DNA of 64,000 nucleotides from an uncultured Candidatus Peregrinibacteria bacterium (GTDB lineage Bacteria > Patescibacteriota > Gracilibacteria > UBA1369), in the NCBI GenBank assembly GCA_937858825.1, contig CALMAI010000027.1, positions 1 to 64,000 on the forward strand, in the 5' to 3' direction. Below are positions 1 to 64,000 of this stretch, piece by piece. The notes under the pieces were generated by a model. It was given only the letters and a program-made list of their open reading frames with translations. It was not told where the DNA came from and searched no databases. Both the position numbers and the translations under genes were made by a program. Position 1 is the first letter of the stretch; each line of letters starts with the position of its first letter.

Positions 1-2597
1 ATATTATCAATGGATCGAGTACATTTGGAGGATGCCTGGCTTCAGAACCGGGAGTCGATCTGGACTTTAACAATGTCACCTTTGATAGTTGTACTGCCAC
101 GAATGGCGGCGGAGCTGTCTATACCAGTGATGGCGGAGCAACAGCAAACATCACGCTGACAGATGTTACTTTCAGCAATAACATAACAACCGGAGGAACT
201 GGAGGAGGAGGAATATACGTAGGAAACGAGAACATCCTCAACGCCACTAACCTTACGGGAACAAATAACCAGTCAACAACAGATACGGGATCGGTTATTC
301 AGTCAGTAGCATTTAACGCGATAACGTCATCACAAGTAAACATAATGGGGACTTCCAGCTTTACCGGTAATTACTCGCTAAGTGGTGGAGCTGTGTATCT
401 TGAAGGCGATAACAATACAATCGATGGTAGCACCTTTGATAATAATACATGTGGAACTACCTCAAACGGTGGATTCGGATGCGCGATTGCCTTAAACGGC
501 GGATCTCTAAATGTTACCAACTCTACCTTTACCAATAACATGTCAGATGACAGTGGCGGTTCTGGAGGAGGAGGCGCAATCGTTCATTTTGGATCAGGAA
601 CAATGACAGTGAGCGGCTCAACTTTTGATACCAACTCAGCGGCAAATGGAGGAGCTCTATATCTGGGCGCGGGGGATTTCGTTATCGAAACATCAACATT
701 TACCAATAACACATCGGGAACTAATGGAGGGGCCATAAATCAGACAGATGGTGGCGGGATTATACGACAATCATATTTTGGGAGTAACATTGCGAGTCAA
801 TATGGAGGGGCGATGAGCCTTGGGAATAATTCAACCAATATTTTAGTAACCGTTGAAAATAATACGTTTGAAGGGAATCAGGGTGATTATGGAGGAGGAA
901 TCATAACGCTCTACACGACGCCAACAAACATCTATAACAACACGTTTTATCAGAATGCTGCCACTGCCGGTGGTGGAGGAGGACTATACGCCGATGAACC
1001 AACCAACGTCGCCAATAACATCTTTGAAGACAATAGCGCTACCGTGTCCGGTCCAGACTGCCAGTCAGATCAGGTTGGGGATTTTGTTTCCCAGGGATCA
1101 AATCTGGTTTCAGATAACACCGATTGTCCAACAATAGGGAGTGACATTGTCAACACAAGCGCGGACCTTGGGGCACTCATGTTGAATGGAGGAACCACAC
1201 TCAACCGTGCGCCGAATCTGGGAAGTCCAGCCATTGATATGGCCGACGCTACGTACGCTCCGGCAGTGGATCAGCGGGGAATAAGTCGTCCTATTGCAGG
1301 AGGAGACGATATAGGCTCAATAGAGGTTGTGGTCGACACAACAGCCCCAACAATAGCAGAGGTAACGCCGGTACCAACACCAACAAGCGACACAACACCG
1401 GACTACACATTTTCATCAGACGAAGCAGGAACAATAACATACGGTGGAAGTTGCGGTTCAGGAACAACAGCGGCAGTCAGCGGAAACAACACCATCACGC
1501 TCAACGCATTAGGAGAAGGAACATACACAGACTGCACAATCACAGTAACAGACGGAGCAAGCAACGCGAGTAACATACTGGCAATAAACAACTTCACCGT
1601 CGACACCACAGCCCCAACAATAGCAGAAGTAACGCCGGTACCAACACCAACAAGCGACACAACACCGGACTACACATTTTCATCAGACGAAGCAGGAACA
1701 ATAACATACGGTGGAAGTTGCGGTTCAGGAACAACAGCGGCAGTCAGCGGAAACAACACCATCACGCTCAACGCATTAGGAGAAGGAACATACACGGACT
1801 GCACAATCACGGTGACAGACGGAGCAAGCAACGCGAGTAACACACTGGCAATAAACAACTTCACCGTCGACACCACGACACCATCGACATCGTCGAGCGG
1901 TTCTGCCGGAGGGTGTGAATCATGTAGGGATATAAACGTAAACACCAATGACAGTACCGAAGAAACTCCATCCCAACAGAATGACAACGGAGAAGAACAA
2001 ACAGGTAATGAAGCATCGCCGGAATCTTCTTCGTCATCATATTTTACAGACACCCAACAGCATTGGTCAGATCAATTCGCGAATATGTTAGCAGAAACAT
2101 GCGGCATAACCGGATACAAAAATGAACAGGGAGAATTACTGCACATATTTAAACCACAACAAGCTATCACACGTGCGGAATTCTGGACAATGGTCATAAG
2201 ATGCCAATTTGGAGAGCAGCAAAATGAAGAACAGACAACATCCAGCGTACAGACTCCAAATTTCTGGGCAGACCCATACGTAGATAAAGCCAGGGAAATG
2301 GGACTTCTAAAAAATCAGAACGAAGACCTGGATGGAGAAATCTCTCGAGCTGAAGCTCTGGCAATCATTATTGGACTAAGAGTCAGCTTGGAGGACATAC
2401 AAAAAACTCCGGAAACAAAGAAATGTTCCGACATTTCACAGGAAGCATGGTACGCGCCATACTTTAATTACGCACTGAAGGAAAATATTATAAGTGGCCA
2501 GGAAGATGAAAATGGAACTTTGATAGAGAAGTGCGTTCCCGAAAATTCAATTCTCCGTTCGGAAACAGCAAAAATATTAGTCAAAACACAGGAATAA
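1..2597 (+). CDS. Surface protein: beta-helix, two Ig-like repeats, SLH-like C-terminus (5' partial)
   Basis: The frame is open from base 3, so the N-terminus lies before the window; 864 residues are visible. The first ~440 are Asn/Gly/Thr-rich with recurrent FxNN and GGA motifs, typical of right-handed parallel beta-helix surface proteins. Two near-identical 89-residue Ig-like modules follow, each starting with VDTTAPTIAEV. A low-complexity Ser/Glu linker then leads to three SLH-like segments (around HWSDQFANML, TRAEFWTMVI, RAEALAIIIG and EAWYAPYFNYALKENII). Such proteins are exported and attached to the cell wall through the SLH part. The ligand is unknown. A hairpin follows the stop codon. 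Confidence 0.8.
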   Translation, partial: IINGSSTFGGCLASEPGVDLDFNNVTFDSCTATNGGGAVYTSDGGATANITLTDVTFSNNITTGGTGGGGIYVGNENILNATNLTGTNNQSTTDTGSVIQSVAFNAITSSQVNIMGTSSFTGNYSLSGGAVYLEGDNNTIDGSTFDNNTCGTTSNGGFGCAIALNGGSLNVTNSTFTNNMSDDSGGSGGGGAIVHFGSGTMTVSGSTFDTNSAANGGALYLGAGDFVIETSTFTNNTSGTNGGAINQTDGGGIIRQSYFGSNIASQYGGAMSLGNNSTNILVTVENNTFEGNQGDYGGGIITLYTTPTNIYNNTFYQNAATAGGGGGLYADEPTNVANNIFEDNSATVSGPDCQSDQVGDFVSQGSNLVSDNTDCPTIGSDIVNTSADLGALMLNGGTTLNRAPNLGSPAIDMADATYAPAVDQRGISRPIAGGDDIGSIEVVVDTTAPTIAEVTPVPTPTSDTTPDYTFSSDEAGTITYGGSCGSGTTAAVSGNNTITLNALGEGTYTDCTITVTDGASNASNILAINNFTVDTTAPTIAEVTPVPTPTSDTTPDYTFSSDEAGTITYGGSCGSGTTAAVSGNNTITLNALGEGTYTDCTITVTDGASNASNTLAINNFTVDTTTPSTSSSGSAGGCESCRDINVNTNDSTEETPSQQNDNGEEQTGNEASPESSSSSYFTDTQQHWSDQFANMLAETCGITGYKNEQGELLHIFKPQQAITRAEFWTMVIRCQFGEQQNEEQTTSSVQTPNFWADPYVDKAREMGLLKNQNEDLDGEISRAEALAIIIGLRVSLEDIQKTPETKKCSDISQEAWYAPYFNYALKENIISGQEDENGTLIEKCVPENSILRSETAKILVKTQE
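1332..1865 (+). repeat. Two tandem 267-bp repeats coding Ig-like modules
   Basis: Two copies (1332-1598 and 1599-1865) of a 267-bp unit, exactly 89 codons each, are nearly identical at DNA level. A third partial copy begins at 1866 with GTCGACACCAC. The near-identity points to recent duplication or recombination that homogenises the copies, so the copy number may vary between strains. Confidence 0.9.
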
Positions 2598-2628
2598 TGG
2601 TGCTATGAAGGGGAGTTTCGTAGCACCA
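2598..2628. terminator. Convergent-gene hairpin
   Basis: TGGTGCTA (2598-2605) pairs with TAGCACCA (2621-2628) between the stop of the surface protein and the stop of the aldolase on the other strand. No strong T-run follows, so it may act as a weak bidirectional terminator. Confidence 0.5.
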
Positions 2629-2642
2629 ACAGGACCTTTCAA

Positions 2643-3557
2643 TTACCCCAACATCTTCACTGCCTCCTCCACGCTCGCATCCTCAATCGTCAGAGCGTAA
2701 ATAGCATTGGTCATTTTCACGGCTTCATCAAAAGATTTCTGATGGATATTCCGGCCGGTCGCGTTCCCCATGGCTCCACTCACATGCAGTTGATCGTAGA
2801 GCTCTTTCAAAAACGACTCATTATCTTTCGACGATCCACCCGCGCACACAACCTTGGTTCTTCCGCCAGCCACAATCGCCTCCTGAAAATCCAAAGCCCG
2901 TTGTTGATCGTTTGCCCCTTCCGCTTTTGGATAGTTCACTTTCGCAAAATCGGATCCCAAAGTCGCTGCAACCCCGGCAGCTCCCGCCACCAAATGCGGA
3001 TCCTTCTCATCCGCCACAGCAGTCCCACGCGGATACATCCACAAGCAGGTTACCAGTCCATGTTCATGAGCCTTAAAAATCAACTGCGCCGCTTCCCGAA
3101 GCATGGTTGCTTCAAACTCACTTCCACAATACACCGTAAATCCCACCCCCAAAATATTCAAACCACTTCGCTTCTTAAACGAAGCCACCTGCTCCAAATC
3201 GTACCAGGCCAGGCTCAACGGATCCTTCTGGCTTGTCTTCACCAAATGCGTTTTCGAATTCATTTTCACCATGTAAGGCACCTCTTTATAATCCATTCCA
3301 TATCGCGCAATCATGCCCAACTGCGTCGCAAAAACTCCAATATTCGCCGCATCTGCAATTTTAAAAAGGTGTTCCGGATCAGCATCGTCCTCATGAGCCA
3401 GATCCCCAACAAAGTCGTCATTTAAATGTTCCACCTTCTGGTCCCCCGCAAAAAGCATCAGTTTTCCAGTCCCACGAGTCATGGCATCATAGTTCTTTCT
3501 GTATTCATCGTGCATATTTGCCGGCACATCCAAAGGCACCAAAATATCGTTATTCAT
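2643..3557 (-). CDS. fbaB: Class I fructose-bisphosphate aldolase, DhnA/FbaB type
   Basis: A 304-residue protein of the DeoC/LacD superfamily that cleaves fructose-1,6-bisphosphate to two triose phosphates through a lysine Schiff base. The motif LWMYPRGTAV and the segment DFAKVNYPK, whose lysines fit the Schiff-base region, match the archaeal-type FbaB family, and its length is usual. The GAMGNATGRNIHQ stretch near the C-terminus fits the phosphate-binding loop. It ends tail-to-tail with the surface protein and stands apart from the gene at 3631-4212, so it is probably its own transcript in central carbon metabolism. Confidence 0.85.
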   Translation of the reverse strand: MNNDILVPLDVPANMHDEYRKNYDAMTRGTGKLMLFAGDQKVEHLNDDFVGDLAHEDDADPEHLFKIADAANIGVFATQLGMIARYGMDYKEVPYMVKMNSKTHLVKTSQKDPLSLAWYDLEQVASFKKRSGLNILGVGFTVYCGSEFEATMLREAAQLIFKAHEHGLVTCLWMYPRGTAVADEKDPHLVAGAAGVAATLGSDFAKVNYPKAEGANDQQRALDFQEAIVAGGRTKVVCAGGSSKDNESFLKELYDQLHVSGAMGNATGRNIHQKSFDEAVKMTNAIYALTIEDASVEEAVKMLG

Positions 3558-3630
3558 AGAAGAATAATTAGAGAATCAATCCTATCTTAAAGCAGGAAAC
3601 CTCAATCGGCAAATCAAGCCGCAACCAACA

Positions 3631-4212
3631 TTACCGGAGCCAACCCTTCAAGTTCTCAATAGCCTGCCGTGCTTTTTGAACAATATGAACAGGCTCATCA
3701 GTCGGCAAAATATAAAAGGTACATCCACCATCTGCCAAATCTGCCTGAATCTCTTCCGGCTGCATCAGATATAAAAAGGATTTTTCAGGACCGTAATTAT
3801 CCAAGGTTTCATCATTGCCATCCACAATCATAAATCGTAGATATCGACCATCAGTCTGTTGTTTTTCATCAAGGGAATGTCCATAGTTTGAAGCCGGCAC
3901 AACCGTCGCACAACACTTATGGCGTGGTTTAAAAAACTCATGTTGTTGTTCTGTATTTAACTGTTCAATCAGAGAAAGATAGTGATCCACTATCCGCGGT
4001 TCCAAAAGCTTATCCACATCCTCCACAGATAAAAGGCCCTGCACCGCCGCTCTATATTCATCAAGTTCAAACGGATGAACCAGATGTTTTCCTACAAGAT
4101 TTCCCTCTTTCATCTCACGACACATGGCCATGTGCTTACCGATCATATCGGCGACCTGTTCAGGTGATCGCATTCCATCACATCCATTATTATGATTCAG
4201 GCTATTATTCAC
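3631..4212 (-). CDS. Hypothetical protein
   Basis: 193 residues from a GTG start; an ATG 39 bases further in (4173, MRSPEQVADM) is an equally good start. I do not recognise a family. The protein is soluble, without signal peptide or membrane segment, and has a Cys pair in PRHKCCATVV and a C-terminal alpha/beta-looking part. It lies 26 bases downstream of the kinase-like gene in the same direction, so the two are probably cotranscribed, which suggests a partner or substrate of the kinase. Confidence 0.6.
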   Translation of the reverse strand: MNNSLNHNNGCDGMRSPEQVADMIGKHMAMCREMKEGNLVGKHLVHPFELDEYRAAVQGLLSVEDVDKLLEPRIVDHYLSLIEQLNTEQQHEFFKPRHKCCATVVPASNYGHSLDEKQQTDGRYLRFMIVDGNDETLDNYGPEKSFLYLMQPEEIQADLADGGCTFYILPTDEPVHIVQKARQAIENLKGWLR

Positions 4213-4238
4213 GGGAAAAGGTTAAGAGGTAGGAAGGA

Positions 4239-5975
4239 TTAAAGAGCTTGTTGGAGCCGTTCACGGAGTTCAAGGACAGCTCCTTCTCTGTAAAGATTTT
4301 CGGGCTGACTAAACCAATAGAAGGAATTATCAATAACAGAAAATTGCTCAGATGTCAAATTCTGTAGGAATTTTTCACGGAATTCATTCGTATAGATAAC
4401 ATACAAAGCCTTATTATCAATACCATAGAATCGATTAACCACATCTTCCGCAATATAAACATCTTCAGATTGAGTCGTTGCGTATCCAGGTGTTGCTACC
4501 CATGTTTTAATCACTTTGTCCCCAAATTCAGAAGGGGTGTAGATGTAACTGTTTACTTCAGTGGGGTTATTGTCAATCAACTGCGTGTGCCATCCATCCC
4601 CTTTTTCAATCATAATGACATTCGAACCCTTCAGATCACCATGAACACACTTCTTATTTTGATACACAGCAATACCATCCATCACTGCAAGAAGAGCCTC
4701 TAAACAGTCATTCGCCGGGGTCTCTTTTCGGGCCTGCAAAAGAGATCTCACATTGTCACCAGATTCATAAACAATGAACGATTCGGTAATAGCTTTTGCA
4801 GTATTAACACTGTGAGCCTTCCATGTTTGCACCTTTGCTGCTCTCTTTCGCTCAAGATAGAATTGCAAATCACCACTTTCATGCGGAACTTTTGCCGCTC
4901 CAAATCGGATAGAAGGATCTTCATCCACAAAATACCCACAGCGGAACACACGTCCAAACCCTCCCTCCCCCAAAGTATGCGTTACATAAGCCCGAATTCG
5001 ACGATTCTCATCATCCATACTTTCATAAAATGACCCTTCAAAAATAGCCTGGAGCTCATCATCTGTAAGGTTTTCATGGTTCTCATTAATAAAAACATAA
5101 CTGTCCACATCCCGCTCCTGCAAACGTAAAAGAGCCATAGAAACATCATTATGTTCATCATACGTTTCATTCAAAATCGCATGTCCAATGACATCAAGTT
5201 TCTCTCTCGCATTCTCGGTATTTCGGAGAAAATTTCGAAGAACATCACAATCTTCATAAATCTGCAAAAGCCTTTCATACAACTCCCGCACCTCTTCCAA
5301 TAGCCCAAATCCATGCCGATCAAGCAATCCGGTAAGAATCTCTGCACCATAACGACCATGATTCAATAAACCCTGCTCAAAAGCTAAAAGCTGACTTTCC
5401 ACCGGACGATATTTATTATTGGCAGCCAGCAATGCCAAAATATTAAGCCCCTGAAGTTCATCCACCATAATAAGGTGAAAATTTTCATCATGCGGATCAA
5501 GCCCACCATCTTCCAGAAAGAATTTGTAAAGATACTGCGTGCGAAGGTGAGGGTTGTCCCACAGTGTCACAAAAATCATCCCTCTCAAACGGGCATCAGC
5601 AAGAGGAACCATTTGCAATAAGGCATTAAGAAGATCCTCCCCAATATACTGTTTCAAACAATCAACAAAGTATTCAATAAGAGCCAGATCCTCTTTCATA
5701 TTCTGCGGCTGCAGCTCACCGCTATAAAACCGAAGCAGCGCATCTTTAATAGGCGCAACGCCATTCAAAACACCCCACTTTAACTCTGCCAGCTTTTCTG
5801 GAGAAAGGGCCTGAACAGGGTTTGTCGGCATCTGAAGAACATCGTCTATTTGCTCAGAAATAGCTGCTGACCGTTGCTCTACCTCGGTAGCTGCGGGTGA
5901 GTCTTCAGCCGATTCACCAAAAAACTGGGGCTGTTGCTCTCTCGTTTCTTGTTGTGATTCTTCCCGTGGTTCCAT
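4239..5975 (-). CDS. Hanks-type Ser/Thr protein kinase with long helical N-terminus
   Basis: 578 residues. The first ~320 are mostly alpha-helical and unrecognised. A protein kinase domain follows: glycine loop GEGGFGRV (~333-340), a Lys in FGAAK, catalytic loop CVHGDLKGSN (~445), and LIDNN (~467) where DFG is expected. The metal-binding Asp is kept but Phe-Gly is replaced, and a GYAT segment follows in place of a classical APE motif. No membrane segment or extracellular sensor is seen, unlike PASTA kinases. It is transcribed divergently from the coiled-coil gene at 6126. The proximal promoter contains TATAAT. Confidence 0.8.
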   Translation of the reverse strand: MEPREESQQETREQQPQFFGESAEDSPAATEVEQRSAAISEQIDDVLQMPTNPVQALSPEKLAELKWGVLNGVAPIKDALLRFYSGELQPQNMKEDLALIEYFVDCLKQYIGEDLLNALLQMVPLADARLRGMIFVTLWDNPHLRTQYLYKFFLEDGGLDPHDENFHLIMVDELQGLNILALLAANNKYRPVESQLLAFEQGLLNHGRYGAEILTGLLDRHGFGLLEEVRELYERLLQIYEDCDVLRNFLRNTENAREKLDVIGHAILNETYDEHNDVSMALLRLQERDVDSYVFINENHENLTDDELQAIFEGSFYESMDDENRRIRAYVTHTLGEGGFGRVFRCGYFVDEDPSIRFGAAKVPHESGDLQFYLERKRAAKVQTWKAHSVNTAKAITESFIVYESGDNVRSLLQARKETPANDCLEALLAVMDGIAVYQNKKCVHGDLKGSNVIMIEKGDGWHTQLIDNNPTEVNSYIYTPSEFGDKVIKTWVATPGYATTQSEDVYIAEDVVNRFYGIDNKALYVIYTNEFREKFLQNLTSEQFSVIDNSFYWFSQPENLYREGAVLELRERLQQAL

Positions 5976-5995
5976 AAAACTGGATAAATCCTATT

Positions 5996-6024
5996 ATTAT
6001 ACCATAAATTGGAAGTTTAGTGAA
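5996..6024 (-). promoter_or_regulatory. Promoter of the kinase gene
   Basis: On the minus strand TTCACT (6024-6019), 17-bp spacer, perfect TATAAT (6001-5996), about 20 bases before the ATG at 5975. Confidence 0.6.
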
Positions 6025-6072
6025 CTCCCAGGGCTGTGAAAGCCATATTGTACAAAACCATTACAGTAATGA

Positions 6073-6101
6073 TTGACAAAAAAGCCCAAAATCCTTACAT
6101 T
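6073..6101 (+). promoter_or_regulatory. Promoter of the coiled-coil gene, decides its start
   Basis: TTGACA (6073-6078), 17-bp spacer, TACATT (6096-6101). Transcription would begin near 6108, downstream of the in-frame GTG at 6036, which favours the ATG at 6126 as the true start with a leader of about 18 bases. Confidence 0.6.
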
Positions 6102-6125
6102 TCTCCTCCTCATTACAACATCAAA

Positions 6126-8015
6126 ATGCGCCCAAAAGAGTCCCCATTTGAAGGAACCATAGACGTTTCTGTCAACCAGGCAGAAGCAAATAAACAGTCA
6201 GGTGGACATCCATTTGAAGGAACAGTAGACGTTTCCCTGGAAGCACTCCAGCAAGGTCATCAACGTCTTACCCCAGCCCCTTTTCACATTGGAAGAGATG
6301 TTGCCAACGGTCTACTCCAACGGGTGATTCAAGGCCACAATCCATCCCAGGAAACAGTTTCGATACGCCAGGGAAAAGAAGAGCAGACAGGAGAGCCTGA
6401 CCTTCTCGCATTTGCACGCTGGTATAGGGAGTTTCCCATTAACTTCGAAGAAGTAGTAAAGCAGTATCAACTTATGCGCGGGCACATGGACTATGCGCTA
6501 ACTCGCCTTGGAGAAACAATCCCGCAAGAAATAGAAACACTCTATGCCTACGTCACTGAGCACATGAACGCATATCATGAGGCACAGATGGCAATGATGC
6601 GCTCATCAAGTCCAGACATAAATCAGCTTAAGCACAACGTTTTTACCGACGAATTTGCCCTTCACTGTACCAACCTTCTCAATCAAATGAAGGAACTTGG
6701 TGAAAGTCTCTATCTCCGTCGCTATGAACAAAAAATGCAGGAGCAGCGTCATGTTTTTCAGGCCAGTGGAGAAGTACAGGAAGTAGGTGAGCACCATCCA
6801 TTTCTTGCCGATCGGTTCGAAACGAATACCAATCCTGTTGAAAAGGCAAAAAGAGAGTATCAAAAGGCGATCAAGAGCGGGATAGGAGTGGATTGCGATC
6901 AAGCCCACAAAAAGCTTGGCGACACCAGTCATATTGAAAAACAACATTCATTTGCTGCGGTAGCGGGCTACATTCAGGGAAAAACCTTAGCTTCAATTGA
7001 TAGGATAATCGAATCGGCGAACCTTCCCGACGAAGCAAAAATCCACATTTATCAGCAGTTGCCAAAAGCCATTCATTCATTTTCAACGCACAGCAATGAA
7101 CATGAAACAGCAAGCTATCTAAGGATGGATCGAATCATCGAGAGAAGCCCACAGACAGATCATGTGCTGAAGGCTGTTATCGCTGCGCTTGTACGTGGTT
7201 TGGCACTCACATACGCTGCTTATAAAACAGAAGAAGAAAACCAGCAGATTCTTTGGGCATACAGCTATGCGCTTCGGCCAGAACACATCCACTTTTCGAT
7301 GGCCGACAATACTCAATACGACGGATCAACCGTGAATACAGTTCTCATCCGATACCCAAAAACGGGCAACATGTTTACAAAAGAGGGATTTTTTGACCCT
7401 CTCAATGCCGATAAAGACTTTCTATCAGACTATCTACCACTGGCCATGCTCAATACCAATCTTGGATTTGTATGCAAACAGATCCGGGATAGCCTCAACA
7501 CCCAGGCAAGTAGTGGTGCCGGTGCGGGTAGAACGGGAATATACATTGCAGAAACATTCAAACTCACTGAGCAGCTCACAGCAAACAGAAAAATTCTAGA
7601 AGGCCTAAACACCGAAGCAAAACCTGAGGGAGTCACATATGTTGACCATCTGGATGACGCTGTAGCCAGACTCAACAATCTTCGCCTGGATGCCGCCATG
7701 GCTATCCACGCGCTCATGCAAAAAATCGCTTCATTGGAAGAAGAGCGATCTCGCCAGGACAACAATTTGGGAAACCAAAAATATCTGCTGGAACAGGCTC
7801 AAAATAGAGCCGTCGAACAGGGCGAACGCGCAAAAACAGCCGAAGAAAGCCTAAAAAACGCAAAGGAGACTATCGACGATCTTGCTGGCAGCGTTATGAG
7901 GAAGTGCAACGAAATAAGCAATCATGCCGATAGGGTGGTTGGAGGAAAAGCCCAAATTAAAGAGCTGGCATTGGAGCTTTCACGGCAGGCTCAGGAATTA
8001 AAAGGCAAAAAATAG
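6126..8015 (+). CDS. Hypothetical coiled-coil protein with PFEGT-DVS repeats
   Basis: 629 residues from the ATG at 6126, chosen because a good promoter lies between it and the upstream in-frame GTG (6036). The N-terminus carries two short repeats, SPFEGTIDVS and HPFEGTVDVS, separated by 13 residues. The middle is helical and the last ~110 residues form a coiled coil rich in Glu/Lys/Gln heptads. No catalytic domain is recognised. It is divergent from the kinase gene, and the threonines of the repeats are possible phosphorylation sites (inference). Its 3' end overlaps the convergent gene at 7998 by 18 bases. Confidence 0.7.
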   Translation: MRPKESPFEGTIDVSVNQAEANKQSGGHPFEGTVDVSLEALQQGHQRLTPAPFHIGRDVANGLLQRVIQGHNPSQETVSIRQGKEEQTGEPDLLAFARWYREFPINFEEVVKQYQLMRGHMDYALTRLGETIPQEIETLYAYVTEHMNAYHEAQMAMMRSSSPDINQLKHNVFTDEFALHCTNLLNQMKELGESLYLRRYEQKMQEQRHVFQASGEVQEVGEHHPFLADRFETNTNPVEKAKREYQKAIKSGIGVDCDQAHKKLGDTSHIEKQHSFAAVAGYIQGKTLASIDRIIESANLPDEAKIHIYQQLPKAIHSFSTHSNEHETASYLRMDRIIERSPQTDHVLKAVIAALVRGLALTYAAYKTEEENQQILWAYSYALRPEHIHFSMADNTQYDGSTVNTVLIRYPKTGNMFTKEGFFDPLNADKDFLSDYLPLAMLNTNLGFVCKQIRDSLNTQASSGAGAGRTGIYIAETFKLTEQLTANRKILEGLNTEAKPEGVTYVDHLDDAVARLNNLRLDAAMAIHALMQKIASLEEERSRQDNNLGNQKYLLEQAQNRAVEQGERAKTAEESLKNAKETIDDLAGSVMRKCNEISNHADRVVGGKAQIKELALELSRQAQELKGKK

Positions 8016-8606
8016 CATTGCCGCGGCCATAACCGCCATCGACAAATCTTCCACCAGCGTTACACTTGAAAGTGGCAGTTTCAAAAAAGTACCCAGGCAG
8101 GCGCACATAATTTTCTGCTTTTTCATCATACTTCGAATCACCCCCAGGCTGCTAAACAGCATAAGCACCAGCGTCACCCAGTTCACAATATCCAGCTGGA
8201 AACGTGTCAGATAAGCCAGCCCAAGCCCCACCTCCATCATCGCATACACATAACCATAAGCCGGAATTTTCATCGCCAGAAGATCATACGTTGAGTACCC
8301 CTCAACAAACCCTTTCAAATCCAACATCTTCACCCCCCCAAACACCAAAAAAGCACCGGCCATAAAATTCATCATCATCTCCTGCCACGCAAAACTCTCA
8401 GCAGCAAAATCCCGCAAACCCGTTGCCGCCGCCGCCAAAGCAATCATCCCAATCAATGTAAACAGCTTGCCATACTCCTTGTCATCACCCTCTTTCTTAA
8501 GTTCCAGTTCAGACTCCTTCACCAAAGCCATCCCGCACTTGGGACACTTTCCCGGGCCATCCTGCCGGACCTCCGGATGCATTGGACATGTGTACATTTC
8601 GCTCAT
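7998..8606 (-). CDS. Heavy-metal-binding domain plus DoxX/MauE-like membrane protein
   Basis: 202 residues. The N-terminus YTCPMHPEV...GKCPKCGMAL is the heavy-metal-binding (HMBD/YHS-like) module often found on copper and other metal transporters; its two CxxC-like pairs would bind Cu or Zn. Four hydrophobic segments follow (about 50-68, 80-95, 118-165 and 185-200), consistent with a MauE/DoxX-type membrane domain. A role in metal handling is inferred, in keeping with the copper operon 4 kb away. It is last in a run of minus-strand genes, 16 bases after alkD. Confidence 0.65.
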   Translation of the reverse strand: MSEMYTCPMHPEVRQDGPGKCPKCGMALVKESELELKKEGDDKEYGKLFTLIGMIALAAAATGLRDFAAESFAWQEMMMNFMAGAFLVFGGVKMLDLKGFVEGYSTYDLLAMKIPAYGYVYAMMEVGLGLAYLTRFQLDIVNWVTLVLMLFSSLGVIRSMMKKQKIMCACLGTFLKLPLSSVTLVEDLSMAVMAAAMLFFAF

Positions 8607-8621
8607 ACAGGCATTATAAAA

Positions 8622-9326
8622 CTAAGTCCTCCCCATGTAAAAATCCTTTTTCTTCGCGTCAAAACGTTCAATCGCGTATCGCAGCATTGTTCGCGGCATA
8701 GTCCTATAGTACTTCTTTAAAAACTGTTCTTCAGCCGATTGATCTTTCTTGCCAATCTCCCTCAGCGTCCACCCCACCGCCTTATGAATCAGATCATGCG
8801 AATCGTTCACCAGAATCTCCGCGATAGCCAACGCGTCCTCAAAATCTTTCTCTGCAATAAAAGCAAACGTCGCAATCATAGCGATCCTCTTCTTCCACAA
8901 ATCCTTACTTTGAGCAAAAACATAAAGCGGCTCCCGACCCTTATCCTTCAGCCACGCCCCTACAATCTTATGCGCACTGCTGTCCACCAGATCCCAATTG
9001 TTCACATACCGCGTACTACGCATATAAAAATCATAAATCGATTTCTGTTCCGATTCCTCCGCGCGTTCAAATTTATAAACGAGCATAAAAAGCGCCGTTA
9101 GCCGATGTTCATGATATCCACTCTGTAAAAGCTTCTCTACCTCAGTAAGCGACAGCTCCTTAAAATACTTTTTCGCCACCTTCCGCTGATCCGGAACCGT
9201 AATCCCCAGGAACTTGTCACCCTCACCGTACTCACCTTTTCCCGTGCGAAAAAAACGCAAAGAATGTTTTGCCCTCACTGGATTTGCCAGCTGCTGAAGA
9301 TCTTTTTTTATCTTTGGAAGACTCAT
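8622..9326 (-). CDS. alkD: DNA alkylation repair protein, AlkD family
   Basis: 234 residues of HEAT-like helical repeats. The segments NNWDLVDSSAHKIVGAWL, DLIHKAVGWTLREIGKKD and MPRTMLRYAIERF are hallmarks of AlkD, a glycosylase that removes positively charged alkylated purines without flipping the base. The conserved Trp and Asp of NNWDLVD fit the substrate-contact positions. Length is normal. It sits 2 bases after mscL in the same direction, so it is probably in the same transcript. Confidence 0.88.
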   Translation of the reverse strand: MSLPKIKKDLQQLANPVRAKHSLRFFRTGKGEYGEGDKFLGITVPDQRKVAKKYFKELSLTEVEKLLQSGYHEHRLTALFMLVYKFERAEESEQKSIYDFYMRSTRYVNNWDLVDSSAHKIVGAWLKDKGREPLYVFAQSKDLWKKRIAMIATFAFIAEKDFEDALAIAEILVNDSHDLIHKAVGWTLREIGKKDQSAEEQFLKKYYRTMPRTMLRYAIERFDAKKKDFYMGRT

Positions 9327-9328
9327 AA

Positions 9329-9631
9329 TTACGACTTCTTTTTATCCAGTTTCTCAACCTTGAGGATTTTTACGCCAACATAAACCACCAGCGCCACAAT
9401 CACAAAATCAATCAAAGTGGTCACAAACGCGCCCCACATAATTTGTGATGAACCAATCGTCCATGAAGCACTACTCAAATCGCCAACCTTCCCAAGAAAA
9501 ATCCCAACAAAAGGATTAATAATATTCTCAACCAGCGCAGTCACCACTTTCGAAATCGCTCCACCCAAAATAAAACCCACGGCCAATCCAACAACACCCT
9601 GCTCACGGATAAAATTTAAAAAACCTTTCAT
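9329..9631 (-). CDS. mscL: Large-conductance mechanosensitive channel
   Basis: 100 residues from the ATG at 9631; an upstream in-frame start at 9688 would add a tail that no MscL has and would overlap the previous gene. FLNFIREQGVVGLAVGFILG begins the N-terminal amphipathic helix and TM1, IINPFVGIFLGK ends TM1, and a second TM (WGAFVTTLIDFVIVALVVYV) is followed by a charged C-terminus. The protein forms a pentameric pore that opens under membrane tension and releases solutes during osmotic downshock. Confidence 0.9.
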   Translation of the reverse strand: MKGFLNFIREQGVVGLAVGFILGGAISKVVTALVENIINPFVGIFLGKVGDLSSASWTIGSSQIMWGAFVTTLIDFVIVALVVYVGVKILKVEKLDKKKS

Positions 9632-9684
9632 GCCAAAAAATGAGAGAATAAACGCTCTCATTCTACAAGGCTCCAGCAATCTCT

Positions 9685-10191
9685 TCAAACACCAGGAAAA
9701 ACCGACGACTGTTCAACGATTTCAAACTGCCGTTGAATAGCCGTGTTCGAGAAAAACAGCGTCGGCTCACCATGATCCTTAGGCCCCTCAATCGTAATGC
9801 GCACATACGAATTATCACTCAAGTTCACATGAACACTCTTATCAGCTTTAGATGATTGAAGCCACTGGTTCACCTGATCCATATCAAAAGCCAGATCAAC
9901 AGGATCAATCTGGGCATTCAAAAACAAAAGATTAATCGTTTGAAGGGTGTCTTGGAGCTGGGGAAGATCAGCCTTGCGAAAAGCGGATCGCAATATTTCG
10001 AAAAGATTTAAAATCCGGGTAGGTTCATCTTCGTCCAGCAGCGCATCATCCTTTAACGCATTATGAACAGCATCGTTAAAGCGCTGTGTTGGAATCTCTT
10101 CATCTCTACCAAAGGAGTTTGGATCATCAGAAAAAGATTCAAGACAGATATCAAGTTTCGGGAAATCATCAGTACGGTCTGGATGGCTCAT
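9685..10191 (-). CDS. Hypothetical acidic protein
   Basis: 168 residues, soluble and acidic, with no recognised family. A helical middle (~45-110) is followed by a beta-like C-terminus (VHVNLSDNSYVRITIEGP). It lies 20 bases downstream of another hypothetical gene and upstream of mscL, all on the same strand. The similar size and acidic character of the two neighbours suggest they act together, but nothing indicates a function. Confidence 0.6.
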   Translation of the reverse strand: MSHPDRTDDFPKLDICLESFSDDPNSFGRDEEIPTQRFNDAVHNALKDDALLDEDEPTRILNLFEILRSAFRKADLPQLQDTLQTINLLFLNAQIDPVDLAFDMDQVNQWLQSSKADKSVHVNLSDNSYVRITIEGPKDHGEPTLFFSNTAIQRQFEIVEQSSVFPGV

Positions 10192-10211
10192 GGAAGATAA
10201 AATAAAAAATA

Positions 10212-10682
10212 TTAACCGCGGGAAAATCCCTCGGTAGCCAAAAATGGCAGCCAGGATGTGGCGTCTTCAAAATCAAAAACATGTTCCTTCGACACGACTG
10301 GTGGCAGATATACAGGAGTCACAGACTCTTCAAAGGTTGGAATGCTCACCACCGGAGTCAGCTCTTCGGGAGGAGTAAAAGTCACTCGCGTCAGAAAAAA
10401 GACAGGAGAAGTAAGCTCCTCTTCAGTAGGAGTTTCATCCAAAACAAGAGTCTCAAACCCTCGAACTGGCGTTGTCATCATGTGGATAGGAAAAGGAGTC
10501 TCATCATCCTTCAGAATGTCTTCCAGTTTTACGCGAATACCTTCGGCTATCTGACCGAAAAAAGCACGAGCCTGCTCCGCCTTATGGCTTCCAGGTCCGG
10601 CATCAATATCATCCAGTTCATACCCGACAATCAGGTTTTCAAGAGAGATAGGAGGGAGGTTTTTGTCCGAAAATTCTGACAT
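10212..10682 (-). CDS. Hypothetical acidic protein
   Basis: 156 residues from the ATG at 10682 (MSEFSDKNLPPISLENL); a start at 10724 would add 14 unsupported residues. The protein is acidic and rich in Pro, Thr and Val, with beta-strand-like alternation (SPVFFLTRVTFTPPEELTPV). No signal peptide, membrane segment or known motif is visible. It appears to be the first gene of the run 10682 to 7998. Confidence 0.6.
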   Translation of the reverse strand: MSEFSDKNLPPISLENLIVGYELDDIDAGPGSHKAEQARAFFGQIAEGIRVKLEDILKDDETPFPIHMMTTPVRGFETLVLDETPTEEELTSPVFFLTRVTFTPPEELTPVVSIPTFEESVTPVYLPPVVSKEHVFDFEDATSWLPFLATEGFSRG

Positions 10683-10816
10683 AATTGTGAAAAATGTTCC
10701 GGGAAAAAATACGGATCCCTTCAAGTGAAGTCAACGACAAAATCATCACAGCCATTTTTCTGGTGCTGGGATCCTCATCCTCGCCAGCACGTGCAACGGG
10801 TCTATTACCTGGTGAG

Positions 10817-13096
10817 CTAAACATTGGACTTCAACCTCAAACTATTCAACACCACCGAAACCGAGCTAAAAGCCATTGCCGCGCTGGCAATAATTGGCGA
10901 TAAAAGAATTCCAAAAAGCGGATACAGCACTCCCGCCGCAACTGGAATGGCAATCACGTTGTAGCCAAATGCCCACATCAGGTTCTGCTTAATAATCGCC
11001 AGCGTCTTATTCGAAATTTCAATCGCATCCACCACCTTATCAATAGTCCCGTGCACCAAAACAATGTCACCAGCCTCTTTGGCGATGTCTGTCCCCGTTC
11101 CCATTGCAATCCCAATTTGTGCTTCGGCAAGAGCAGGAGCATCATTAATTCCATCTCCAACCATCGCCACAAACAGACCTTCCTTCTTTAGTTTTTGGAT
11201 CTGCTCAGCCTTTTCAGTCGGTAAAACTTCCGCAATGACACGATCAATCCCAAGGTCATCAGCAATGTATCCAGCGGTGTCTTTATGATCTCCAGTCAAC
11301 ATGATTACCTGGATTCCCTTTTTATGGAGAGCCTTAATCGCAGCCGCAGCCTCCTTTTTAGGCTTATCCAGCAAAGCAAAAAGCGCAACCTCTCTTCCAC
11401 CTACCGCCATTGAAACCACTGTTTTCCCCTGAGAATGAAGATTTTCAGCCTTTTTTTGTAGGAGTTCATGAGCTTCAACCCCCTCTTTCCTCATCAGTTT
11501 TTCATTTCCAATAACAACCCGTTCCCCTTTATACACACCACTTACGCCCATACCCTCGTGAAGCCGAAAATCCTCCACTTTCAACGCGCCATAATCAAGA
11601 TCCCTCTCTTCAGCTTGAGCAGTAATGGCCTCAGAAAGCGGATGTTCAGAGAGATGTTCCAGGGCCGCGGCCAACATCAAATACTTTTCCTCTTCTCCAG
11701 AATCACAAATAATCTCATCCACGACAGGTTTTCCTTCCGTTAAGGTACCAGTTTTATCAAAAACCAGTGCATCATTTTTATGAGCATGCTCCAGTGTTTC
11801 AGCATTTTTAATAAGGATCCCACCCGCCGCCGTTTTCCCCGTTCCAACCATCACCGCCGTTGGGGTCGCCAGACCAAGTGCGCACGGACAAGCAATAATC
11901 AAAACAGCGGTTGCAATATAAATAGCTGTAGAAAGCGTTCCTCCAGGCAAAGAAATGCCAACACCTGTCGCAAAAAAGTACCAAAACACAAAGCCAACAA
12001 TGGCGATACCAATAACAATCGGCACAAAAATCCCAGAAATCTGGTCTGCCAACTTTTGAATAGGAGCCTGGGTTCCCTGTGCCTCCTCAACCATACGAAT
12101 GATTTGAGAGAGGAGCGTTTCTTCACCAATCTTTTCAACCTTAAACTGAAAAGATCCTGTCTTATTCACCGTCGCACCAATCACATTATCCCCAACAGAT
12201 TTCTCTACCGGAATCGATTCGCCAGTTACCGCTGACTCATCAATTGAAGCATTTCCCTCAACAATAATCCCATCCAGTGCAATTTTTTCACCAGGTCGTA
12301 CAATAACAATATCTCCAGGAGCAAGGTCGTCCACCTTTACCTTCAGCTCTTTGCCATTTTTCAATACAGTCGCCTCCTTGGCCTGGAGTTCAAACAGTTT
12401 TTTTATAGCATCATTTGCCTGCGATTTCGCCTTCGCTTCAAAAAATCGCCCCATCAAAATAAAGAAAACAATAAATGCTGCCGCCTCAAAAAACACATCT
12501 TGTTGCACATCCGCAAAAACCCATGGAGCAAACGTCACAACAGTAGAAAACGCCCATGCTGTTGTGGTTCCCAGTGCCACCAGCGTATCCATATTGGCAG
12601 TTTTTGATTTAAGAGCACTCAAAGCACCCGTAAAAAATCCACCGCCACCATAAAAGAGAATAATCGATGCTAAAACAAACTGAACAACAAAGAAGATATT
12701 AATCTCAATTCCACCCACCTCCAGCATTCCAAGCGGTGCGTGCATTATTTCTAAAACACCTAAAGCCTGCAGAATCATCACCACCATCATCACGGCAAAA
12801 GGAACAACCGCTATGCCTGTAACCAATAATTTCCGCCGCAAAATTTTATACTCTTTCAACTTTTCATCATCTTTTTGAGCCTCATCCTTCACCAATTTAT
12901 AATTACCGACACTCGCCACAATCTTCGCAAGCTTCTCAAAATCCAATTGTCCTTCATCATATTCAATGTTGAGCATCTCGGTCGAAAAGTTCACATTGGC
13001 TTTTTTTACGGCCTCATTGCCTTTTAATTCACCCTCAATCAAGCTTTTACAAGATGCACAATGCATTCCCACAATAGAGTATGTTTCTTTTTTCAT
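10817..13096 (-). CDS. copA: Copper-exporting P1B-type ATPase
   Basis: 759 residues from ATG 13096; an upstream in-frame start would overlap the previous gene and add a non-homologous tail. An N-terminal HMA domain with GMHCASC precedes the membrane part. Key motifs are CPCALG (Cu-binding CPC in TM6), DKTGTLT (phosphorylated Asp), [15 protein letters not shown] and [11 protein letters not shown]. It pumps Cu(I) out of the cytoplasm with ATP. It is third in the operon csoR, HMA-TauE-cupredoxin, copA, with only 10 bases to the gene before it. Confidence 0.95.
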
Positions 13097-13106
13097 AGCA
13101 GTGACA

Positions 13107-14453
13107 TTAAGACGTAAAGGTAACAATGACTGGCTGAACCATGCCCATGGAGCAGGTGATTTTATAATTCCCCGCAGCCGGTTCCCCCAAATCAATCACG
13201 TTTTCTCCTGGTTCAAGAAGATGATATCCATCCATCAACCCAAAAACACTCAAGGCAATAGCGCAACCATAAGCTCCCTGATTATCAACTACCAATTTTG
13301 TTGGCTTGCCGGCTTCAAAAGTAGAATCCCCAATCAGAAAATAATCAAAATCTTTGGCTACAAGACTAATAACCTGTTCATTTTCAGCAGCTTCATAGTT
13401 TGCATGTGATTCAACATTGCCACTGCGGGAACCACCCAATTGAATATCCGAAAGGCTCGGTAACCCAAGCACATTGAACTGACTGTTAACATTATAGAAA
13501 GCAAAGAAGATCAAAATAATTCCCACCACCTGATTAAATGCCAGACTCAAATGCGGCTTACTTCCAAAGCCAACACTCGTAAAGCTGATAACCAGAAGCG
13601 CTGGAAGTGTTCCAAATGCAAATGCCAACATAATGCCCGCGCCAGCCATAAAAGAACCGGAAGCCAGCGCCGCTCCCTGAGCAATCAATGTAAATCCGCA
13701 GGGAAGAAAGAATGTCAAAGCCCCTATAACATATGCCGCACTCCCTTTCTCACTTTTCTCCGCAATACCGGAACTCAAAAACTTTGGAAGAGCCAGCCGT
13801 ATCTTTTGTGCAAACTCAAACTCCAGCATTTGTAACGCCAAAATAACCATCACAATAGAAACCACAATCACCAACAGAGCACTTAAAAAGATTCCCTCAA
13901 ACTGAATGGCCGAACCAATTGCTCCAAGAACTCCTCCCAAAATAAAGAAAGAAAAAATCCGCGAAGAATGAAAAGCCGTATGCGATTGCAGTGCCTTTTT
14001 TTGCCAATGTTTTGAAAGCGATAAAAGGATACCACCTATCAGCGCAGCACAACTGGACACACTGGCAATCAATCCCAGCAAGAATGCAGAAAAAAATGAA
14101 ACCCGCCCGTCCAGACTCACAAATCGACCCAACTGTAACTGTTCAAATACAAAGAAAAGTACCAGAACCAACACCGCAACCGTCAAACTCTTAAAAAGTT
14201 TCGGCTTTGACCGATCATCAAAAGGCTCATCAGATACTTTATAATTCAATTTTCGCAATCCAGCATTCAGTTTCTTAAAGTGAAATTTCGTCCCCGGCTG
14301 AAAATACACAGTCGCACTATGACTACTCAAAGAGACATCAGCATATTCCACGCCATCAATCTTTAGAAACTCCTTTTCAAGAAGAACTTCACACGCGGCG
14401 CAATGCATCCCCTGAATATAAATGGTTTTTTGGCTCAAATGTTCTTTTGACAT
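13107..14453 (-). CDS. Fusion of HMA domain, TauE/DsbD-like membrane domain and cupredoxin-like domain
   Basis: 448 residues. An HMA domain with GMHCAAC (~15-21) binds Cu(I). Six or more membrane segments (~90-330) resemble the sulfite-exporter TauE/SafE or DsbD-like family, with conserved Cys in SSCAALIGG and [10 protein letters not shown] that could carry metal or electrons. The last ~90 residues look like a cupredoxin fold with candidate Cu ligands in YGCAIAL and KITCSMGM. The order suggests copper is taken by the HMA part and delivered across the membrane to the outer cupredoxin part (inference). It lies 1 base after csoR and is cotranscribed with copA. Confidence 0.8.
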
Positions 14454-14454
14454 A

Positions 14455-14727
14455 CTATTTATAGTTAAAGAGTGTCAGTAGTTCGTTCGTAGCTTTCTCA
14501 GTCTGGCCTGACTGAATATGATGAACGTGGCAGTTTTTAAGATGGTCTTCTATAAGAAGCAGATCCACCTTCTTTAGTGCGCTCTGTACCGCTCGGGATT
14601 GGTGAACAACATCAACGCAGTACACATTGTCTTCCAGCATTTGTTCAATTTTTCGAAGATGCCCCTGGATTATTTTGACTCTATGAAGAGCTTTATCTTT
14701 TACCGTTTTTTTTCGCCGTCGATCCAT
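14455..14727 (-). CDS. csoR: CsoR-family copper-sensing repressor
   Basis: 90 residues, all alpha-helical. The Cu(I) ligands expected for CsoR are visible: Cys in NVYCVDV and the His-Cys pair in DHLKNCH. Without copper the tetramer binds its operator; Cu(I) releases it. It is the first gene of the copper operon and has a G/C-tract palindrome directly upstream, overlapping its promoter, so it should repress itself together with the transporter genes. The family also includes nickel, persulfide and formaldehyde sensors, but the copper genes behind it favour Cu(I). Confidence 0.9.
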   Translation of the reverse strand: MDRRRKKTVKDKALHRVKIIQGHLRKIEQMLEDNVYCVDVVHQSRAVQSALKKVDLLLIEDHLKNCHVHHIQSGQTEKATNELLTLFNYK

Positions 14728-14755
14728 GAAGCCAATAAATTATGAAAATTTAAAT

Positions 14756-14800
14756 ATCCCCCTAGGGGGGATTATATCATAAGTCCAAAGATAGAATCAA
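14756..14800 (-). promoter_or_regulatory. csoR: Promoter and CsoR-type operator of the copper operon
   Basis: On the minus strand TTGATT (14800-14795), 18-bp spacer, perfect TATAAT (14776-14771). Directly after the -10 comes the palindrome-like tract ATCCCCCCTAGGGGGAT (14772-14756), of the GC-rich CsoR operator type, placed where bound repressor would block initiation. Confidence 0.8.
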
Positions 14801-14841
14801 TGCTACCAAAAAATCCCTGATACTCAGGCCAGGGAATACAA

Positions 14842-14918
14842 TGGCGGAACGGACGGGACTCGAACCCGCGACCTCCTGCGTGACAGGCAGGCGTTCTAGC
14901 CAGCTGAACTACCGCTCC
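14842..14918 (-). tRNA. tRNA-Asp (GTC)
   Basis: A 77-base cloverleaf with encoded CCA. Acceptor GGAGCGG pairs with CCGTTCC, the anticodon loop CTGTCAC gives GTC, and the T arm carries GGTTCGAGTCC. It is transcribed from the symmetric promoter at 14952-14980. Confidence 0.97.
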
Positions 14919-14951
14919 ACATCAAATTGTCACTTGCCCGAAGGCCAGAGA

Positions 14952-15003
14952 ATAATACTAACCGCACACAGGTTTTGCAAGCGGTTTTACTCTCCGCTAT
15001 TAT
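14952..15003. promoter_or_regulatory. Symmetric divergent promoters sharing one palindromic -35
   Basis: TTGCAA at 14975-14980 is its own reverse complement. Leftward, 17 bp away, the minus strand has TATTAT (14957-14952) leading to tRNA-Asp. Rightward, again exactly 17 bp away, the plus strand has TATTAT (14998-15003) leading to the glycosyltransferase gene. Polymerase could use the hexamer for either direction but not both at once. Confidence 0.7.
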
Positions 15004-15035
15004 GCCTGCACAAAATCGCATCATAAAAGCATCAA

Positions 15036-16163
15036 ATGGCCACCATCGGCATCGACTGCAGAATGTACTCCTCGCGCTTTACCGGCATCGGCCGCTACGT
15101 GTACGAGCTCACATCCAACCTTTTCAAAATCGACGACAAAAATCACTACGTCCTCTTTTTTAACGATCCCGAATACAGCGAATTCACGCCGCCAAACGAT
15201 CGTGTCACCAAAGTCCGGGCCAACGCGCGCCACTATTCACTTTCTGAACAGATCAAACTCCTCTTCCTCCTTCGCAAATACAAACTGGATCTCATGCATT
15301 TCACCCATTTCAACGCGCCGATCCTCTTCAAACACCCATCCATTGTCACCATTCACGATCTCACTCTTTCCTTTTATCCAGGAAAGAAGATGACCTCCGG
15401 CCTTTTCCGTCATGCCTATAAAAAGACGATCTCTTCAGCAGTAAAAAATGCCAAAAAAGTGATAGCCGTCAGCAAAAACACCAAGAAAGACATTCAGGAA
15501 ATCCTCCACACCGATCCAGCCAAAATAGAAGTCATATACGAAGGAGTGAACGCGAATTTCCGTCCGATCGAAGATGAAACCTATAAAATGAAACTCAAAG
15601 AAAAGTTAGGGATAAGCGGACCTTTTCTCCTCTATACCGGCGTGTGGCGAACCCACAAAAACCTGCAAAACCTTATCCGCGCATTTTCGATTCTCAAAAA
15701 AGAGTATGGATACGATGGCAACCTGGTCATAACCGGCAAACACGACCCAACCTACGCCAAAGACATTTTCCGCCTCACCTCAGAGCTCGCCCTCACCCAG
15801 GACATCATTTTCACCGGCATGGTCGAAGAACTCGAACTCATCGCCCTCTACTCAGCGGCCCAGGTCTACGTTTTCCCATCGCTGTACGAAGGCTTCGGCC
15901 TTCCTCCATTAGAAGCCATGCAATGTGGTACACCGGTCGCTACCAGCTCTGCATCCTGCATGCCAGAAATCTGCGGCGAAGACAACGCCCTCTTTTTTGA
16001 TCCGCAATCCCCTCAAGACATGGCCGAAAAAATCTTCCGCCTCACCAGCGAACATACCCTCCGCGAAAAACTTATCGAAAACGGCTTCCAGCGGGTTAAA
16101 GACTTCTCTTGGCAACGCATGGCAGAAGAAACTCTTTCTCTCTATCAGGCAGCTTTGGGATAA
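15036..16163 (+). CDS. Glycosyltransferase, GT4 family
   Basis: 375 residues of GT-B fold. The N-terminal half starts with IGIDCRMYSSRFTGIGRYVYEL, with the usual glycine loop after the first strand. The C-terminal half has LLYTGVWRTHKNLQNLIRAF and PSLYEGFGLPPLEAMQCGTPV, the EX7E motif region that binds the nucleotide-sugar. No membrane segment. It would transfer a sugar from a nucleotide donor in surface glycan or lipid glycosylation; substrate unknown. Transcription starts from the shared divergent promoter about 26 bases upstream. Confidence 0.9.
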   Translation: MATIGIDCRMYSSRFTGIGRYVYELTSNLFKIDDKNHYVLFFNDPEYSEFTPPNDRVTKVRANARHYSLSEQIKLLFLLRKYKLDLMHFTHFNAPILFKHPSIVTIHDLTLSFYPGKKMTSGLFRHAYKKTISSAVKNAKKVIAVSKNTKKDIQEILHTDPAKIEVIYEGVNANFRPIEDETYKMKLKEKLGISGPFLLYTGVWRTHKNLQNLIRAFSILKKEYGYDGNLVITGKHDPTYAKDIFRLTSELALTQDIIFTGMVEELELIALYSAAQVYVFPSLYEGFGLPPLEAMQCGTPVATSSASCMPEICGEDNALFFDPQSPQDMAEKIFRLTSEHTLREKLIENGFQRVKDFSWQRMAEETLSLYQAALG

Positions 16164-16192
16164 TTTAGCAAAAGATTATACAAATAAATGTA

Positions 16193-16271
16193 TAAGAGAT
16201 ATGATTTTCGAGGAGCAATCTGCAGCGAACAAAGTGAGCGAAGCCTGCTCCGAGGAAATACATATCTCTTA
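16193..16271. repeat. Long imperfect inverted repeat
   Basis: TAAGAGATATG (16193-16203) is perfectly complementary to CATATCTCTTA (16261-16271). Inside, GGAGCA (16212-16217) pairs with TGCTCC (16246-16251), and the loop holds AGCGAAC and AGCGAAGC. The whole 79-base intergenic stretch can fold into one hairpin. It may be a small repeat element or a processing site rather than a terminator, as no T-run follows. Confidence 0.7.
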
Positions 16272-16275
16272 GCCC

Positions 16276-16629
16276 ATGTGGAAATCCATCCAGGACATCC
16301 TGCCCAAAGCCGCTGGCAAATATAACTTTGCCGGAACATTAAAGGCAATCGAGGTCTGCCAGGAGTACCGCAACATCGCCAAAGAGATCTTCACGGAAGA
16401 AGCCCTTAAAAGCACTTTCCCAAAATCATTTAAGGAAGGCAGCTTTACTATTGGCGCTCTTAACTCTGCCTGGGCCAACAAAATCCAGATGAATAAACAC
16501 CGCATTCATCAATCTCTCCAAAAAAAATTCGGTGAAAAAGCAGTCCACACAGTAAAAATAGAAATCGCCGAAAAACTCCCGACTGACGCCGCCCTGCAGG
16601 AGCCTCCAGCCAGCCAAGAAACAGCTTGA
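16276..16629 (+). CDS. DUF721/DciA-like protein
   Basis: 117 residues. The first ~95 match the layout of the DUF721 (DciA) family: an N-terminal helix, then a KH-like alpha/beta part with GSFTIGALNSAWANKIQMNK, close to the family's SSAWAQEL core, and a final strand with VHTVKIEI. DciA is the ancestral loader of the replicative helicase DnaB in bacteria without DnaC/DnaI. The C-terminal 20 residues are Pro/Glu/Ala-rich and disordered. The stop codon TGA overlaps the -35 region of the rpsP promoter. Confidence 0.65.
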   Translation: MWKSIQDILPKAAGKYNFAGTLKAIEVCQEYRNIAKEIFTEEALKSTFPKSFKEGSFTIGALNSAWANKIQMNKHRIHQSLQKKFGEKAVHTVKIEIAEKLPTDAALQEPPASQETA

Positions 16630-16653
16630 CAACACGACAATAAAAGCTACACT
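16626..16653 (+). promoter_or_regulatory. rpsP: Promoter of rpsP
   Basis: TTGACA (16626-16631), 16-bp spacer, TACACT (16648-16653), giving a leader of about 35 bases before the TTG start. Confidence 0.6.
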
Positions 16654-16693
16654 AAACGAGCTAAAATCCAATTATCCTTTAATTTAAAACATT

Positions 16694-17173
16694 TTGCTAC
16701 GAATCAGACTAACGAGAACAGGAAAAAAAGGACAACCAAGTTACCGTGTTGTCGTAGCCGAAAAAAGTAAGGCTGTAAAACGAAAATACTTAGAATTACT
16801 CGGGCACTATCTGCCTGCGGTTCAACCAAAAAAGGTGGAACTCAACAAAGAACGAATCGAATATTGGATTAGCAAAGGAGCACAGCCAACCGATACAGCT
16901 GCTGCACTCTTTAAGAGTCAGGGGATGGATGGCATGGAAAAATTCATGGAACCACGAAACAAGAAAAAGAAGAAGAAGGGTGAACAGCCAGAGGAAGAGG
17001 CCGCTCCAGCAGCAGCTCCTGCCCCTGCCGCAAGTGCAGATGCACCGGCTGCCGCACCGGCTGAAGAAGCAAAGTCTGAAGAACCTGCAAAGGAGGAAGC
17101 CCCTGCTGAAGAGCCTAAAGCAGAGGAAAAACCTGCTGAAGAAGAAGCAAAAGAAGACGCTCCAGCTGCCTAA
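16694..17173 (+). CDS. rpsP: 30S ribosomal protein S16 with long acidic tail
   Basis: 159 residues from a TTG start that gives the invariant N-terminus LRIRLTRTGKKGQPSYRVVV. The S16 core ends near residue 85 (KKVELNKERIEYWISKGAQP). It is followed by a Lys tract and about 65 residues of Ala/Glu/Pro/Lys repeats, unlike the ~80-residue S16 of model bacteria. S16 binds 16S rRNA early in 30S assembly. The next gene is khpA, as in many bacteria where rpsP, KH protein and rimM are neighbours; rimM is not here. Confidence 0.95.
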   Translation: MLRIRLTRTGKKGQPSYRVVVAEKSKAVKRKYLELLGHYLPAVQPKKVELNKERIEYWISKGAQPTDTAAALFKSQGMDGMEKFMEPRNKKKKKKGEQPEEEAAPAAAPAPAASADAPAAAPAEEAKSEEPAKEEAPAEEPKAEEKPAEEEAKEDAPAA

Positions 17174-17238
17174 CTGGCAGAAGATTTTACAGATCGAAGC
17201 TTTTTACGCTACAATTCAAATAATCTAACCTATTCACC

Positions 17239-17523
17239 ATGGACGACAAAGATTTTGCAACCGGGCCAGATCGGGATTTTGTCGAGTTCATTGTTAAACA
17301 GATCGTCGAAAACCCTGATGATGTAGAAGTAACCCGCTCGGTCGACGAGATGGGAGTCCTCATCACGCTCAAGGTCCACAAAGACGACATGGGTAAAGTC
17401 ATCGGAAAGAATGGACAAACTGCCAAATCTCTCCGTATACTTCTTCGCGTCATTGGATCAAAAAACAATGCGCGCGTGAACCTCAAAATCGTCGAACCAG
17501 ACGGCACCGAGGTCATGGCTTAA
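17239..17523 (+). CDS. khpA: KH-domain RNA-binding protein KhpA
   Basis: 94 residues forming one KH domain. The GxxG loop is GKVIGKNGQTAKSLR, preceded by LITLKVHKDDM. KhpA (YlqC) is a small RNA-binding protein that in Firmicutes pairs with KhpB and affects cell size and division. It lies 65 bases downstream of rpsP in the usual order. Confidence 0.9.
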   Translation: MDDKDFATGPDRDFVEFIVKQIVENPDDVEVTRSVDEMGVLITLKVHKDDMGKVIGKNGQTAKSLRILLRVIGSKNNARVNLKIVEPDGTEVMA

Positions 17524-17544
17524 ATCACATAATCATCGCTTGCT

Positions 17545-17895
17545 ATGGGAGATTCCATTATCGAATCGGCACAACAGTACGACATCGTTGAGATCATTAA
17601 CAAAGGGCTTGCATATGCCATTATCATTGCAGGTTTCCTTTCAGTCGTATTCATTTTCATGGGAGGAATATCATTCATTCTTTCTGGCGGACAGGAAGAT
17701 AAAATCAAGCAGGCAGTCGGGACCATCCGCTACGCTATCATCGGTTTGATCATCACGATTCTTGCCGTTGTAATCGTTGCGACTGTTGGTCGTGTCATCG
17801 GACTCGATATCATCCGCTACATCAACTTCTCAGACATCATCGAAAACATCTCCAGCATTTCTGATGCAGGAGGTGGAAGTAGAAGCTTGGATTAA
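17545..17895 (+). CDS. Small two-TM pilin-like membrane protein
   Basis: 116 residues with two hydrophobic helices (AYAIIIAGFLSVVFIFMGGI, ~22-45, and IRYAIIGLIITILAVVIVAT, ~61-83) joined by a short SGGQEDKIKQA loop. This layout matches TrbC/VirB2-like or Mbov_0395-type pilin-like proteins common in CPR bacteria and resembles the protein at 52847, whose loop is AAGNQENIDKGKK. It has no cleavable signal peptide. The stop codon overlaps the convergent gene at 17892 by 4 bases. Confidence 0.65.
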   Translation: MGDSIIESAQQYDIVEIINKGLAYAIIIAGFLSVVFIFMGGISFILSGGQEDKIKQAVGTIRYAIIGLIITILAVVIVATVGRVIGLDIIRYINFSDIIENISSISDAGGGSRSLD

Positions 17896-18449
17896 TTGCT
17901 GCCGGTCATCTGAAGTATCCCCCGTACAATATGCTTCCAGTCATATGGAAAGCTGTACGTTTCATGCGCGCGAACGAGTGCGCGGAAAATTTCCCACGGG
18001 CCCATTTTTGCAAAGGTAAAAGCATTCCCGGTCTCCTCACTGGCATTATAGTTTTCGAGCAATGGTGATTTATCCAGCCCAATCACTACTATTCCATGAG
18101 CCAAAAGTCGTGCCACATCGTTCATATGCTCTTCAAAAACAAGAGCCATATCGGCTGCTTCTAAATACTTTTCAATAGCAGAATCGTTGCGGCCATCTTT
18201 CATATTCACCCATGTAATCTTCCCTTTGGTTGTATCCTCTCCACTGGCCGGCTCTTCATCATCAACCACCACTATATTACTCGTCAAAATAAGCATCCCT
18301 TCCAAAAGCTGAAAGAACGCATCCTTTTTAAGTCCCTTATTGGGAGCAAAAACAACCAAAAGTGGATCTTTCACGCTGGCACCTTTCACCACCTCTTTTT
18401 TGGCCGATTTTTTCGACTCAACCAGCATTTGGTATTCACTTTTGGACAT
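17892..18449 (-). CDS. Hypothetical protein resembling a GT-B C-terminal half
   Basis: 185 residues from the ATG at 18449; an earlier in-frame start adds an unlikely tail. FAPNKGLKKDAFFQLLEGML and the C-terminal NAFTFAKMGPWEIFRALVRA with YDWKHIVRGI recall the C-terminal domain of glycogen/starch synthase-like GT-B enzymes. The N-terminal acceptor domain is absent, so it is either a truncated relative or an unrelated Rossmann-like protein. No signal peptide or membrane segment. Confidence 0.5.
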   Translation of the reverse strand: MSKSEYQMLVESKKSAKKEVVKGASVKDPLLVVFAPNKGLKKDAFFQLLEGMLILTSNIVVVDDEEPASGEDTTKGKITWVNMKDGRNDSAIEKYLEAADMALVFEEHMNDVARLLAHGIVVIGLDKSPLLENYNASEETGNAFTFAKMGPWEIFRALVRAHETYSFPYDWKHIVRGILQMTGSN

Positions 18450-18535
18450 GCGTGGGGTAGAAAGTAACAAGTAACAATCCAATAATTATAGCAGAAAAGA
18501 GGCCGGTTTTCCATCCTCATAAAGCCAAAAACTCC

Positions 18536-19438
18536 ATGAAAAAGCTTATTTTGATTGACGGAAATGCAATTTTCCATCGTGCATATCATTCTCTACCTCC
18601 TTTTAAGACCAGCAAAGGCGAAACCACCAATGCTATCTACGGATTTGTCCGCATGCTCATTGAGCTCTACATGAATGAACAACCGGACTATTTGGGAATT
18701 GCCTGGGACAGAAAAGCTCCAACTTTCCGCAAAAAAATGTTCGACGACTACAAGGCAACCCGTTCAGCACCACCGGAAGACCTCTATCCGCAGCTCCCCC
18801 GCCTCAAAGAGATTGTTGAAGCTTTCCGCATTCCACAGCTGGAAAAAGATGGATTCGAAGCCGACGATCTCCTTGGAACCGCCGCTCACAAAGCCGAACA
18901 GGAAGAAGGAGTGGACATCACTATCCTCACCGGCGACCAGGACGCCTTCCAGCTCGTCTCTCCAAAAACCACTGTTATGACACCTATAAAAGGTGTTACT
19001 CAGGTCAAACGCTACAAAGCAGCCGAAGTGGAAGAAAAGTTCGGCGTCCGTCCGGACCAGATTATTGACTACAAAGCCATTAGCGGAGACACATCCGACA
19101 ATATTCCCGGAGTGCCCGGTATTGGACCAAAAGGAGCATCAGAACTGCTCCAGAAATACGGAGATCTGGACAATATCTACGATCACCTGGAGGAGCTCAA
19201 GCCAGGGCACAAATCAAAACTGGAAGACAACAGAGAGAGTGCGTACATGAGTCAAAAACTTGCAACTATTGACTGCGATGCTCCCCTAGAATTCAAACTG
19301 GAGGACTATTCCGTCCATGACATTGACTATCCAGCCGTCGAAAAACTGTTTGATGAACTCGAATTTAACTCCCTCACCCGCAAACTCGACCAACTCAAAG
19401 ACACCATCCGTCCGGAGGCGCAGCAGGCACTATTTTAA
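18536..19438 (+). CDS. Stand-alone 5'-3' exonuclease (PolA N-terminal type)
   Basis: 300 residues covering only the FEN-like nuclease of DNA polymerase I. LILIDGNAIFHRAY holds the first acidic metal ligand, EADDLLGT and TGDQDAFQLV hold further ligands, and SGDTSDNIPGVPGIGPKGA is the helix-3-turn DNA-binding motif. No polymerase domain follows; the gene ends near the ftsA promoter. It would remove RNA primers and flaps during replication and repair. Confidence 0.92.
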   Translation: MKKLILIDGNAIFHRAYHSLPPFKTSKGETTNAIYGFVRMLIELYMNEQPDYLGIAWDRKAPTFRKKMFDDYKATRSAPPEDLYPQLPRLKEIVEAFRIPQLEKDGFEADDLLGTAAHKAEQEEGVDITILTGDQDAFQLVSPKTTVMTPIKGVTQVKRYKAAEVEEKFGVRPDQIIDYKAISGDTSDNIPGVPGIGPKGASELLQKYGDLDNIYDHLEELKPGHKSKLEDNRESAYMSQKLATIDCDAPLEFKLEDYSVHDIDYPAVEKLFDELEFNSLTRKLDQLKDTIRPEAQQALF

Positions 19439-19452
19439 GTATGCGGAAAACA

Positions 19453-19481
19453 TTGCGAAAATCCGGTCTATATACTATATT
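19453..19481 (+). promoter_or_regulatory. ftsA: Promoter of ftsA
   Basis: TTGCGA (19453-19458), 17-bp spacer, TATATT (19476-19481), about 35 bases before the ATG of ftsA. Confidence 0.55.
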
Positions 19482-19515
19482 CCTATCAGTCTCTTTTTCA
19501 TAAAATCATCAATAA

Positions 19516-20754
19516 ATGCCGAAAGCGAGAGTAATCGCTAGCCTCGATATTGGAAGCTCAAAGATCCGAACCGTCGTTGGCACACTCGAAGAAAAATCAC
19601 CTGTGCCAAATATTATCGGCGTTGGAATCGCACCATCAACCGGCCTTCGAAAAGGATCGGTTATTGACGTAGAAGAAACCATTAGCAGCATCTCATCTTC
19701 ATTGGAAGATGCGGAACGAATGGCAGGAGAGCCGATCAACCACGTATTCCTTGGAATCGGTGGGAATCACATTGAATCCATTAACTCAAAGGGAGTTATT
19801 GCCGTTTCAAACGCCACAAACGAAATCACAGAAGACGACGTGGATCGTGTTTTGGAAGCAGCACAAGCCGTTTCTATCCCAGGAAACCGCCGAATTCTGC
19901 GCATTATTCCAAAATCATTCACAGTCGACGAACAAAAAGGAATCAAATACCCGGTAGGAATGACAGGAATCCGCCTGGAAGTGGATGCCCACATCATCAC
20001 TGGATTGGTTCCAAGCGTTAAAAATATTGAAAAATGTGTATTACAAGCCGGTGTGGATATCGATGACATCATCCCTTCTTGCCTTGCTGCATCAGAAGCA
20101 GTCCTTTCAAAGCGGCAAAAAGAGCTTGGAGTTGTTGTAGTGGATATTGGATCAGGGGGAACAGCAGTCAGCGTCTTTGAAGAAGGAACAACCCTGCACA
20201 CAGCAATCCTCCCGGCAGGAGGAGAAAACGTCACCAACGACATTGCTATTGGACTGCGAACCTCAATCGACACCGCGGAAAAGATTAAAATTGAATACGG
20301 AACCTGCAATCCTGCAGACGTGAACGACCGGGAAATTATTGATCTCTCACTCATTTCAAAAATCGACACCCAGAAAGTTTCCAAGAAACTTATGGCAGAA
20401 ATCATTCAGGCCCGATACCACGAAATCTTTGTACTGGTAAAAGACGAGCTCGCAAAGATTCACCGCGACGGCATGCTCCCGGCAGGAGTTGTGCTTACCG
20501 GTGCTGGTGTGAAAATGCCAGGAACAATCGACCTTGCGCGCGAAACACTCAACCTTCCGGTACAGATTGGATTCCCTCAAAACTTTGATGGAGTGGTCGA
20601 CAAAATCGACGACCCAGCTTATGCTACTGCTATAGGTTTGATCCTTTGGGGATCACGCCTTGAGCACCGAACCTATGGCTTCTCACTCAAAGGACTCGAC
20701 TTTAGAAAGGCTATGGGTGGTATGAAAGATTGGGTTAAGAACTTGTTTCCCTAG
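19516..20754 (+). CDS. ftsA: Cell division protein FtsA
   Basis: 412 residues of actin fold. Phosphate loops are LDIGSSKIRTVVG near the start and VVDIGSGGTAVSVF near residue 208. The 1C subdomain (about 85-165) that marks FtsA is present, and the C-terminus GGMKDWVKNLFP is the amphipathic helix that anchors FtsA, and through it FtsZ, to the membrane. Gene order ftsA-ftsZ is conserved. No Shine-Dalgarno sequence is seen. Confidence 0.95.
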   Translation: MPKARVIASLDIGSSKIRTVVGTLEEKSPVPNIIGVGIAPSTGLRKGSVIDVEETISSISSSLEDAERMAGEPINHVFLGIGGNHIESINSKGVIAVSNATNEITEDDVDRVLEAAQAVSIPGNRRILRIIPKSFTVDEQKGIKYPVGMTGIRLEVDAHIITGLVPSVKNIEKCVLQAGVDIDDIIPSCLAASEAVLSKRQKELGVVVVDIGSGGTAVSVFEEGTTLHTAILPAGGENVTNDIAIGLRTSIDTAEKIKIEYGTCNPADVNDREIIDLSLISKIDTQKVSKKLMAEIIQARYHEIFVLVKDELAKIHRDGMLPAGVVLTGAGVKMPGTIDLARETLNLPVQIGFPQNFDGVVDKIDDPAYATAIGLILWGSRLEHRTYGFSLKGLDFRKAMGGMKDWVKNLFP

Positions 20755-20780
20755 GCAAGACAGAACATTAAAAAATCTTC

Positions 20781-20809
20781 TTGACATTTTATCAAGTGAC
20801 GGGTAAAAA
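20781..20809 (+). promoter_or_regulatory. ftsZ: Promoter of ftsZ
   Basis: TTGACA (20781-20786), 17-bp spacer, TAAAAA (20804-20809), between ftsA and ftsZ, so ftsZ can be expressed on its own. Confidence 0.5.
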
Positions 20810-20852
20810 TAGTAATCCACTTAAAAAATAAGTACTCTTTACGTACCCTCCT

Positions 20853-22088
20853 ATGGCTACCAATCATCAAAAAGACTCGCTTCGAAATCTCTTTTCAGGA
20901 TCGGGTTCATCACAAACAGGTAAGCGCACACAAGAAGTCGTGCCAGAAGTAAGCCCAATTGCTCTTATTAAAGTAGTTGGTGTTGGTGGTGCCGGTGGAA
21001 ACGCTTTGAATCGAATGATCAAATCGAATCTCCGTGGCATCGAATTTATTGCAGTGAATACAGATGCTCAAGCACTCTATCACTCAGAAGCACCAACAAA
21101 GATCAACATTGGTAAAGCCACAACACGAGGACTCGGAGCTGGTTCAAACCCAGACATTGGACGACAAGCTGCTGAAGAGTCAGCAGAAGAGATTCGACAA
21201 CAATTGGAAGGTGCAGACATGGTCTTCATCACAGCCGGTATGGGAGGAGGAACCGGTACAGGTGCAGGTCCTGTTATTGCAGACATTGCCAAAGAAATGG
21301 GAGTTCTGACCGTTGGAGTGGTAACGAGACCATTCTCATTCGAAGGACACCGACGAATCCAACAGGCAGAAGACGGGATTGAGAATTTGAAGAACAAGGT
21401 AGATACACTCATCACCATCCCAAACGACAAGATTCTTTCTATTATCGACAAGAAAACACCACTTACAGAAGCGTTCACCGTTTGTGACGACGTACTTCGG
21501 CAGGGTGTACAAGGTATTGCCGACTTGATCACCGTTCACGGAATGATCAACGTTGACTTTGCCGACGTGAAGACCGTCATGGAAAACGCCGGATCAGCCC
21601 TTATGGGTATTGGATACGGAGCTGGAGAAAACCGGGCACTCGAAGCTGCGAAAGCCGCTATCGAAAGTCCACTTCTTGAGCTTTCAATCGACGGTGCGAA
21701 GGGAGTTCTCTTCAACATCACTGGTGGAAACGACCTCAGCATGTTCGAAGTAGACGAAGCAGCCAAGATTATTACCGAAGCTGCAGACCCGGATGCCAAC
21801 ATCATCTTTGGTGCAGTTATCAACGATTCATACACAGGAGAAATCAAGATTACTGTTGTAGCAACAGGATTCGACGAATCACTCCGATCAGGAACTTCTG
21901 TACTCCGACAACACTCAGCACTTGGAGGATCATTCAGCAGCAACCCACTCGGAAAATCTTCGACTTCTACTCCAGCCAATCCAACTGCTACTCCAACCAA
22001 CGGAGCAGACAAAGACATGAAATCAAACCAACCAGTACAAGAAAGCGAACTCGACATCCCGGCATTCATCCGAAAAAAGATGAACTAG
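20853..22088 (+). CDS. ftsZ: Cell division GTPase FtsZ
   Basis: 411 residues. [13 protein letters not shown] binds the nucleotide, [13 protein letters not shown] is the tubulin signature loop, and the T7-loop region falls in [12 protein letters not shown] variable linker rich in Ser/Thr/Asn follows residue ~360, and the last residues [13 protein letters not shown] form the conserved C-terminal peptide that binds FtsA. It polymerises into the division ring. The sequence before the ATG is CCCTCCT, the opposite of a Shine-Dalgarno sequence. Confidence 0.97.
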
Positions 22089-22114
22089 CCCACGCGAAGA
22101 TCAGCAAAACAATC

Positions 22115-22152
22115 AAAAAGCCCGCCATCCCAAAAAGATCGCGGGCTTTTTT
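22115..22152. terminator. Terminator after ftsZ
   Basis: AAAAAGCCCGC (22115-22125) pairs with GCGGGCTTTTTT (22141-22152) around a 15-base loop; A- and T-runs on both sides allow termination of ftsZ and of the convergent gene. Confidence 0.85.
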
Positions 22153-22156
22153 CTTT

Positions 22157-23044
22157 CTATGAAGTCCCTTCTCCTCCGCCCTCTCCTTCTTCAAATTTAT
22201 GCAACAGAGCAATCGCCCCCTTATGCTGCTCCATCATGGCAACCTTCTTTTTCTGGACTATATATCGATCATAAAATGCCTGCCGATCATCAGCCTTAAA
22301 ATGGCCCTTTTGCATTTCCACCTCCGAAACAGCCGACGCTTCTTTGTATTCCTCCATTTTTTTCTGTTCTTCCAGCAGCTTGGTTTCAAATCTCTTCTTC
22401 ACATCCACAATATTCTTATTGAAAGCATCAAGAAGCACTTTTCTTTTTTGTTTCAATCCATCTAATTGATCCTTCCAAGCTTCTACCTTCTTTCGCGCGT
22501 CATTCTCCATATCTTTTGGCAGGCCGGGAAGAGCCATTTCGGCATCATCAATCACGGCCTCCAGGTCCTGAATCAGATCTGAAGCATCCATTGCAGCAGA
22601 AAGAACCTCATCAGTATTATCAAAAACTTTCAAAATATCCTCTTCTGTTTCAAGTGGAGAAGCGAATGGCTTAGCGGAAGCCAAGGCCTTATCAGTACTT
22701 TCGATATTAAAACCGGCAACCTTAGTTTGTGCTGTTGTATAGTCAAGAATAGATTTGTACCGGATCTCATAATTTTCCTTCGCAATGCGCAGGTTTTCAT
22801 GAGCAGTCTCCCAGTCTCTGTTAAGAGCATCAATGTAAGGATTGGCTTGATCAGAAGGCATTTTCGTATCAATTACCCATTTAGTATGCCGGTCCCGAAC
22901 ACCATCAACAGCCGCTTTTGCCTGAGTTACTAACTCATCGATATTTTGAATATCCTTCTTGGGATCCAGTTGAGATTCCAGATTCTCTTTAATCTGAACA
23001 AATTCACTTTGTGCCGAAGGCGTAGATGGCTTTTCTCCACTCAT
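22157..23044 (-). CDS. Hypothetical coiled-coil protein
   Basis: 295 residues, soluble, almost wholly helical with long heptad stretches (~15-120 and ~185-285) and a Gly/Glu-rich tail. No known domain. It is the last gene of a four-gene minus-strand operon (25261 to 22157), spaced 9 bases from the gene before it, and ends at the bidirectional terminator behind ftsZ. A structural role is a guess. Confidence 0.65.
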   Translation of the reverse strand: MSGEKPSTPSAQSEFVQIKENLESQLDPKKDIQNIDELVTQAKAAVDGVRDRHTKWVIDTKMPSDQANPYIDALNRDWETAHENLRIAKENYEIRYKSILDYTTAQTKVAGFNIESTDKALASAKPFASPLETEEDILKVFDNTDEVLSAAMDASDLIQDLEAVIDDAEMALPGLPKDMENDARKKVEAWKDQLDGLKQKRKVLLDAFNKNIVDVKKRFETKLLEEQKKMEEYKEASAVSEVEMQKGHFKADDRQAFYDRYIVQKKKVAMMEQHKGAIALLHKFEEGEGGGEGTS

Positions 23045-23053
23045 AAATAAAGT

Positions 23054-23365
23054 TTAAGAATCAAAAGTATCCAGCATGTTTTCTATTTTTTCCACTTCAT
23101 CTTCACGTTCCTGCTGTTCACTTACATGAAGAAATTTTCGTTTTTCCTGCTCGGCCTTCACTTCAAAAGTTCTCAAAGTTTCTTCATGAGAATGTGTCAG
23201 CTCCCGTTGGGCAGCAAGAATGCCACGTCTCTCAGTAACAAAAATCTGCATATATTGTTCACGTTCCTGTCCTTCAGATTTCATAATTTTCTTCTGGAGA
23301 TCTTTACTCAGGCGGGAAAAAGCCTCTGATTCCTCCAAAAGCTGCTGGTATTGAGTATCATTCAT
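23054..23365 (-). CDS. Hypothetical small coiled-coil protein
   Basis: 103 residues, Glu/Gln/Arg-rich, predicted to be one long helix, with no recognised domain. It is separated from the next genes of the operon by 9 bases (23044) and 3 bases (23369), so it is translated with them. The composition suggests a partner that assembles by coiled-coil contacts. Confidence 0.6.
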   Translation of the reverse strand: MNDTQYQQLLEESEAFSRLSKDLQKKIMKSEGQEREQYMQIFVTERRGILAAQRELTHSHEETLRTFEVKAEQEKRKFLHVSEQQEREDEVEKIENMLDTFDS

Positions 23366-23368
23366 GAT

Positions 23369-23731
23369 TTAAAAGAGACCAAGAAATTTCTTCTTTTGCT
23401 TCTGATCTTTTGACTGCGAATCTCCTTCATCCAGACGATCCAAAAGCGCTTCAGGGTTTTCCTCAGCACTTGTAACTCGCTCTTTATCTTCCAGGAAGGC
23501 TCGGCGTAAATCCTTTTCCGCCTCTTTCAAATCGAGCATCATACCAGCAAAATCCGGCTGTGGAGCCGCTGCTTCTTCACGAAGAATACCAATAGTTTCC
23601 TGCATTTCCTCCTCACTGGCTTTCATGAGTGAAGCAATCATCTCTTGTCGCGCCTGCGGTTGCATCTCCTGAAAGGTCGGAGAAACGGCGAGTAGGCTCT
23701 TCAATTCTTGTTGTAGGTCAGCAATAGCCAT
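23369..23731 (-). CDS. Hypothetical small helical protein
   Basis: 120 residues, helical, with an acidic middle and a charged C-terminus ending QKQKKKFLGLF, a short basic-hydrophobic tail that might touch the membrane (inference). No known family. It is second in the operon, 18 bases after the 503-residue protein. Confidence 0.6.
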   Translation of the reverse strand: MAIADLQQELKSLLAVSPTFQEMQPQARQEMIASLMKASEEEMQETIGILREEAAAPQPDFAGMMLDLKEAEKDLRRAFLEDKERVTSAEENPEALLDRLDEGDSQSKDQKQKKKFLGLF

Positions 23732-23749
23732 GCATCTTCAAATTAAAAA

Positions 23750-25261
23750 CTACGCAGTAGCAGTATCGATTTTGACTTCACCCTGAGCGTATCGGAGATT
23801 TTTCTCGGCTTGAGCTTTATCGCCAGCCTTTTCTACAGGACCCCAGGCGACCTTATTACCTGAAATTTCAACAAAATGCCGATCCCCAGTGGCACCGGTT
23901 CCCTCCATTCGTCGGGTATCAATACCATTGGCTTTGGCAATTTTCCCAATCTCTTCTGCCATACCTTGAATAATCTTCGGCATGTCCCCAACTTGAGGAG
24001 CGGAAGCCGCCAGAATAAGATCTTTTGCCAGCTTGTTAATACGCTTTTTAGCGACTTCTTTCTTTTCCACATCACTTGCTGAAACCTGCTCTGGAACAAC
24101 ATCAGCAGTCACCATCAAAGTTGTTCCTTCATCCCCCTCTTCAAAAGGAGACCGGGATACCTCTTTATCACCCTTCATTTGAACAACATACAACTTTTCA
24201 TCAGCATCCTTCACAACCGCGCGATTATCACCAATTTCAATTCGTGATCCAACAGGAGCAGAGATTTTGAGCCATTCAACATCCTTTTGGAATTTTTTAC
24301 GATTCTTTTCAAGCTTCGCCTGTTCCTTTCGCCCTTCAGTTTCAGTCATGAATTTCACTTCAACTTTGCTTTCCGTATCAAGACGGAAGGTCGCTTCCTG
24401 GCGAATATCCTTTACCTCTGGATTGCCGGCAGCTTCACCAGTAATCCAATATTCAACACGAACAGCCTGTCCATCACTTGAAGGAGTCACGACCGCACGG
24501 ATCAGGCCATCATTGGCCATTTCCTCAACATACAGCGGAGAATCCTTCTTAATTTCAATCTGTCGGCCAGCACACTTTGTCAAAAGAGCCTGAACATCAA
24601 CCCGTCCATCCTGCCGTTTCACAACAGCAATAAGACTTGATTGAACTTTTTCATCATTAGTCGCCTCCTTTACCTCTGGAGCATCTTCCGGCTCAGGTTG
24701 TACCTCTTCTTCCTCTTCCATTTTCAATTCAGCCATTTTCCCAGGAGTCATTTCCTTATTCAAAGGATCGAAAATCTTTGATCCATAAAGATCAGTATCA
24801 GAAAGATCCTTCATAGTATCGTTAATAGTCGAAACAGCCGCGCTAATACGGGTGAGAACAATTCGGTTAGAGTCCTCTTTTGCGGCAATCGCATCCTTCA
24901 TAAGATTCAGTCCCTGAACCAGAGTCTGAACAGCATTAACAGCCTTTTCTCCCATACCTGCTGCTTCATATTTTGCCTTTAGTTCATCATTAAACTCAGT
25001 CGTACTAATACTGACCTTCATATCTTCAGAAAGCCCTTCATTATAAAATTTCTCCATGTCACCAAGAAATCCTTTAATGTTGTTTTCAAAACGTTCAACC
25101 TCTTTCTTCATGTGATCCAGACTTGGAACTTCATCCATAGTCTCTTTTGATTTTGGAGCTTCCTGTGGAGCTGAACTTGGCTTTTCACCAGCAAAAAACA
25201 CTGGTCGGGCAAAGCCAATCAAGGTCTCTTTTCCAAGGAAATTACAAGTAAACTTTTTCAT
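23750..25261 (-). CDS. Hypothetical protein with leader-like N-terminus
   Basis: 503 residues. The N-terminus (MKKFTCNFLGKETLIGFARP, then VFFAGEKPSSAPQ) resembles that of the 772-residue protein at 29890 (GPRFVYEGGPSENP): a short semi-hydrophobic start, then a [FR]V[YF].G..PS..P-like motif. A helical region (~45-190) is followed by a beta-rich domain (~205-400) and a helical end with HFVEISGNKVAWGPVEKAG. No catalytic motif is recognised. It is first in the operon running to 22157. Confidence 0.65.
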   Translation of the reverse strand: MKKFTCNFLGKETLIGFARPVFFAGEKPSSAPQEAPKSKETMDEVPSLDHMKKEVERFENNIKGFLGDMEKFYNEGLSEDMKVSISTTEFNDELKAKYEAAGMGEKAVNAVQTLVQGLNLMKDAIAAKEDSNRIVLTRISAAVSTINDTMKDLSDTDLYGSKIFDPLNKEMTPGKMAELKMEEEEEVQPEPEDAPEVKEATNDEKVQSSLIAVVKRQDGRVDVQALLTKCAGRQIEIKKDSPLYVEEMANDGLIRAVVTPSSDGQAVRVEYWITGEAAGNPEVKDIRQEATFRLDTESKVEVKFMTETEGRKEQAKLEKNRKKFQKDVEWLKISAPVGSRIEIGDNRAVVKDADEKLYVVQMKGDKEVSRSPFEEGDEGTTLMVTADVVPEQVSASDVEKKEVAKKRINKLAKDLILAASAPQVGDMPKIIQGMAEEIGKIAKANGIDTRRMEGTGATGDRHFVEISGNKVAWGPVEKAGDKAQAEKNLRYAQGEVKIDTATA

Positions 25262-25296
25262 ATTTATTTTGGTTTAGGAAATTTTTAAATCCCTTA

Positions 25297-25302
25297 ATTA
25301 TA
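25297..25302 (-). promoter_or_regulatory. -10 element of the coiled-coil operon
   Basis: A perfect TATAAT on the minus strand (25302-25297), about 36 bases before the ATG at 25261. No convincing -35 is seen at 16-18 bp. Confidence 0.4.
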
Positions 25303-25306
25303 GCAC

Positions 25307-25338
25307 AAAAAAGCCTTCCAAGAAAGCCCTCCAAAGGC
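25307..25338 (-). terminator. Terminator of the C26 peptidase gene
   Basis: On the minus strand GCCTT (25338-25334) pairs with AAGGC (25317-25313), followed by six T (25312-25307), just after the stop of the gene at 25345. Confidence 0.6.
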
Positions 25339-25344
25339 AAATTT

Positions 25345-26088
25345 CTATTCGCACCAACTCAACCACAATTGAAACAACTCCCCATTTTCTGGATGAGCCA
25401 AATCCAGTTCCGGGTGCCATTGCAATCCCAAAATTCCTTTATCCTTCAACGAATACGCCTCAATCAAGCTGTCTGGACTCCGGGCTTCTGCCTGTAGCTC
25501 TTTGGCCAGAGCATCCACTCCCTGATGATGATAACTATTCACATTCATCCGGTCTTTTTCATACACAGAACGCAAAAGTCCACCCTCTTCCAGAATCACA
25601 TCATGAAAACACTCTTCCATATTTTCGAGCGAAAAATCATCAGAATTCTCATCTTTATACGCAATGTGATCAATAAAACCCTCCTCTTTCGAAAGCTCCT
25701 GATGAAGCGTTCCGCCAAGAACCACATTAATCAGCTGCATCCCACGACAAAGTCCCAGCATGGGAATCCCTCTTTCATAACAGATTTTTACCAGAGCCAC
25801 CTCAAAAATATCCCGATGCCGTTGAACCTTTTTGGCCGATTTCCCCTCCTGATTATACCAGGAAGGACACACATCGCTCCCACCCTGCAAAATCATCCCG
25901 GAAACATCTTCCAGGTAATGGTCAGCCACTTTTAAGGCTTCCTCCATACTATCCAGCTGTGTATGCGCAAAAGGCATAATCGGCAGAAAATCCTGGTCGA
26001 TCAAATAGTCCGTCACCGATGTAATTGCATGTGCGCGAACCTGCTTCTCAAATTGAGAAAATCGGGGCGGAATAAGTATTTTTCGCAT
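25345..26088 (-). CDS. Class I glutamine amidotransferase-like hydrolase, peptidase C26 (PuuD-like)
   Basis: 247 residues. GMILQGGSDVCPSWY and the nucleophile elbow LGLCRGMQLINVVLGGTLHQ carry the catalytic Cys; LGLQWHPEL carries the His and Glu of the triad. This is the gamma-glutamyl-gamma-aminobutyrate hydrolase type, which cleaves gamma-glutamyl bonds without a synthetase partner. In bacteria with a FemAB-like gene next door (divergent, 26150) a role in peptidoglycan or gamma-glutamyl peptide turnover is possible but not shown. Confidence 0.85.
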   Translation of the reverse strand: MRKILIPPRFSQFEKQVRAHAITSVTDYLIDQDFLPIMPFAHTQLDSMEEALKVADHYLEDVSGMILQGGSDVCPSWYNQEGKSAKKVQRHRDIFEVALVKICYERGIPMLGLCRGMQLINVVLGGTLHQELSKEEGFIDHIAYKDENSDDFSLENMEECFHDVILEEGGLLRSVYEKDRMNVNSYHHQGVDALAKELQAEARSPDSLIEAYSLKDKGILGLQWHPELDLAHPENGELFQLWLSWCE

Positions 26089-26149
26089 GAGCTGGAGCAG
26101 AAATTATGGTAAGGTGGCGGATGGACCCCAATTATTCAAAGTCATCAAC

Positions 26150-27145
26150 ATGAGTCTGACGGTAAGTGAAGCAAAAAATCCCGAGTCGTTCAACAAATGT
26201 GTAAAAAATCATCCCCTCGGTACTGTACACCAATTATGGGAATGGGGCGAGTTTCAGGCAAAATCAGCGAATCGCGACCAGTTTTGGGCACTCCAGCTGG
26301 AAGAAAATGGATCGATTACCGGCACAGCATTGGTTATCCGCCAACGCCTTCCATTTGGCAAAAATTGGCTCTATTGCCCACGTGGACCCCTTCTTGACTA
26401 CTCAAAAAAAGAGCACGTTCAGACACTTTTCAGTCACATTCAAACCCTTGCTAAAAAAGAAAACAGCCTTTTTTTAAGGTGGGATCCGCCCCTTACCTCG
26501 TTAGAGGAAGGGAAGCAGGCTATTACTCAAACCCAATCCCGCCCCGCGCATGCCCACTACCAACCGGAAAGCACGCTCATCGTTGATTTAACAGCCCCAG
26601 AAGAGGAAATCCTGGCACAAATGAAGTCCAAGGGCAGATACAACATAAAAGTTGCCCAAAAACATGGTGTAACCATCACCGAATCACATGACATAGAAGC
26701 TTTTTACAGCCTCTTCAAAGAAACCACATCTCGCGACGATTTTAGCGGCCACCCACTCACATATTACCAAAACATGGTCAAAGCCACCGGGGCCAGATTG
26801 TTCCTGGCAATGTATGAAAACAAACCTATTGCCGGTGCCATCGTCACCTATTTCAATAAAACCGCCACCTACTATTACGGCGCCTCATCCGACCAAAACC
26901 GTAATGTTATGGCACCGTATCTGCTCCACTGGCACATCATGCAGGATGCCAAAAATCAGGGCTACACCGAATACGATCTCTTTGGAATCGCACCAGAAAA
27001 CGCCAAAAACCACCCCTGGCAGGGTGTTACCAGCTTCAAGCTCAAATTCGGTGGCACACGAATCAACTACATCGATGCCCAGGAAATCGTCTACCAACCC
27101 CTCTGGTTCTGGATCATGAAAATCGTCAAAAAACTACGACGATAA
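26150..27145 (+). CDS. FemAB-like peptidoglycan bridge aminoacyltransferase
   Basis: 331 residues from the ATG at 26150; a frame start at 26087 overlaps the divergent gene and adds a non-homologous tail. Two GNAT-like halves are visible. The second has MKSKGRYNIKVAQKHGVTI and YYGASSDQNRNVMAPYLLHW with YDLFGIAP, the Fem signature. These enzymes add amino acids from aminoacyl-tRNA to the lipid II stem peptide. It is near other wall genes (murB, murD, murI) of the window but not in an operon with them. Confidence 0.85.
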   Translation: MSLTVSEAKNPESFNKCVKNHPLGTVHQLWEWGEFQAKSANRDQFWALQLEENGSITGTALVIRQRLPFGKNWLYCPRGPLLDYSKKEHVQTLFSHIQTLAKKENSLFLRWDPPLTSLEEGKQAITQTQSRPAHAHYQPESTLIVDLTAPEEEILAQMKSKGRYNIKVAQKHGVTITESHDIEAFYSLFKETTSRDDFSGHPLTYYQNMVKATGARLFLAMYENKPIAGAIVTYFNKTATYYYGASSDQNRNVMAPYLLHWHIMQDAKNQGYTEYDLFGIAPENAKNHPWQGVTSFKLKFGGTRINYIDAQEIVYQPLWFWIMKIVKKLRR

Positions 27146-27289
27146 CTATGCTTCAAACTGGTCCAGCTGTTCCAAAAACGCTTCAGCCTTTTGTCGCAAC
27201 TCTTCATAGCTCTTAAGAGCCTTTTCATTTTCAGCATGCATCGTATTCACCATCTCTAATCCCAGTTGTAAAAGTTTGTCGTCCTTCAT
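27146..27289 (-). CDS. Small coiled-coil protein, 47 residues
   Basis: An ATG at 27289 opens 47 codons up to TAG at 27146, directly abutting the convergent FemAB gene. The product begins MKDDKLLQLGLEMVNTMHAE and is one continuous charged helix with heptads. It follows the 856-residue gene by 9 bases in the same direction and looks like the last gene of that operon. No family recognised. Confidence 0.55.
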   Translation of the reverse strand: MKDDKLLQLGLEMVNTMHAENEKALKSYEELRQKAEAFLEQLDQFEA

Positions 27290-27298
27290 CTTCAAAAA

Positions 27299-29869
27299 TT
27301 AAGAAATACGAGGATCATATGCCGAATCCACAACCACCACATTCATGCCATGGTACGCCATCGCGTGTGAAATTGGCAGGTGGTGTTCCTTCCCGCCCTT
27401 TGGCCACGATTCATGGAGCGCGCCAATCGTCAAAAATGAAACCTCATCCGACGACCGCAAAACCTGATCGGCCAGATATGAGGCGATAAACGCATTATGC
27501 GCATCCATCCGATACAACACGCTCTCTTTCCCTTCCATAATCAAATTTTTCGACTCATCAAAATCGTATCCGCGAACATCCAGGCCATTCCCTGCAACAA
27601 GCTTGGCTTGAAAAGAAGCATAATCAAACTGCTCCCGATATTCCGGAGGAACATTTTTTTTCATCTCCTCAATAACCGTTGAAATATGCTCTTTTGGAAT
27701 CGTTTTCGGAAAATCCTGCATCGAATAGTTGCGGGGCGTTCCTTCATCATAAACAGTATCAATAAATCCGGCTTCATACGCGCGTAAAATAGCATCACGA
27801 ATCTCTGCCTGAGAATCTGCAGTGGATCGGCCTCCCCCTTCACCGGCCATTGATTGTACTTTTTTCTCAGTTTCCGCATCAAGACTCAAACCCGGAACAG
27901 CCGGGTGAGCCTGCATAAAAAGAACGACAGTTTTTGCATTTGGATTCGCGCTTTCCACAACATATGACGGATGAATTTCAAGTTTCTTTAATTGATCTAC
28001 CGCTTCACGTAGTGAATTAGAGCCAACTCCCTCAATCTCTTCAATCCCAACTTTCTTCACGCCGGACTTCTCCACTTCAGCTTTCATCTCTGTGGCAATC
28101 TCCTCAAACGCCGTATCAATGTGTGTTTCTTTCTTCGAGTCAAAGTCACCCCGCAGATCCTTATACGCCTTTTCCAAAGCAAAAAGATCCGGGTCTTTTG
28201 GATGATCTTTCTTGAGTTGGTCCAAAAGTTTCTTGGAATCATCCAGGATTTTTTCAACCGATTGCCCGGACGCTTTCAATTTTTCATCATCTTCCATTAA
28301 AATCACCAGCTTCTCACGGAGTTTGTCCGCAGGTGATTCTGGGGCTTGTTCAACATTCTTTTTGTAAAGTTTTCCATACTTCCCCTCAGGGACAGGTGTT
28401 GGTGCCGGAGCTGGTCCAGAAGCAGGATTTGACGTCTGTTTGTCTTCTTTTTGTCGTGCGGCCTCACGCTCATCAGCCTTTCTTTTCTCCTCTTGTTGCA
28501 CCGCGGCATCATCCAGTTCACTATCCATCGACTTCACTTTTGTCAAAATCGACTCCATATAACTGAGCGATGAATCCACCTGTTTCGACATCACGAGCAA
28601 CTCATCTGTACTACTAAACTCACTCACAAGAATTTTTTTCATATCCTTTTCAGCATAAGCAAGCCGTTGATTCACAACATCAATATCCTCTTCAGAAAAA
28701 TGCTTCAGTGATTCATTCCGTTTCATCATCCTTGCCGCTGCATCATTCACACTCTTATAGGTCGTCTCCAAACTACTTCCCAGTTTCTGTGCATACTCAA
28801 TCGCCTCAACCCGAAGAGCCTCTTTCACCCGATCAATTTGTCTGGCCTCATCAGTAGAGCCAATATCCTCAGGATTTTTCTGTAAAAACATCCGATCATC
28901 CGGATTTTTCAACTTCAATCCAATGCCTTTTTCAAGCTGCTCTGCATATTTTTGAAGACCGGTAAACTCATCCTGCACGCTCTTTTTTTCATCCATCCAT
29001 TCATTCGGAGAAAGCACCAGCGCCAACGCGTGCATCTGATGTTTCCCGGTTTCCAGATCAAGCCGGTCCGGATCCTCCGGCTTTTGGTTGTCCGGTAAAT
29101 TTAAAACATTTCCATAATTTTTAATGGTCTGCAAAAGATACGCGCGATAAGCAGATTCATCTTTTTGTGAAAGATTTTCCCCGGCAGCCATCAGGTAAGC
29201 GACAGCAAAACCTTCGCTTTCCTTGGCCAGCTTTAGATCTTTGACCATATTCAGATACTTCTCCATATTCAACCCCTTTGCTGTATTTTCCAGATTCAAA
29301 TGAGCATCAAAATTCAAGTTCCAGCCATCATCGGAATGCTCGTACACATCAACCGCCTTCTTAAACCACGCCTCTCCAAGCTTATCACTTATCATGGACC
29401 AACCAGCCAAAAAACCATTCAAGCGGTTCCGTGCCGGACTGACAGCATTCTCTTCTCCCCACCATTCATAATCAGTAATCCTCGCGTCCGAAGCATCGGG
29501 ATCGGTCATTCCAAATGCCCATTCCCGTTTTTTCTGGACCTTATCAAGTCGCCCCTGCAGCGTATCTTTTAAAGAAAGAAGGTTCTTCTGCATCGCGATC
29601 GATCGCTGAACCTCTTTCGACATAAACTTACGCGCCAGCGTTTGCTTGTCCTTCTCCATATTTTTCATGGAATCCAGTCTCCCCAAAAGCCGATCGCGGG
29701 TTTGTTTCAACCACTCGATCTGCCGATTCATATGTTCGTTGTCGGTGTATCCCTTAAAATGATCCTTCACCCGCTGGATCTCTTCCCGATAAGCATCCTT
29801 AATATCATCCGCCTTCACATCATCGCCGGCATCAATCCGAAACCCAAGTTGTTGCAGATTCATAGCCAT
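27299..29869 (-). CDS. Large hypothetical protein with J-like N-terminus and C-terminal alpha/beta domain
   Basis: 856 residues. The first ~60 (LQQLGFRIDAGDDVKADDIK, then AYREEIQRVKDHF) have the layout of a J-domain but lack the HPD motif, so DnaK activation is unlikely. The middle (to ~600) is coiled coil with a Pro/Ala linker near 500. The last ~220 residues form an alpha/beta domain (TVVLFMQAHPAVPG, FIDTVYDEGTP, SFLTIGALHESWP) that faintly recalls TraB/ChaN-like haem or metal-binding folds. Third gene of a four-gene operon. Confidence 0.6.
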   Translation of the reverse strand: MAMNLQQLGFRIDAGDDVKADDIKDAYREEIQRVKDHFKGYTDNEHMNRQIEWLKQTRDRLLGRLDSMKNMEKDKQTLARKFMSKEVQRSIAMQKNLLSLKDTLQGRLDKVQKKREWAFGMTDPDASDARITDYEWWGEENAVSPARNRLNGFLAGWSMISDKLGEAWFKKAVDVYEHSDDGWNLNFDAHLNLENTAKGLNMEKYLNMVKDLKLAKESEGFAVAYLMAAGENLSQKDESAYRAYLLQTIKNYGNVLNLPDNQKPEDPDRLDLETGKHQMHALALVLSPNEWMDEKKSVQDEFTGLQKYAEQLEKGIGLKLKNPDDRMFLQKNPEDIGSTDEARQIDRVKEALRVEAIEYAQKLGSSLETTYKSVNDAAARMMKRNESLKHFSEEDIDVVNQRLAYAEKDMKKILVSEFSSTDELLVMSKQVDSSLSYMESILTKVKSMDSELDDAAVQQEEKRKADEREAARQKEDKQTSNPASGPAPAPTPVPEGKYGKLYKKNVEQAPESPADKLREKLVILMEDDEKLKASGQSVEKILDDSKKLLDQLKKDHPKDPDLFALEKAYKDLRGDFDSKKETHIDTAFEEIATEMKAEVEKSGVKKVGIEEIEGVGSNSLREAVDQLKKLEIHPSYVVESANPNAKTVVLFMQAHPAVPGLSLDAETEKKVQSMAGEGGGRSTADSQAEIRDAILRAYEAGFIDTVYDEGTPRNYSMQDFPKTIPKEHISTVIEEMKKNVPPEYREQFDYASFQAKLVAGNGLDVRGYDFDESKNLIMEGKESVLYRMDAHNAFIASYLADQVLRSSDEVSFLTIGALHESWPKGGKEHHLPISHAMAYHGMNVVVVDSAYDPRIS

Positions 29870-29889
29870 TCACATGCGTTGGTCAGGAA

Positions 29890-32208
29890 CTAAGCGGTTT
29901 TTTTAGGAGCAAAGAAATCTTCCTTCTTTTTGTCTTCTTCCTTTTTCACTTCCACAAGCACCTTCTTCTCCGCGCCATCTTCTTTATAGGTCACACTGTA
30001 GAATCCAGGATCCTGATCTTTCACCTTATCCTGAACCTTCTTTGGGACCTCCTCTTTTTTAAGAGGATCACCCTTTTCTGCAGCTTCCGCCTTGGCAACA
30101 TCAATCGATTCTTTTCCAAAAGCCTCAAGACCTTTATCTCCTCCACCCTCTTTTGGAGCTCCGCTTGGTTGTCCGGCTGGAGCCTGTGATGGCTTGGCAT
30201 TCGTCGGATCTTTTTCTACCTCTCCAGAATCCTTTCGTTCAATACCAAGACCCTTTTCCCATCCAAGAACCTTTGGCATTCGCTTCTTCAAAGAGTCCAA
30301 TTCTTCCTTGTTCGACTCAAGCCATGCCTTCTTATCTTCAGCTTTTTCATACGCTGCCTTCATGCTCACAGCCTGTCGGTACTGCGTCGGAGAAGTTCGT
30401 GAAGCCGTATGATCAGTCATCACAAGAAGAACCTTGCTAGTATCCGCCTTAGCCTTTTCAAGTTGCTCATCAACTTTTGGCTTCTTCTCTTCTTCTTTCT
30501 GCTCCTGCTTCTTTTGAGCTTTTTCCAGGTCTGATTTGTAGTTATAAGCAGCACGGATTCCTTTATCAAGGAGTTCGCGAATATTTTCCTGATGTTTTGG
30601 ACTATTGTGGAGCCCAGTTTCTCCACCGGCAAACTCCAGTTCCCGGCGAATTTTTTTCATAAGCGAACCATCAAAAGCAATCTCACCTTCAACAAATTTC
30701 TTATACTTTCTAAAAAATTCAGGATCTTTAGTCGCGTACTGCTTCCGAGCACCTTCTAAAAGTCCAGCAACATATATGAGTCCTGTGTCTCCAAGTGCAC
30801 GAACCGCATCAGAATTTAGCTCCTTGGAATATTTACTAATCAACCTGTCCGTATCAATGTCTTTATAATTCAACTTATCAAAATCAAGCTTTCCACCCAT
30901 CATTTTGGCAATAGTATGACGTGCAAGTTTATCCCAATCAGTAGGATCGTCACTCGCCCAAAGAGCACCATCAACAGCTGCTCGTATGAGTCGAAAACGT
31001 TGCTTACCTTCAGCTTCATTAAGATTAAAGCTAGCCATAAGATTATCAATAAATTTATCTCTATTTTTCTCCTGCCCCGCCAATACTTCTTTTAAGTTAG
31101 CCTTATCACCGTTCTTCTGCAGCCATTGAGATGGAGAAAGAAGTTCCTCACCACTATTCATCTTGGCAACAGCATCTGGATCATTAAGCTGTTTTTGCAC
31201 ATAATCCTGGTATGCCTTAAATGCTTCGGGAGCATTATGCTTTTCTGAAAAATACTTATCAGCGGAAGCCATCATTCCAAGCACATGACCAACAACTTTT
31301 GGCTTATCAACAGGCGCTCCCATTCGCTGAGCAACATGCTTGAACATACTCATATCTTTCACATTCGATTTTTCTCCACCTTGAAAAGATGCATCATAAA
31401 CAAACCAGTTAACCTGATTTTTATCACCACCATTTTCAAATCTTTTTTTCTTAATTTCTGCAACTTTTGCATCAGCAGCTTCTTTCCCTTGCTCTTCATA
31501 AATCGTTTGAATCATTTCTGTCATGAATTCAAGTTGCATAGATCGGTTCCAGTTGGTTGGCTCTCCAGCAGGATTCCCTTCTTTATCATGTTGCTGCATT
31601 TGCATCCCCTCTGCTATATGGCCATCTCTTATTAATTCAGAAGTATTATGAAACTGAAAATTCTTATGAATTTGGGCCTTCACATTTTCCCAGTTTCCCT
31701 CATCCTCTTTGTTTGGATGATTTCGTCGTTGTTCAACATCGTGTGATTCCATTTCCAGTACAAATGCCTCTCGATACTTATTCGCCTCCTCTTTAATTTC
31801 AGTATTCCGTGCTTCCACCGCAGATTTAATCTTCCCAAGTGACGCATCACGCGCAGTTTCGAGTTCCTTTTGATATTCTGCAATCTTGGTTGGAATATCT
31901 TTTTTTAGCGCTTCAAGGGTAGCTTTCTTCTTCTCTTTATCCTCCTCATCTTCTTTGATGTTTTTGATATCAGCATCAATTTTCCCCTCCAGCTCAGCTT
32001 TCTTCGCATCAACTATTCCTTTAATAATTCCGTCATAGTAGGTTTTATCTGCAGATTGATCATATTCAGAAACAGTTTCCGCCTTCTTGGCAGCTTCAAT
32101 TTTTGACCCCTCTGTTTCAGAAAAAGGATTCTCAGACGGTCCACCTTCATAAACAAATCGAGGACCCATGGAAGGGACAAAGTTTGTGTGACAGTATAAA
32201 AATTTCAT
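29890..32208 (-). CDS. Large hypothetical coiled-coil protein
   Basis: 772 residues. The N-terminus MKFLYCHTNFVPSMGPRFVY resembles that of the protein at 23750; an internal Met (MGPRFVYEGG) is an alternative start. Long Lys/Glu helices occupy ~30-150 and ~560-660, with a helical globular part between. The C-terminal ~60 residues form a small beta domain (DPGFYSVTYKEDGAEKKVLV) ending in a Lys-rich tail. No known domain. Second gene of the operon 32589-27146. Confidence 0.6.
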   Translation of the reverse strand: MKFLYCHTNFVPSMGPRFVYEGGPSENPFSETEGSKIEAAKKAETVSEYDQSADKTYYDGIIKGIVDAKKAELEGKIDADIKNIKEDEEDKEKKKATLEALKKDIPTKIAEYQKELETARDASLGKIKSAVEARNTEIKEEANKYREAFVLEMESHDVEQRRNHPNKEDEGNWENVKAQIHKNFQFHNTSELIRDGHIAEGMQMQQHDKEGNPAGEPTNWNRSMQLEFMTEMIQTIYEEQGKEAADAKVAEIKKKRFENGGDKNQVNWFVYDASFQGGEKSNVKDMSMFKHVAQRMGAPVDKPKVVGHVLGMMASADKYFSEKHNAPEAFKAYQDYVQKQLNDPDAVAKMNSGEELLSPSQWLQKNGDKANLKEVLAGQEKNRDKFIDNLMASFNLNEAEGKQRFRLIRAAVDGALWASDDPTDWDKLARHTIAKMMGGKLDFDKLNYKDIDTDRLISKYSKELNSDAVRALGDTGLIYVAGLLEGARKQYATKDPEFFRKYKKFVEGEIAFDGSLMKKIRRELEFAGGETGLHNSPKHQENIRELLDKGIRAAYNYKSDLEKAQKKQEQKEEEKKPKVDEQLEKAKADTSKVLLVMTDHTASRTSPTQYRQAVSMKAAYEKAEDKKAWLESNKEELDSLKKRMPKVLGWEKGLGIERKDSGEVEKDPTNAKPSQAPAGQPSGAPKEGGGDKGLEAFGKESIDVAKAEAAEKGDPLKKEEVPKKVQDKVKDQDPGFYSVTYKEDGAEKKVLVEVKKEEDKKKEDFFAPKKTA

Positions 32209-32226
32209 GATGCGAGTTTTTTAGTT

Positions 32227-32589
32227 TTATATTTTTTTCAAAATTTGTTCAGCAGCTTCACGCTCTTTCTCTTCAGCTTTTGCGCGAGCCTCTTTCTGCG
32301 GTTCTTCAAAGTACTGTTTCTCAAGTTCTGTAGCCGTGATGTTAAAATCGTCAATCGCTTCCTCCCGATCTTTCAAAAAGTCAGCATTAATTTTCCCAAT
32401 CGCCTCCTCTTCATGCTTCAGATGAAGATACAATTTCCGAAGTAGCCCAAAATCTTTTGCCTCAATAGCTGCATCAATTCTTGTTTTTTCTTCGACCGAT
32501 AAACTCTGTACCGCCAGCGATTTTCCATAGAGATCCAGGAATCGCTCAAGGGTGAAAGAGTCGTCATGATCTGCCATCATTTGTGCCAT
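32227..32589 (-). CDS. Hypothetical small helical protein
   Basis: 120 residues, helical, with a Glu/Lys/Ala-rich coiled-coil C-terminus. The start may be the first Met (32589) or Met 4-5 (MMADHDDSF). It opens the operon of large coiled-coil proteins, 18 bases before the 772-residue gene, as the 120- and 103-residue genes do in the similar operon at 22-25 kb. Confidence 0.6.
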   Translation of the reverse strand: MAQMMADHDDSFTLERFLDLYGKSLAVQSLSVEEKTRIDAAIEAKDFGLLRKLYLHLKHEEEAIGKINADFLKDREEAIDDFNITATELEKQYFEEPQKEARAKAEEKEREAAEQILKKI

Positions 32590-32612
32590 GGGAAGGTTTT
32601 TAGTATCTCAAT

Positions 32613-32618
32613 ATTATA
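32613..32618 (-). promoter_or_regulatory. -10 element of the 32589-27146 operon
   Basis: Perfect TATAAT on the minus strand 24 bases before the ATG at 32589; the best -35 at 17 bp is only TTGTTT. Confidence 0.4.
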
Positions 32619-32659
32619 ACACAAATCGAAAATTAAACAAATGGGACATAGGTCCAAAA

Positions 32660-34894
32660 CTACCCCACGGAGAGCGCCGCGATTTCTGTGCTAAACACAA
32701 ATTTGGAATCCCGAAAAGCCTGCAAAAGAGCGCTGGACTCCTCATCACTCATTTCCTGAATTAATTTCACCACATTATTGCGTACAGAATCGGGGAAGTT
32801 CCGGTAATGAGACAAAGCAAAATCCAACTCTTTCATCTCATCCTGTTGAACATACCCTAAAAGCTTTTGCGTAAACAGCTCTGTGTGCTCAGTATCTCCC
32901 AGCTCAATCAGCGTCACCAGCGCGTGAAGTTGAAGATGTTCATCTCCATTTTCAAGCTGCTCATGAACATACTCTTTGTCCCATGTCGCCTTAATCGATC
33001 CCAAAATAGACAAAGTACATTCCACCGCCTTCGGATCATTCGAAGCCAAAAGCCCTGTTAAACGAGGCAGAACCTTAATCCGCATCTCCTCAAATTGCCA
33101 CAGACCGGTAATCGATTCACTTTGCAGCTCCAAATGGTTGCTATCCAGAAACGGCTCCAGGTAAGGAATAATCCCACGATCCCGAAACGTTGCCAGTGTC
33201 TTCAAAACATTCTGCTGAATCTGCACATCATTGTCCCGCAAATGAAGTTCCAAAAAGCTCATCACATCCTCAAGATCAAAATATTTGAGTGCCGCGATCA
33301 CCTCCGACTTCACATACGCCGGCATTCCACTCAGCAAAACTTTTTCGTAAGTCCTCAATAAATAGTGTTTCGTTACCGGCACCGCGTCCAGCCTTTTCGC
33401 CGTTTGGATAATCATATTAATCGCGTGAATCGCCTCCAGTTTCATTTTTGGATCTTCATCCTGTTCCAAAATCTTCGTCAGATCCACAATCGTCTGGGCA
33501 TTTCCAATCCCACCCAAACTTCCGATTACCCGGGCCTTCACGTTGCCTTCCAAAGTAGGAAGTTCCAGCATTCGTCGCAAATACGGTTCTCCACTTTTAA
33601 TCGAAGAAGCCTCCGAAAAAAGATCAATCGACTGAAGTTTCAAAAACTCATCCCGACTATTCAAATTGGCTTTCAGCTGACCAAAATACAACCGTTTCAT
33701 ACGGATTGAAATCGGGATCAAAAGAGCCGCGACAGCAAGAATAACACCAGTATTCAGAGTCGATTCCAAAGCAATGTCATTGGTGTAGAGAAGGAGGATT
33801 AACGAAAATCCAATCATACCCAGCGAATAAAAAAGTCCATGAATCAAAAAGTGAACACCACGTTCAAACTCTTCTGGAACCACCGACAGCATCTGACTCA
33901 AACAGATCTCATAGTATGAAAAGTGAGACAGCGAGAAGACCAAAAATACAGCAATAACCGCTGGATAAGTCAGTCCCATAAGTGACGCAATAAGCGTTAT
34001 AGCCAGCACACTGGCAGGAAAGAAAATAAGCATGTTACTCACGCCATAGCGAAAAAGTAGTCGTCGCACCAGCATTGTGCTAATAAGCCAGGCCCCCAAA
34101 CTTCGTACCATGTAAACCAATCCCAGAATCTCTGTAAGTATCCCATGCCCAAAATTTTCACCCAAAACCGTCTTCAGTTTAAAGTCGATACTAATGTGAA
34201 GTCCCACAAAAAGGATCACCACAACCATCAAAATCCGATACAACTTCGACTCACCAAACAAGTACGCTCCACCCCTTTTAATCTCATCAAAAAGGCTGGA
34301 TTTATGCGCTTCATGAAGGGTTTTAGTCAGTTCATACTTAAACTTCCGACCCACAATCGTAATCAAAATCAGAACCACGAACAAACCTGCAATAGCCAAC
34401 GTTCCAATCCCCAAAAACTCATGAATCAACTTGTACGGCTCCGCAAAAAGCGCACCCAAAACCAGTCCCAGATTCATAAATCCAAGCACAAACGGCAGGT
34501 ACCGTTTGGATTGAAGAGGTGTAAAGATCGACGAAGTAAACTGCGTCAACAGTCCCTCATGTAGCCACATAACCAAAAACGCGATCACAAAAAAGTAGAA
34601 CGAATGAGCAAACTCCCCAATATGCAAAAAGAGCAGAGCCACATAGTTCACGATAAAAAACAGAATCGCAGCCGCAAAAAGTTTGTCGGCCTTCATCTTT
34701 TCCGCAGCTATCGCGTTCGTCACCGAATACAAAAGCACCAATCCAGAAACCGCCACAATCGAGAACGGTAAGTGCTCCGGCCCCAGCTCCAAAAGGAAAA
34801 TTCCAAGCGCGTGAATGAAGTTGGCCATAGCCACGAACCCCAGAAAAAACGCCAGGGTCCCCATGAAGAACTTTTTCGCGAACTCTTTTCGCAT
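32660..34894 (-). CDS. MFS/nucleotide-transporter-like membrane protein with C-terminal HEAT repeats
   Basis: 744 residues. About twelve membrane helices fill residues 8-400 with an MFS or ATP/ADP-translocase-like layout. The remaining ~340 residues are soluble helical repeats of HEAT type (LPTLEGNVKARVIGSLGGIG, LQSESITGLWQFEEM, LQLHALVTLIELGD), which commonly mediate protein binding. Similar transporter-HEAT fusions occur in Npt-type carriers. The substrate cannot be told. It lies 38 bases from def, which ends at 34933 on the same strand. Confidence 0.75.
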   Translation of the reverse strand: MRKEFAKKFFMGTLAFFLGFVAMANFIHALGIFLLELGPEHLPFSIVAVSGLVLLYSVTNAIAAEKMKADKLFAAAILFFIVNYVALLFLHIGEFAHSFYFFVIAFLVMWLHEGLLTQFTSSIFTPLQSKRYLPFVLGFMNLGLVLGALFAEPYKLIHEFLGIGTLAIAGLFVVLILITIVGRKFKYELTKTLHEAHKSSLFDEIKRGGAYLFGESKLYRILMVVVILFVGLHISIDFKLKTVLGENFGHGILTEILGLVYMVRSLGAWLISTMLVRRLLFRYGVSNMLIFFPASVLAITLIASLMGLTYPAVIAVFLVFSLSHFSYYEICLSQMLSVVPEEFERGVHFLIHGLFYSLGMIGFSLILLLYTNDIALESTLNTGVILAVAALLIPISIRMKRLYFGQLKANLNSRDEFLKLQSIDLFSEASSIKSGEPYLRRMLELPTLEGNVKARVIGSLGGIGNAQTIVDLTKILEQDEDPKMKLEAIHAINMIIQTAKRLDAVPVTKHYLLRTYEKVLLSGMPAYVKSEVIAALKYFDLEDVMSFLELHLRDNDVQIQQNVLKTLATFRDRGIIPYLEPFLDSNHLELQSESITGLWQFEEMRIKVLPRLTGLLASNDPKAVECTLSILGSIKATWDKEYVHEQLENGDEHLQLHALVTLIELGDTEHTELFTQKLLGYVQQDEMKELDFALSHYRNFPDSVRNNVVKLIQEMSDEESSALLQAFRDSKFVFSTEIAALSVG

Positions 34895-34932
34895 AATAAG
34901 GGCAAAATAATCCCCTTATTCTACCATAAAAA

Positions 34933-35427
34933 TCAGCTTTTTGCCACCTTCTGTCCTCCTCCCTGCTCCTTAACCCGGTCAATGTAGAGCATCCCATCCA
35001 GATGATCCACTTCATGCTGCACAATCCGCGCATTCAAACCTTTCAATTTCAAAACATGCTCATTTCCTTTCACATCCAGGAATTTCACCGTTAACTCCGT
35101 CGCCCGCGCTACCTTGTCAAACTTTCCTGGCAAACTTAAACATCCTTCCTCCGCAACTTCCATCTCTTCACCCATCTCCACAATCTCTGGATTCACCATG
35201 TCCACAATCAGTTCATGATCCGTTCCATTATTAAAAAAACAAACCACCACCCGATCATTCACGCCAACCTGCGGCGCAGCCAGACCAATCCCATTCGCGT
35301 CATGCATGGTCTCTTCCATATCCACAAAAAATTTCGACAGTTTCTTCTTATTAATTTTTTTCACCGGATCAGAAATGGTCCGCAAAATCTTGTTGTCACT
35401 TCCTTTTTCAATCGGAATCAGAGCCAT
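34933..35427 (-). CDS. def: Peptide deformylase
   Basis: 164 residues from ATG 35427 (MALIPIEKGSDNKILRTISD); an earlier start would add a hydrophobic tail not found in the family. The three family motifs are GIGLAAPQVG, EEGCLSLPG (metal-binding Cys) and QHEVDHLDG (two His ligands and the catalytic Glu). It removes the formyl group from nascent N-termini. It sits next to prfB and upstream of the transporter in the same direction. Confidence 0.95.
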   Translation of the reverse strand: MALIPIEKGSDNKILRTISDPVKKINKKKLSKFFVDMEETMHDANGIGLAAPQVGVNDRVVVCFFNNGTDHELIVDMVNPEIVEMGEEMEVAEEGCLSLPGKFDKVARATELTVKFLDVKGNEHVLKLKGLNARIVQHEVDHLDGMLYIDRVKEQGGGQKVAKS

Positions 35428-35486
35428 AAAGCAAAAATAAAAATACGGCAGCCATTGTAGCAACAGTTCTCCAACTCGACAAATAA

Positions 35487-36575
35487 CTAAAGCTTCTTCA
35501 GTTCAGCCTCAATAAAGCCATCCAGTTCACCATCAAAAACTTTATCCGGATTATTTTCCTCATATCCGGTCCGATGATCTTTCACCATGGTATACGGTTG
35601 CAAAACATACGAACGGATCTGATTTCCCCAGGCGATTTCCTGTTTCTCTCCACGGATTTTGGCAATCTCATCAACTTGTTGCTGTTCTTTTAGGTCATGG
35701 AGTTTCGCCACCAGAATTTTCATAGCCCGCTCTTTGTTCTGGAGCTGACTCCTTTCATCCTGACAGGTCACCACAATATTCGTCGGAATATGAGTGATTC
35801 GCACCGCCGAGGAAGTCTTATTCACACTTTGCCCCCCCGCCCCGGACGACCGGAACGTATCAATCCGCAAATCACTTTTATCAATCTCCTCAACCTCTGT
35901 TTCCGGCAAATCCGGTAACACATCCACAAAAGCAAACGATGTCTCTCGCGAATTCTTACTATTAAAAGGCGACAGTCGCACTAACCGATGTACTCCACGC
36001 TCACCCTTCAAATATCCGTACGCGTACATTCCCCGCACAAAAATAGTCACGCTCTTCAGCCCAACCTCTTCACCAGGCGACTTTTCCACCACCTCAACGC
36101 TAAACTCCTGATTCTCCGCATATCGCAAATACATACGCAAAAGCATATCCGCAAAGTCCATCGCATCCTTTCCACCCGTCCCCGCGTGAATACTCACAAT
36201 CGCATCATATTTATCATATTTCCCACCCAAAAAAGTCTTTACCTCAAGCTTCCGCCACGACTTTTCCAAATCTTCCACCATCGTTTTAAACTCTGCCGCG
36301 GTTTCCGGATCCGATGCAATATCGATCGACGGAAAAAGTCCCACCAGCTCATCACAATCATTCTTCATTTTTTCCCATTCCTCCACCTCTTTCTGTACAT
36401 CACTCAACTGCTTGGAAACAAGCTGGGCCCGTTCCTGATCATTCCAAAAATCCGGATCCTGCGTTTCCGACGTCAGCTTTTGGATCTGATCTTTCAACGA
36501 TGCAAGGTCGATCTTCTTCAGCGCGGCAGCCACCTCTTCTACCACGGTATCAAGTGTTTGTTTATGTTCATGCAT
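35487..36575 (-). CDS. prfB: Peptide chain release factor 2
   Basis: 362 residues. LSPFNSKNSRETSFA contains the SPF anticodon-like motif that reads UGA/UAA, and SSGAGGQSVNKT contains the GGQ motif that triggers hydrolysis. The frame is continuous through the region where many bacteria need a programmed +1 frameshift, so that autoregulation is missing. Its presence fits the use of TGA as stop in this genome. Confidence 0.95.
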   Translation of the reverse strand: MHEHKQTLDTVVEEVAAALKKIDLASLKDQIQKLTSETQDPDFWNDQERAQLVSKQLSDVQKEVEEWEKMKNDCDELVGLFPSIDIASDPETAAEFKTMVEDLEKSWRKLEVKTFLGGKYDKYDAIVSIHAGTGGKDAMDFADMLLRMYLRYAENQEFSVEVVEKSPGEEVGLKSVTIFVRGMYAYGYLKGERGVHRLVRLSPFNSKNSRETSFAFVDVLPDLPETEVEEIDKSDLRIDTFRSSGAGGQSVNKTSSAVRITHIPTNIVVTCQDERSQLQNKERAMKILVAKLHDLKEQQQVDEIAKIRGEKQEIAWGNQIRSYVLQPYTMVKDHRTGYEENNPDKVFDGELDGFIEAELKKL

Positions 36576-36641
36576 ACCAAAAGTTTAGCACAAACTTTTC
36601 AATCTGTGGTAGAGTAGCTCCGCCGCGATTAATCGAACCAC

Positions 36642-38168
36642 ATGTCAGTCGCAAGAAAAATTCTCATGAATACCGGCGCCCAGATTGGGGCCAAAGCCGT
36701 TTTGGCCTTCATCGGATTCGCCACCGTTCGGTTCATTACCAACTACCTTGAAGTAGAAGGATACGGATACTACACCGGTGTCTACGACTTCATCGCCTTT
36801 TTTGGAATCGCCTCCGACTTGGGGCTCTACACCATCGCCGTCCGTGAAATGGCCCGCGATGAGAAAAACATCGACAAAATCATCGGGAACGTCCTCACCA
36901 TCCGCACAATTCTGGTGCTCATCACCATGACGTTAGCCTTTGTATCAGCCTTTTTCTATCTTCCAACAGACTCAAATTTCTTCCTGCCGGGAGCCGTGGC
37001 AATCGGTGCAACCGCCACCATTTTTGCTCTCCTCACCGGAACAGTTTCTTCCGTTTTGCAGGTGCACTACAAAATGCAGTACAACGCATTCGCATCCGTG
37101 GTTGGAAAGATCATTACACTCGCCTACATGGTGTATGTAATCTTTATCTGGAATCCAGGGGTCAGCGAAGCCGGATTCTACCACCTCTTTGTGGCAGGGA
37201 TTGTCGGAAACATCTTCCTTTTTGGAATTTCCCTCTACTACGCCAAAAAGTTTGCCAACATTCGCTTTCAACTGGACTGGAAATTCATGAAAGGAGTGAT
37301 CGTTAAATCGCTCCCATACGGATTAGCCCTGATCCTCAACAACCTCTATTTCCGTATTGGATCACTCATGCTCGTCCGCATGGCTGGACCGGAACAAACC
37401 GCGCTCTACGGACTTCCGCTGCGCGTCCTGGAAGCCATTGCCATCCTGCCGCTCTACTTTATGAATGCGGTTCTCCCGACCCTTACAAAAACGCTTAAAG
37501 AAAAAGGTCAACGCTACAAACAGGTCATTCAATACTCTTTTGACGCTCTTGTAATGGGAGGAGTTGCCATGGCAGTAGGGATGTCCGCCATCTCATATCA
37601 GGTGATCTACCTCCTTTCAAACGAAGACTTCCTTAGTAACCCGGCAACAGGGTTTTATGGAGCCGATGTCTCGCTTCGAATAGTCATCTTCGCGCTGGCA
37701 TTCTCATTCATCAATACGCTTTTTGGATTCACGCTGGTTGCTATTGGAAAACAGTCGAAACTCCTCTACGTGAACGGAACCGGTGCAATCCTCGCTGTAA
37801 TACTCAATCTCTTCTTAATCCCTGAATATGGTGCACGCGGAGCCGCCATCACTGACATCATGGTCGAAATGTTCGTAGCACTTGGAGCATACCTTTTTGC
37901 CAAAAGATATCTCGATTTCAAAATCAGCCTCAAGAACACCTTTAAAATCATTATCGCCGCGACTGCAATGGGAGCCGCAGTTCATTTTGCGGCAGAACCA
38001 ACCTTCAATCTTCTTGGCCTCGGCAATAAAAACATCCTCCTCCTTATTCCACTCGGAGGCCTCGTTTACATCAGCTTGCTCTTCATTATGAAGGTCATCA
38101 CTCCAGACATGATCGCCATGGTTCGCAAACCAAAAAAGGAAACTCCAAAAACCGAGAGTGACGTCTAA
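36642..38168 (+). CDS. Polysaccharide flippase, MOP/Wzx family
   Basis: 508 residues with about fourteen membrane helices. The N-terminus MSVARKILMNTGAQIGAKAV and the FITNYLEVEGYGYYTGVYDF segment are typical of the oligosaccharide flippase (RfbX/Wzx) branch of the MOP superfamily. It would turn lipid-linked glycans across the membrane for surface polysaccharide assembly, in keeping with the glycosyltransferase elsewhere in the window. Charged C-terminal tail. Divergent from prfB; the AAAAGTTT/AAACTTTT inverted repeat lies between them. Confidence 0.85.
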   Translation: MSVARKILMNTGAQIGAKAVLAFIGFATVRFITNYLEVEGYGYYTGVYDFIAFFGIASDLGLYTIAVREMARDEKNIDKIIGNVLTIRTILVLITMTLAFVSAFFYLPTDSNFFLPGAVAIGATATIFALLTGTVSSVLQVHYKMQYNAFASVVGKIITLAYMVYVIFIWNPGVSEAGFYHLFVAGIVGNIFLFGISLYYAKKFANIRFQLDWKFMKGVIVKSLPYGLALILNNLYFRIGSLMLVRMAGPEQTALYGLPLRVLEAIAILPLYFMNAVLPTLTKTLKEKGQRYKQVIQYSFDALVMGGVAMAVGMSAISYQVIYLLSNEDFLSNPATGFYGADVSLRIVIFALAFSFINTLFGFTLVAIGKQSKLLYVNGTGAILAVILNLFLIPEYGARGAAITDIMVEMFVALGAYLFAKRYLDFKISLKNTFKIIIAATAMGAAVHFAAEPTFNLLGLGNKNILLLIPLGGLVYISLLFIMKVITPDMIAMVRKPKKETPKTESDV

Positions 38169-38176
38169 GTAAAAGT

Positions 38177-39475
38177 CTAAAGCTCATTCACAAGCTTCTT
38201 AAACTTCTCTCCACGCTCTTTGTAATTCTTGAACATATCAAAGCTGGCCGCCGCAGGAGAAAGGATCACAAACTCTCCTTCTTGAGCGATGTCTTCTGCC
38301 AGATTCACGGCATCCTCAAAATGCTCACACCGATAAATCTCCACCGGGAACTCTTGCGGATCAGCCTTTTTCAACTCCTCTTCCATCTCATCCGCCGTTA
38401 CTCCAATCAAAATCACAGACTTCACATTTTCACTATTCTGAAGGTTTTTTGCCCACTCTGAATAGTCAGAATTCTTCTCACTTCCACCGCAAATCAAATG
38501 GGTTCCACCTTCAAACGCGTGCGCGGCAGCAATGCACGTTTCCGGAGTGGTCGAAAACGAATCATTGTAGTACTTCACGCCATTCAATTCACGCACTAAC
38601 TCCAACCGATGCGGCAAACCGGCAAACGAATACAGCACTTTTTGAATAGCCGGAATCGGCACATCAATCCATCGGCAAACCGCTACCGCAGCCATAACAT
38701 TTTCCAAATTATGCGGGCCTGGCAACGCCACCTTTTTGGCCATACCAACCATCTCACACGTGTTCGGCGTACAGTACAAAATCACCGGCCCTTCCGTGTG
38801 CACCCCCTCCTTCAACGGCAACTTCCGGCTCACTTCCATCACATGCCCTTTTGCCTCCTTCTTAAACTCTTCCGCATACTCATAATCCGCATTCAAAACC
38901 AATAAATCGTCCGGGCCTTGCCCACGCGCAATGTTCTTTTTCGCGTCCCAATACTCCGCTTTATCAGCATGATAGTCTAAATGCTCGCTGGTCGTCATCA
39001 GCACCACAGCCACATGTGGACTCTTCTCCAAATCCTGCAATTGAAAGCTCGACATCTCCAAAACTGTCCACGAATCTTCCTTCAAATCATCCAGGAATTC
39101 CAATGGCGGAGTACCGATGTTTCCACCCAAATGCGCATCCCGCCCATCCTCTTTTAACATCTCAAAAATCAAAGTCGATGTCGTTCCCTTCCCCTTTGTT
39201 CCCGTCACACCAATCACTTTCCCCTTGGCATGCTCCATAAAAAACTTGGTCGCACTCGTCATCTCTCCTTGAAAATCTTTGAAACGATCCACTTTCACCC
39301 CCGGACTCCGGAACAACACGTCACACTTCTTTGCTTCCTCAAAAGAACCTTCTCCACCTTCCAACTTTTCATCAAAAACCGTCACGTGTGAATACTCATG
39401 AGCTAACAAATATTTCGCAATAGCCTCGCCTTCGACACCATTTCCTAAAATACCAATATGTGAATCCTTATTCAT
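38177..39475 (-). CDS. murD: UDP-N-acetylmuramoyl-L-alanine--D-glutamate ligase
   Basis: 432 residues from ATG 39475 (MNKDSHIGILGNGVEGEAIA); a longer frame would add 39 unsupported residues. The ATP loop is VIGVTGTKGKGTTST, followed by GGNIGTPPLEF, EMSSFQL and the hinge YNDSFSTTPETCIAA. It adds D-glutamate to the muropeptide precursor in the cytoplasm. With murB and murI also in this window, much of the D-Glu branch is present. Ends tail-to-tail with the flippase gene. Confidence 0.95.
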   Translation of the reverse strand: MNKDSHIGILGNGVEGEAIAKYLLAHEYSHVTVFDEKLEGGEGSFEEAKKCDVLFRSPGVKVDRFKDFQGEMTSATKFFMEHAKGKVIGVTGTKGKGTTSTLIFEMLKEDGRDAHLGGNIGTPPLEFLDDLKEDSWTVLEMSSFQLQDLEKSPHVAVVLMTTSEHLDYHADKAEYWDAKKNIARGQGPDDLLVLNADYEYAEEFKKEAKGHVMEVSRKLPLKEGVHTEGPVILYCTPNTCEMVGMAKKVALPGPHNLENVMAAVAVCRWIDVPIPAIQKVLYSFAGLPHRLELVRELNGVKYYNDSFSTTPETCIAAAHAFEGGTHLICGGSEKNSDYSEWAKNLQNSENVKSVILIGVTADEMEEELKKADPQEFPVEIYRCEHFEDAVNLAEDIAQEGEFVILSPAAASFDMFKNYKERGEKFKKLVNEL

Positions 39476-39610
39476 GAAATATGTATTAAATAAAAGCCCC
39501 AAAAATATACCACCATAGACATTTCTAGCATAGCAGTGTAGACTCAAACCTAATCGCACAACTTCAGAAAGAACTGTGCCAGCCTCGACCACGGCTTTAA
39601 AGTGTGGTAC

Positions 39611-39616
39611 TATAAT
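39611..39616 (+). promoter_or_regulatory. -10 element of the RNase J gene
   Basis: Perfect TATAAT at 39611-39616, 76 bases before the ATG at 39692; the -35 region is poor (TCGACC with a 20-bp spacer). Confidence 0.4.
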
Positions 39617-39691
39617 CTGATATTTCTCGTTCGACTGCGGCGACAGTCAACGAACCAAATAATTTTATTACATAATTCGAAAGAACTATTT

Positions 39692-41665
39692 ATGAATAAC
39701 AATAAGGGAAGTGACTCTCATGGCAGCCAGCCACAGGATAATAAAAATCCGAAGAAAGAGAGCAAGCTCGACGCATGGCTACGCCAGACATTACAAGGCG
39801 GCAGCCAGCCTGCTGGAACAAAAACCGAGCACAAAAAAGGCCCATCAAAGCCTTCAAACAAGAAAAACTCCAGCAAACCAAAACATCAACCACGAAACTC
39901 TTCTCCGAAATCATCACAAAGGAACAAGAGTTTTCGATCAGGAAAGCGCTTTAAAAAACAGCCTTTTAACAAGCCCCGTTATTCACAGGGAAATTTTAAA
40001 GGTAAACTTCGCTGTATTCCAATTGGTGGACTTAACGAAGTTGGAAAGAACTGTATGGTTCTTGAATACGATGAAGATATCATCATCATCGACATGGGAT
40101 ATCAATTCCCGGAAGCCGATCTTCTTGGAGTGGACTACATCATTCCAGACCTCTCATACCTCAAAGGAAAAGAGAAAAAGATCCGAGGAATCATCTTTAC
40201 ACATGGCCATCTTGACCATATTGGAGCCGTTTCATATTTGATTCCGGAACTTGGATTCCCGGAAATGTATGGAGCACAACTCACTATGAGCCTCATCCAA
40301 AAGCAGATAGAGGAGTTTGGACTGGTCAATCAATCCAAAATCAACGTGGTCACCAGCAAGGACACCCTTCAACTGGGGCCATTCAACATCAGTTTCTTTG
40401 GAGTGAACCATAGTATTCCGGATTCACTGGGAGTTGTCGTCAAAACTCCAGCCGGAAACATTGTCCACACTGGTGACTTTAAATTCGATCTCACCCCATC
40501 TGGAAACCAAAAGCCAGCCGAATTCGACAAAATCAGCGCACTGGCACATCAGGATATTTCTGCACTTTTTATCGACTCAACCAATGCCCTCAAACCAGGG
40601 CACACCATCACCGAACAAAAGATCGGTGACTCACTGGAAGAGATCGTGAAAAATACCAACGGACGCATTATCATTGCGTCGTTTTCGTCTCAAATTGGAC
40701 GATTACAGCAGATTGTGAATGCAGCCGTAAAATTCGACAGAAAAATTATTCTCAGCGGACGAAGCCTTATCGACAACTTTGCCATCGCCAGCAAGATTGG
40801 ATATCTGCGCGTCCCACAAGGACTTACAACAGATATTTTCCGCGCAAAAAAAATCCCACCAGAGAAGTCAATTGTCCTCACAACGGGTAGTCAGGGAGAG
40901 GATTTCGCTGCACTCAGCCGTATGTCCATGGAAGAGCACAACAAAATCAAGATCAAACCAGGTGACACGGTGGTACTGTCATCTTCACCAATCCCAGGGA
41001 ATGAAAAAGCTGTTACCAAAGTAATCAACAATCTTTCCCGGCTTGGAGCTCGGATTATCAACAACAACATTATGGATGTCCACACCTCCGGACACGCCGC
41101 GCAGGAAGACCTCAAGCTCATGATGACGCTGGTCAAACCGCGTAATGTGGTGCCAATTCACGGTGAATACTTCATGCGCCAAGGTTGCAAAGCTCTGGCC
41201 ACATCACTCGGCTACTCAGACAGCCAGGGAATCGTCATAGAAAACGGCGATGTCCTTGAAATCGAAAATAACGATGCCGTCTACAAATGTGAAAAAGTCG
41301 AAAATAAATACATTATGGTCGACGGACTTGGCGTGGGAGACATCAGCGCGCAAGTCATTATGGATCGCCAGACACTCGCCGAAAACGGTGTACTCGTCAT
41401 CATGATGGAAGTCGATGCCAAGAGCCGCAAACCAAAAGGAAAAGTCGAGGTAATTTCACGCGGATTCATCTACATGAAAGAATCAGATGAATTGGTCAAA
41501 ACCATTGGTGAAAAAGCCCATGAACACTACCTCAAGCTCCTTAGCAAACGTCCGGACGCCAACCGCAACGAGGCCAAAAAATACCTTCGCGAAAGCCTGG
41601 ACAGCTTTGTACAGCAAAAAATCGATCGATCACCACTCATCTTGCCGGTGATTATCGAAAAGTAG
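39692..41665 (+). CDS. rnj: Ribonuclease J
   Basis: 657 residues from ATG 39692, downstream of a perfect -10. The first ~95 residues are basic, disordered and Lys/Ser/Asn-rich, likely to bind RNA. The metallo-beta-lactamase core starts with LRCIPIGGLNEVGKNCMVLE and has the zinc motif THGHLDHIGA; the beta-CASP part has IIIASFSSQIGR and HTSGHA. It acts as 5'-3' exonuclease and endonuclease in mRNA decay and rRNA maturation. A clear terminator follows. Confidence 0.95.
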   Translation: MNNNKGSDSHGSQPQDNKNPKKESKLDAWLRQTLQGGSQPAGTKTEHKKGPSKPSNKKNSSKPKHQPRNSSPKSSQRNKSFRSGKRFKKQPFNKPRYSQGNFKGKLRCIPIGGLNEVGKNCMVLEYDEDIIIIDMGYQFPEADLLGVDYIIPDLSYLKGKEKKIRGIIFTHGHLDHIGAVSYLIPELGFPEMYGAQLTMSLIQKQIEEFGLVNQSKINVVTSKDTLQLGPFNISFFGVNHSIPDSLGVVVKTPAGNIVHTGDFKFDLTPSGNQKPAEFDKISALAHQDISALFIDSTNALKPGHTITEQKIGDSLEEIVKNTNGRIIIASFSSQIGRLQQIVNAAVKFDRKIILSGRSLIDNFAIASKIGYLRVPQGLTTDIFRAKKIPPEKSIVLTTGSQGEDFAALSRMSMEEHNKIKIKPGDTVVLSSSPIPGNEKAVTKVINNLSRLGARIINNNIMDVHTSGHAAQEDLKLMMTLVKPRNVVPIHGEYFMRQGCKALATSLGYSDSQGIVIENGDVLEIENNDAVYKCEKVENKYIMVDGLGVGDISAQVIMDRQTLAENGVLVIMMEVDAKSRKPKGKVEVISRGFIYMKESDELVKTIGEKAHEHYLKLLSKRPDANRNEAKKYLRESLDSFVQQKIDRSPLILPVIIEK

Positions 41666-41684
41666 ACTCCCAGCCCAAAAATAC

Positions 41685-41714
41685 AAAGGACCATTCACGT
41701 AATGGTCCTTTTTT
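41685..41714 (+). terminator. Terminator of the RNase J gene
   Basis: AAAGGACCATT (41685-41695), loop CACGT, AATGGTCCTTTTTT (41701-41714): an 11-bp perfect stem followed by a T-run. Confidence 0.92.
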
Positions 41715-41753
41715 CTATGCGTTGTAAAAAGAGCACAAAAAGATGGAAAAGTC

Positions 41754-41782
41754 TTGACAAAAAAGCAAAAAGTTACTATTTT
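41754..41782 (+). promoter_or_regulatory. Promoter of the FHA gene
   Basis: TTGACA (41754-41759), 17-bp spacer, TATTTT (41777-41782). The TTG at 41754, which could be read as a start codon, is the -35 hexamer, so the ATG at 41814 is the real start. Confidence 0.65.
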
Positions 41783-41813
41783 ACCTCCCTTCAGGAAGAA
41801 TCATATTTTTGTT

Positions 41814-44800
41814 ATGAATAAGCCAAAAAATCCAGACAGCAGCGATATCAGGGATTCAAATGAAGTCGATCCAACTGCCCACACGGAGCATGCAATGCCC
41901 GTTATGCCAGAGATCGACGAGAGTATTCCAGAAGATGAAAGAGCGACATTGCCGGTCATTTTACCGGAAGATCTTGGGAAAAACCCTGTCGCCCATGCCA
42001 AAACCGAACATGACATGCATGCTATGGATCCAACTATAGCAATAGAGGCCATTTCCGACCTCAGCGATCTCCCGCCAGCAAAGGTTGTTTCAATGCCACC
42101 ACCAATCCTATCGACTCCACCACCATCAATTATGGTAAGGGAGGATGACAGCCTTATCGAAAATTTCGATGTTATTGATAGGCCGGTAGCCATCATCACA
42201 AATGAAAAAGGATCAGCCACTATTGCCACCATCCCTCTTTTTACAGGATTCAGCACTAGCCACTACGATGGAAATGAAGAGTACGATCCAAAAGCATCAT
42301 TTTTCACCATCGGAACTGATCCGCTCTGTGATATCCATTTGGAAAAGATCGACAATCCTTGTATTCAGCCGCACCACGCGGTCATCAAAATTCAAAATGG
42401 AAAGGCTTTCATTCGCGGAAAAGAAGGACTGGTAAGGCTCAACGGTGAACCGGCAATAACATGGCAGGAAATCGATCCCGAAAAAGACATTGTAAAAATC
42501 ATTCCAAAACAGGGAAATCATGGCGTAAAAATCATGGATCCGCGATACCTCAAAATAAACCCACGTCAGGTTCATATTGAGGAAGAAGACCAAAAAGTCA
42601 TGATCGACACACTGCGAACCCGGGCAACAAATGTGGTAAAAGCAATGAATCAGGCAATACAAACACTCCTGAAAGATCCAGCGCACAACCCAGAATTAGC
42701 AGAAAAAGTTCAGCAGTTGGGAGCCCTTCTTCAGGAGCTCATCGATATCGATACCGACATAGGATATTGCTCTCTCAAAAGCCACGCCCTGTTCTTTATG
42801 CGATATTTCGATATCGCAAAAGAGACAAAGGACCAAATGGAAAACGTCCTCGCAGAGGTGCGTGGAATAGATGGTATTCGCGCGGAAATCGACGAAAGAA
42901 CAAAACGCATCGAAGCAATGGAAAAAGCGCACCACCGCAGAGCATGTGAGCTCTGGGAGGTTGATGACATCCATTTCACCCCAGACGAAGATCCTCTCAA
43001 CAAAGAACAGGTCCCATACATTTTCCGTTGTCCGGTTTTCACCATAAAAAAGAACGGAGGAATGACATCAAAACCAGTCCCAATGCTCATCCCGGCTATG
43101 GATATTGGAACCCATCCGGTTTGTCATATTGAACTTGATCCATCATCAGAATCCAAACCAAACAGCAAGAACCACATTGCTCCATTTGCCGGAAAACTTT
43201 TTTATCAATACGAAGGCGGAGAACGGGTTCTGTACTTCCAGTATCTCCAGCCAAACGTTCTCATCAAGAGCACAGAAACATCAGCCAAAAAAGTACCGCC
43301 ACCAACAGAAACCTTCAGAGTTACCGAAGATATGACTATTCATATTGGAGGTTACGAACTCAAAGTGGATAACCAAACCCACGGTTTTACCTATGGCTCA
43401 ATCAAAAATGACCTTCTTGGCAGCATCGAAAAGCCAGGAATTATCGATGAACTCTTCGAATGCATAGATGATCAGGCAGTCACAACCTGGGAACAAGATG
43501 ACCAGGCTATACGCTACCTTCAGACGATTATTGAAGGCATTGAACAAAGCAATCTCCCGGAAGAGGAAAAGCAGGAGTTCCGCGATAAATATCAGGAAAA
43601 ATATGAAAAAATTACCCAAAAACTTATTGGAAAAATTCAGGATGGATGGCGGGAAGAGGAACCACATGCAGATTCAGGACATTTCCAGACATTGCTTCTT
43701 TTTGCCCAGGCAGAAGATGGATTTGCAAGAGCGGCACAATGTATTTACGCGCCGGACGGAATTCTGAAGTATGAGGCGGAAAGAAGAGTCGATATCTATA
43801 CCAGGAATCATCATCGAGATCTCCCGGAAAGCGAAAACACAATATTGGGAAGATGGAAAAACAGATCTACAAGACAATGGATAGAACCAGATGTGAATCC
43901 AACTGCAGCAGTAGAAGTAGCCCGTTTTCTTGAATTTGGACTCATTGAAGACGAACAAGTGGAAGACCTTGGACGCTTTACAGATCGTATTCAGAAGATT
44001 CTTAAAGTTCGCGAACAGTTCAGAAAACTCGACAACGACCACACCAATTTAGAGGAAATTCTGGAACTCAGAGATCGCTGCAACAACCTTTCCATGAGCG
44101 ATATTTTTGCTACCGAAGAGATTGAAACCAGAAATCTTCACATTGAAGTGGACATGAAACCCGAAGGAAAAGCCAAAGAGTATGTCCGAAAAATTTGCAT
44201 TTTCCAGGCAAGAAAAGCCTTCAAACGACTCAAGGAAAGCAACGATCCGGAACACATCCGTGCTGATGAAGCTCTTATCACAGGACTCTGTGCTATGGGA
44301 ATCATGCAAAAATTTGAACTCATTGATAACGTGAATGACTTCATTCCTCAGGAGGAGATCGACGCCATCATTAGTCAAAAGCGAAAAGAAAACCCAGCCG
44401 CAACCGATGAAGAGCTAAGAAACCAGATTAAAGCCCAAGAGGCCAACGACCTCATTAGTGAACAGCTCACTAAGGCAGAGGCCCTGGAACAGGCCGAAAA
44501 AGCACGTGAAAGACTGGAGGAGGACATTAACCAGGCCGTAAAACACGTGGCAATCATTCAGGACCAAAACATGAGAGCCCGTGACAAAGGTATGTCTTTT
44601 GAACTATTGCAGCAGATGATACCGCTTACAAAAGTGGTTTTTAGTCCGGGACTCCAGAAGGTTATGGACGACACAACGTACGATCTTCATGTAGGTGAGA
44701 TTGAATATAATACTGGAAAAGCTCATGCAAAAGCCACTCCAACACGTTTAAACTGGCATCGGATCTTTAAAGAATGGACGAACCGATTTCAAAGCGGACT

Positions 44801-45248
44801 CCGCCTCATTGGAAGAAAAGCCCTCAGTTCAGGCCAAAACCTGGAAACCATGTATCGCATGGTCGATTATGCGCTGACACAAGGATACGTTGAGCAGGAA
44901 GATTTCAATGGCTTATATGGGGAGCTCCGTCGTGCCGCCAAAGCAAAGCAATACAAGACAGCAGCTTTTGCATCAGCAGTGACTAATTTCGATTATCTGG
45001 AACAGGCTCCTATTCACAAATACAGTACACCACGAGACAAAGACTTTTATGAAAGTGTCAAAAATGAAATCACAGCGCAAAAACTTCAGCAGATGATAGA
45101 TGGATACAGATCAGGAACTGCCAATGAGAAATTTAAGTATCAAATGAAGATAAAAGAACTTCAAAGAAAAGAACCAATCGCGACCGACATCCTGAAAAGA
45201 ATGGATTTAACAGCAAAAGAACGAGACCTTTTACAACTAAGCGCGTAA
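41814..45248 (+). CDS. Giant protein with two FHA-type domains
   Basis: 1144 residues from ATG 41814. A Pro-rich disordered N-terminus (to ~150) precedes an FHA domain (~160-220: FTIGTDPLCDIHL, then PHHAVIKI), with the GT..L, S/H and N positions for phosphothreonine binding partly kept. A second FHA-like domain (~423-525) has MDIGTHPVCHIELDP and a long insertion. The rest is helical with coiled coils. No membrane segment. FHA domains read phosphothreonine, so this may be an effector of the kinase at 4239, 36 kb away (inference). Confidence 0.75.
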   Translation: MNKPKNPDSSDIRDSNEVDPTAHTEHAMPVMPEIDESIPEDERATLPVILPEDLGKNPVAHAKTEHDMHAMDPTIAIEAISDLSDLPPAKVVSMPPPILSTPPPSIMVREDDSLIENFDVIDRPVAIITNEKGSATIATIPLFTGFSTSHYDGNEEYDPKASFFTIGTDPLCDIHLEKIDNPCIQPHHAVIKIQNGKAFIRGKEGLVRLNGEPAITWQEIDPEKDIVKIIPKQGNHGVKIMDPRYLKINPRQVHIEEEDQKVMIDTLRTRATNVVKAMNQAIQTLLKDPAHNPELAEKVQQLGALLQELIDIDTDIGYCSLKSHALFFMRYFDIAKETKDQMENVLAEVRGIDGIRAEIDERTKRIEAMEKAHHRRACELWEVDDIHFTPDEDPLNKEQVPYIFRCPVFTIKKNGGMTSKPVPMLIPAMDIGTHPVCHIELDPSSESKPNSKNHIAPFAGKLFYQYEGGERVLYFQYLQPNVLIKSTETSAKKVPPPTETFRVTEDMTIHIGGYELKVDNQTHGFTYGSIKNDLLGSIEKPGIIDELFECIDDQAVTTWEQDDQAIRYLQTIIEGIEQSNLPEEEKQEFRDKYQEKYEKITQKLIGKIQDGWREEEPHADSGHFQTLLLFAQAEDGFARAAQCIYAPDGILKYEAERRVDIYTRNHHRDLPESENTILGRWKNRSTRQWIEPDVNPTAAVEVARFLEFGLIEDEQVEDLGRFTDRIQKILKVREQFRKLDNDHTNLEEILELRDRCNNLSMSDIFATEEIETRNLHIEVDMKPEGKAKEYVRKICIFQARKAFKRLKESNDPEHIRADEALITGLCAMGIMQKFELIDNVNDFIPQEEIDAIISQKRKENPAATDEELRNQIKAQEANDLISEQLTKAEALEQAEKARERLEEDINQAVKHVAIIQDQNMRARDKGMSFELLQQMIPLTKVVFSPGLQKVMDDTTYDLHVGEIEYNTGKAHAKATPTRLNWHRIFKEWTNRFQSGLRLIGRKALSSGQNLETMYRMVDYALTQGYVEQEDFNGLYGELRRAAKAKQYKTAAFASAVTNFDYLEQAPIHKYSTPRDKDFYESVKNEITAQKLQQMIDGYRSGTANEKFKYQMKIKELQRKEPIATDILKRMDLTAKERDLLQLSA

Positions 45249-45267
45249 TTGAGAACCTCGCCGAAGC

Positions 45268-45284
45268 TGCCCTCTGGGCATTTT
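45268..45284 (+). terminator. Possible terminator of the FHA gene
   Basis: TGCCC (45268-45272), loop TCT, GGGCA (45276-45280), then TTTT, 20 bases after the stop codon. Confidence 0.45.
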
Positions 45285-45353
45285 CAGTGAGGCGCTCAAA
45301 CTCGATCAAATTCAACAAACTCAAAGGGCCTTGTGCCCAGAAAGGATAGTGAA

Positions 45354-46304
45354 ATGGCTATCACGGAAAACATTGCCAAATGGGAACTGGGCCAGCAGGG
45401 ATTCGATCCCGAAGCGGAGTATCTGAAGCAGGCATTCTCATACATGCCCAACGAAGGCCTGGCCGATCAGGGTGAATGGGAGGGCTTTCTGAATGCCATC
45501 GACGAGGCTCTCCAGGAGAAGGCTGCGGAAGACAACGGCGGAAATCTGCCGGACAACTTCACGTTGCCGGACTGGCGCGACTACGGCACCGTCCTGTCCG
45601 ACTGTCCGGAGGAGATCAAAAGCGGGGAACTCCCGCTGCTGGCTCCACCGGACGTCCATGCCCCACCACCGCCGGGTACCCTCTTCGCAGAGCCCCCGGT
45701 GATGGAGAACACCAACCCCGCTGGATTCGAAGAGGTGCAACACCCTCCCATCGAAAATCCCATCAACCATGAGGAGGAACGGTTCAGTGAGCCGGAAGAC
45801 CAGCCAGAGGAGAAGAGCGGGTGGGGAACTCGCTTGGCAGCTCTGGTCACCTTCGCCTTGATGGTCGGCTTTCTCTTTTTGGCTTGGAATCAGGGCTGGT
45901 TCTCGGAATACGACAACAAGGATCAGGCCAACACCGAGAAGGCCGACGACAGCGACAGCAAGGATGACAAGGTCGTCATCAACGATCCGACCGATTCCAC
46001 GAAGGAGAAATCGGAAACCCCGGCACCTCCGCCCGTGGTCACGGCTCCTCCACAACCCGAAAAGCAGCCCACGCCGACCGACAAAGGCAACACCATCAAG
46101 GTCGTCTGCGACGTCAGCCACAAGCTGGTCAGCGCCTGTAGCGATGTCCCGAAAGACTGCACCGTCGATTCGGGACTGTGGCCACACATCAGGGCCACGT
46201 GCGGTACGGAGACGTACTGCTCGCAACATGGTGGTCCTGCTGCCGGCGGCCGCGGCAAGAACGCGGAGCTCACGCTCAAGAAAGACTGGTGCAAGTCTTC
46301 CTGA
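45354..46304 (+). CDS. Single-TM protein with Cys-rich outer domain, GC-rich foreign gene
   Basis: 316 residues from ATG 45354, preceded by a clear AAAGGA Shine-Dalgarno that native genes here lack. Codons strongly prefer G/C in the third position, unlike both neighbours. The cytoplasmic part (1-155) is acidic and Pro-rich, one TM follows (LAALVTFALMVGFLFLAW), then a Pro/Lys/Asp-rich linker and a C-terminal domain with six Cys (CDVSH, SACSDV, DCTV, TCGT, YCSQ, DWCKSS), probably disulfide-bonded outside. No family recognised. Possibly acquired by transfer; an assembly chimera cannot be excluded. Confidence 0.6.
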   Translation: MAITENIAKWELGQQGFDPEAEYLKQAFSYMPNEGLADQGEWEGFLNAIDEALQEKAAEDNGGNLPDNFTLPDWRDYGTVLSDCPEEIKSGELPLLAPPDVHAPPPPGTLFAEPPVMENTNPAGFEEVQHPPIENPINHEEERFSEPEDQPEEKSGWGTRLAALVTFALMVGFLFLAWNQGWFSEYDNKDQANTEKADDSDSKDDKVVINDPTDSTKEKSETPAPPPVVTAPPQPEKQPTPTDKGNTIKVVCDVSHKLVSACSDVPKDCTVDSGLWPHIRATCGTETYCSQHGGPAAGGRGKNAELTLKKDWCKSS

Positions 46305-46316
46305 GCAACATGATCG

Positions 46317-46421
46317 AGGCGCGCCCGTGCCAACGGGCCCCACTTTCCATATGGAAGGCACGGGCGCCCCTCGGTCAAACCCGAACCCCGCGTAGCCACA
46401 AGCAGCGCGGGGTTCTTTCTA
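46317..46421 (+). terminator. Two GC-rich hairpins after the foreign gene
   Basis: A long stem of 15/16 bp runs from 46317-46332 to 46356-46371, with the palindrome TTCCATATGGAA in its loop. A second hairpin, GAACCCCGCG (46383-46392) with CGCGGGGTTC (46406-46415), is followed by TTTCT and is a good intrinsic terminator. Confidence 0.7.
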
Positions 46422-46425
46422 ATAC

Positions 46426-46450
46426 AAAAAACTCTGCCAGCCGACAGAGT
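46426..46450 (-). terminator. Displaced terminator of the tRNA-Thr/tRNA-Tyr operon
   Basis: Minus strand ACTCTG (46450-46445), loop, CAGAGT (46436-46431), then a T-run. No minus-strand gene ends near it now, but it lies 9 bases outside the left attachment repeat, where the tRNA-Tyr 3' flank stood before integration. It is therefore probably the tRNA operon's own terminator. Confidence 0.6.
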
Positions 46451-46458
46451 AAATAACA

Positions 46459-46478
46459 CTTCAAGAATGGTGGGCAGG
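46459..46478. repeat. Left attachment repeat (attL core)
   Basis: cttcaagaatggtgggcagg, identical to 51528-51547. Here only the last 11 bases of the tRNA-Tyr gene and 9 flanking bases are duplicated. Confidence 0.85.
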
Positions 46479-46594
46479 AATCGAAAGGTTACTTCCTTTT
46501 CAGCTTTGAAACAGTCATCGCAGTCAAGAACCATAAAACTGGCGACTTCAGGCTAATGAAGAAAATTCCGGTTGAAGCAATCATGATTCCATAA
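46479..46594 (+). other. Candidate native 3' end of the recombinase gene, separated by integration
   Basis: Joining the two repeat copies as in the excised circle continues the recombinase frame without a shift into 38 codons here (ESKGYFLFSFETVIAVKNHK, then 18 more residues), ending at TAA 46592-46594. A CCTCTTAT/ATAAGAGG hairpin follows. In the integrated state this piece has no start and is untranslated. Confidence 0.5.
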
Positions 46595-46845
46595 CCTCTT
46601 ATAATAAGAGGAAAAGGTAACTGAAATCCTATCACGGTGAGAGCTTGAGTGGGGCAATTGTTAAAGGGAGTCATCTTATTAAAAAAGGAAGAAACTCTTT
46701 CCGAAAGAGGATTGAATCAACTCAGTTAATGGATGAGCAAGAATAATCTCTAATCGCTAGAGATGAAGGATAACTACAGGAATAAAAGCAGGGTAAGGTT
46801 AAAGGACTGTTCTATCTCAAGTTATTGAGGTGACATGATTTGGCC
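46595..46845. other. Non-coding left interior of the element with four short hairpins
   Basis: No gene is seen in this 251-base stretch. It holds hairpins at 46595-46611 (CCTCTTAT/ATAAGAGG), 46695-46709 (CTCTTT/AAAGAG), 46746-46764 (ATCTCTA/TAGAGAT) and 46816-46829 (CTCAA/TTGAG). Confidence 0.5.
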
Positions 46846-47424
46846 TTAAAAGTTATTCACGGAATGGATACATTTTTTAAGGTAGTCTTGGAATTTATAG
46901 AAAGCTGCATCATGATCTTTACAGAAGTCACTGTTGATCTTATAGCCTTTGCTAAGCAAGTCACCATCAGTAAGTCTTTTCCAATACTCAGATTGTTGAG
47001 TAATCAATTCGTTGACCATCTTCTTTGATTTAAAGCTAAACGATTCTTTGAGTTGGTTGCGCAAAGAACTAATTTGTCTTTCATTGTCTTTCAGCTTGAA
47101 CATAATCTTGATGATATCTTTCCTTAGTGTCTTCTTTGTTATGCAGCAAGAATCAACATACTCTTTTATGCATCTAATGGTTCCAAGGCACTCTTGTATC
47201 TCTTCAATTATAAAATCCTTTACATGGCGTTTATTGTCTAGCCATGTAGTCAATGATATTGGAACTAAAAAGGCTACAACAACAGCCAAAATGATATTGG
47301 CAACATCCCCAATACCTACTTTCGTGTCCAGTGTAAGAAGTGGAAAGTCATTCACTATAAGTCCTAGTGTGAATCCCAGAAGTATAAACAGGAGGGCTGT
47401 TATGGCTCTAAAAAAAATATTCAT
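46846..47424 (-). CDS. Two-TM membrane protein of the element's cassette
   Basis: 192 residues. Two N-terminal membrane helices (AITALLFILLGFTLGLIV and VANIILAVVVAFLVPISL) are followed by ~135 cytoplasmic residues, helical, with Cys-rich CLGTIRCIKEYVDSCC. No enzyme motif is visible. The layout recalls two-TM effectors of bacterial defence systems, but no known family is identified. Its ATG overlaps the stop of the DUF4325 gene (ATGA), so the two are translationally coupled. Confidence 0.65.
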   Translation of the reverse strand: MNIFFRAITALLFILLGFTLGLIVNDFPLLTLDTKVGIGDVANIILAVVVAFLVPISLTTWLDNKRHVKDFIIEEIQECLGTIRCIKEYVDSCCITKKTLRKDIIKIMFKLKDNERQISSLRNQLKESFSFKSKKMVNELITQQSEYWKRLTDGDLLSKGYKINSDFCKDHDAAFYKFQDYLKKCIHSVNNF

Positions 47425-47753
47425 GTTTGGTTTGGATTTTGTATTTCTTTTCGAATTTTATCCACTAGAAGAGGTGAATCTTCTGACTTGAAGTTTAAAG
47501 TTTTTAGAACGTCCTTTGCCCCAAATTCTTCAGATAACCTACCAAATGAACCAGAAATGAAAGATGATGCATATCCCCAGGTATCATCTAAATCAATTAG
47601 AAGCTTACCTCCTTTTTCAAGGGCACTTTTAAACTTTTGACACAGTAAAGTTTCATAGAACTCTTCACCCGATTTCGGGCCATCTGTTTTGTAGCGTGCC
47701 CCTGGCGCATCTGAAAAATCTTTTGAAATAACAATTGTTTCTACTACTTTCAT
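47421..47753 (-). CDS. STAS-like domain protein (DUF4325)
   Basis: 110 residues. SGEEFYETLLCQKFKSALEK, LLIDLDDTWGYASSFISGSF and GRLSEEFG are the signature of the DUF4325 STAS-like family, the fold of anti-anti-sigma factors. Such proteins often occur beside GHKL ATPases, as here, where the ATPase gene ends 5 bases upstream. By analogy it would bind the ATPase and be controlled by phosphorylation or nucleotide state (inference). Confidence 0.85.
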   Translation of the reverse strand: MKVVETIVISKDFSDAPGARYKTDGPKSGEEFYETLLCQKFKSALEKGGKLLIDLDDTWGYASSFISGSFGRLSEEFGAKDVLKTLNFKSEDSPLLVDKIRKEIQNPNQT

Positions 47754-47758
47754 ACTTT

Positions 47759-48829
47759 TTAGTTATTTGGATGTAGTTCCCAGTAAAGAAAAGTTCCCAT
47801 TAACGGGTGTTCGTTTTTAATATTTTCTCCTGTTTCTAAATTACAATATACATCATTAGCAATTAGTACAAAATTTCTGATTAAAGGATGTTTCGAGTGT
47901 TCGTATATCTCTGGGATGCCCTTTCCTCTTTCTTTCTTTTTCGTTCTAGAAGATATTTTCCCAGCAAATAAATCATCTAAAAGGTCAAGGTTTGATTGAA
48001 ATGAAAGCTTGGTCATAAATCGCCGTATATAATTTTGCACTGGTAGACTCTCAAAAATACCAACCCCTAAGTCAAAAAAGCAGAAAGAGCTAACTTTTGT
48101 ATCTGGGTTTGTGTATAAAAACAGCCACCATCTATACTTTCGTGGTTTGTCCAAGTTGGCATGATTAAGTGTGTTCGCCATACATTCGATAATGATTGCA
48201 AAGATAGGAGTAAATTTTTCATTGCTGCCAAAGGTATGTTTCACAGCCATTTCGCATACACTTTTTGCAACATCATTTTCAACCTTGAATTTATTCTTTT
48301 GATGAAATAGGGCACTATTATGTCTTCGTGGCTTAGGATCAGACGAGACAACATGATCATAGAATCCAGATTCAATAAGTAATCTTTTTAAAGCCTTCTT
48401 TCGAGGGGCATTCCCTGCAACCGACAGCCCTCGAGAAAAACGATCATCTGTTATAGAGCCTACAAGAAGTGCAATAGAGTCCGGTGTCATTTGCGTTACT
48501 TCAGAAAGATCAAACTTGAGTTGAATTCTATTGGACAGCAACTTTTTGGCTCTTGCAAAAAATTCTAAAACTTCCTCAGAGTTGTTAACTAAAGAAAAGT
48601 TAGAAGGAACAGTAATTGTCTGAAACTTATTCGGTTTTTTTGGCTTTAGTAAACCCTTTCTCTTTTCATTTATATGGAAATGTAGTTTTCTTCTTCTTAT
48701 TTTTTTTAGCCGGTTGGCAAAGCGTTGTCTTTTTTTTCTTTCTCGAACTGCCTTCCTTTTAAGGTAGTTAACTTTTTTCCAATTGCGTTTCCGTCGCCTT
48801 CTTTTTAGGAGAAATGCATAGTCAGACAT
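47759..48829 (-). CDS. Basic N-terminus, STAS-like and GHKL ATPase domains
   Basis: 356 residues from ATG 48829; a TTG three codons earlier is less likely. Residues 1-65 are very basic (RRRRKRNWKKVNYLKRKAVR...), suggesting nucleic-acid binding. A STAS-like part (~85-170, LKFDLSEVTQMTPDSIALLV) precedes a GHKL ATPase: N-box IIIECMANTLNHA (~211), G1 FFDLGVGIFES (~256) and G2 RGKGIPEIYE (~300). No His-phosphotransfer domain or sensor is visible, so it is not a standard histidine kinase. First gene of the three-gene cassette. Confidence 0.8.
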   Translation of the reverse strand: MSDYAFLLKRRRRKRNWKKVNYLKRKAVRERKKRQRFANRLKKIRRRKLHFHINEKRKGLLKPKKPNKFQTITVPSNFSLVNNSEEVLEFFARAKKLLSNRIQLKFDLSEVTQMTPDSIALLVGSITDDRFSRGLSVAGNAPRKKALKRLLIESGFYDHVVSSDPKPRRHNSALFHQKNKFKVENDVAKSVCEMAVKHTFGSNEKFTPIFAIIIECMANTLNHANLDKPRKYRWWLFLYTNPDTKVSSFCFFDLGVGIFESLPVQNYIRRFMTKLSFQSNLDLLDDLFAGKISSRTKKKERGKGIPEIYEHSKHPLIRNFVLIANDVYCNLETGENIKNEHPLMGTFLYWELHPNN

Positions 48830-48858
48830 AGTATCCAAGCTTTTAACGCTGCTGTCGC

Positions 48859-48887
48859 AATATATGTCTATTTTTATAGACTAGCAA
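48859..48887 (-). promoter_or_regulatory. Promoter of the STAS/ATPase cassette with palindrome in spacer
   Basis: Minus strand TTGCTA (48887-48882), 17-bp spacer, TATATT (48864-48859). The spacer contains GTCTATAAAAATAGAC (48881-48866), a 6-bp inverted repeat well placed as an operator. Leader about 23 bases. Confidence 0.65.
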
Positions 48888-48906
48888 ACGATGGATGCAT
48901 TAAGCC

Positions 48907-49104
48907 CTACTTCTTACTCTTCACAACCGCCACTGCTGCAATAACGATTGCCGCAATGGCTATTCCTAGTGCAACGTACATCACTGCTGGGTTCCAGAAG
49001 CCAACTTGAATTGTCGGGCCTACGCCATTCGGGAATATATCGGCCAGGGTTTCTGTGTTGCTAGCCATATCAGCCAGTCGGCCGGGTTGTTCTGTGCGAT
49101 CCAT
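48907..49104 (-). CDS. Small single-TM protein with QPGRLA motif
   Basis: 65 residues from ATG 49104; the longer frame to 49215 runs through the structured RNA and is rejected. N-terminus MDRTEQPGRLADMASN, a short linker, then one membrane helix (AVMYVALGIAIAAIVIAAVAVV) and a KSKK tail. The TEQPGRLAD motif matches TDQPGRLAE in the pilin-like protein at 52847. It lies downstream of the structured RNA and its terminator-like hairpin, so its expression may be conditional. Confidence 0.6.
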   Translation of the reverse strand: MDRTEQPGRLADMASNTETLADIFPNGVGPTIQVGFWNPAVMYVALGIAIAAIVIAAVAVVKSKK

Positions 49105-49133
49105 AGTAAAGGGGGTTAAAAATAATGAGTACC

Positions 49134-49161
49134 AAAAACGGGACAACCTACTTGGTCGTCC
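49134..49161 (-). terminator. Terminator-like hairpin of the attenuator
   Basis: Minus strand GGACGACC (49161-49154), loop AAGTA, GGTTGTCC (49148-49141), CG, TTTTT (49138-49134). The left arm is part of the sequence that can alternatively pair with the start of the transcript. Confidence 0.65.
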
Positions 49162-49267
49162 TACATCCTTGGCCCGCAAGCGGGTCAATTCCGTGAGGCA
49201 AGCAGGTTGCCCCATTGTTGGACGGAATTGATAAAAAGACCGCTTCTGAGCCTAGATGTAGGACGAC
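49155..49267 (-). ncRNA. Structured leader RNA
   Basis: The predicted transcript starts at about 49267. Its first 13 bases GTCGTCCTACATC pair perfectly with GATGTAGGACGAC (49167-49155). Inside are a second perfect stem TCAATTCCGT/ACGGAATTGA (49231-49222 with 49194-49185), an inner GGCAA/TTGCC hairpin (49211-49207 with 49201-49197) and a CCCGC/GCGGG hairpin (49184-49173). The outer 3' arm overlaps the terminator hairpin. I do not recognise a known riboswitch class. Confidence 0.65.
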
Positions 49268-49273
49268 GCGACT

Positions 49274-49302
49274 ATAATATATCTAGAATATGTTTATGGC
49301 AA
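49274..49302 (-). promoter_or_regulatory. Promoter of the structured RNA
   Basis: Minus strand TTGCCA (49302-49297), 17-bp spacer, TATTAT (49279-49274), each 5 of 6 to consensus. It would start transcription at the first base of the outer RNA stem. Confidence 0.75.
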
Positions 49303-49576
49303 GCCAAGAATGAAGCAGGGGGCCACATGGGTATGCTAAGGAAAGCTAAGGGTTTTTTATCCATCTGCGCCTATGGGGTTATTTAGAAATGTTGAGTTTG
49401 AAAAACCTTTCCATGTTTCAAGCATTGAAATGAAAAACGCCTAAAGCTGTTGACAAAAGTCAACATTTGAATGCCTTCACAATATTGACTTTTGTTTACA
49501 TTCAAAATTAGGAAAAGCCCGAAAGATGTTAATGAATGTTAAGGTTTTATTAACAAATGCTAACTTTTGAAAATGG
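49303..49576. other. Non-coding region with palindromes and TTAA-type repeats
   Basis: No gene is seen. TGTTGACAAAAGTCAACA forms a 7-bp palindrome near 49449, and its half ACAAAAGTCAA recurs inverted as TTGACTTTTGT some 30 bases later. Around 49526-49566, GTTAA or TTAAC appears several times (GATGTTAATGAATGTTAAGG, TATTAACAAATGCTAAC). These look like binding sites for an element-coded regulator. Confidence 0.5.
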
Positions 49577-49729
49577 TTATAATTCAGTGCCGGGGCTAAT
49601 AATCCCTTCTGAATCAAGATAGTGGAAAAGGTTTTCTAGAAGCGAGTCATCCACTTTGTCGGTATCAGCAAATACAGCCTCAATAACCAAGGTTTTGCGC
49701 GAAATATTTTGGTTTATTTTTTTGGCCAT
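49577..49729 (-). CDS. Small protein, 50 residues
   Basis: ATG 49729 to TAA 49577. The product begins MAKKINQNISRKTLVIEAVF and ends DSEGIISPGTEL; it is acidic with helical SLLENLFHYL. No family recognised. It lies back-to-back with the recombinase, 167 bases from its start, where integrative elements often carry a regulator or directionality factor, but nothing in the sequence proves that. Confidence 0.5.
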   Translation of the reverse strand: MAKKINQNISRKTLVIEAVFADTDKVDDSLLENLFHYLDSEGIISPGTEL

Positions 49730-49896
49730 GAATGCCGTTGGTTGACCCTTATTAATTCTCGTGATTAAAAAGGATAAAACCGCATGGATTGGCTATCAAG
49801 TGCTAAAAAGAAACCTATTTCAGGTATTGAAACATAAGGAATTTGTTTAAATATTGATAGTGGGCTATCGTAACCAAGTATTCAAATCAATCAGTT

Positions 49897-51612
49897 ATGG
49901 TTAAAAAGAAAGTTAAGGTGGCATTATATTTGAGGGTTTCAACCCACGAACAGGCATCAGGCTTCAGTCTCGACGTGCAGGAAAGTGACCTTCGTGAACA
50001 CGTTAAAAGAAACAGCCACAAAAACTGGGAAACGAATTCCAAATTAATCTTCAAGGAAGTCGATTCAGGCGGGAACTTCCAACGAAAGGAACTGCAAAGA
50101 ATGCTGAACATGGCAAAGAAGAAGGAATTCGACATGGTGTTGGTCTGGAAAATTGACCGCATTTCACGGTCACTAAGCGACCTATTGGAAATATTCGAGC
50201 AGTTGAATGACAAGGATATTGGCTTTGCATCCTTCAAGGAAGACATTGATTTCAGTGGCCCTATTGGGCGGCTCATATTTCAAATATTCGGTGCACTATC
50301 AGAATTCGAGCGGGAAACAATCAAGATGCGAACGGAAGAAGGGAAGAAAATGTCAGCAATGAAAGGCAACTACATTGGTGGGTCAGAACCCTACGGATAT
50401 GAAAAAGTGAAGAACCCAGATGGAAGGGGTAGCAAGTTGAAGCTGATTCCAAGCGAAGCGAAAATAGTGAAGCAAATATTCAATTGGTTTGTATACCACC
50501 AGCTTTCTTTTGCGGAAATAGCAAAGAAACTGAACAAGACGGGGGTTGCAAAAGGTAAACGGGCCAAAGCAAAGGCAAAGCTTACTAAATGGCGTGCGCC
50601 GGGGATTAAGCAAATGCTTCAAAACGACATTTATCGTGGGGTATACATCCAAAACCGGTATCAGCAAATAAGCAGTAAGCCGCAACGGTATATGGAAAGG
50701 CCACGGAATGAATGGATCATTACCCAGTATGAACGGGTAGTCGACGATATTTTGTACATGCAGGCACAGGAAAGACTTGAAGCAGGGTTGAGAAAGAAGC
50801 GGGGTGGTGGAAAACATGTGTATATGCTGGCCGGGAAGCTGGTAGACATGAATACTGGGAAGGGCTTTGTTGGGTACATGTCATCGAAGGGAACTAGAAA
50901 TTACCGCAGAAAGAAGTTTACTGATGCCAATGGAAAAGCCGTAAAAACCATGAGTATTGCAGCAAGTGAACTGGAAGATTTCGTTTGGTCGTACGTCGAA
51001 AAGGCCGCCTATCAGCCAGAAAAGTTTCTAAAACTGTATGAAGAGCGAAATGACCTATTCAAACAAAAGAAGCTGCTTGAGCGTGACTACTCAATACACC
51101 AAACAGCCTTTTCTAAAGCCAATGAAAAGCTAGACCAGCTACAGGAAGACTACTTCGAACGCCGTTTTTCACCAGAACAGTTCGACGAATTGCGGGCACA
51201 ATTCACAGGTGAACGGGATGAAAGTTTCAGCAAGATGCAGGAGGCAGAAACGAAACTGAAGAAGTTGGCCCATTTCGACCTTGCCGTCAAAGACTTGGAC
51301 GCATTCGCAAAGTCGGTCAAAGAGGGGCTGGCTAACCTAACGTACAAACAGAAGAAAATGGTTGTCGATTTACTTGTGGAAAAGGTGGAAATAACTGAAA
51401 CAAGCGACAAACGGAAGGCCAAGGTGTATTTCCGGTTCGACCAAAAGGCCATTTCGTCGGCCATGCCACAGGGTCGAACCCAGTTTTGGCTAGAACAAAA
51501 CAACTTTGTCCGCCCAAAAAGACAAGTCTTCAAGAATGGTGGGCAGGGAGGGATTCGAACCCCCGAAGGCGTAAGCCATCAGATTTACAGTCTGACCTCG
51601 TTGACCGCTTGA
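49897..51612 (+). CDS. Large serine recombinase
   Basis: 571 residues as now read. The resolvase domain has the nucleophile Ser15 in VALYLRVSTHEQ and the Arg-containing WKIDRISRSLSDLLEI; the recombinase domain spans ~165-290 (YGYEKVKNPDGRG, LSFAEIAKKLNKTGV). The zinc-ribbon region (HVYMLAGKLVDMNTGKGFVG) lacks all Cys, and the protein has none anywhere. A coiled coil follows (~375-470). The last 21 residues, after the 51528-51547 core, are encoded by the antisense strand of tRNA-Tyr, so the C-terminus is an integration product. Confidence 0.9.
   Translation: MVKKKVKVALYLRVSTHEQASGFSLDVQESDLREHVKRNSHKNWETNSKLIFKEVDSGGNFQRKELQRMLNMAKKKEFDMVLVWKIDRISRSLSDLLEIFEQLNDKDIGFASFKEDIDFSGPIGRLIFQIFGALSEFERETIKMRTEEGKKMSAMKGNYIGGSEPYGYEKVKNPDGRGSKLKLIPSEAKIVKQIFNWFVYHQLSFAEIAKKLNKTGVAKGKRAKAKAKLTKWRAPGIKQMLQNDIYRGVYIQNRYQQISSKPQRYMERPRNEWIITQYERVVDDILYMQAQERLEAGLRKKRGGGKHVYMLAGKLVDMNTGKGFVGYMSSKGTRNYRRKKFTDANGKAVKTMSIAASELEDFVWSYVEKAAYQPEKFLKLYEERNDLFKQKKLLERDYSIHQTAFSKANEKLDQLQEDYFERRFSPEQFDELRAQFTGERDESFSKMQEAETKLKKLAHFDLAVKDLDAFAKSVKEGLANLTYKQKKMVVDLLVEKVEITETSDKRKAKVYFRFDQKAISSAMPQGRTQFWLEQNNFVRPKRQVFKNGGQGGIRTPEGVSHQIYSLTSLTA
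51528..51547. repeat. Right attachment repeat (attR core)
   Basis: Identical to 46459-46478; spans the last 11 bases of tRNA-Tyr including CCA and 9 bases beyond, and lies in frame within the recombinase gene. Confidence 0.85.
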
Positions 51613-51622
51613 GTACCTACCC
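51537..51622 (-). tRNA. tRNA-Tyr (GTA)
   Basis: An 86-base class II tRNA with long variable arm and encoded CCA. Acceptor GGGTAGG pairs with CCTGCCC, and CTGTAAA gives anticodon GTA. Its 3' end is the integration target. Confidence 0.96.
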
Positions 51623-51632
51623 ACATTTTCAA

Positions 51633-51708
51633 TGGAGCCACCTGTCGGACTCGAACCGACGACCCACTGTTTACAAAACAGTTGCTCTACCAGCTGAGCT
51701 AAGGTGGC
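51633..51708 (-). tRNA. tRNA-Thr (TGT)
   Basis: A 76-base cloverleaf with encoded CCA. Acceptor GCCACCT pairs with AGGTGGC, and the anticodon loop TTTGTAA gives TGT. It is 10 bases upstream of tRNA-Tyr in the same direction. Confidence 0.96.
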
Positions 51709-51811
51709 TCATAGTGCGGCAAAATCAGCTTTTCAAGTGAATCAGAAACATGCTGACGCCACAGCAAAAGGATGATATGGTATTAGCTCGAGAGTGTCAA
51801 TAAAAGGATTA

Positions 51812-52753
51812 ATGACCGACAAAATAGCACAATTCATCCAAAAATTCCCAAACGCTGAACAAAATAAACCTCTCGCTCCTTTCACCACACTTCAGGTGGG
51901 AGGTCCGGCAGACCTTTACTATGCCCTCACCGACATTAACGAAACAGAAGACCTCCTCAACACCGCTAAAGAGCTCGAAATCCCCTATTTTATCCTTGGT
52001 GGCGGCTCCAACACTGTCTTTCATGAAAACGGCTTCCGTGGCCTCATTATTCACATCAAAGCAAAAACAATCACAGTAGAAGAGGATCAAATAATCGCCG
52101 ATGCGGGAGCACTCCTCTCTCTGGTCCTTCAAACCGCCAGAAAAAACGGCCTCATCGGCATGGAAAAGTTTATGGGGCTTCCCGGAACGGTTGGAGGAGC
52201 CGTTCGCGGCAACGCCGGAGCTTTTGGCATCGAAACCAAAGATGTCTTCGAAAAAGCCCTCATTTACAACGAAGAAAAAGGCATTCATCAAGAAACCGCA
52301 GAATACTTCAACTTTAAGTATCGATCATCCACCGTTAAAGCACGAAAAGGTCAGGACATTGTCCTTCAGGTCACCTACAAACTCCAAAAAGGCGATCCAG
52401 CGGCAGTCATGAAAGAGAACGCCACGGTCATCGCCAGCCGCCTCAAAAAACAGCCGGCAGGAAAAAATACTGGCTCTTTCTTCAAAAATCCACGCCCCTT
52501 CGACTCAGCGGAAGGTCCGGCAATCCACGCCGGAAAACTCCTGGACGATGCCGGCTGCAAAGGCCTCCGCGTGGGTGAAATCCAGGTATCAGACCAGCAT
52601 GCCAACTGGATCATGAACCTCGGCAACGCCACCCAAACCCAGGTCATCGAGCTCATGAAAGCCATGCAATCAAGGGTAAAAGAGAAGTTCGGTATCGACC
52701 TTGAACCGGAAGTTCAATTTGTCGGCGAAACCGGACCACTCACTTTCAACTAG
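51812..52753 (+). CDS. murB: UDP-N-acetylenolpyruvoylglucosamine reductase
   Basis: 313 residues from ATG 51812, with AAAGGA 3 bases before it; a GTG at 51794 is the alternative. FAD-binding motifs are FILGGGSNTVF and GLPGTVGGAVRGNAGAFG; the catalytic Ser lies in NTGSFFKNP and the end EPEVQFVGE holds the conserved Glu. It makes UDP-MurNAc with NADPH. The length fits the type II MurB group without the extra loop. Confidence 0.95.
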   Translation: MTDKIAQFIQKFPNAEQNKPLAPFTTLQVGGPADLYYALTDINETEDLLNTAKELEIPYFILGGGSNTVFHENGFRGLIIHIKAKTITVEEDQIIADAGALLSLVLQTARKNGLIGMEKFMGLPGTVGGAVRGNAGAFGIETKDVFEKALIYNEEKGIHQETAEYFNFKYRSSTVKARKGQDIVLQVTYKLQKGDPAAVMKENATVIASRLKKQPAGKNTGSFFKNPRPFDSAEGPAIHAGKLLDDAGCKGLRVGEIQVSDQHANWIMNLGNATQTQVIELMKAMQSRVKEKFGIDLEPEVQFVGETGPLTFN

Positions 52754-52780
52754 TACATACAAAAAAATCACTATGAGTCC

Positions 52781-52809
52781 TTGCCTTATATAGGCTTTTC
52801 TGGTAGAAT
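52781..52809 (+). promoter_or_regulatory. Promoter of the pilin-like gene
   Basis: TTGCCT (52781-52786), 17-bp spacer, TAGAAT (52804-52809); leader of about 31 bases. The gene has its own terminator, so this is a single-gene transcript, fitting an abundant product. Confidence 0.7.
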
Positions 52810-52846
52810 TAACAGAAGAATAAAATAAAAACTTTACCCCATACCC

Positions 52847-53239
52847 ATGAAGAACACTCTTCTCAAAGCAAAGCGAGCAGTCGCTGCCGCTACAACCGGT
52901 GCTGCCGTGTTTATGTACAGCACTCTGCCAGCAATGGCACAACTTATTAGCCCAACTGATCAACCAGGTCGTCTTGCTGAGGCTACTGGTGGACAAGGTT
53001 CATTCCGTGACCTTCTCCTTACCTTCCTCAACTTCTTCCTAGGATTCCTTGGTCTTTTGGCTGTTATTATGGTTATTTACGGAGGTATTCTTTATGTAAC
53101 AGCTGCTGGTAACCAGGAAAACATCGACAAAGGAAAGAAGATTATCATGTATGCCGTTATTGGTATCGTGATTATCCTTCTCGCTTTCGCTCTCGTGAAC
53201 ACTCTTCTTGGAGGTCTCGGAGCCGGAGGAGATGTCTAG
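52847..53239 (+). CDS. Exported TrbC/Mbov_0395-type pilin-like protein
   Basis: 130 residues. A basic start and hydrophobic stretch ending in PAMAQ form a signal peptide; the mature part begins near LISPTDQPGRLAEATGG. Two membrane helices follow (LTFLNFFLGFLGLLAVIMVI and IIMYAVIGIVIILLAFAL) around the AAGNQENIDKGKK loop. The layout matches the pilin-like conjugal-transfer family widespread in CPR genomes. Codons are of the favoured kind and promoter and terminator are strong, suggesting high expression. Confidence 0.75.
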   Translation: MKNTLLKAKRAVAAATTGAAVFMYSTLPAMAQLISPTDQPGRLAEATGGQGSFRDLLLTFLNFFLGFLGLLAVIMVIYGGILYVTAAGNQENIDKGKKIIMYAVIGIVIILLAFALVNTLLGGLGAGGDV

Positions 53240-53255
53240 TCAAAAGAAAACAAAG

Positions 53256-53285
53256 AAAAGCCCGCTCACAAAGCGGGCTTTTTTG
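53256..53285 (+). terminator. Terminator of the pilin-like gene
   Basis: AAAAGCCCGCT (53256-53266), loop CACAA, AGCGGGCTTTTTT (53272-53284). Confidence 0.92.
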
Positions 53286-53315
53286 TTATAATGCGAGCAA
53301 TTTTCTTTCAAACAA

Positions 53316-54515
53316 ATGATGACCGGCCGACAATCCTATCTGCGTTCTCTGCAAGCCAATATCTGGAAAATGTATCTATACCGGTCCTTCAGCTGGTTCA
53401 TGGTTATGTTGCCAATTCTGGTTCTGTTCTATCAGGAACAGGGATTAAGCATGTTCCAAATAGTCTCGCTGCAAGCCATTTTTTCGGTAACAGTACTTCT
53501 TACAGAGGTTCCTTCGGGCTACCTTGCCGATGTCATTGGGCGAAAAAAATCACTCATCATGGGGGCCATCCTGGCAGCAATAGGACTTGGCATCTACAGC
53601 ATTGCCAACGGTTTTGTAGAACTCCTTTTTGCAGAGGTCACACTGGGAATAGCTGCAGGATTCACATCTGGCGCAGATGCCGCCCTTCTCTACGATAGTC
53701 TTTTAGAACTCCAAAAAGAGGAGCAGTATCAAAAAATATTTGGGAAATACATGGCGATAGGCAATTTTGCCGAAGGTATAGCCAGCATTCTTGGTGGATT
53801 TTTGGCACTCATAAGCCTTCGTACTCCGGTAATAGCACAGGCATGCGTATACCTTCTGGCAATTCCGGTGGCCTTTTCGCTCAAAGAACCAGCAAAAAAG
53901 GTCTATCACATTGCTGAAGGAAACCTTAAAGAGATCCTTAACGCAGCCAAATACGCCCTTATTGAAAACAAAGAGGTAAAGTGGCTCCTACTCTTTGGAG
54001 CTTTCATCGGAACCTCCACCTTCACGGTCATCTGGTTTATCCAGCCCTACTGGAAAGAAATGAATATCCCACTCGAATATTTTGGCATACTCTGGGCCCT
54101 TTTGCAGTTCACCACTGGTGGATTTTCCATCATCGCCCACAAGTTTTCCAAAAAAATCCGCCTTCTCCATATCCTTACCTTCCTGGTTATTCTGGACATA
54201 GCCGCATTCATCGCCATTGGATTCTACCAGGCCCTTTGGGGAGCCCTCATTTTCTTCGTTTTCTACATGGTTCGCGGCATAAAAACTCCCATTCTTGACG
54301 ATGCCATGAACAAGCGAATCCCTTCACATCGCCGCGCCACCATTCTGTCTATTCAAAGCCTCTGCATGCGTTTAAGCTTCGCCATTATTGGACCTTTTAT
54401 AGGATGGATATCCGACGTTTACACCATGAGTCAGGCCTTTTACATGGCAGCAGCAATATTCCTGGTCCTTATTGGATCAACATTAATCGGACTCAAAAAA
54501 AATAAGGTCGTTTAG
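53316..54515 (+). CDS. MFS transporter
   Basis: 399 residues, about twelve membrane helices. The loop between TM2 and TM3 has GYLADVIGRKKSL, the MFS motif A, and the second half repeats the fold with RIPSHRRATILSIQSL. It starts shortly after the pilin terminator. The substrate is unknown; drug or metabolite efflux is usual for this subfamily. Ends 3 bases before a convergent small membrane gene. Confidence 0.85.
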   Translation: MMTGRQSYLRSLQANIWKMYLYRSFSWFMVMLPILVLFYQEQGLSMFQIVSLQAIFSVTVLLTEVPSGYLADVIGRKKSLIMGAILAAIGLGIYSIANGFVELLFAEVTLGIAAGFTSGADAALLYDSLLELQKEEQYQKIFGKYMAIGNFAEGIASILGGFLALISLRTPVIAQACVYLLAIPVAFSLKEPAKKVYHIAEGNLKEILNAAKYALIENKEVKWLLLFGAFIGTSTFTVIWFIQPYWKEMNIPLEYFGILWALLQFTTGGFSIIAHKFSKKIRLLHILTFLVILDIAAFIAIGFYQALWGALIFFVFYMVRGIKTPILDDAMNKRIPSHRRATILSIQSLCMRLSFAIIGPFIGWISDVYTMSQAFYMAAAIFLVLIGSTLIGLKKNKVV

Positions 54516-54518
54516 ACC

Positions 54519-54752
54519 CTATTCGTCTTCTTCAATAATGTACGCTGGCAGTTTTCCGCCACTCATCAGCCACATCATAATGGCAATACCAAGAAAAACC
54601 ACACTGATGACGATATAGCCAAACAGCCCTAATTCACCTTGTTCTGGACTAAAAAACTCCAAATAGGTAATAAAAATCCACAACAAAACAAACATTGGCA
54701 TCATAATCCAACGAATCCATTTTGGGAGAAAAACTTTTTTCGTCTTTTTCAT
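54519..54752 (-). CDS. Small two-TM membrane protein
   Basis: 77 residues from ATG 54752; a longer frame would run into tRNA-Pro. Basic start MKKTKKVFLPKWIRW, two hydrophobic helices (MMPMFVLLWIFITYLEFF and LFGYIVISVVFLGIAIMMWL), and an acidic tail IIEEDE. No family recognised. It lies 14 bases after tRNA-Pro in the same direction and may be cotranscribed with it. Confidence 0.6.
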   Translation of the reverse strand: MKKTKKVFLPKWIRWIMMPMFVLLWIFITYLEFFSPEQGELGLFGYIVISVVFLGIAIMMWLMSGGKLPAYIIEEDE

Positions 54753-54766
54753 GAATAATGTGTAAA

Positions 54767-54843
54767 TGGTCGGGGTGAGAGGGCTCGAACCTCCGACCTC
54801 ACGGTCCCAAACCGTGCGCGCTAGCCAACTGCGCCACACCCCG
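54767..54843 (-). tRNA. tRNA-Pro (TGG)
   Basis: A 77-base cloverleaf with encoded CCA. Acceptor CGGGGTG pairs with CACCCCG, and anticodon loop TTTGGGA gives TGG. Confidence 0.97.
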
Positions 54844-54863
54844 AAATCAAATTTGCTTCAGTA

Positions 54864-54892
54864 ATTTAAAGGCATTGAAGCCTCAAAGTCAA
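54864..54892 (-). promoter_or_regulatory. Promoter of tRNA-Pro
   Basis: Minus strand TTGACT (54892-54887), 17-bp spacer, TTAAAT (54869-54864). It overlaps the divergent promoter of the PRC-barrel gene. Confidence 0.55.
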
Positions 54893-54904
54893 TGCCGCTA
54901 TACT
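54875..54904 (+). promoter_or_regulatory. Promoter of the PRC-barrel gene, leaderless start
   Basis: TTGAAG (54875-54880), 18-bp spacer, TATACT (54899-54904). The ATG at 54911 is 7 bases after the -10, so the mRNA would start at or next to the start codon. Confidence 0.6.
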
Positions 54905-54910
54905 GCGTAT

Positions 54911-55423
54911 ATGGAAAAATACTATCGCCAAACCATTGGTTTACCCGTGATTTCGCATTCCAGACAGCTGCTTTCACGGGTTCGGGATGTGATTATAGAC
55001 ACCGATAAAGGTAAAATTGTTGGTTTTTTTATGATGGGAGGATCAAATCGCGTTATCGCCCCAATCGACATCCTTGAATGGAACAGCGTCATCATGATTA
55101 ATGACCAGGAAGACATTATTGAACCGGATGAGGTTCATACTATCCGTGAGGCACTAAAAAAAGACACCACAATCTTCAAAAAAAAGGTCTACACCAAAAG
55201 TGGTGACTACCTGGGAAAAGTGCTCGATTTTGGCATGAATAGTCAGCTCTATGAACTCACAGTCATCATCGTTTCAAAAACCTTTCTCAGCCTCTTTTTC
55301 TGGGATAAAAAGATCATCTCCTCTAAAGACATTATCCGCATCAAACCGGACCGGATCATCGTTAAAGACCTGGTACAAACCGTTCCAATGGAAAAATTCC
55401 AGGTCGACATGGCATCGCCCTAG
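54911..55423 (+). CDS. PRC-barrel domain protein
   Basis: 170 residues from ATG 54911. Two PRC-barrel-like beta domains: one begins GLPVISHSRQLLSRVRDVII, the second is KKKVYTKSGDYLGKVLDFGM. PRC barrels occur in RimM and in photosynthetic reaction-centre H subunits and mediate contacts with RNA or proteins. A stand-alone pair is common in CPR and Gram-positive bacteria with no settled role. Confidence 0.8.
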   Translation: MEKYYRQTIGLPVISHSRQLLSRVRDVIIDTDKGKIVGFFMMGGSNRVIAPIDILEWNSVIMINDQEDIIEPDEVHTIREALKKDTTIFKKKVYTKSGDYLGKVLDFGMNSQLYELTVIIVSKTFLSLFFWDKKIISSKDIIRIKPDRIIVKDLVQTVPMEKFQVDMASP

Positions 55424-55440
55424 AGTGGACAACTGTCTGT

Positions 55441-55947
55441 CTACTCATCATCTTCCGCAATAACACGCCATTTGTCGTGTCCCACAATCTCATCCTGAAG
55501 AGCATACATACGTGTTCGATCGTATTTGGTTTCATGATCAAAGCCAAATACATGCAAAAGTCCGTGAATAAACAAATATGTCGACTCATCTCTTGGTGAA
55601 ATCCCATGCTCTTTGGCCTGTTTATGAGCTGTATCAACAGAGATAAAAATCTCTCCCACCATATCTTCACCAGGAAAAGGGCTTTCCTCAAAGTAGCTGA
55701 GAGAAATCACATCAGTGGGTTTATCCATATCACGATAATTTCGATTCAGCTGCTGAATCTCCTGATCGCTCACAAAAAACGCTTTTACCACGCCTCCATG
55801 CATCTTCTTTGCCAGTTCCCCATCTTTCTTTAAGACCTGAAGAGCTTTTTGATAAATTGGATCCAAGTCACCTTCAACAAGGTCGCACTCATGACAACGT
55901 TGATTCACCTCCAATGTAAACGGTTTATCTTCGTGGTCTTTATGCAT
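55441..55947 (-). CDS. ybeY: Endoribonuclease YbeY
   Basis: 168 residues from ATG 55947, which places it 4 bases after the SLH gene. The zinc motif is HGLLHVFGFDHE (H-x3-H-x5-H), and TDVISLSYFEE is the second family block. YbeY acts in 16S rRNA 3' maturation and ribosome quality control. Confidence 0.93.
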   Translation of the reverse strand: MHKDHEDKPFTLEVNQRCHECDLVEGDLDPIYQKALQVLKKDGELAKKMHGGVVKAFFVSDQEIQQLNRNYRDMDKPTDVISLSYFEESPFPGEDMVGEIFISVDTAHKQAKEHGISPRDESTYLFIHGLLHVFGFDHETKYDRTRMYALQDEIVGHDKWRVIAEDDE

Positions 55948-55951
55948 AAAA

Positions 55952-56707
55952 TTAAGCTCCGGGATTACGAATAGCAAATGCCTGGCTCTGAAGCTGATCA
56001 TCAATGCCCTTAGAAGCCATTTGAGCCTTTTGAATCATTTCATTGAGTTCACCAACGGTAATAATCTCATCAGGCCGGAAATAGTCAATTTTGGGGGTTA
56101 TACCATGTTCGAATGCAAAGTTCAGATAGCGGTTATACCACCAGTTCTCTTCATATGTGAGAGCTTCATCCAGATATGGTGTTGAATGAACCGTTTCCTC
56201 TTCAGAAACCTCAAAGCGTTCTTCCCAGTCCATAAGGTCAGAAGCACCCAAAACAATCTTCAAAGCCTGAATACGAGACATCACGATTTCCGGACGAAAA
56301 GGAGTGTCTTCCTCCTGCAAGTAGCCATGCACTAACCCAAGCATAGATGCCACATTAATATCGTGGTAAAAACGAGAATTTGGAGTTACATCCGGATACA
56401 GGCTTAAGAACGGCTCAAAAGCAATACCATCAAAGTCGGACATAGCCGAAAAAACAAAGAAACACTCATCCAGGTGGTTTTGGCAGGATGTTAGAAAGGA
56501 TGATTCCCGCTCTGCAAGCTGAAAAGAGGTAACGATAGTCGATACCACCTCTCCGCGTGTTAATAAACGGGACTCATATTCATGGTTTGGATTTCGTATA
56601 GCAGCAAAAGCTCTTTGCTGTGAAAAAAGCAGCAGCACAAAGGCGGCAGCCAGGGAGAACAACAGGTAACGATTCCCACCAATACGTCGACGTATACTTC
56701 GATTCAA
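55952..56707 (-). CDS. Exported SLH-like domain protein
   Basis: 251 residues from a TTG start; no ATG lies near the N-terminus. The basic start and the stretch LLFSLAAAFVLLLF form a signal peptide ending near AFAA. The mature part has SLH-like segments (LTRGEVVSTIVTSFQ, MSRIQALKIVLGASDLM, YNRYLNFAFEHGI). It is likely anchored to the wall like the surface protein at the start of the window. It is divergent from the HTH gene and shares the intergenic GTCGAC sites. Confidence 0.75.
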   Translation of the reverse strand: MNRSIRRRIGGNRYLLFSLAAAFVLLLFSQQRAFAAIRNPNHEYESRLLTRGEVVSTIVTSFQLAERESSFLTSCQNHLDECFFVFSAMSDFDGIAFEPFLSLYPDVTPNSRFYHDINVASMLGLVHGYLQEEDTPFRPEIVMSRIQALKIVLGASDLMDWEERFEVSEEETVHSTPYLDEALTYEENWWYNRYLNFAFEHGITPKIDYFRPDEIITVGELNEMIQKAQMASKGIDDQLQSQAFAIRNPGA

Positions 56708-56736
56708 GAGTTTTCCGATTAAAGAGCTTAACTTTA

Positions 56737-56764
56737 ATTATATGGATTTCGATCATGAAGTAAA
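56737..56764 (-). promoter_or_regulatory. Promoter of the SLH-ybeY operon
   Basis: Minus strand TTTACT (56764-56759), 16-bp spacer, perfect TATAAT (56742-56737), 30 bases before the TTG start. Confidence 0.6.
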
Positions 56765-56797
56765 GGGACTTCAGGACAAATACTCCTTATCAGTCTT

Positions 56798-57188
56798 GTC
56801 GACATCGAGTCGACAGTGGACAGAAGGAAGAGACTTGAAGCTAGACATTTGTCGACATGCTGTCTACAATGTCGATAAGTTTGTCGACTCGATGTCGACG
56901 TAGTGTCAGTAGACAATGTATTTATGGCAGAAAATTTTCAAACAGACAGAAAAGCGGCTGCAAAACTGCTAAATGTGTCAGTCAGGACAGTAGACAGGTA
57001 CATTGCTTCAAATAGATTGTCTATTCAGCGTCGAGACAATAGAATTTGGCTTTCAAAAAAGGATATAGTTGAATTTAGGGATGGTCGACAAGTGGACACG
57101 TCTGATGTTGATATGTCTATAGACGTCGATAGTCAAAGTAGTGTAGACAGAAGCACCGCGGGTGTCGACTCATTGTCGACACCCGCGG
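56798..57188 (+). promoter_or_regulatory. Array of paired GTCGAC/GTCTAC sites in and around the HTH gene
   Basis: GTCGAC occurs at 56798, 56809, 56851, 56883, 56894, 57084, 57164 and 57175, and GTCTAC/GTAGAC at 56862, 56909, 56990 and 57143. Four pairs (56798/56809, 56851/56862, 56883/56894, 57164/57175) have starts exactly 11 bp apart, one helical turn. The last pair lies in a 33-bp perfect inverted repeat (57156-57188) inside the coding sequence. Confidence 0.85.
56842..56870 (+). promoter_or_regulatory. Promoter of the HTH gene with operator in the spacer
   Basis: TAGACA (56842-56847), 17-bp spacer, TACAAT (56865-56870). The spacer contains GTCGAC and overlaps GTCTAC, so the protein binding these sites would block its own promoter. 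Confidence 0.7.
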
Positions 57189-57544
57189 AAAAAATTTCCG
57201 CAAACAAAAAAGCACGTTCGGCATCCACCATTTATAAAAAACTCTACGAACAAACCCATGAAGAACTCAAAAACGCACAAAAACGCCTGGAAGGTGCCAA
57301 CTACCGAGTCGGACAACTGGAATCACTCGTAAAAGAGAGCGTCCCGCTTCTGGACCATCAACGCCTCCTTGGTGAAGAAAAGGCAGAAAGATTCCAATTG
57401 GAAGAAGAGGTGGAAACCCTCCGTGACAAAATGGAACGGATGAAAACAAAGATCAAAGAAGAGACCTTCAGTCGAAAAGCTTATCTGATAGCACTTTTTA
57501 TCATCCTGCTCCTCCAGCCGCTCTGGCTACTCCTTCTCCGCTAA
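56924..57544 (+). CDS. Membrane-anchored HTH DNA-binding protein with coiled coil
   Basis: 206 residues from ATG 56924. A MerR/excisionase-like HTH occupies ~8-50 (AAAKLLNVSVRTVDRYIASN and RIWLSKKDIVEF). A Ser/Asp-rich linker (~55-100) and coiled coil (~105-180) follow, and a C-terminal membrane helix (AYLIALFIILLLQPLWLLLL) ends the protein. It would bind DNA while tethered to the membrane, a layout recalling chromosome- or plasmid-anchoring proteins such as RacA, though without sequence similarity that I can see. It is surrounded by, and contains, its likely binding sites. Confidence 0.75.
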   Translation: MAENFQTDRKAAAKLLNVSVRTVDRYIASNRLSIQRRDNRIWLSKKDIVEFRDGRQVDTSDVDMSIDVDSQSSVDRSTAGVDSLSTPAEKISANKKARSASTIYKKLYEQTHEELKNAQKRLEGANYRVGQLESLVKESVPLLDHQRLLGEEKAERFQLEEEVETLRDKMERMKTKIKEETFSRKAYLIALFIILLLQPLWLLLLR

Positions 57545-58084
57545 TTACTGGATCAACTCAATCGGAATAATATCCAGCTCTAATTTCGGATGCTCCTCTT
57601 CACGAAGAAGAAAAGGATAGTTTTGAATCCATGAATTATCTGGAAAGACTGGAGCAGGATCAAATGATCCTTGAAGCCAAACAATAGGCTTCGGATCCTC
57701 TTTTTCAGAAACAGGAAGATCAAAGTGCAGACCCAAGTCTTGAGAAGAATCAAAATGGCTCACAGGAACCTCTTTATCAACTTCAACAATTTCAGGTTCG
57801 GCCTCACATATACCTCCTTCATTATTAACATCGCCACCGAATGAAGAGTCAGGGCAAACTTGAGCAACCTGATTGGCTGTTGAAGTTTGAACCTCATGAG
57901 CATTGAGCGCCAATCCAAGCATAGTCCCACCACAAAGTATCATCCCATTTCTAAATCGAGACCCGTTTTCAAGCCTGGCCTGACTTCGTGTAAGATTATC
58001 AATAACTTTCTGCTGCTCATTTACCTGAGCTTTAAGATCATCAAATTGATCAGTAAGTCCATGATTACGGTAGGGGCTATTCAT
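57545..58084 (-). CDS. Hypothetical coiled-coil single-TM protein
   Basis: 179 residues. A short coiled coil (~10-40) precedes one hydrophobic helix (GMILCGGTMLGLALNA, ~47-62), then an acidic, Pro-rich outer part with two Cys (VCPDSS, ICEAEP). No family recognised. It abuts the HTH gene tail-to-tail without a spacer; similar architecture (coiled coil plus membrane helix) suggests a related location at the membrane. Confidence 0.55.
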   Translation of the reverse strand: MNSPYRNHGLTDQFDDLKAQVNEQQKVIDNLTRSQARLENGSRFRNGMILCGGTMLGLALNAHEVQTSTANQVAQVCPDSSFGGDVNNEGGICEAEPEIVEVDKEVPVSHFDSSQDLGLHFDLPVSEKEDPKPIVWLQGSFDPAPVFPDNSWIQNYPFLLREEEHPKLELDIIPIELIQ

Positions 58085-58154
58085 AGATTCTTTTTAAGTT
58101 ACAACGATTAAGAATATCGCGCCTTTTAATAATTTTGTCAAAAAAGAGCTGTTG

Positions 58155-58802
58155 CTACAAAACTTTCTCCATGGTCACAACATCTCTTTGTTCAACCACA
58201 ACTTCCACACCATTCACGGAACGTTGTAGCCGCTCAATAATTCCTTCTGATTGAATAAGAGCATTTTCCAGAACCGCCCTCTCTCCAATTGCCTCAATAG
58301 TGTAAGGCTCGTTCAGAATTACAGAATTAACCATAATCTGACCGCTTGGAATAGTATCAAATCCAGTAGTTTTATTCGTTAATCGGATTGAATTTACACT
58401 CACTGCCTCTGCCCCGGCAGAAAGAAGTTCATTGACCATATCGGTGAGCCACAAAGCCTGAATATCACCAGAAATCTGAACATGAACACCAGGACCGGAA
58501 ACATCAATCTTTCCGGTAAGTGCTTCATACTGGTCAATTTCTTCACGAACACTTTCCAGAGCATCTTGATTGTTCGAAACCTTCACCAGCTGGTCCTCCA
58601 GATCATCAATCTCATCACGCAATTGATCGTTGGTGTCCTTCAAAATCTGAATTTCACGAAAAACATCTGAGCGATTGTTCCGATTAATCACATCGCTCAC
58701 ATCTTCGAAGGATCGGGCCTGCAGGACAATCAAAAATCCTAATAGTACCGCTGTCAAAAGCATGGATACCTCTCTCTTTTTAATGTTATGCAATTGATTC
58801 AT
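58155..58802 (-). CDS. DUF881 family membrane-anchored protein
   Basis: 215 residues. One N-terminal membrane helix (VSMLLTAVLLGFLIVLQA), a coiled coil (~45-90), then the DUF881 domain with SGPGVHVQISGD and AEAVSVNSIRLTNKT. DUF881 genes are often linked to division and wall genes in Gram-positives; their role is unsettled. It lies 2 bases after a paralogue. Confidence 0.85.
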   Translation of the reverse strand: MNQLHNIKKREVSMLLTAVLLGFLIVLQARSFEDVSDVINRNNRSDVFREIQILKDTNDQLRDEIDDLEDQLVKVSNNQDALESVREEIDQYEALTGKIDVSGPGVHVQISGDIQALWLTDMVNELLSAGAEAVSVNSIRLTNKTTGFDTIPSGQIMVNSVILNEPYTIEAIGERAVLENALIQSEGIIERLQRSVNGVEVVVEQRDVVTMEKVL

Positions 58803-58804
58803 GC

Positions 58805-59557
58805 TTACTGATTGGTTACATCAACTTCAGAAATATATTGTGAGCTTAAATTTCCACTATATTCAGGAATTAAAATTCCTTCTTTACTCTGTGCCATAAA
58901 CTGAATATTCAAATCTTTGGTTCGTTTTGCCAGATCGGGAAGAGCCGTTGGATCATTGAGCCGCTGCATAACGACTTCAGGATCACCAAGCGCGGAGACC
59001 GTAAACGGTGGAAGAAGATGGAAATTATTCACCAGAATAGTATTTCCAACCGAAGAAATAGAGGTAGTGGCAATCACTCGTTGACCATTAATAGAAATAG
59101 CCTGAACCCGGGCTGTTCGCAGAATATTCACAATATCCCTCAAGTCCGAAGCATGAACCAGCGACTGGCTGACAGTATCGGGATTGTCACGATTCACAAA
59201 AATTCCATCATCAATAACAATTTCAACACCCGGCCCCCGCAGCGAAGTAAGGCCAATCTCTTCCTTTAAAGCCTTCAATGTTTCCAGGTTAGCCGATTGA
59301 ATCGAAGCTTCAGCTCTTTCTTGAGCCTCAGAAATTTCTGTCCGCAGCCCTATAATCTTTGACTTCAAAAGGCCTTGATCATCAACATAGCCATCAATCA
59401 GATCCTTTTGAGCACGCAACTCATCACTCAAAAATGTGGATGAAGGAATAGAGCTTTGAAACTGAACCGTTAAAAGAGCCCCAATAAAAAGCCCGGTCAC
59501 AACAAAAACCGCGCTCAACTTCCAATCTTTTTTAAATTGTTGCTCCTGTTTTTCCAT
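58805..59557 (-). CDS. DUF881 family membrane-anchored protein, paralogue
   Basis: 250 residues from ATG 59557. One membrane helix (LSAVFVVTGLFIGALLTV), coiled coil (~50-110), DUF881 domain with RGPGVEIVIDDG and VQAISINGQRVIATTSIS. It and the gene at 58155 arose by duplication and are cotranscribed; they may form a hetero-oligomer. The start is 63 bases from the divergent murI. Confidence 0.85.
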   Translation of the reverse strand: MEKQEQQFKKDWKLSAVFVVTGLFIGALLTVQFQSSIPSSTFLSDELRAQKDLIDGYVDDQGLLKSKIIGLRTEISEAQERAEASIQSANLETLKALKEEIGLTSLRGPGVEIVIDDGIFVNRDNPDTVSQSLVHASDLRDIVNILRTARVQAISINGQRVIATTSISSVGNTILVNNFHLLPPFTVSALGDPEVVMQRLNDPTALPDLAKRTKDLNIQFMAQSKEGILIPEYSGNLSSQYISEVDVTNQ

Positions 59558-59620
59558 ACCACTTTTATACAGCATGCAGGGAGAATTGTCATTCTGTTAG
59601 CAACTGACTATACTCCAATC

Positions 59621-60445
59621 ATGATTGGAGTATTTGATTCCGGCTACGGCGGGCTGACTATCCTGAAAGAGTTTCTGCGGGAACTCCCTGAATATGACTA
59701 TACATATTTAGGCGATAACGCCCGCGCACCCTACGGTAACCGTAGTCATGAAGCGGTAAAGTCGTTTGCTGAAGAAGGGATTCGATACCTTTTTAGTAAA
59801 GGATGTATCCTGATTATTATTGCTTGCAACACTGCATCCTCGCAGGTTTTGAGAGAGCTGCAGGAGGAGTATCTGCGTACACCGAAAGTCACAGACCGGA
59901 AAATCCTTGGTGTCATTAAGCCATTGGCTGAAAAATCAGCAAAAATAACAGCAAAAAAACGAATTGGAGTAGTCGGAACCCGGGCAACTGTGCAGGCAAA
60001 AAGCTACGATCATGAACTACAATCCCTGGACTCGACTATTCAGGTGTACAGTCAGGACTGCCCATTATTGGTGCCACTGGTTGAAGAGGGATGGAGCCAC
60101 AAGCCGGAAGGTCGCATGATCCTCAAAAAATATCTTCGGCCACTCAAAAGTGCGAACGTCGACACCCTTATTTTGGGATGCACGCACTATCCTTTCCTTA
60201 TCAAAGATTTTCGACAGATCATGGGGAAGGGCGTGAATATACCCCACCCGGGGGAGGTTGTCGCAGCGTCGCTCAAAGACTATCTTCAAAGGCACCCGGA
60301 AATTGAACAACTGCTCTCTAAAAAGGGAGAACGCCATTTTCTCACAACTGACGATCCAGTTCGATTTAAAGAGGTTGGTGATCGTTTTATGAAAACGGAT
60401 CTCAAAAATATTCAAAAAGTTGATATCACGAAAACGACGAAATGA
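59621..60445 (+). CDS. murI: Glutamate racemase
   Basis: 274 residues from ATG 59621 (MIGVFDSGYGGLTILKEFLR); the longer frame overlaps the divergent gene. The two catalytic Cys lie in IIACNTASS and LGCTHYPF. It makes D-glutamate for the peptidoglycan stem, the substrate of MurD coded at 38177. Its stop overlaps the next start (ATGA), so they are coupled. Confidence 0.95.
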   Translation: MIGVFDSGYGGLTILKEFLRELPEYDYTYLGDNARAPYGNRSHEAVKSFAEEGIRYLFSKGCILIIIACNTASSQVLRELQEEYLRTPKVTDRKILGVIKPLAEKSAKITAKKRIGVVGTRATVQAKSYDHELQSLDSTIQVYSQDCPLLVPLVEEGWSHKPEGRMILKKYLRPLKSANVDTLILGCTHYPFLIKDFRQIMGKGVNIPHPGEVVAASLKDYLQRHPEIEQLLSKKGERHFLTTDDPVRFKEVGDRFMKTDLKNIQKVDITKTTK

Positions 60446-61599
60446 ACGTAAAAACCAAAATTTTTTCGGCCATCCTCTTAGTCACCTTTCTTGTAGCGCT
60501 TGTGTACGATGCGCAAATTGTCCAGTTTGTCGAAAGTCAGCGAAACGAAACCCTTAATCGTATCATGTACCTGCTCACAGATTTGGGACTCTTTTTTATT
60601 CTGAGTGGACTAGCCACCTACCTCATTTACAAACGTCGCTACACCGAGCTCTTGCTCATGGCAGCGGCAGCGCTACTTTCATTGGAAACAGCATACATCC
60701 TCAAAAAACTTTTTCAGGTACCCAGGCCAGACAACATTGCCGTGCAACAACTAACACACGCAACAGGATGGGCATTCCCAAGTATCCATGCGGCAATCGT
60801 TTTGTCGCTCGCTCCCTTTATGAAAAGAACATTAGAGTCAAAACCAATAAGAGGCACAATACTGGCACTCCTCATTCTGATAGCTGTCAGCCGCATGTAT
60901 CTGGGGGTCCACTACCTCAGCGATATTATTTTTGGAGGATTTTTAGGATACATCTTGGCACTAACACTTATTTATCTGGAGCAGCGCTATCAAATAGCTG
61001 AGCGTTTCATTTATCACCTGCAAAGTAAGCGCGAAGTTCGTCGCCAATCAGCCCATCTGACCACGGGACTTCTCATTATTTTGCTCGTAAAACTCAACAT
61101 CCTTAATACAGCAATTCTTGGTGCCATTTTGGCTGTAGGAGGGATCCTTTCTCTTATATCCCGCTACACAAAAATTCCCATTGTTTATCAAATTCTCCGC
61201 ACGTTCGAACGCCCAAAACAGATGAAAACTTTCCCAGGGAAGGGATCATTCTTTCTTGTTATGGGATCTTTTTTGGCATTAATCCTTTTCCCGGAACCCA
61301 TTGCGCTGGCATCTATCGCCATCATGGCTATTGGAGACTCTCTCACCACTCTGATTGGCGTTTACTTCGGGCACATCAAAAGTCCAACCAACAATCTGAA
61401 ACATTTAGAAGGTACAGCTTTAGCCATCATTGCCGGGACAGTTGCTGCTTTTAACTTTGTCTCTTTCGAAAAAGCCTTTATTGGAGCATTTGTCGCTATG
61501 CTTTTTGAAGCCCTTACGATCCGCCACATCGACAGAATTATCGATGATAATCTCCTCATTCCGATTATTGCCGGACTCACCATGACACTCATCCTGTAG
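60442..61599 (+). CDS. PAP2 phosphatase fused to dolichol/phytol-kinase-like CTP transferase
   Basis: 385 residues, highly hydrophobic. The first half is PAP2: KKLFQVPRP, PSIHAAI and SRMYLGVHYLSDIIFGG are the three phosphatase motifs. The second half (~200-385) resembles the Dgk1/SEC59/VTE5 kinases that use CTP: FPGKGSFF, MAIGDSLTTLIGVYFG and LEGTALAI. One protein thus holds both a lipid pyrophosphate phosphatase and a lipid kinase, which could recycle undecaprenol to undecaprenyl phosphate for wall synthesis (inference). Coupled to murI. Confidence 0.85.
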   Translation: MNVKTKIFSAILLVTFLVALVYDAQIVQFVESQRNETLNRIMYLLTDLGLFFILSGLATYLIYKRRYTELLLMAAAALLSLETAYILKKLFQVPRPDNIAVQQLTHATGWAFPSIHAAIVLSLAPFMKRTLESKPIRGTILALLILIAVSRMYLGVHYLSDIIFGGFLGYILALTLIYLEQRYQIAERFIYHLQSKREVRRQSAHLTTGLLIILLVKLNILNTAILGAILAVGGILSLISRYTKIPIVYQILRTFERPKQMKTFPGKGSFFLVMGSFLALILFPEPIALASIAIMAIGDSLTTLIGVYFGHIKSPTNNLKHLEGTALAIIAGTVAAFNFVSFEKAFIGAFVAMLFEALTIRHIDRIIDDNLLIPIIAGLTMTLIL

Positions 61600-61602
61600 A
61601 AA

Positions 61603-61630
61603 TTGACGGGATATTATAAAATGATATTAT
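61603..61630 (+). promoter_or_regulatory. Promoter of the gene at 61658
   Basis: TTGACG (61603-61608), 16-bp spacer, TATTAT (61625-61630); leader of about 20 bases. Confidence 0.6.
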
Positions 61631-61657
61631 GGTTAGCCTGTCAACAAATAAGAAAGT

Positions 61658-62287
61658 ATGAAAATTACTTCACTGCCAAAAATAGTAGCAGGTATAGATC
61701 TCAATGATCGCGAAATGCGAGGAGCTCTCCAGGGAATGAAAGAAGCCATCCCTAATGATAGCCAACTTACATTTGCCATTTTAGAACAAGAAGGTGAAAT
61801 TCAATTTCCAGTATACAAAAATGGCCTTCAAGGAGCATCAAAACATATTGCCATCATTCGAGACAGACTCTTGAAAGCACTAAAAGGAACGCAGGGAATA
61901 GGGGAAATCACCTATATCTATAATCCCTGCAATAGTATCACCATGCAGGAAGATATTCAGTTGCGGGAAGATGGAGAAATTCAGGTCACAAATTGGCACA
62001 TTGATAGCCACGGTGACTTTTTCTTCTGCAGTTTTGGCGATATAGCTTCAATCGAAATGCTTGAAGGAACACTAGAGCTCAAAGCAACGAAACTCGATTC
62101 GGAAGACGAAACCTTTGCCCGGGAGCTCCTGGAAAAAGCAACAGCTGCCGAAAAAGACAGATCAATGAAAATGATAGCTATACCTGACGGCAATATTTGC
62201 TACATAGACCGGGTAAACATTCACCGCCGCGGCTTATGTAGAAAAGAAGGAGCACGCCACACTTTTCTCATAGATAAGTTGGTATAG
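61658..62287 (+). CDS. Hypothetical protein, possible 2OG-Fe(II) oxygenase-like fold
   Basis: 209 residues, soluble. The second half has NWHIDSHGDFFFCSFGD, a Gly/Leu-rich beta part, then RVNIHRRGLCRKEGARHTFL. The spacing of HxD, distal H and R fits the metal- and oxoglutarate-binding residues of a jelly-roll dioxygenase, but no full family match is recognised. It has its own promoter and ends 8 bases before the convergent guaA. Confidence 0.5.
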   Translation: MKITSLPKIVAGIDLNDREMRGALQGMKEAIPNDSQLTFAILEQEGEIQFPVYKNGLQGASKHIAIIRDRLLKALKGTQGIGEITYIYNPCNSITMQEDIQLREDGEIQVTNWHIDSHGDFFFCSFGDIASIEMLEGTLELKATKLDSEDETFARELLEKATAAEKDRSMKMIAIPDGNICYIDRVNIHRRGLCRKEGARHTFLIDKLV

Positions 62288-62295
62288 AAAAGGTT

Positions 62296-64000
62296 CTACT
62301 CCCATTCAATGGTTCCCGGTGGCTTATTCGTCACATCATAAAAAACACCAGTTATACCTTCAACTTTCATTAACCGCTCAGTCAGTTCAGCAACAAGATC
62401 CATATTCATCTTATAAAAACTGGCAGTCATAGCCTCGGTACTTTGCACTGGTCGCAAAACAATCGACTCTCCAAACTCCCGGTTAATACTCAACGGAATC
62501 AGAACCGTTGGGAATTGCCAGATATCCTGCACCAAACCCTTTTCAGCAATAAAATCATTCACAACAGCATCGGCTTCCTGCAAAAGTTCCACTCGTTCAC
62601 GGGTCATAAACACTTTCTGAACATTCATCTCTTCAATTTTCGATGGATAACACATCCACAAAACACGATTCAGTTCATCGTTCCGATTAATCACATCGGT
62701 TGCAATAGTATTCATTTCATCAAAACTCACGTCACCATGAATAACCAGCGGGTTCCGATATGTCCGGAAATCACCCTGCACACCCACCGATTGAATCGGC
62801 AAAACATATGCCTGCAAACCCTTTTCCTTCAACTCTTCATTAATTTTATTTTCCAAAAGAGTGTGGTTATGAGGATACTTTTCCTCCTGTGCACACAAAC
62901 ACCGGACACCCAGCCCGGGACCGGGAAAAGGATGTCTCCACACCAAAGATTTGGACAATCCAAGCTTTTCTCCAACAGCACGCACTTCATCTTTATAGAG
63001 CTGCGCCAAAGGTTCTATAAGCTTGCCTTGTTTCAACAGCTCCTCAATCCGGGCCACCCGGTTATGGTGCGTTTTAATCACTGCAGCATGGCGGGTCCCA
63101 CCACTTTCGATGGTGTCCGGATAAATGGTTCCCTGGCCCAAAAGCCAGTCATCAGGATTCAGTCCCAACTCTTCAGAAACATTTGCCTGAACCTTTAAAA
63201 AGAGGTCACCAATAATCTTTCTTTTGGCTTCAGGATCATAAATACCATTCAAAGCCTGAAAATACATTTCACTGGCGTCCGCAACATGCAAATTTTCAAA
63301 TCCGGCCCCTTTCAAACTCTCTTCAACCTGTTGCCTTTCATTTTTTCTAAGCAAACCAGTATCCACAAACAGACCATAAACACGATCCGACCCGAGAGCT
63401 TTATCCAAAAGAACAAAGGCAACTGTGGAATCGACACCACCACTCACGAGCATAAAAACCTTCTTATCCTGAACCTTCTTCTTCACTACCTCAATCTCCT
63501 CTTCAATAAATTTTTCAATACTCCACTCACGTTTCACCTGGCATAAGTCCAAAAAGTTTTCGAGCATCTTCATACCATGCTCAGTATGGGTCACTTCCAA
63601 ATGAAACTGTGTCCCATAAAAATTCTTTTCAAAATTGGCCAAGGCTGCCCACTCCCCAGACCTGGTAGAACCAATAACCTCATATCCGGGAGGGAGTTCC
63701 ATCACACTGTCTCCATGACTCATCCATACCTGTTCTTTCGAATCCAGTCCGGCAAAAAGACCTTCAGCCTTTTTCACTTCCACTTCCGCCAAACCATACT
63801 CACGTGAATCGGGTTCGTGCTTCACCTCGGCTCCCTGCATATGAGCCAGGAGCTGATGCCCATAACAAATCCCCAAAATCGGCACACCTAAATCCAAAAT
63901 CGCATCATCTGCCTTTGGGGAATTCGCATCATAAACACTTTCTGGACCTCCAGAAAAAATGATTCCCTTATAGCCTTTCAAATCTTCAGCTCTGGTTTCC
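62296..64000 (-). CDS. guaA: GMP synthase (5' partial)
   Basis: The frame runs off the right edge without a start: the usual N-terminus and first amidotransferase strand lie beyond the window. Visible are IIFSGGPESV, the nucleophile motif LGICYGHQ, TQFHLEVTHTEHG, the ATP-pyrophosphatase loop SGGVDSTVAF, GQGTIYPDTIESGG, HPFPGPGLGVR and the C-terminus KPPGTIEWE. It aminates XMP to GMP with glutamine. A TTG at 63981 could mimic a start but falls inside the conserved domain. Confidence 0.95.
   Translation of the reverse strand, partial: ETRAEDLKGYKGIIFSGGPESVYDANSPKADDAILDLGVPILGICYGHQLLAHMQGAEVKHEPDSREYGLAEVEVKKAEGLFAGLDSKEQVWMSHGDSVMELPPGYEVIGSTRSGEWAALANFEKNFYGTQFHLEVTHTEHGMKMLENFLDLCQVKREWSIEKFIEEEIEVVKKKVQDKKVFMLVSGGVDSTVAFVLLDKALGSDRVYGLFVDTGLLRKNERQQVEESLKGAGFENLHVADASEMYFQALNGIYDPEAKRKIIGDLFLKVQANVSEELGLNPDDWLLGQGTIYPDTIESGGTRHAAVIKTHHNRVARIEELLKQGKLIEPLAQLYKDEVRAVGEKLGLSKSLVWRHPFPGPGLGVRCLCAQEEKYPHNHTLLENKINEELKEKGLQAYVLPIQSVGVQGDFRTYRNPLVIHGDVSFDEMNTIATDVINRNDELNRVLWMCYPSKIEEMNVQKVFMTRERVELLQEADAVVNDFIAEKGLVQDIWQFPTVLIPLSINREFGESIVLRPVQSTEAMTASFYKMNMDLVAELTERLMKVEGITGVFYDVTNKPPGTIEWE

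Follow-up and report, generated by a model that had tools for sequence, protein, structure and literature searches.

Gene and Protein at the Locus

In the window, i.e., the whole stretch of 64,000 nucleotides analyzed herein, one forward-strand gene encodes a putative tail-anchored DNA-binding protein, and short DNA words are densely clustered upstream of this gene and within its first part. The features of the locus are as follows.

56797..56915, no strand: upstream array of T(A/C/G)GACA-type sites, with three pairs exactly 11 bp apart
56797 and 56850: palindromic TGTCGACA in the upstream array
56810, 56817, 56842, 56861, 56870, 56882, 56893, and 56910: remaining sites of the upstream array
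56842..56870, + strand: sigma-70-like promoter (consensus match only), the -35 element of which (TAGACA) is itself a site
56924..57544, + strand: gene for the 206-aa winged-HTH/linker/coiled-coil/tail-anchored protein
56954..57085, + strand: HTH_17/MerR-like winged helix-turn-helix (HTH) (Pfam HTH_17)
56990..57023, no strand: sites in HTH codons, GTAGACA at 56990 (T-V-D-R codons) and TGTCTA at 57018
57084..57181, no strand: linker array in the coding region, the last pair exactly 11 bp apart
57085, 57093, 57114, 57144, 57163, and 57174/57176: sites of the linker array
57156..57188, no strand: inverted repeat in the coding region with perfect 14-bp arms, CCGCGGGTGTCGAC-TCATT-GTCGACACCCGCGG, surrounding the last pair at 11-bp spacing
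57182..57538, + strand: long-helix codons (coiled coil that contains the conserved YR.GQLE region and continues into the membrane helix)
57476..57541, + strand: C-terminal membrane helix (AYLIALFIILLLQPLWLLLLR), followed by a tail of approximately 1 residue

The start codon ATG 56924 is backed by homologues; the mechanical list of open reading frames has GTG 56903. The match to Pfam HTH_17 is weak but consistent, with an E value of 1.5e-5 for the window protein and 2.2e-9 for the best relative, and was obtained in 10/10 members. The single-sequence structure model consists of a helix-helix-beta-beta unit followed by one long helix, and the linker between the HTH and the coiled coil is variable. 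Fold matches of such models are weak only (Xis, BldC, and RacA), and none of them is significant. A membrane helix is found at the C terminus of 99/99 homologue sequences, a few of which share one genome, with a tail of at most 10 residues, and an extracytoplasmic domain is therefore absent. The HTH, the coiled coil, and the C-terminal membrane helix, all of which the earlier note had read from the window, are thus confirmed.

Site Array in the Window

Within 56798-57180, GTCGAC occurs eight times (56798, 56809, 56851, 56883, 56894, 57084, 57164, and 57175), GTCTAC once (56862), and GTAGAC three times (56909, 56990, and 57143), and four pairs of these words are exactly 11 bp apart (56798/56809, 56851/56862, 56883/56894, and 57164/57175), precisely as the earlier note had described. 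The 12 words compare with 0.16 expected per 400 bp at the rate of the rest of the window (Poisson P = 4e-19). The functional core deduced from relatives is T(A/C/G)GACA (consensus TAGACA/TGTCTA(C)), and the palindromic form GTCGAC is the version preferred by the genus of the window. Counted by this core, the window locus has 18 distinct sites, approximately eight of which are in the gene and most of which are 5′ of ATG 56924. The position of the upstream array is also the peak of site density in relatives, and the overlap of its sites with the promoter-like sequence is compatible with autoregulation by a protein that would bind them. Furthermore, the inverted repeat at 57156-57188 is predicted by RNA folding to form a very stable RNA hairpin (-31.5 kcal/mol, z -7.6).

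Site Clusters in Related Genomes

Of the 89 genomes that represent the order, 81 have the protein, as do 133 of the 192 sampled genomes of the class, those with TGA read-through included; the sister orders also have the gene, which is single-copy in almost all carrying genomes. The nearest named record is from a Candidatus Peregrinibacteria metagenome-assembled genome, and outside the class matches cover the HTH part only.

In an unbiased hexamer count, the top hexamer around the HTH codons in most relatives is TAGACA/GTAGAC, with up to 18 copies against 0.2-0.4 expected. Families f1, f2, f4, f7, f133, and f135-f139 carry 6-24 core sites per 700 bp, against 0-4 for the reversed-word control in the same families and 0.4-1.3 in flanking DNA, and the sister orders (f142, f143, f145, and f146) carry 4-12. 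A typical cluster has 10-24 sites, compared with 0-3 for the reversed control. The gene and its cluster go together in nine or more families of this order, and sister orders show the same association. The earlier note had raised the possibility of homologous genes without sites; most homologues carry them, and the gene persists with 0-7 recognized sites in families f3, f5, and f6 and in the TGA-recoded orders. No strong substitute hexamer was found in f3 and the recoded lineages.

Site density in relatives has three peaks, one 60-200 bp 5′ of the HTH anchor codon, one over the codons of the recognition helix, and one over those of the linker. Downstream DNA is close to background, and DNA further upstream is poor in sites apart from small bumps. 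Placement varies by lineage: in some, 8-18 sites lie upstream and the gene itself is nearly free of them (18 and one at L074, 11 and one at L050), and others have them split between the two. The extreme case is the genome G353, in which 44-bp tandem repeats (four helical turns) bring approximately 57 core matches into approximately 1 kb at two contig ends. The array of this genome lies directly 5′ of the gene and is apparently broken across the contig ends (C3:190950-191464 and C5:1-420; L147 and L148).

In gene order, the gene stands alone, and a neighborhood inspection noticed no NTPase gene next to it. On one side there is a divergent neighbor, which is conserved within the order and is of the SLH type (Pfam match) in the window, followed there by ybeY and an rRNA-methylase-like gene. 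The other side in this order has two convergent DUF881 genes (Pfam match) and then murI. The names ybeY, murI, and methylase are our presumed assignments from reading of the sequences. In sister orders, the neighbors change and the site cluster stays, and f7, f136, f146, and f143 likewise have an array with changed neighbors.

Selection at the DNA Level and Helical Phasing

Many of the in-gene sites lie in a linker of low complexity with many V-D and M-S dipeptides, and GTCGAC and TGTCTA could in principle be the product of codon choice with no function in DNA. Consistent with such a coding artefact, linker sites mostly encode VD, ID, or MS, and their spacings are bent to multiples of 3. Site density is, however, equal in the non-coding upstream DNA, where helical phasing is evident: same-strand spacings cluster at 10-12, 22-24, 33-34, 44, 57-59, and 68-69 bp, and at a period of 11.25 bp the phase vector reaches 0.461, a value attained by 0/1000 random placements (maximum 0.18). 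The phase was seen separately in each group tried, i.e., f1, f2, f4, f7, and the sister orders. The linker spacings (9, 12, 15, 21, 24, 27, 36, and 48) represent a compromise with codon length.

The earlier note had proposed a comparison of site conservation with synonymous drift, and the synonymous codons of the HTH covary with the linker sites: for the conserved T[VL]DR residues, codons that form the site are used by 32/39 of the genomes possessing linker sites and by 4/32 of those lacking them, a strong contrast to which no formal probability is attached because related genomes are not independent. In the near relative G351, which is too close for a decisive comparison, site bases are identical at 64/64 upstream positions, against 95% elsewhere, but at 47/50 in-gene positions. 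The upstream site density, the helical phasing, and the codon covariation largely refute the coding-artefact reading, which we regard as extremely improbable. They indicate computationally that the sites within the gene are under selection at the DNA level, which would act via synonymous codon choice, an uncommon case of selection for DNA sites within the codons of the conserved DNA-binding domain itself.

Exclusivity of the Cluster

The word pair GTCGACN5GTCGAC occurs in the whole 1.32-Mb genome only at the window locus, in three places, and the reversed control occurs 0 times. Across the 89 genomes, 90 of 120 tandem 7-mer pairs with 9-12-bp spacing are at the gene, the arrays of G353 being counted there. 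Approximately 11 of the 30 off-locus pairs are codons of an ELSTxCRQ motif, and the other approximately 19 are close to the number for the reversed control. The equal genome-wide density of pairs that the earlier note had considered is thus not found. The recurrent off-locus GTCGACAA(A/T)TTGTCGACA in six genomes was rejected as a coding coincidence, since it encodes the ELSTxCRQ motif of a protein that we take, by eye only, to be BRO-N-like. As an observation in its own right, the near-palindrome TGTCGACAA(A/T)TTGTCGACA is kept in these ELSTxCRQ codons in six genomes (L141-L146). Separately, three GTCGACA words in the window (1332, 1599, and 1866) are exactly 267 bp apart, which suggests an internally repeated protein.

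On its own, the word TGTCKAC shows no genome-wide enrichment (236 occurrences against 320 for the reversed word), and the distinct sites among the 100 places listed (contigs C1-C18) are all separated by approximately 100 bp or more. These 236 words could nevertheless be dispersed single targets of a CadC/ToxR-like membrane-bound one-component transcription factor, the own gene being merely the strongest target, and such regulators share the plan of an HTH with a membrane helix. We consider this reading unlikely: the word falls below its control, off-locus pairs are near background, and the position of the helix at the extreme C terminus leaves no extracytoplasmic domain.

Chromosomal Position and ParB

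The earlier note had also suggested the distance from the origin as a check. With dnaA used as a stand-in for the replication origin, and only where locus and dnaA are on one contig, the distance ranges from 312 kb in G387 through 419 kb in the closed 998-kb relative G322 to 550 kb in G376; origin proximity is therefore not supported. Moreover, no clear GC-skew switch was found at the locus in the sampled genomes. The array might still serve the divergent upstream neighbor, or replication as an initiator, terminator, or iteron-like element, and the conservation of that neighbor in the order and the iteron-like 44-bp repeats of G353 are compatible with this. Such a role is very unlikely, since the array outlasts changes of neighbor, the skew does not clearly switch at the locus in the sampled genomes, and dnaA is far.

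Two observations concern replication more generally. In G322, the GC skew is strongly negative, at -0.17 to -0.45, in 40/40 10-kb stretches sampled all around the chromosome (L121-L140), with no switch of sign; in some Microgenomates, a similar pattern has been reported and interpreted as replication in one direction, and Peregrinibacteria have been described as typical (PMC7143001). Furthermore, the dnaA match in the genome of the window (G000:C23:2421-2901) falls into two reading frames and contains in-frame stops, perhaps owing to an assembly error.

The genome of the window has no match to a ParB family protein, and ParB is above the cut-off in 9/89 genomes of the order and in 1/40 of the wider class. 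A mutual exclusion of ParB and the putative anchor was considered and rejected: the two are not complementary, and ParB is missing in families lacking the gene as well. A recurrent protein of approximately 440 residues in G135, G198, G268, G046, and other genomes has a weak ParB-like N-terminal domain with E values of about 1e-7 to 1e-11, under the ParB cut-off.

Proposed Function of the Array and Its Protein

The computational analysis establishes the architecture of the protein, its clustered, phased, and conserved sites, the selection at the codon level, and the lack of comparable clusters elsewhere. The best explanation, which we hold with even confidence, is that the protein coats the locus of its own gene in a cooperative manner, regulates its own expression, and tethers this DNA to the membrane. 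The specific DNA target of this tail-anchored, MerR-like winged-HTH coiled-coil protein would be its own locus. Its copies would occupy T(A/C/G)GACA sites that face the same side of the helix along approximately 400 bp, i.e., the promoter and the first part of the gene, and would be held together by their coiled coils and the membrane. The transcription of the gene would be repressed or adjusted by its own product, and the locus, acting as a centromere-like anchor, would stay fixed to the inner face of the membrane. The window protein is the inferred reader of the array, on the grounds that array and gene co-occur and that it has an HTH; autoregulation is proposed because sites overlap the promoter, cooperativity appears probable, and tethering of the locus to the membrane is suggested by the tail anchor.

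The main rival is pure autoregulation, in which the sites are an extended cooperative operator and the real job of the protein, e.g., non-specific DNA tethering throughout the nucleoid or a membrane role, does not involve anchoring of the locus. This is a serious possibility, although we lean against it. The promoter-like sequence under the upstream sites, with a -35 element that is a site, would suit an operator, as would the distance from dnaA, and multimers of the MerR-like BldC bind cooperatively to direct repeats (PMC5859096). Against this reading, the sites exceed in number what an operator needs (up to 24, and approximately 57 in G353), extend to 250 bp inside the gene, and are kept as a cluster while shifting far upstream or into the gene. 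A sole specific cluster at the own gene would, moreover, presumably be pointless for a pure regulator with no other job.

The earlier note had argued that the in-gene sites exceed the needs of autorepression and fit membrane anchoring in a possible anchoring or segregation system. This argument is supported in part. Its anchoring side is strengthened at the sequence level by synonymous-codon conservation, helical phasing, shifts of the array between coding and upstream DNA, the tail anchor in 99/99 sequences, and the lack of a recognizable ParB, and binding, membrane localization, and tethering are predicted; the segregation part is weakened by the 312-550 kb to dnaA and by lineages devoid of sites. 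A role at the level of the chromosome is plausible because the gene is near-universal in the order, no other specific cluster was found, and standard ParB is missing there; caution is required because the locus is far from dnaA, some lineages have the gene without sites, and the ParB pattern shows no complementarity. That the tether aids chromosome segregation or positioning is therefore speculative. Only tentatively, and with more doubt than belief, can the locus be proposed as a centromere or anchor of the chromosome that works with a single protein and independently of ParB, is conserved across most lineages of this candidate-phylum class, and lies partly inside the coding sequence of its tail-anchored reader.

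Our literature search found no paper on how CPR bacteria devoid of ParABS position and separate their chromosomes. The locus provides a near-universal and specific candidate in a large group of tiny, uncultured bacteria, consisting of one protein, one locus, and one motif, and, if the proposal is true, possibly a new way to hold or separate chromosomes in bacteria devoid of the usual segregation machinery.

Comparison With Known Systems

In ParR/parC of plasmid R1, phased repeats of approximately 11 bp around the promoter of the partition genes serve as both operator and centromere. ParR is a ribbon-helix-helix protein that works with an actin-like motor, whereas no motor gene adjoins the window gene. 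Staphylococcal pSK1 Par is a plasmid partition system of a single protein, the repeats of which adjoin its own gene, which it autoregulates. The window locus has the same layout, i.e., one gene for a DNA-binding protein and an adjoining repeat array with no NTPase gene, and binding of the array by the protein is probable. pSK1 Par is, however, plasmid-borne and contains DUF536, whereas the window system has a chromosomal core gene, a membrane helix, and in-gene sites.

RocS, RacA, and pSK1 Par are described as combining a MerR-type winged HTH with a coiled coil and as tethering DNA (PMC11500499; PMC6593407). RocS, a chromosome segregation protein of Streptococcus pneumoniae, shares with the window protein an N-terminal MerR-type winged HTH, a coiled coil, and a C-terminal membrane anchor, joins DNA to the membrane, and acts without ParA (PMC11500499). 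RocS has an amphipathic helix and, next to it, a DUF536 segment with conserved glutamines, in contrast to the true membrane helix of the window protein, and the text consulted describes no phased array at the own gene of RocS, such as is found here. No Pfam match to DUF536 was obtained in 10 members of the window family at E values up to 0.1.

The chromosome anchor RacA of Bacillus subtilis recognizes centromere-like repeats and, through DivIVA, fastens DNA to the membrane (PMC6593407). RacA and the window protein both have a MerR-like winged HTH and a coiled coil, but RacA anchors indirectly via DivIVA and its sites are chromosome-wide and dense near the origin, whereas the window protein has a membrane helix of its own and a single site cluster, which sits at its gene and, in the relatives measured, 312-550 kb away from dnaA. 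The NCBIfam model of RacA matched 1/10 members, weakly (E 0.0014), and not the window protein. BldC of Streptomyces also has a MerR-like winged HTH, with a weak fold match, and cooperatively binds direct repeats of varying number (PMC5859096); unlike the window protein, it has 68 residues, lacks a coiled coil and a membrane anchor, and regulates other genes.

By sequence, the window protein is not a member of the RocS, RacA, or pSK1 Par groups, with neither DUF536 nor a real RacA match. Because its plan matches that of RocS, RacA, and pSK1 Par, it likely works, by analogy, like a single-protein partition or anchor system, from which it differs by an array both inside and beside its own chromosomal gene.
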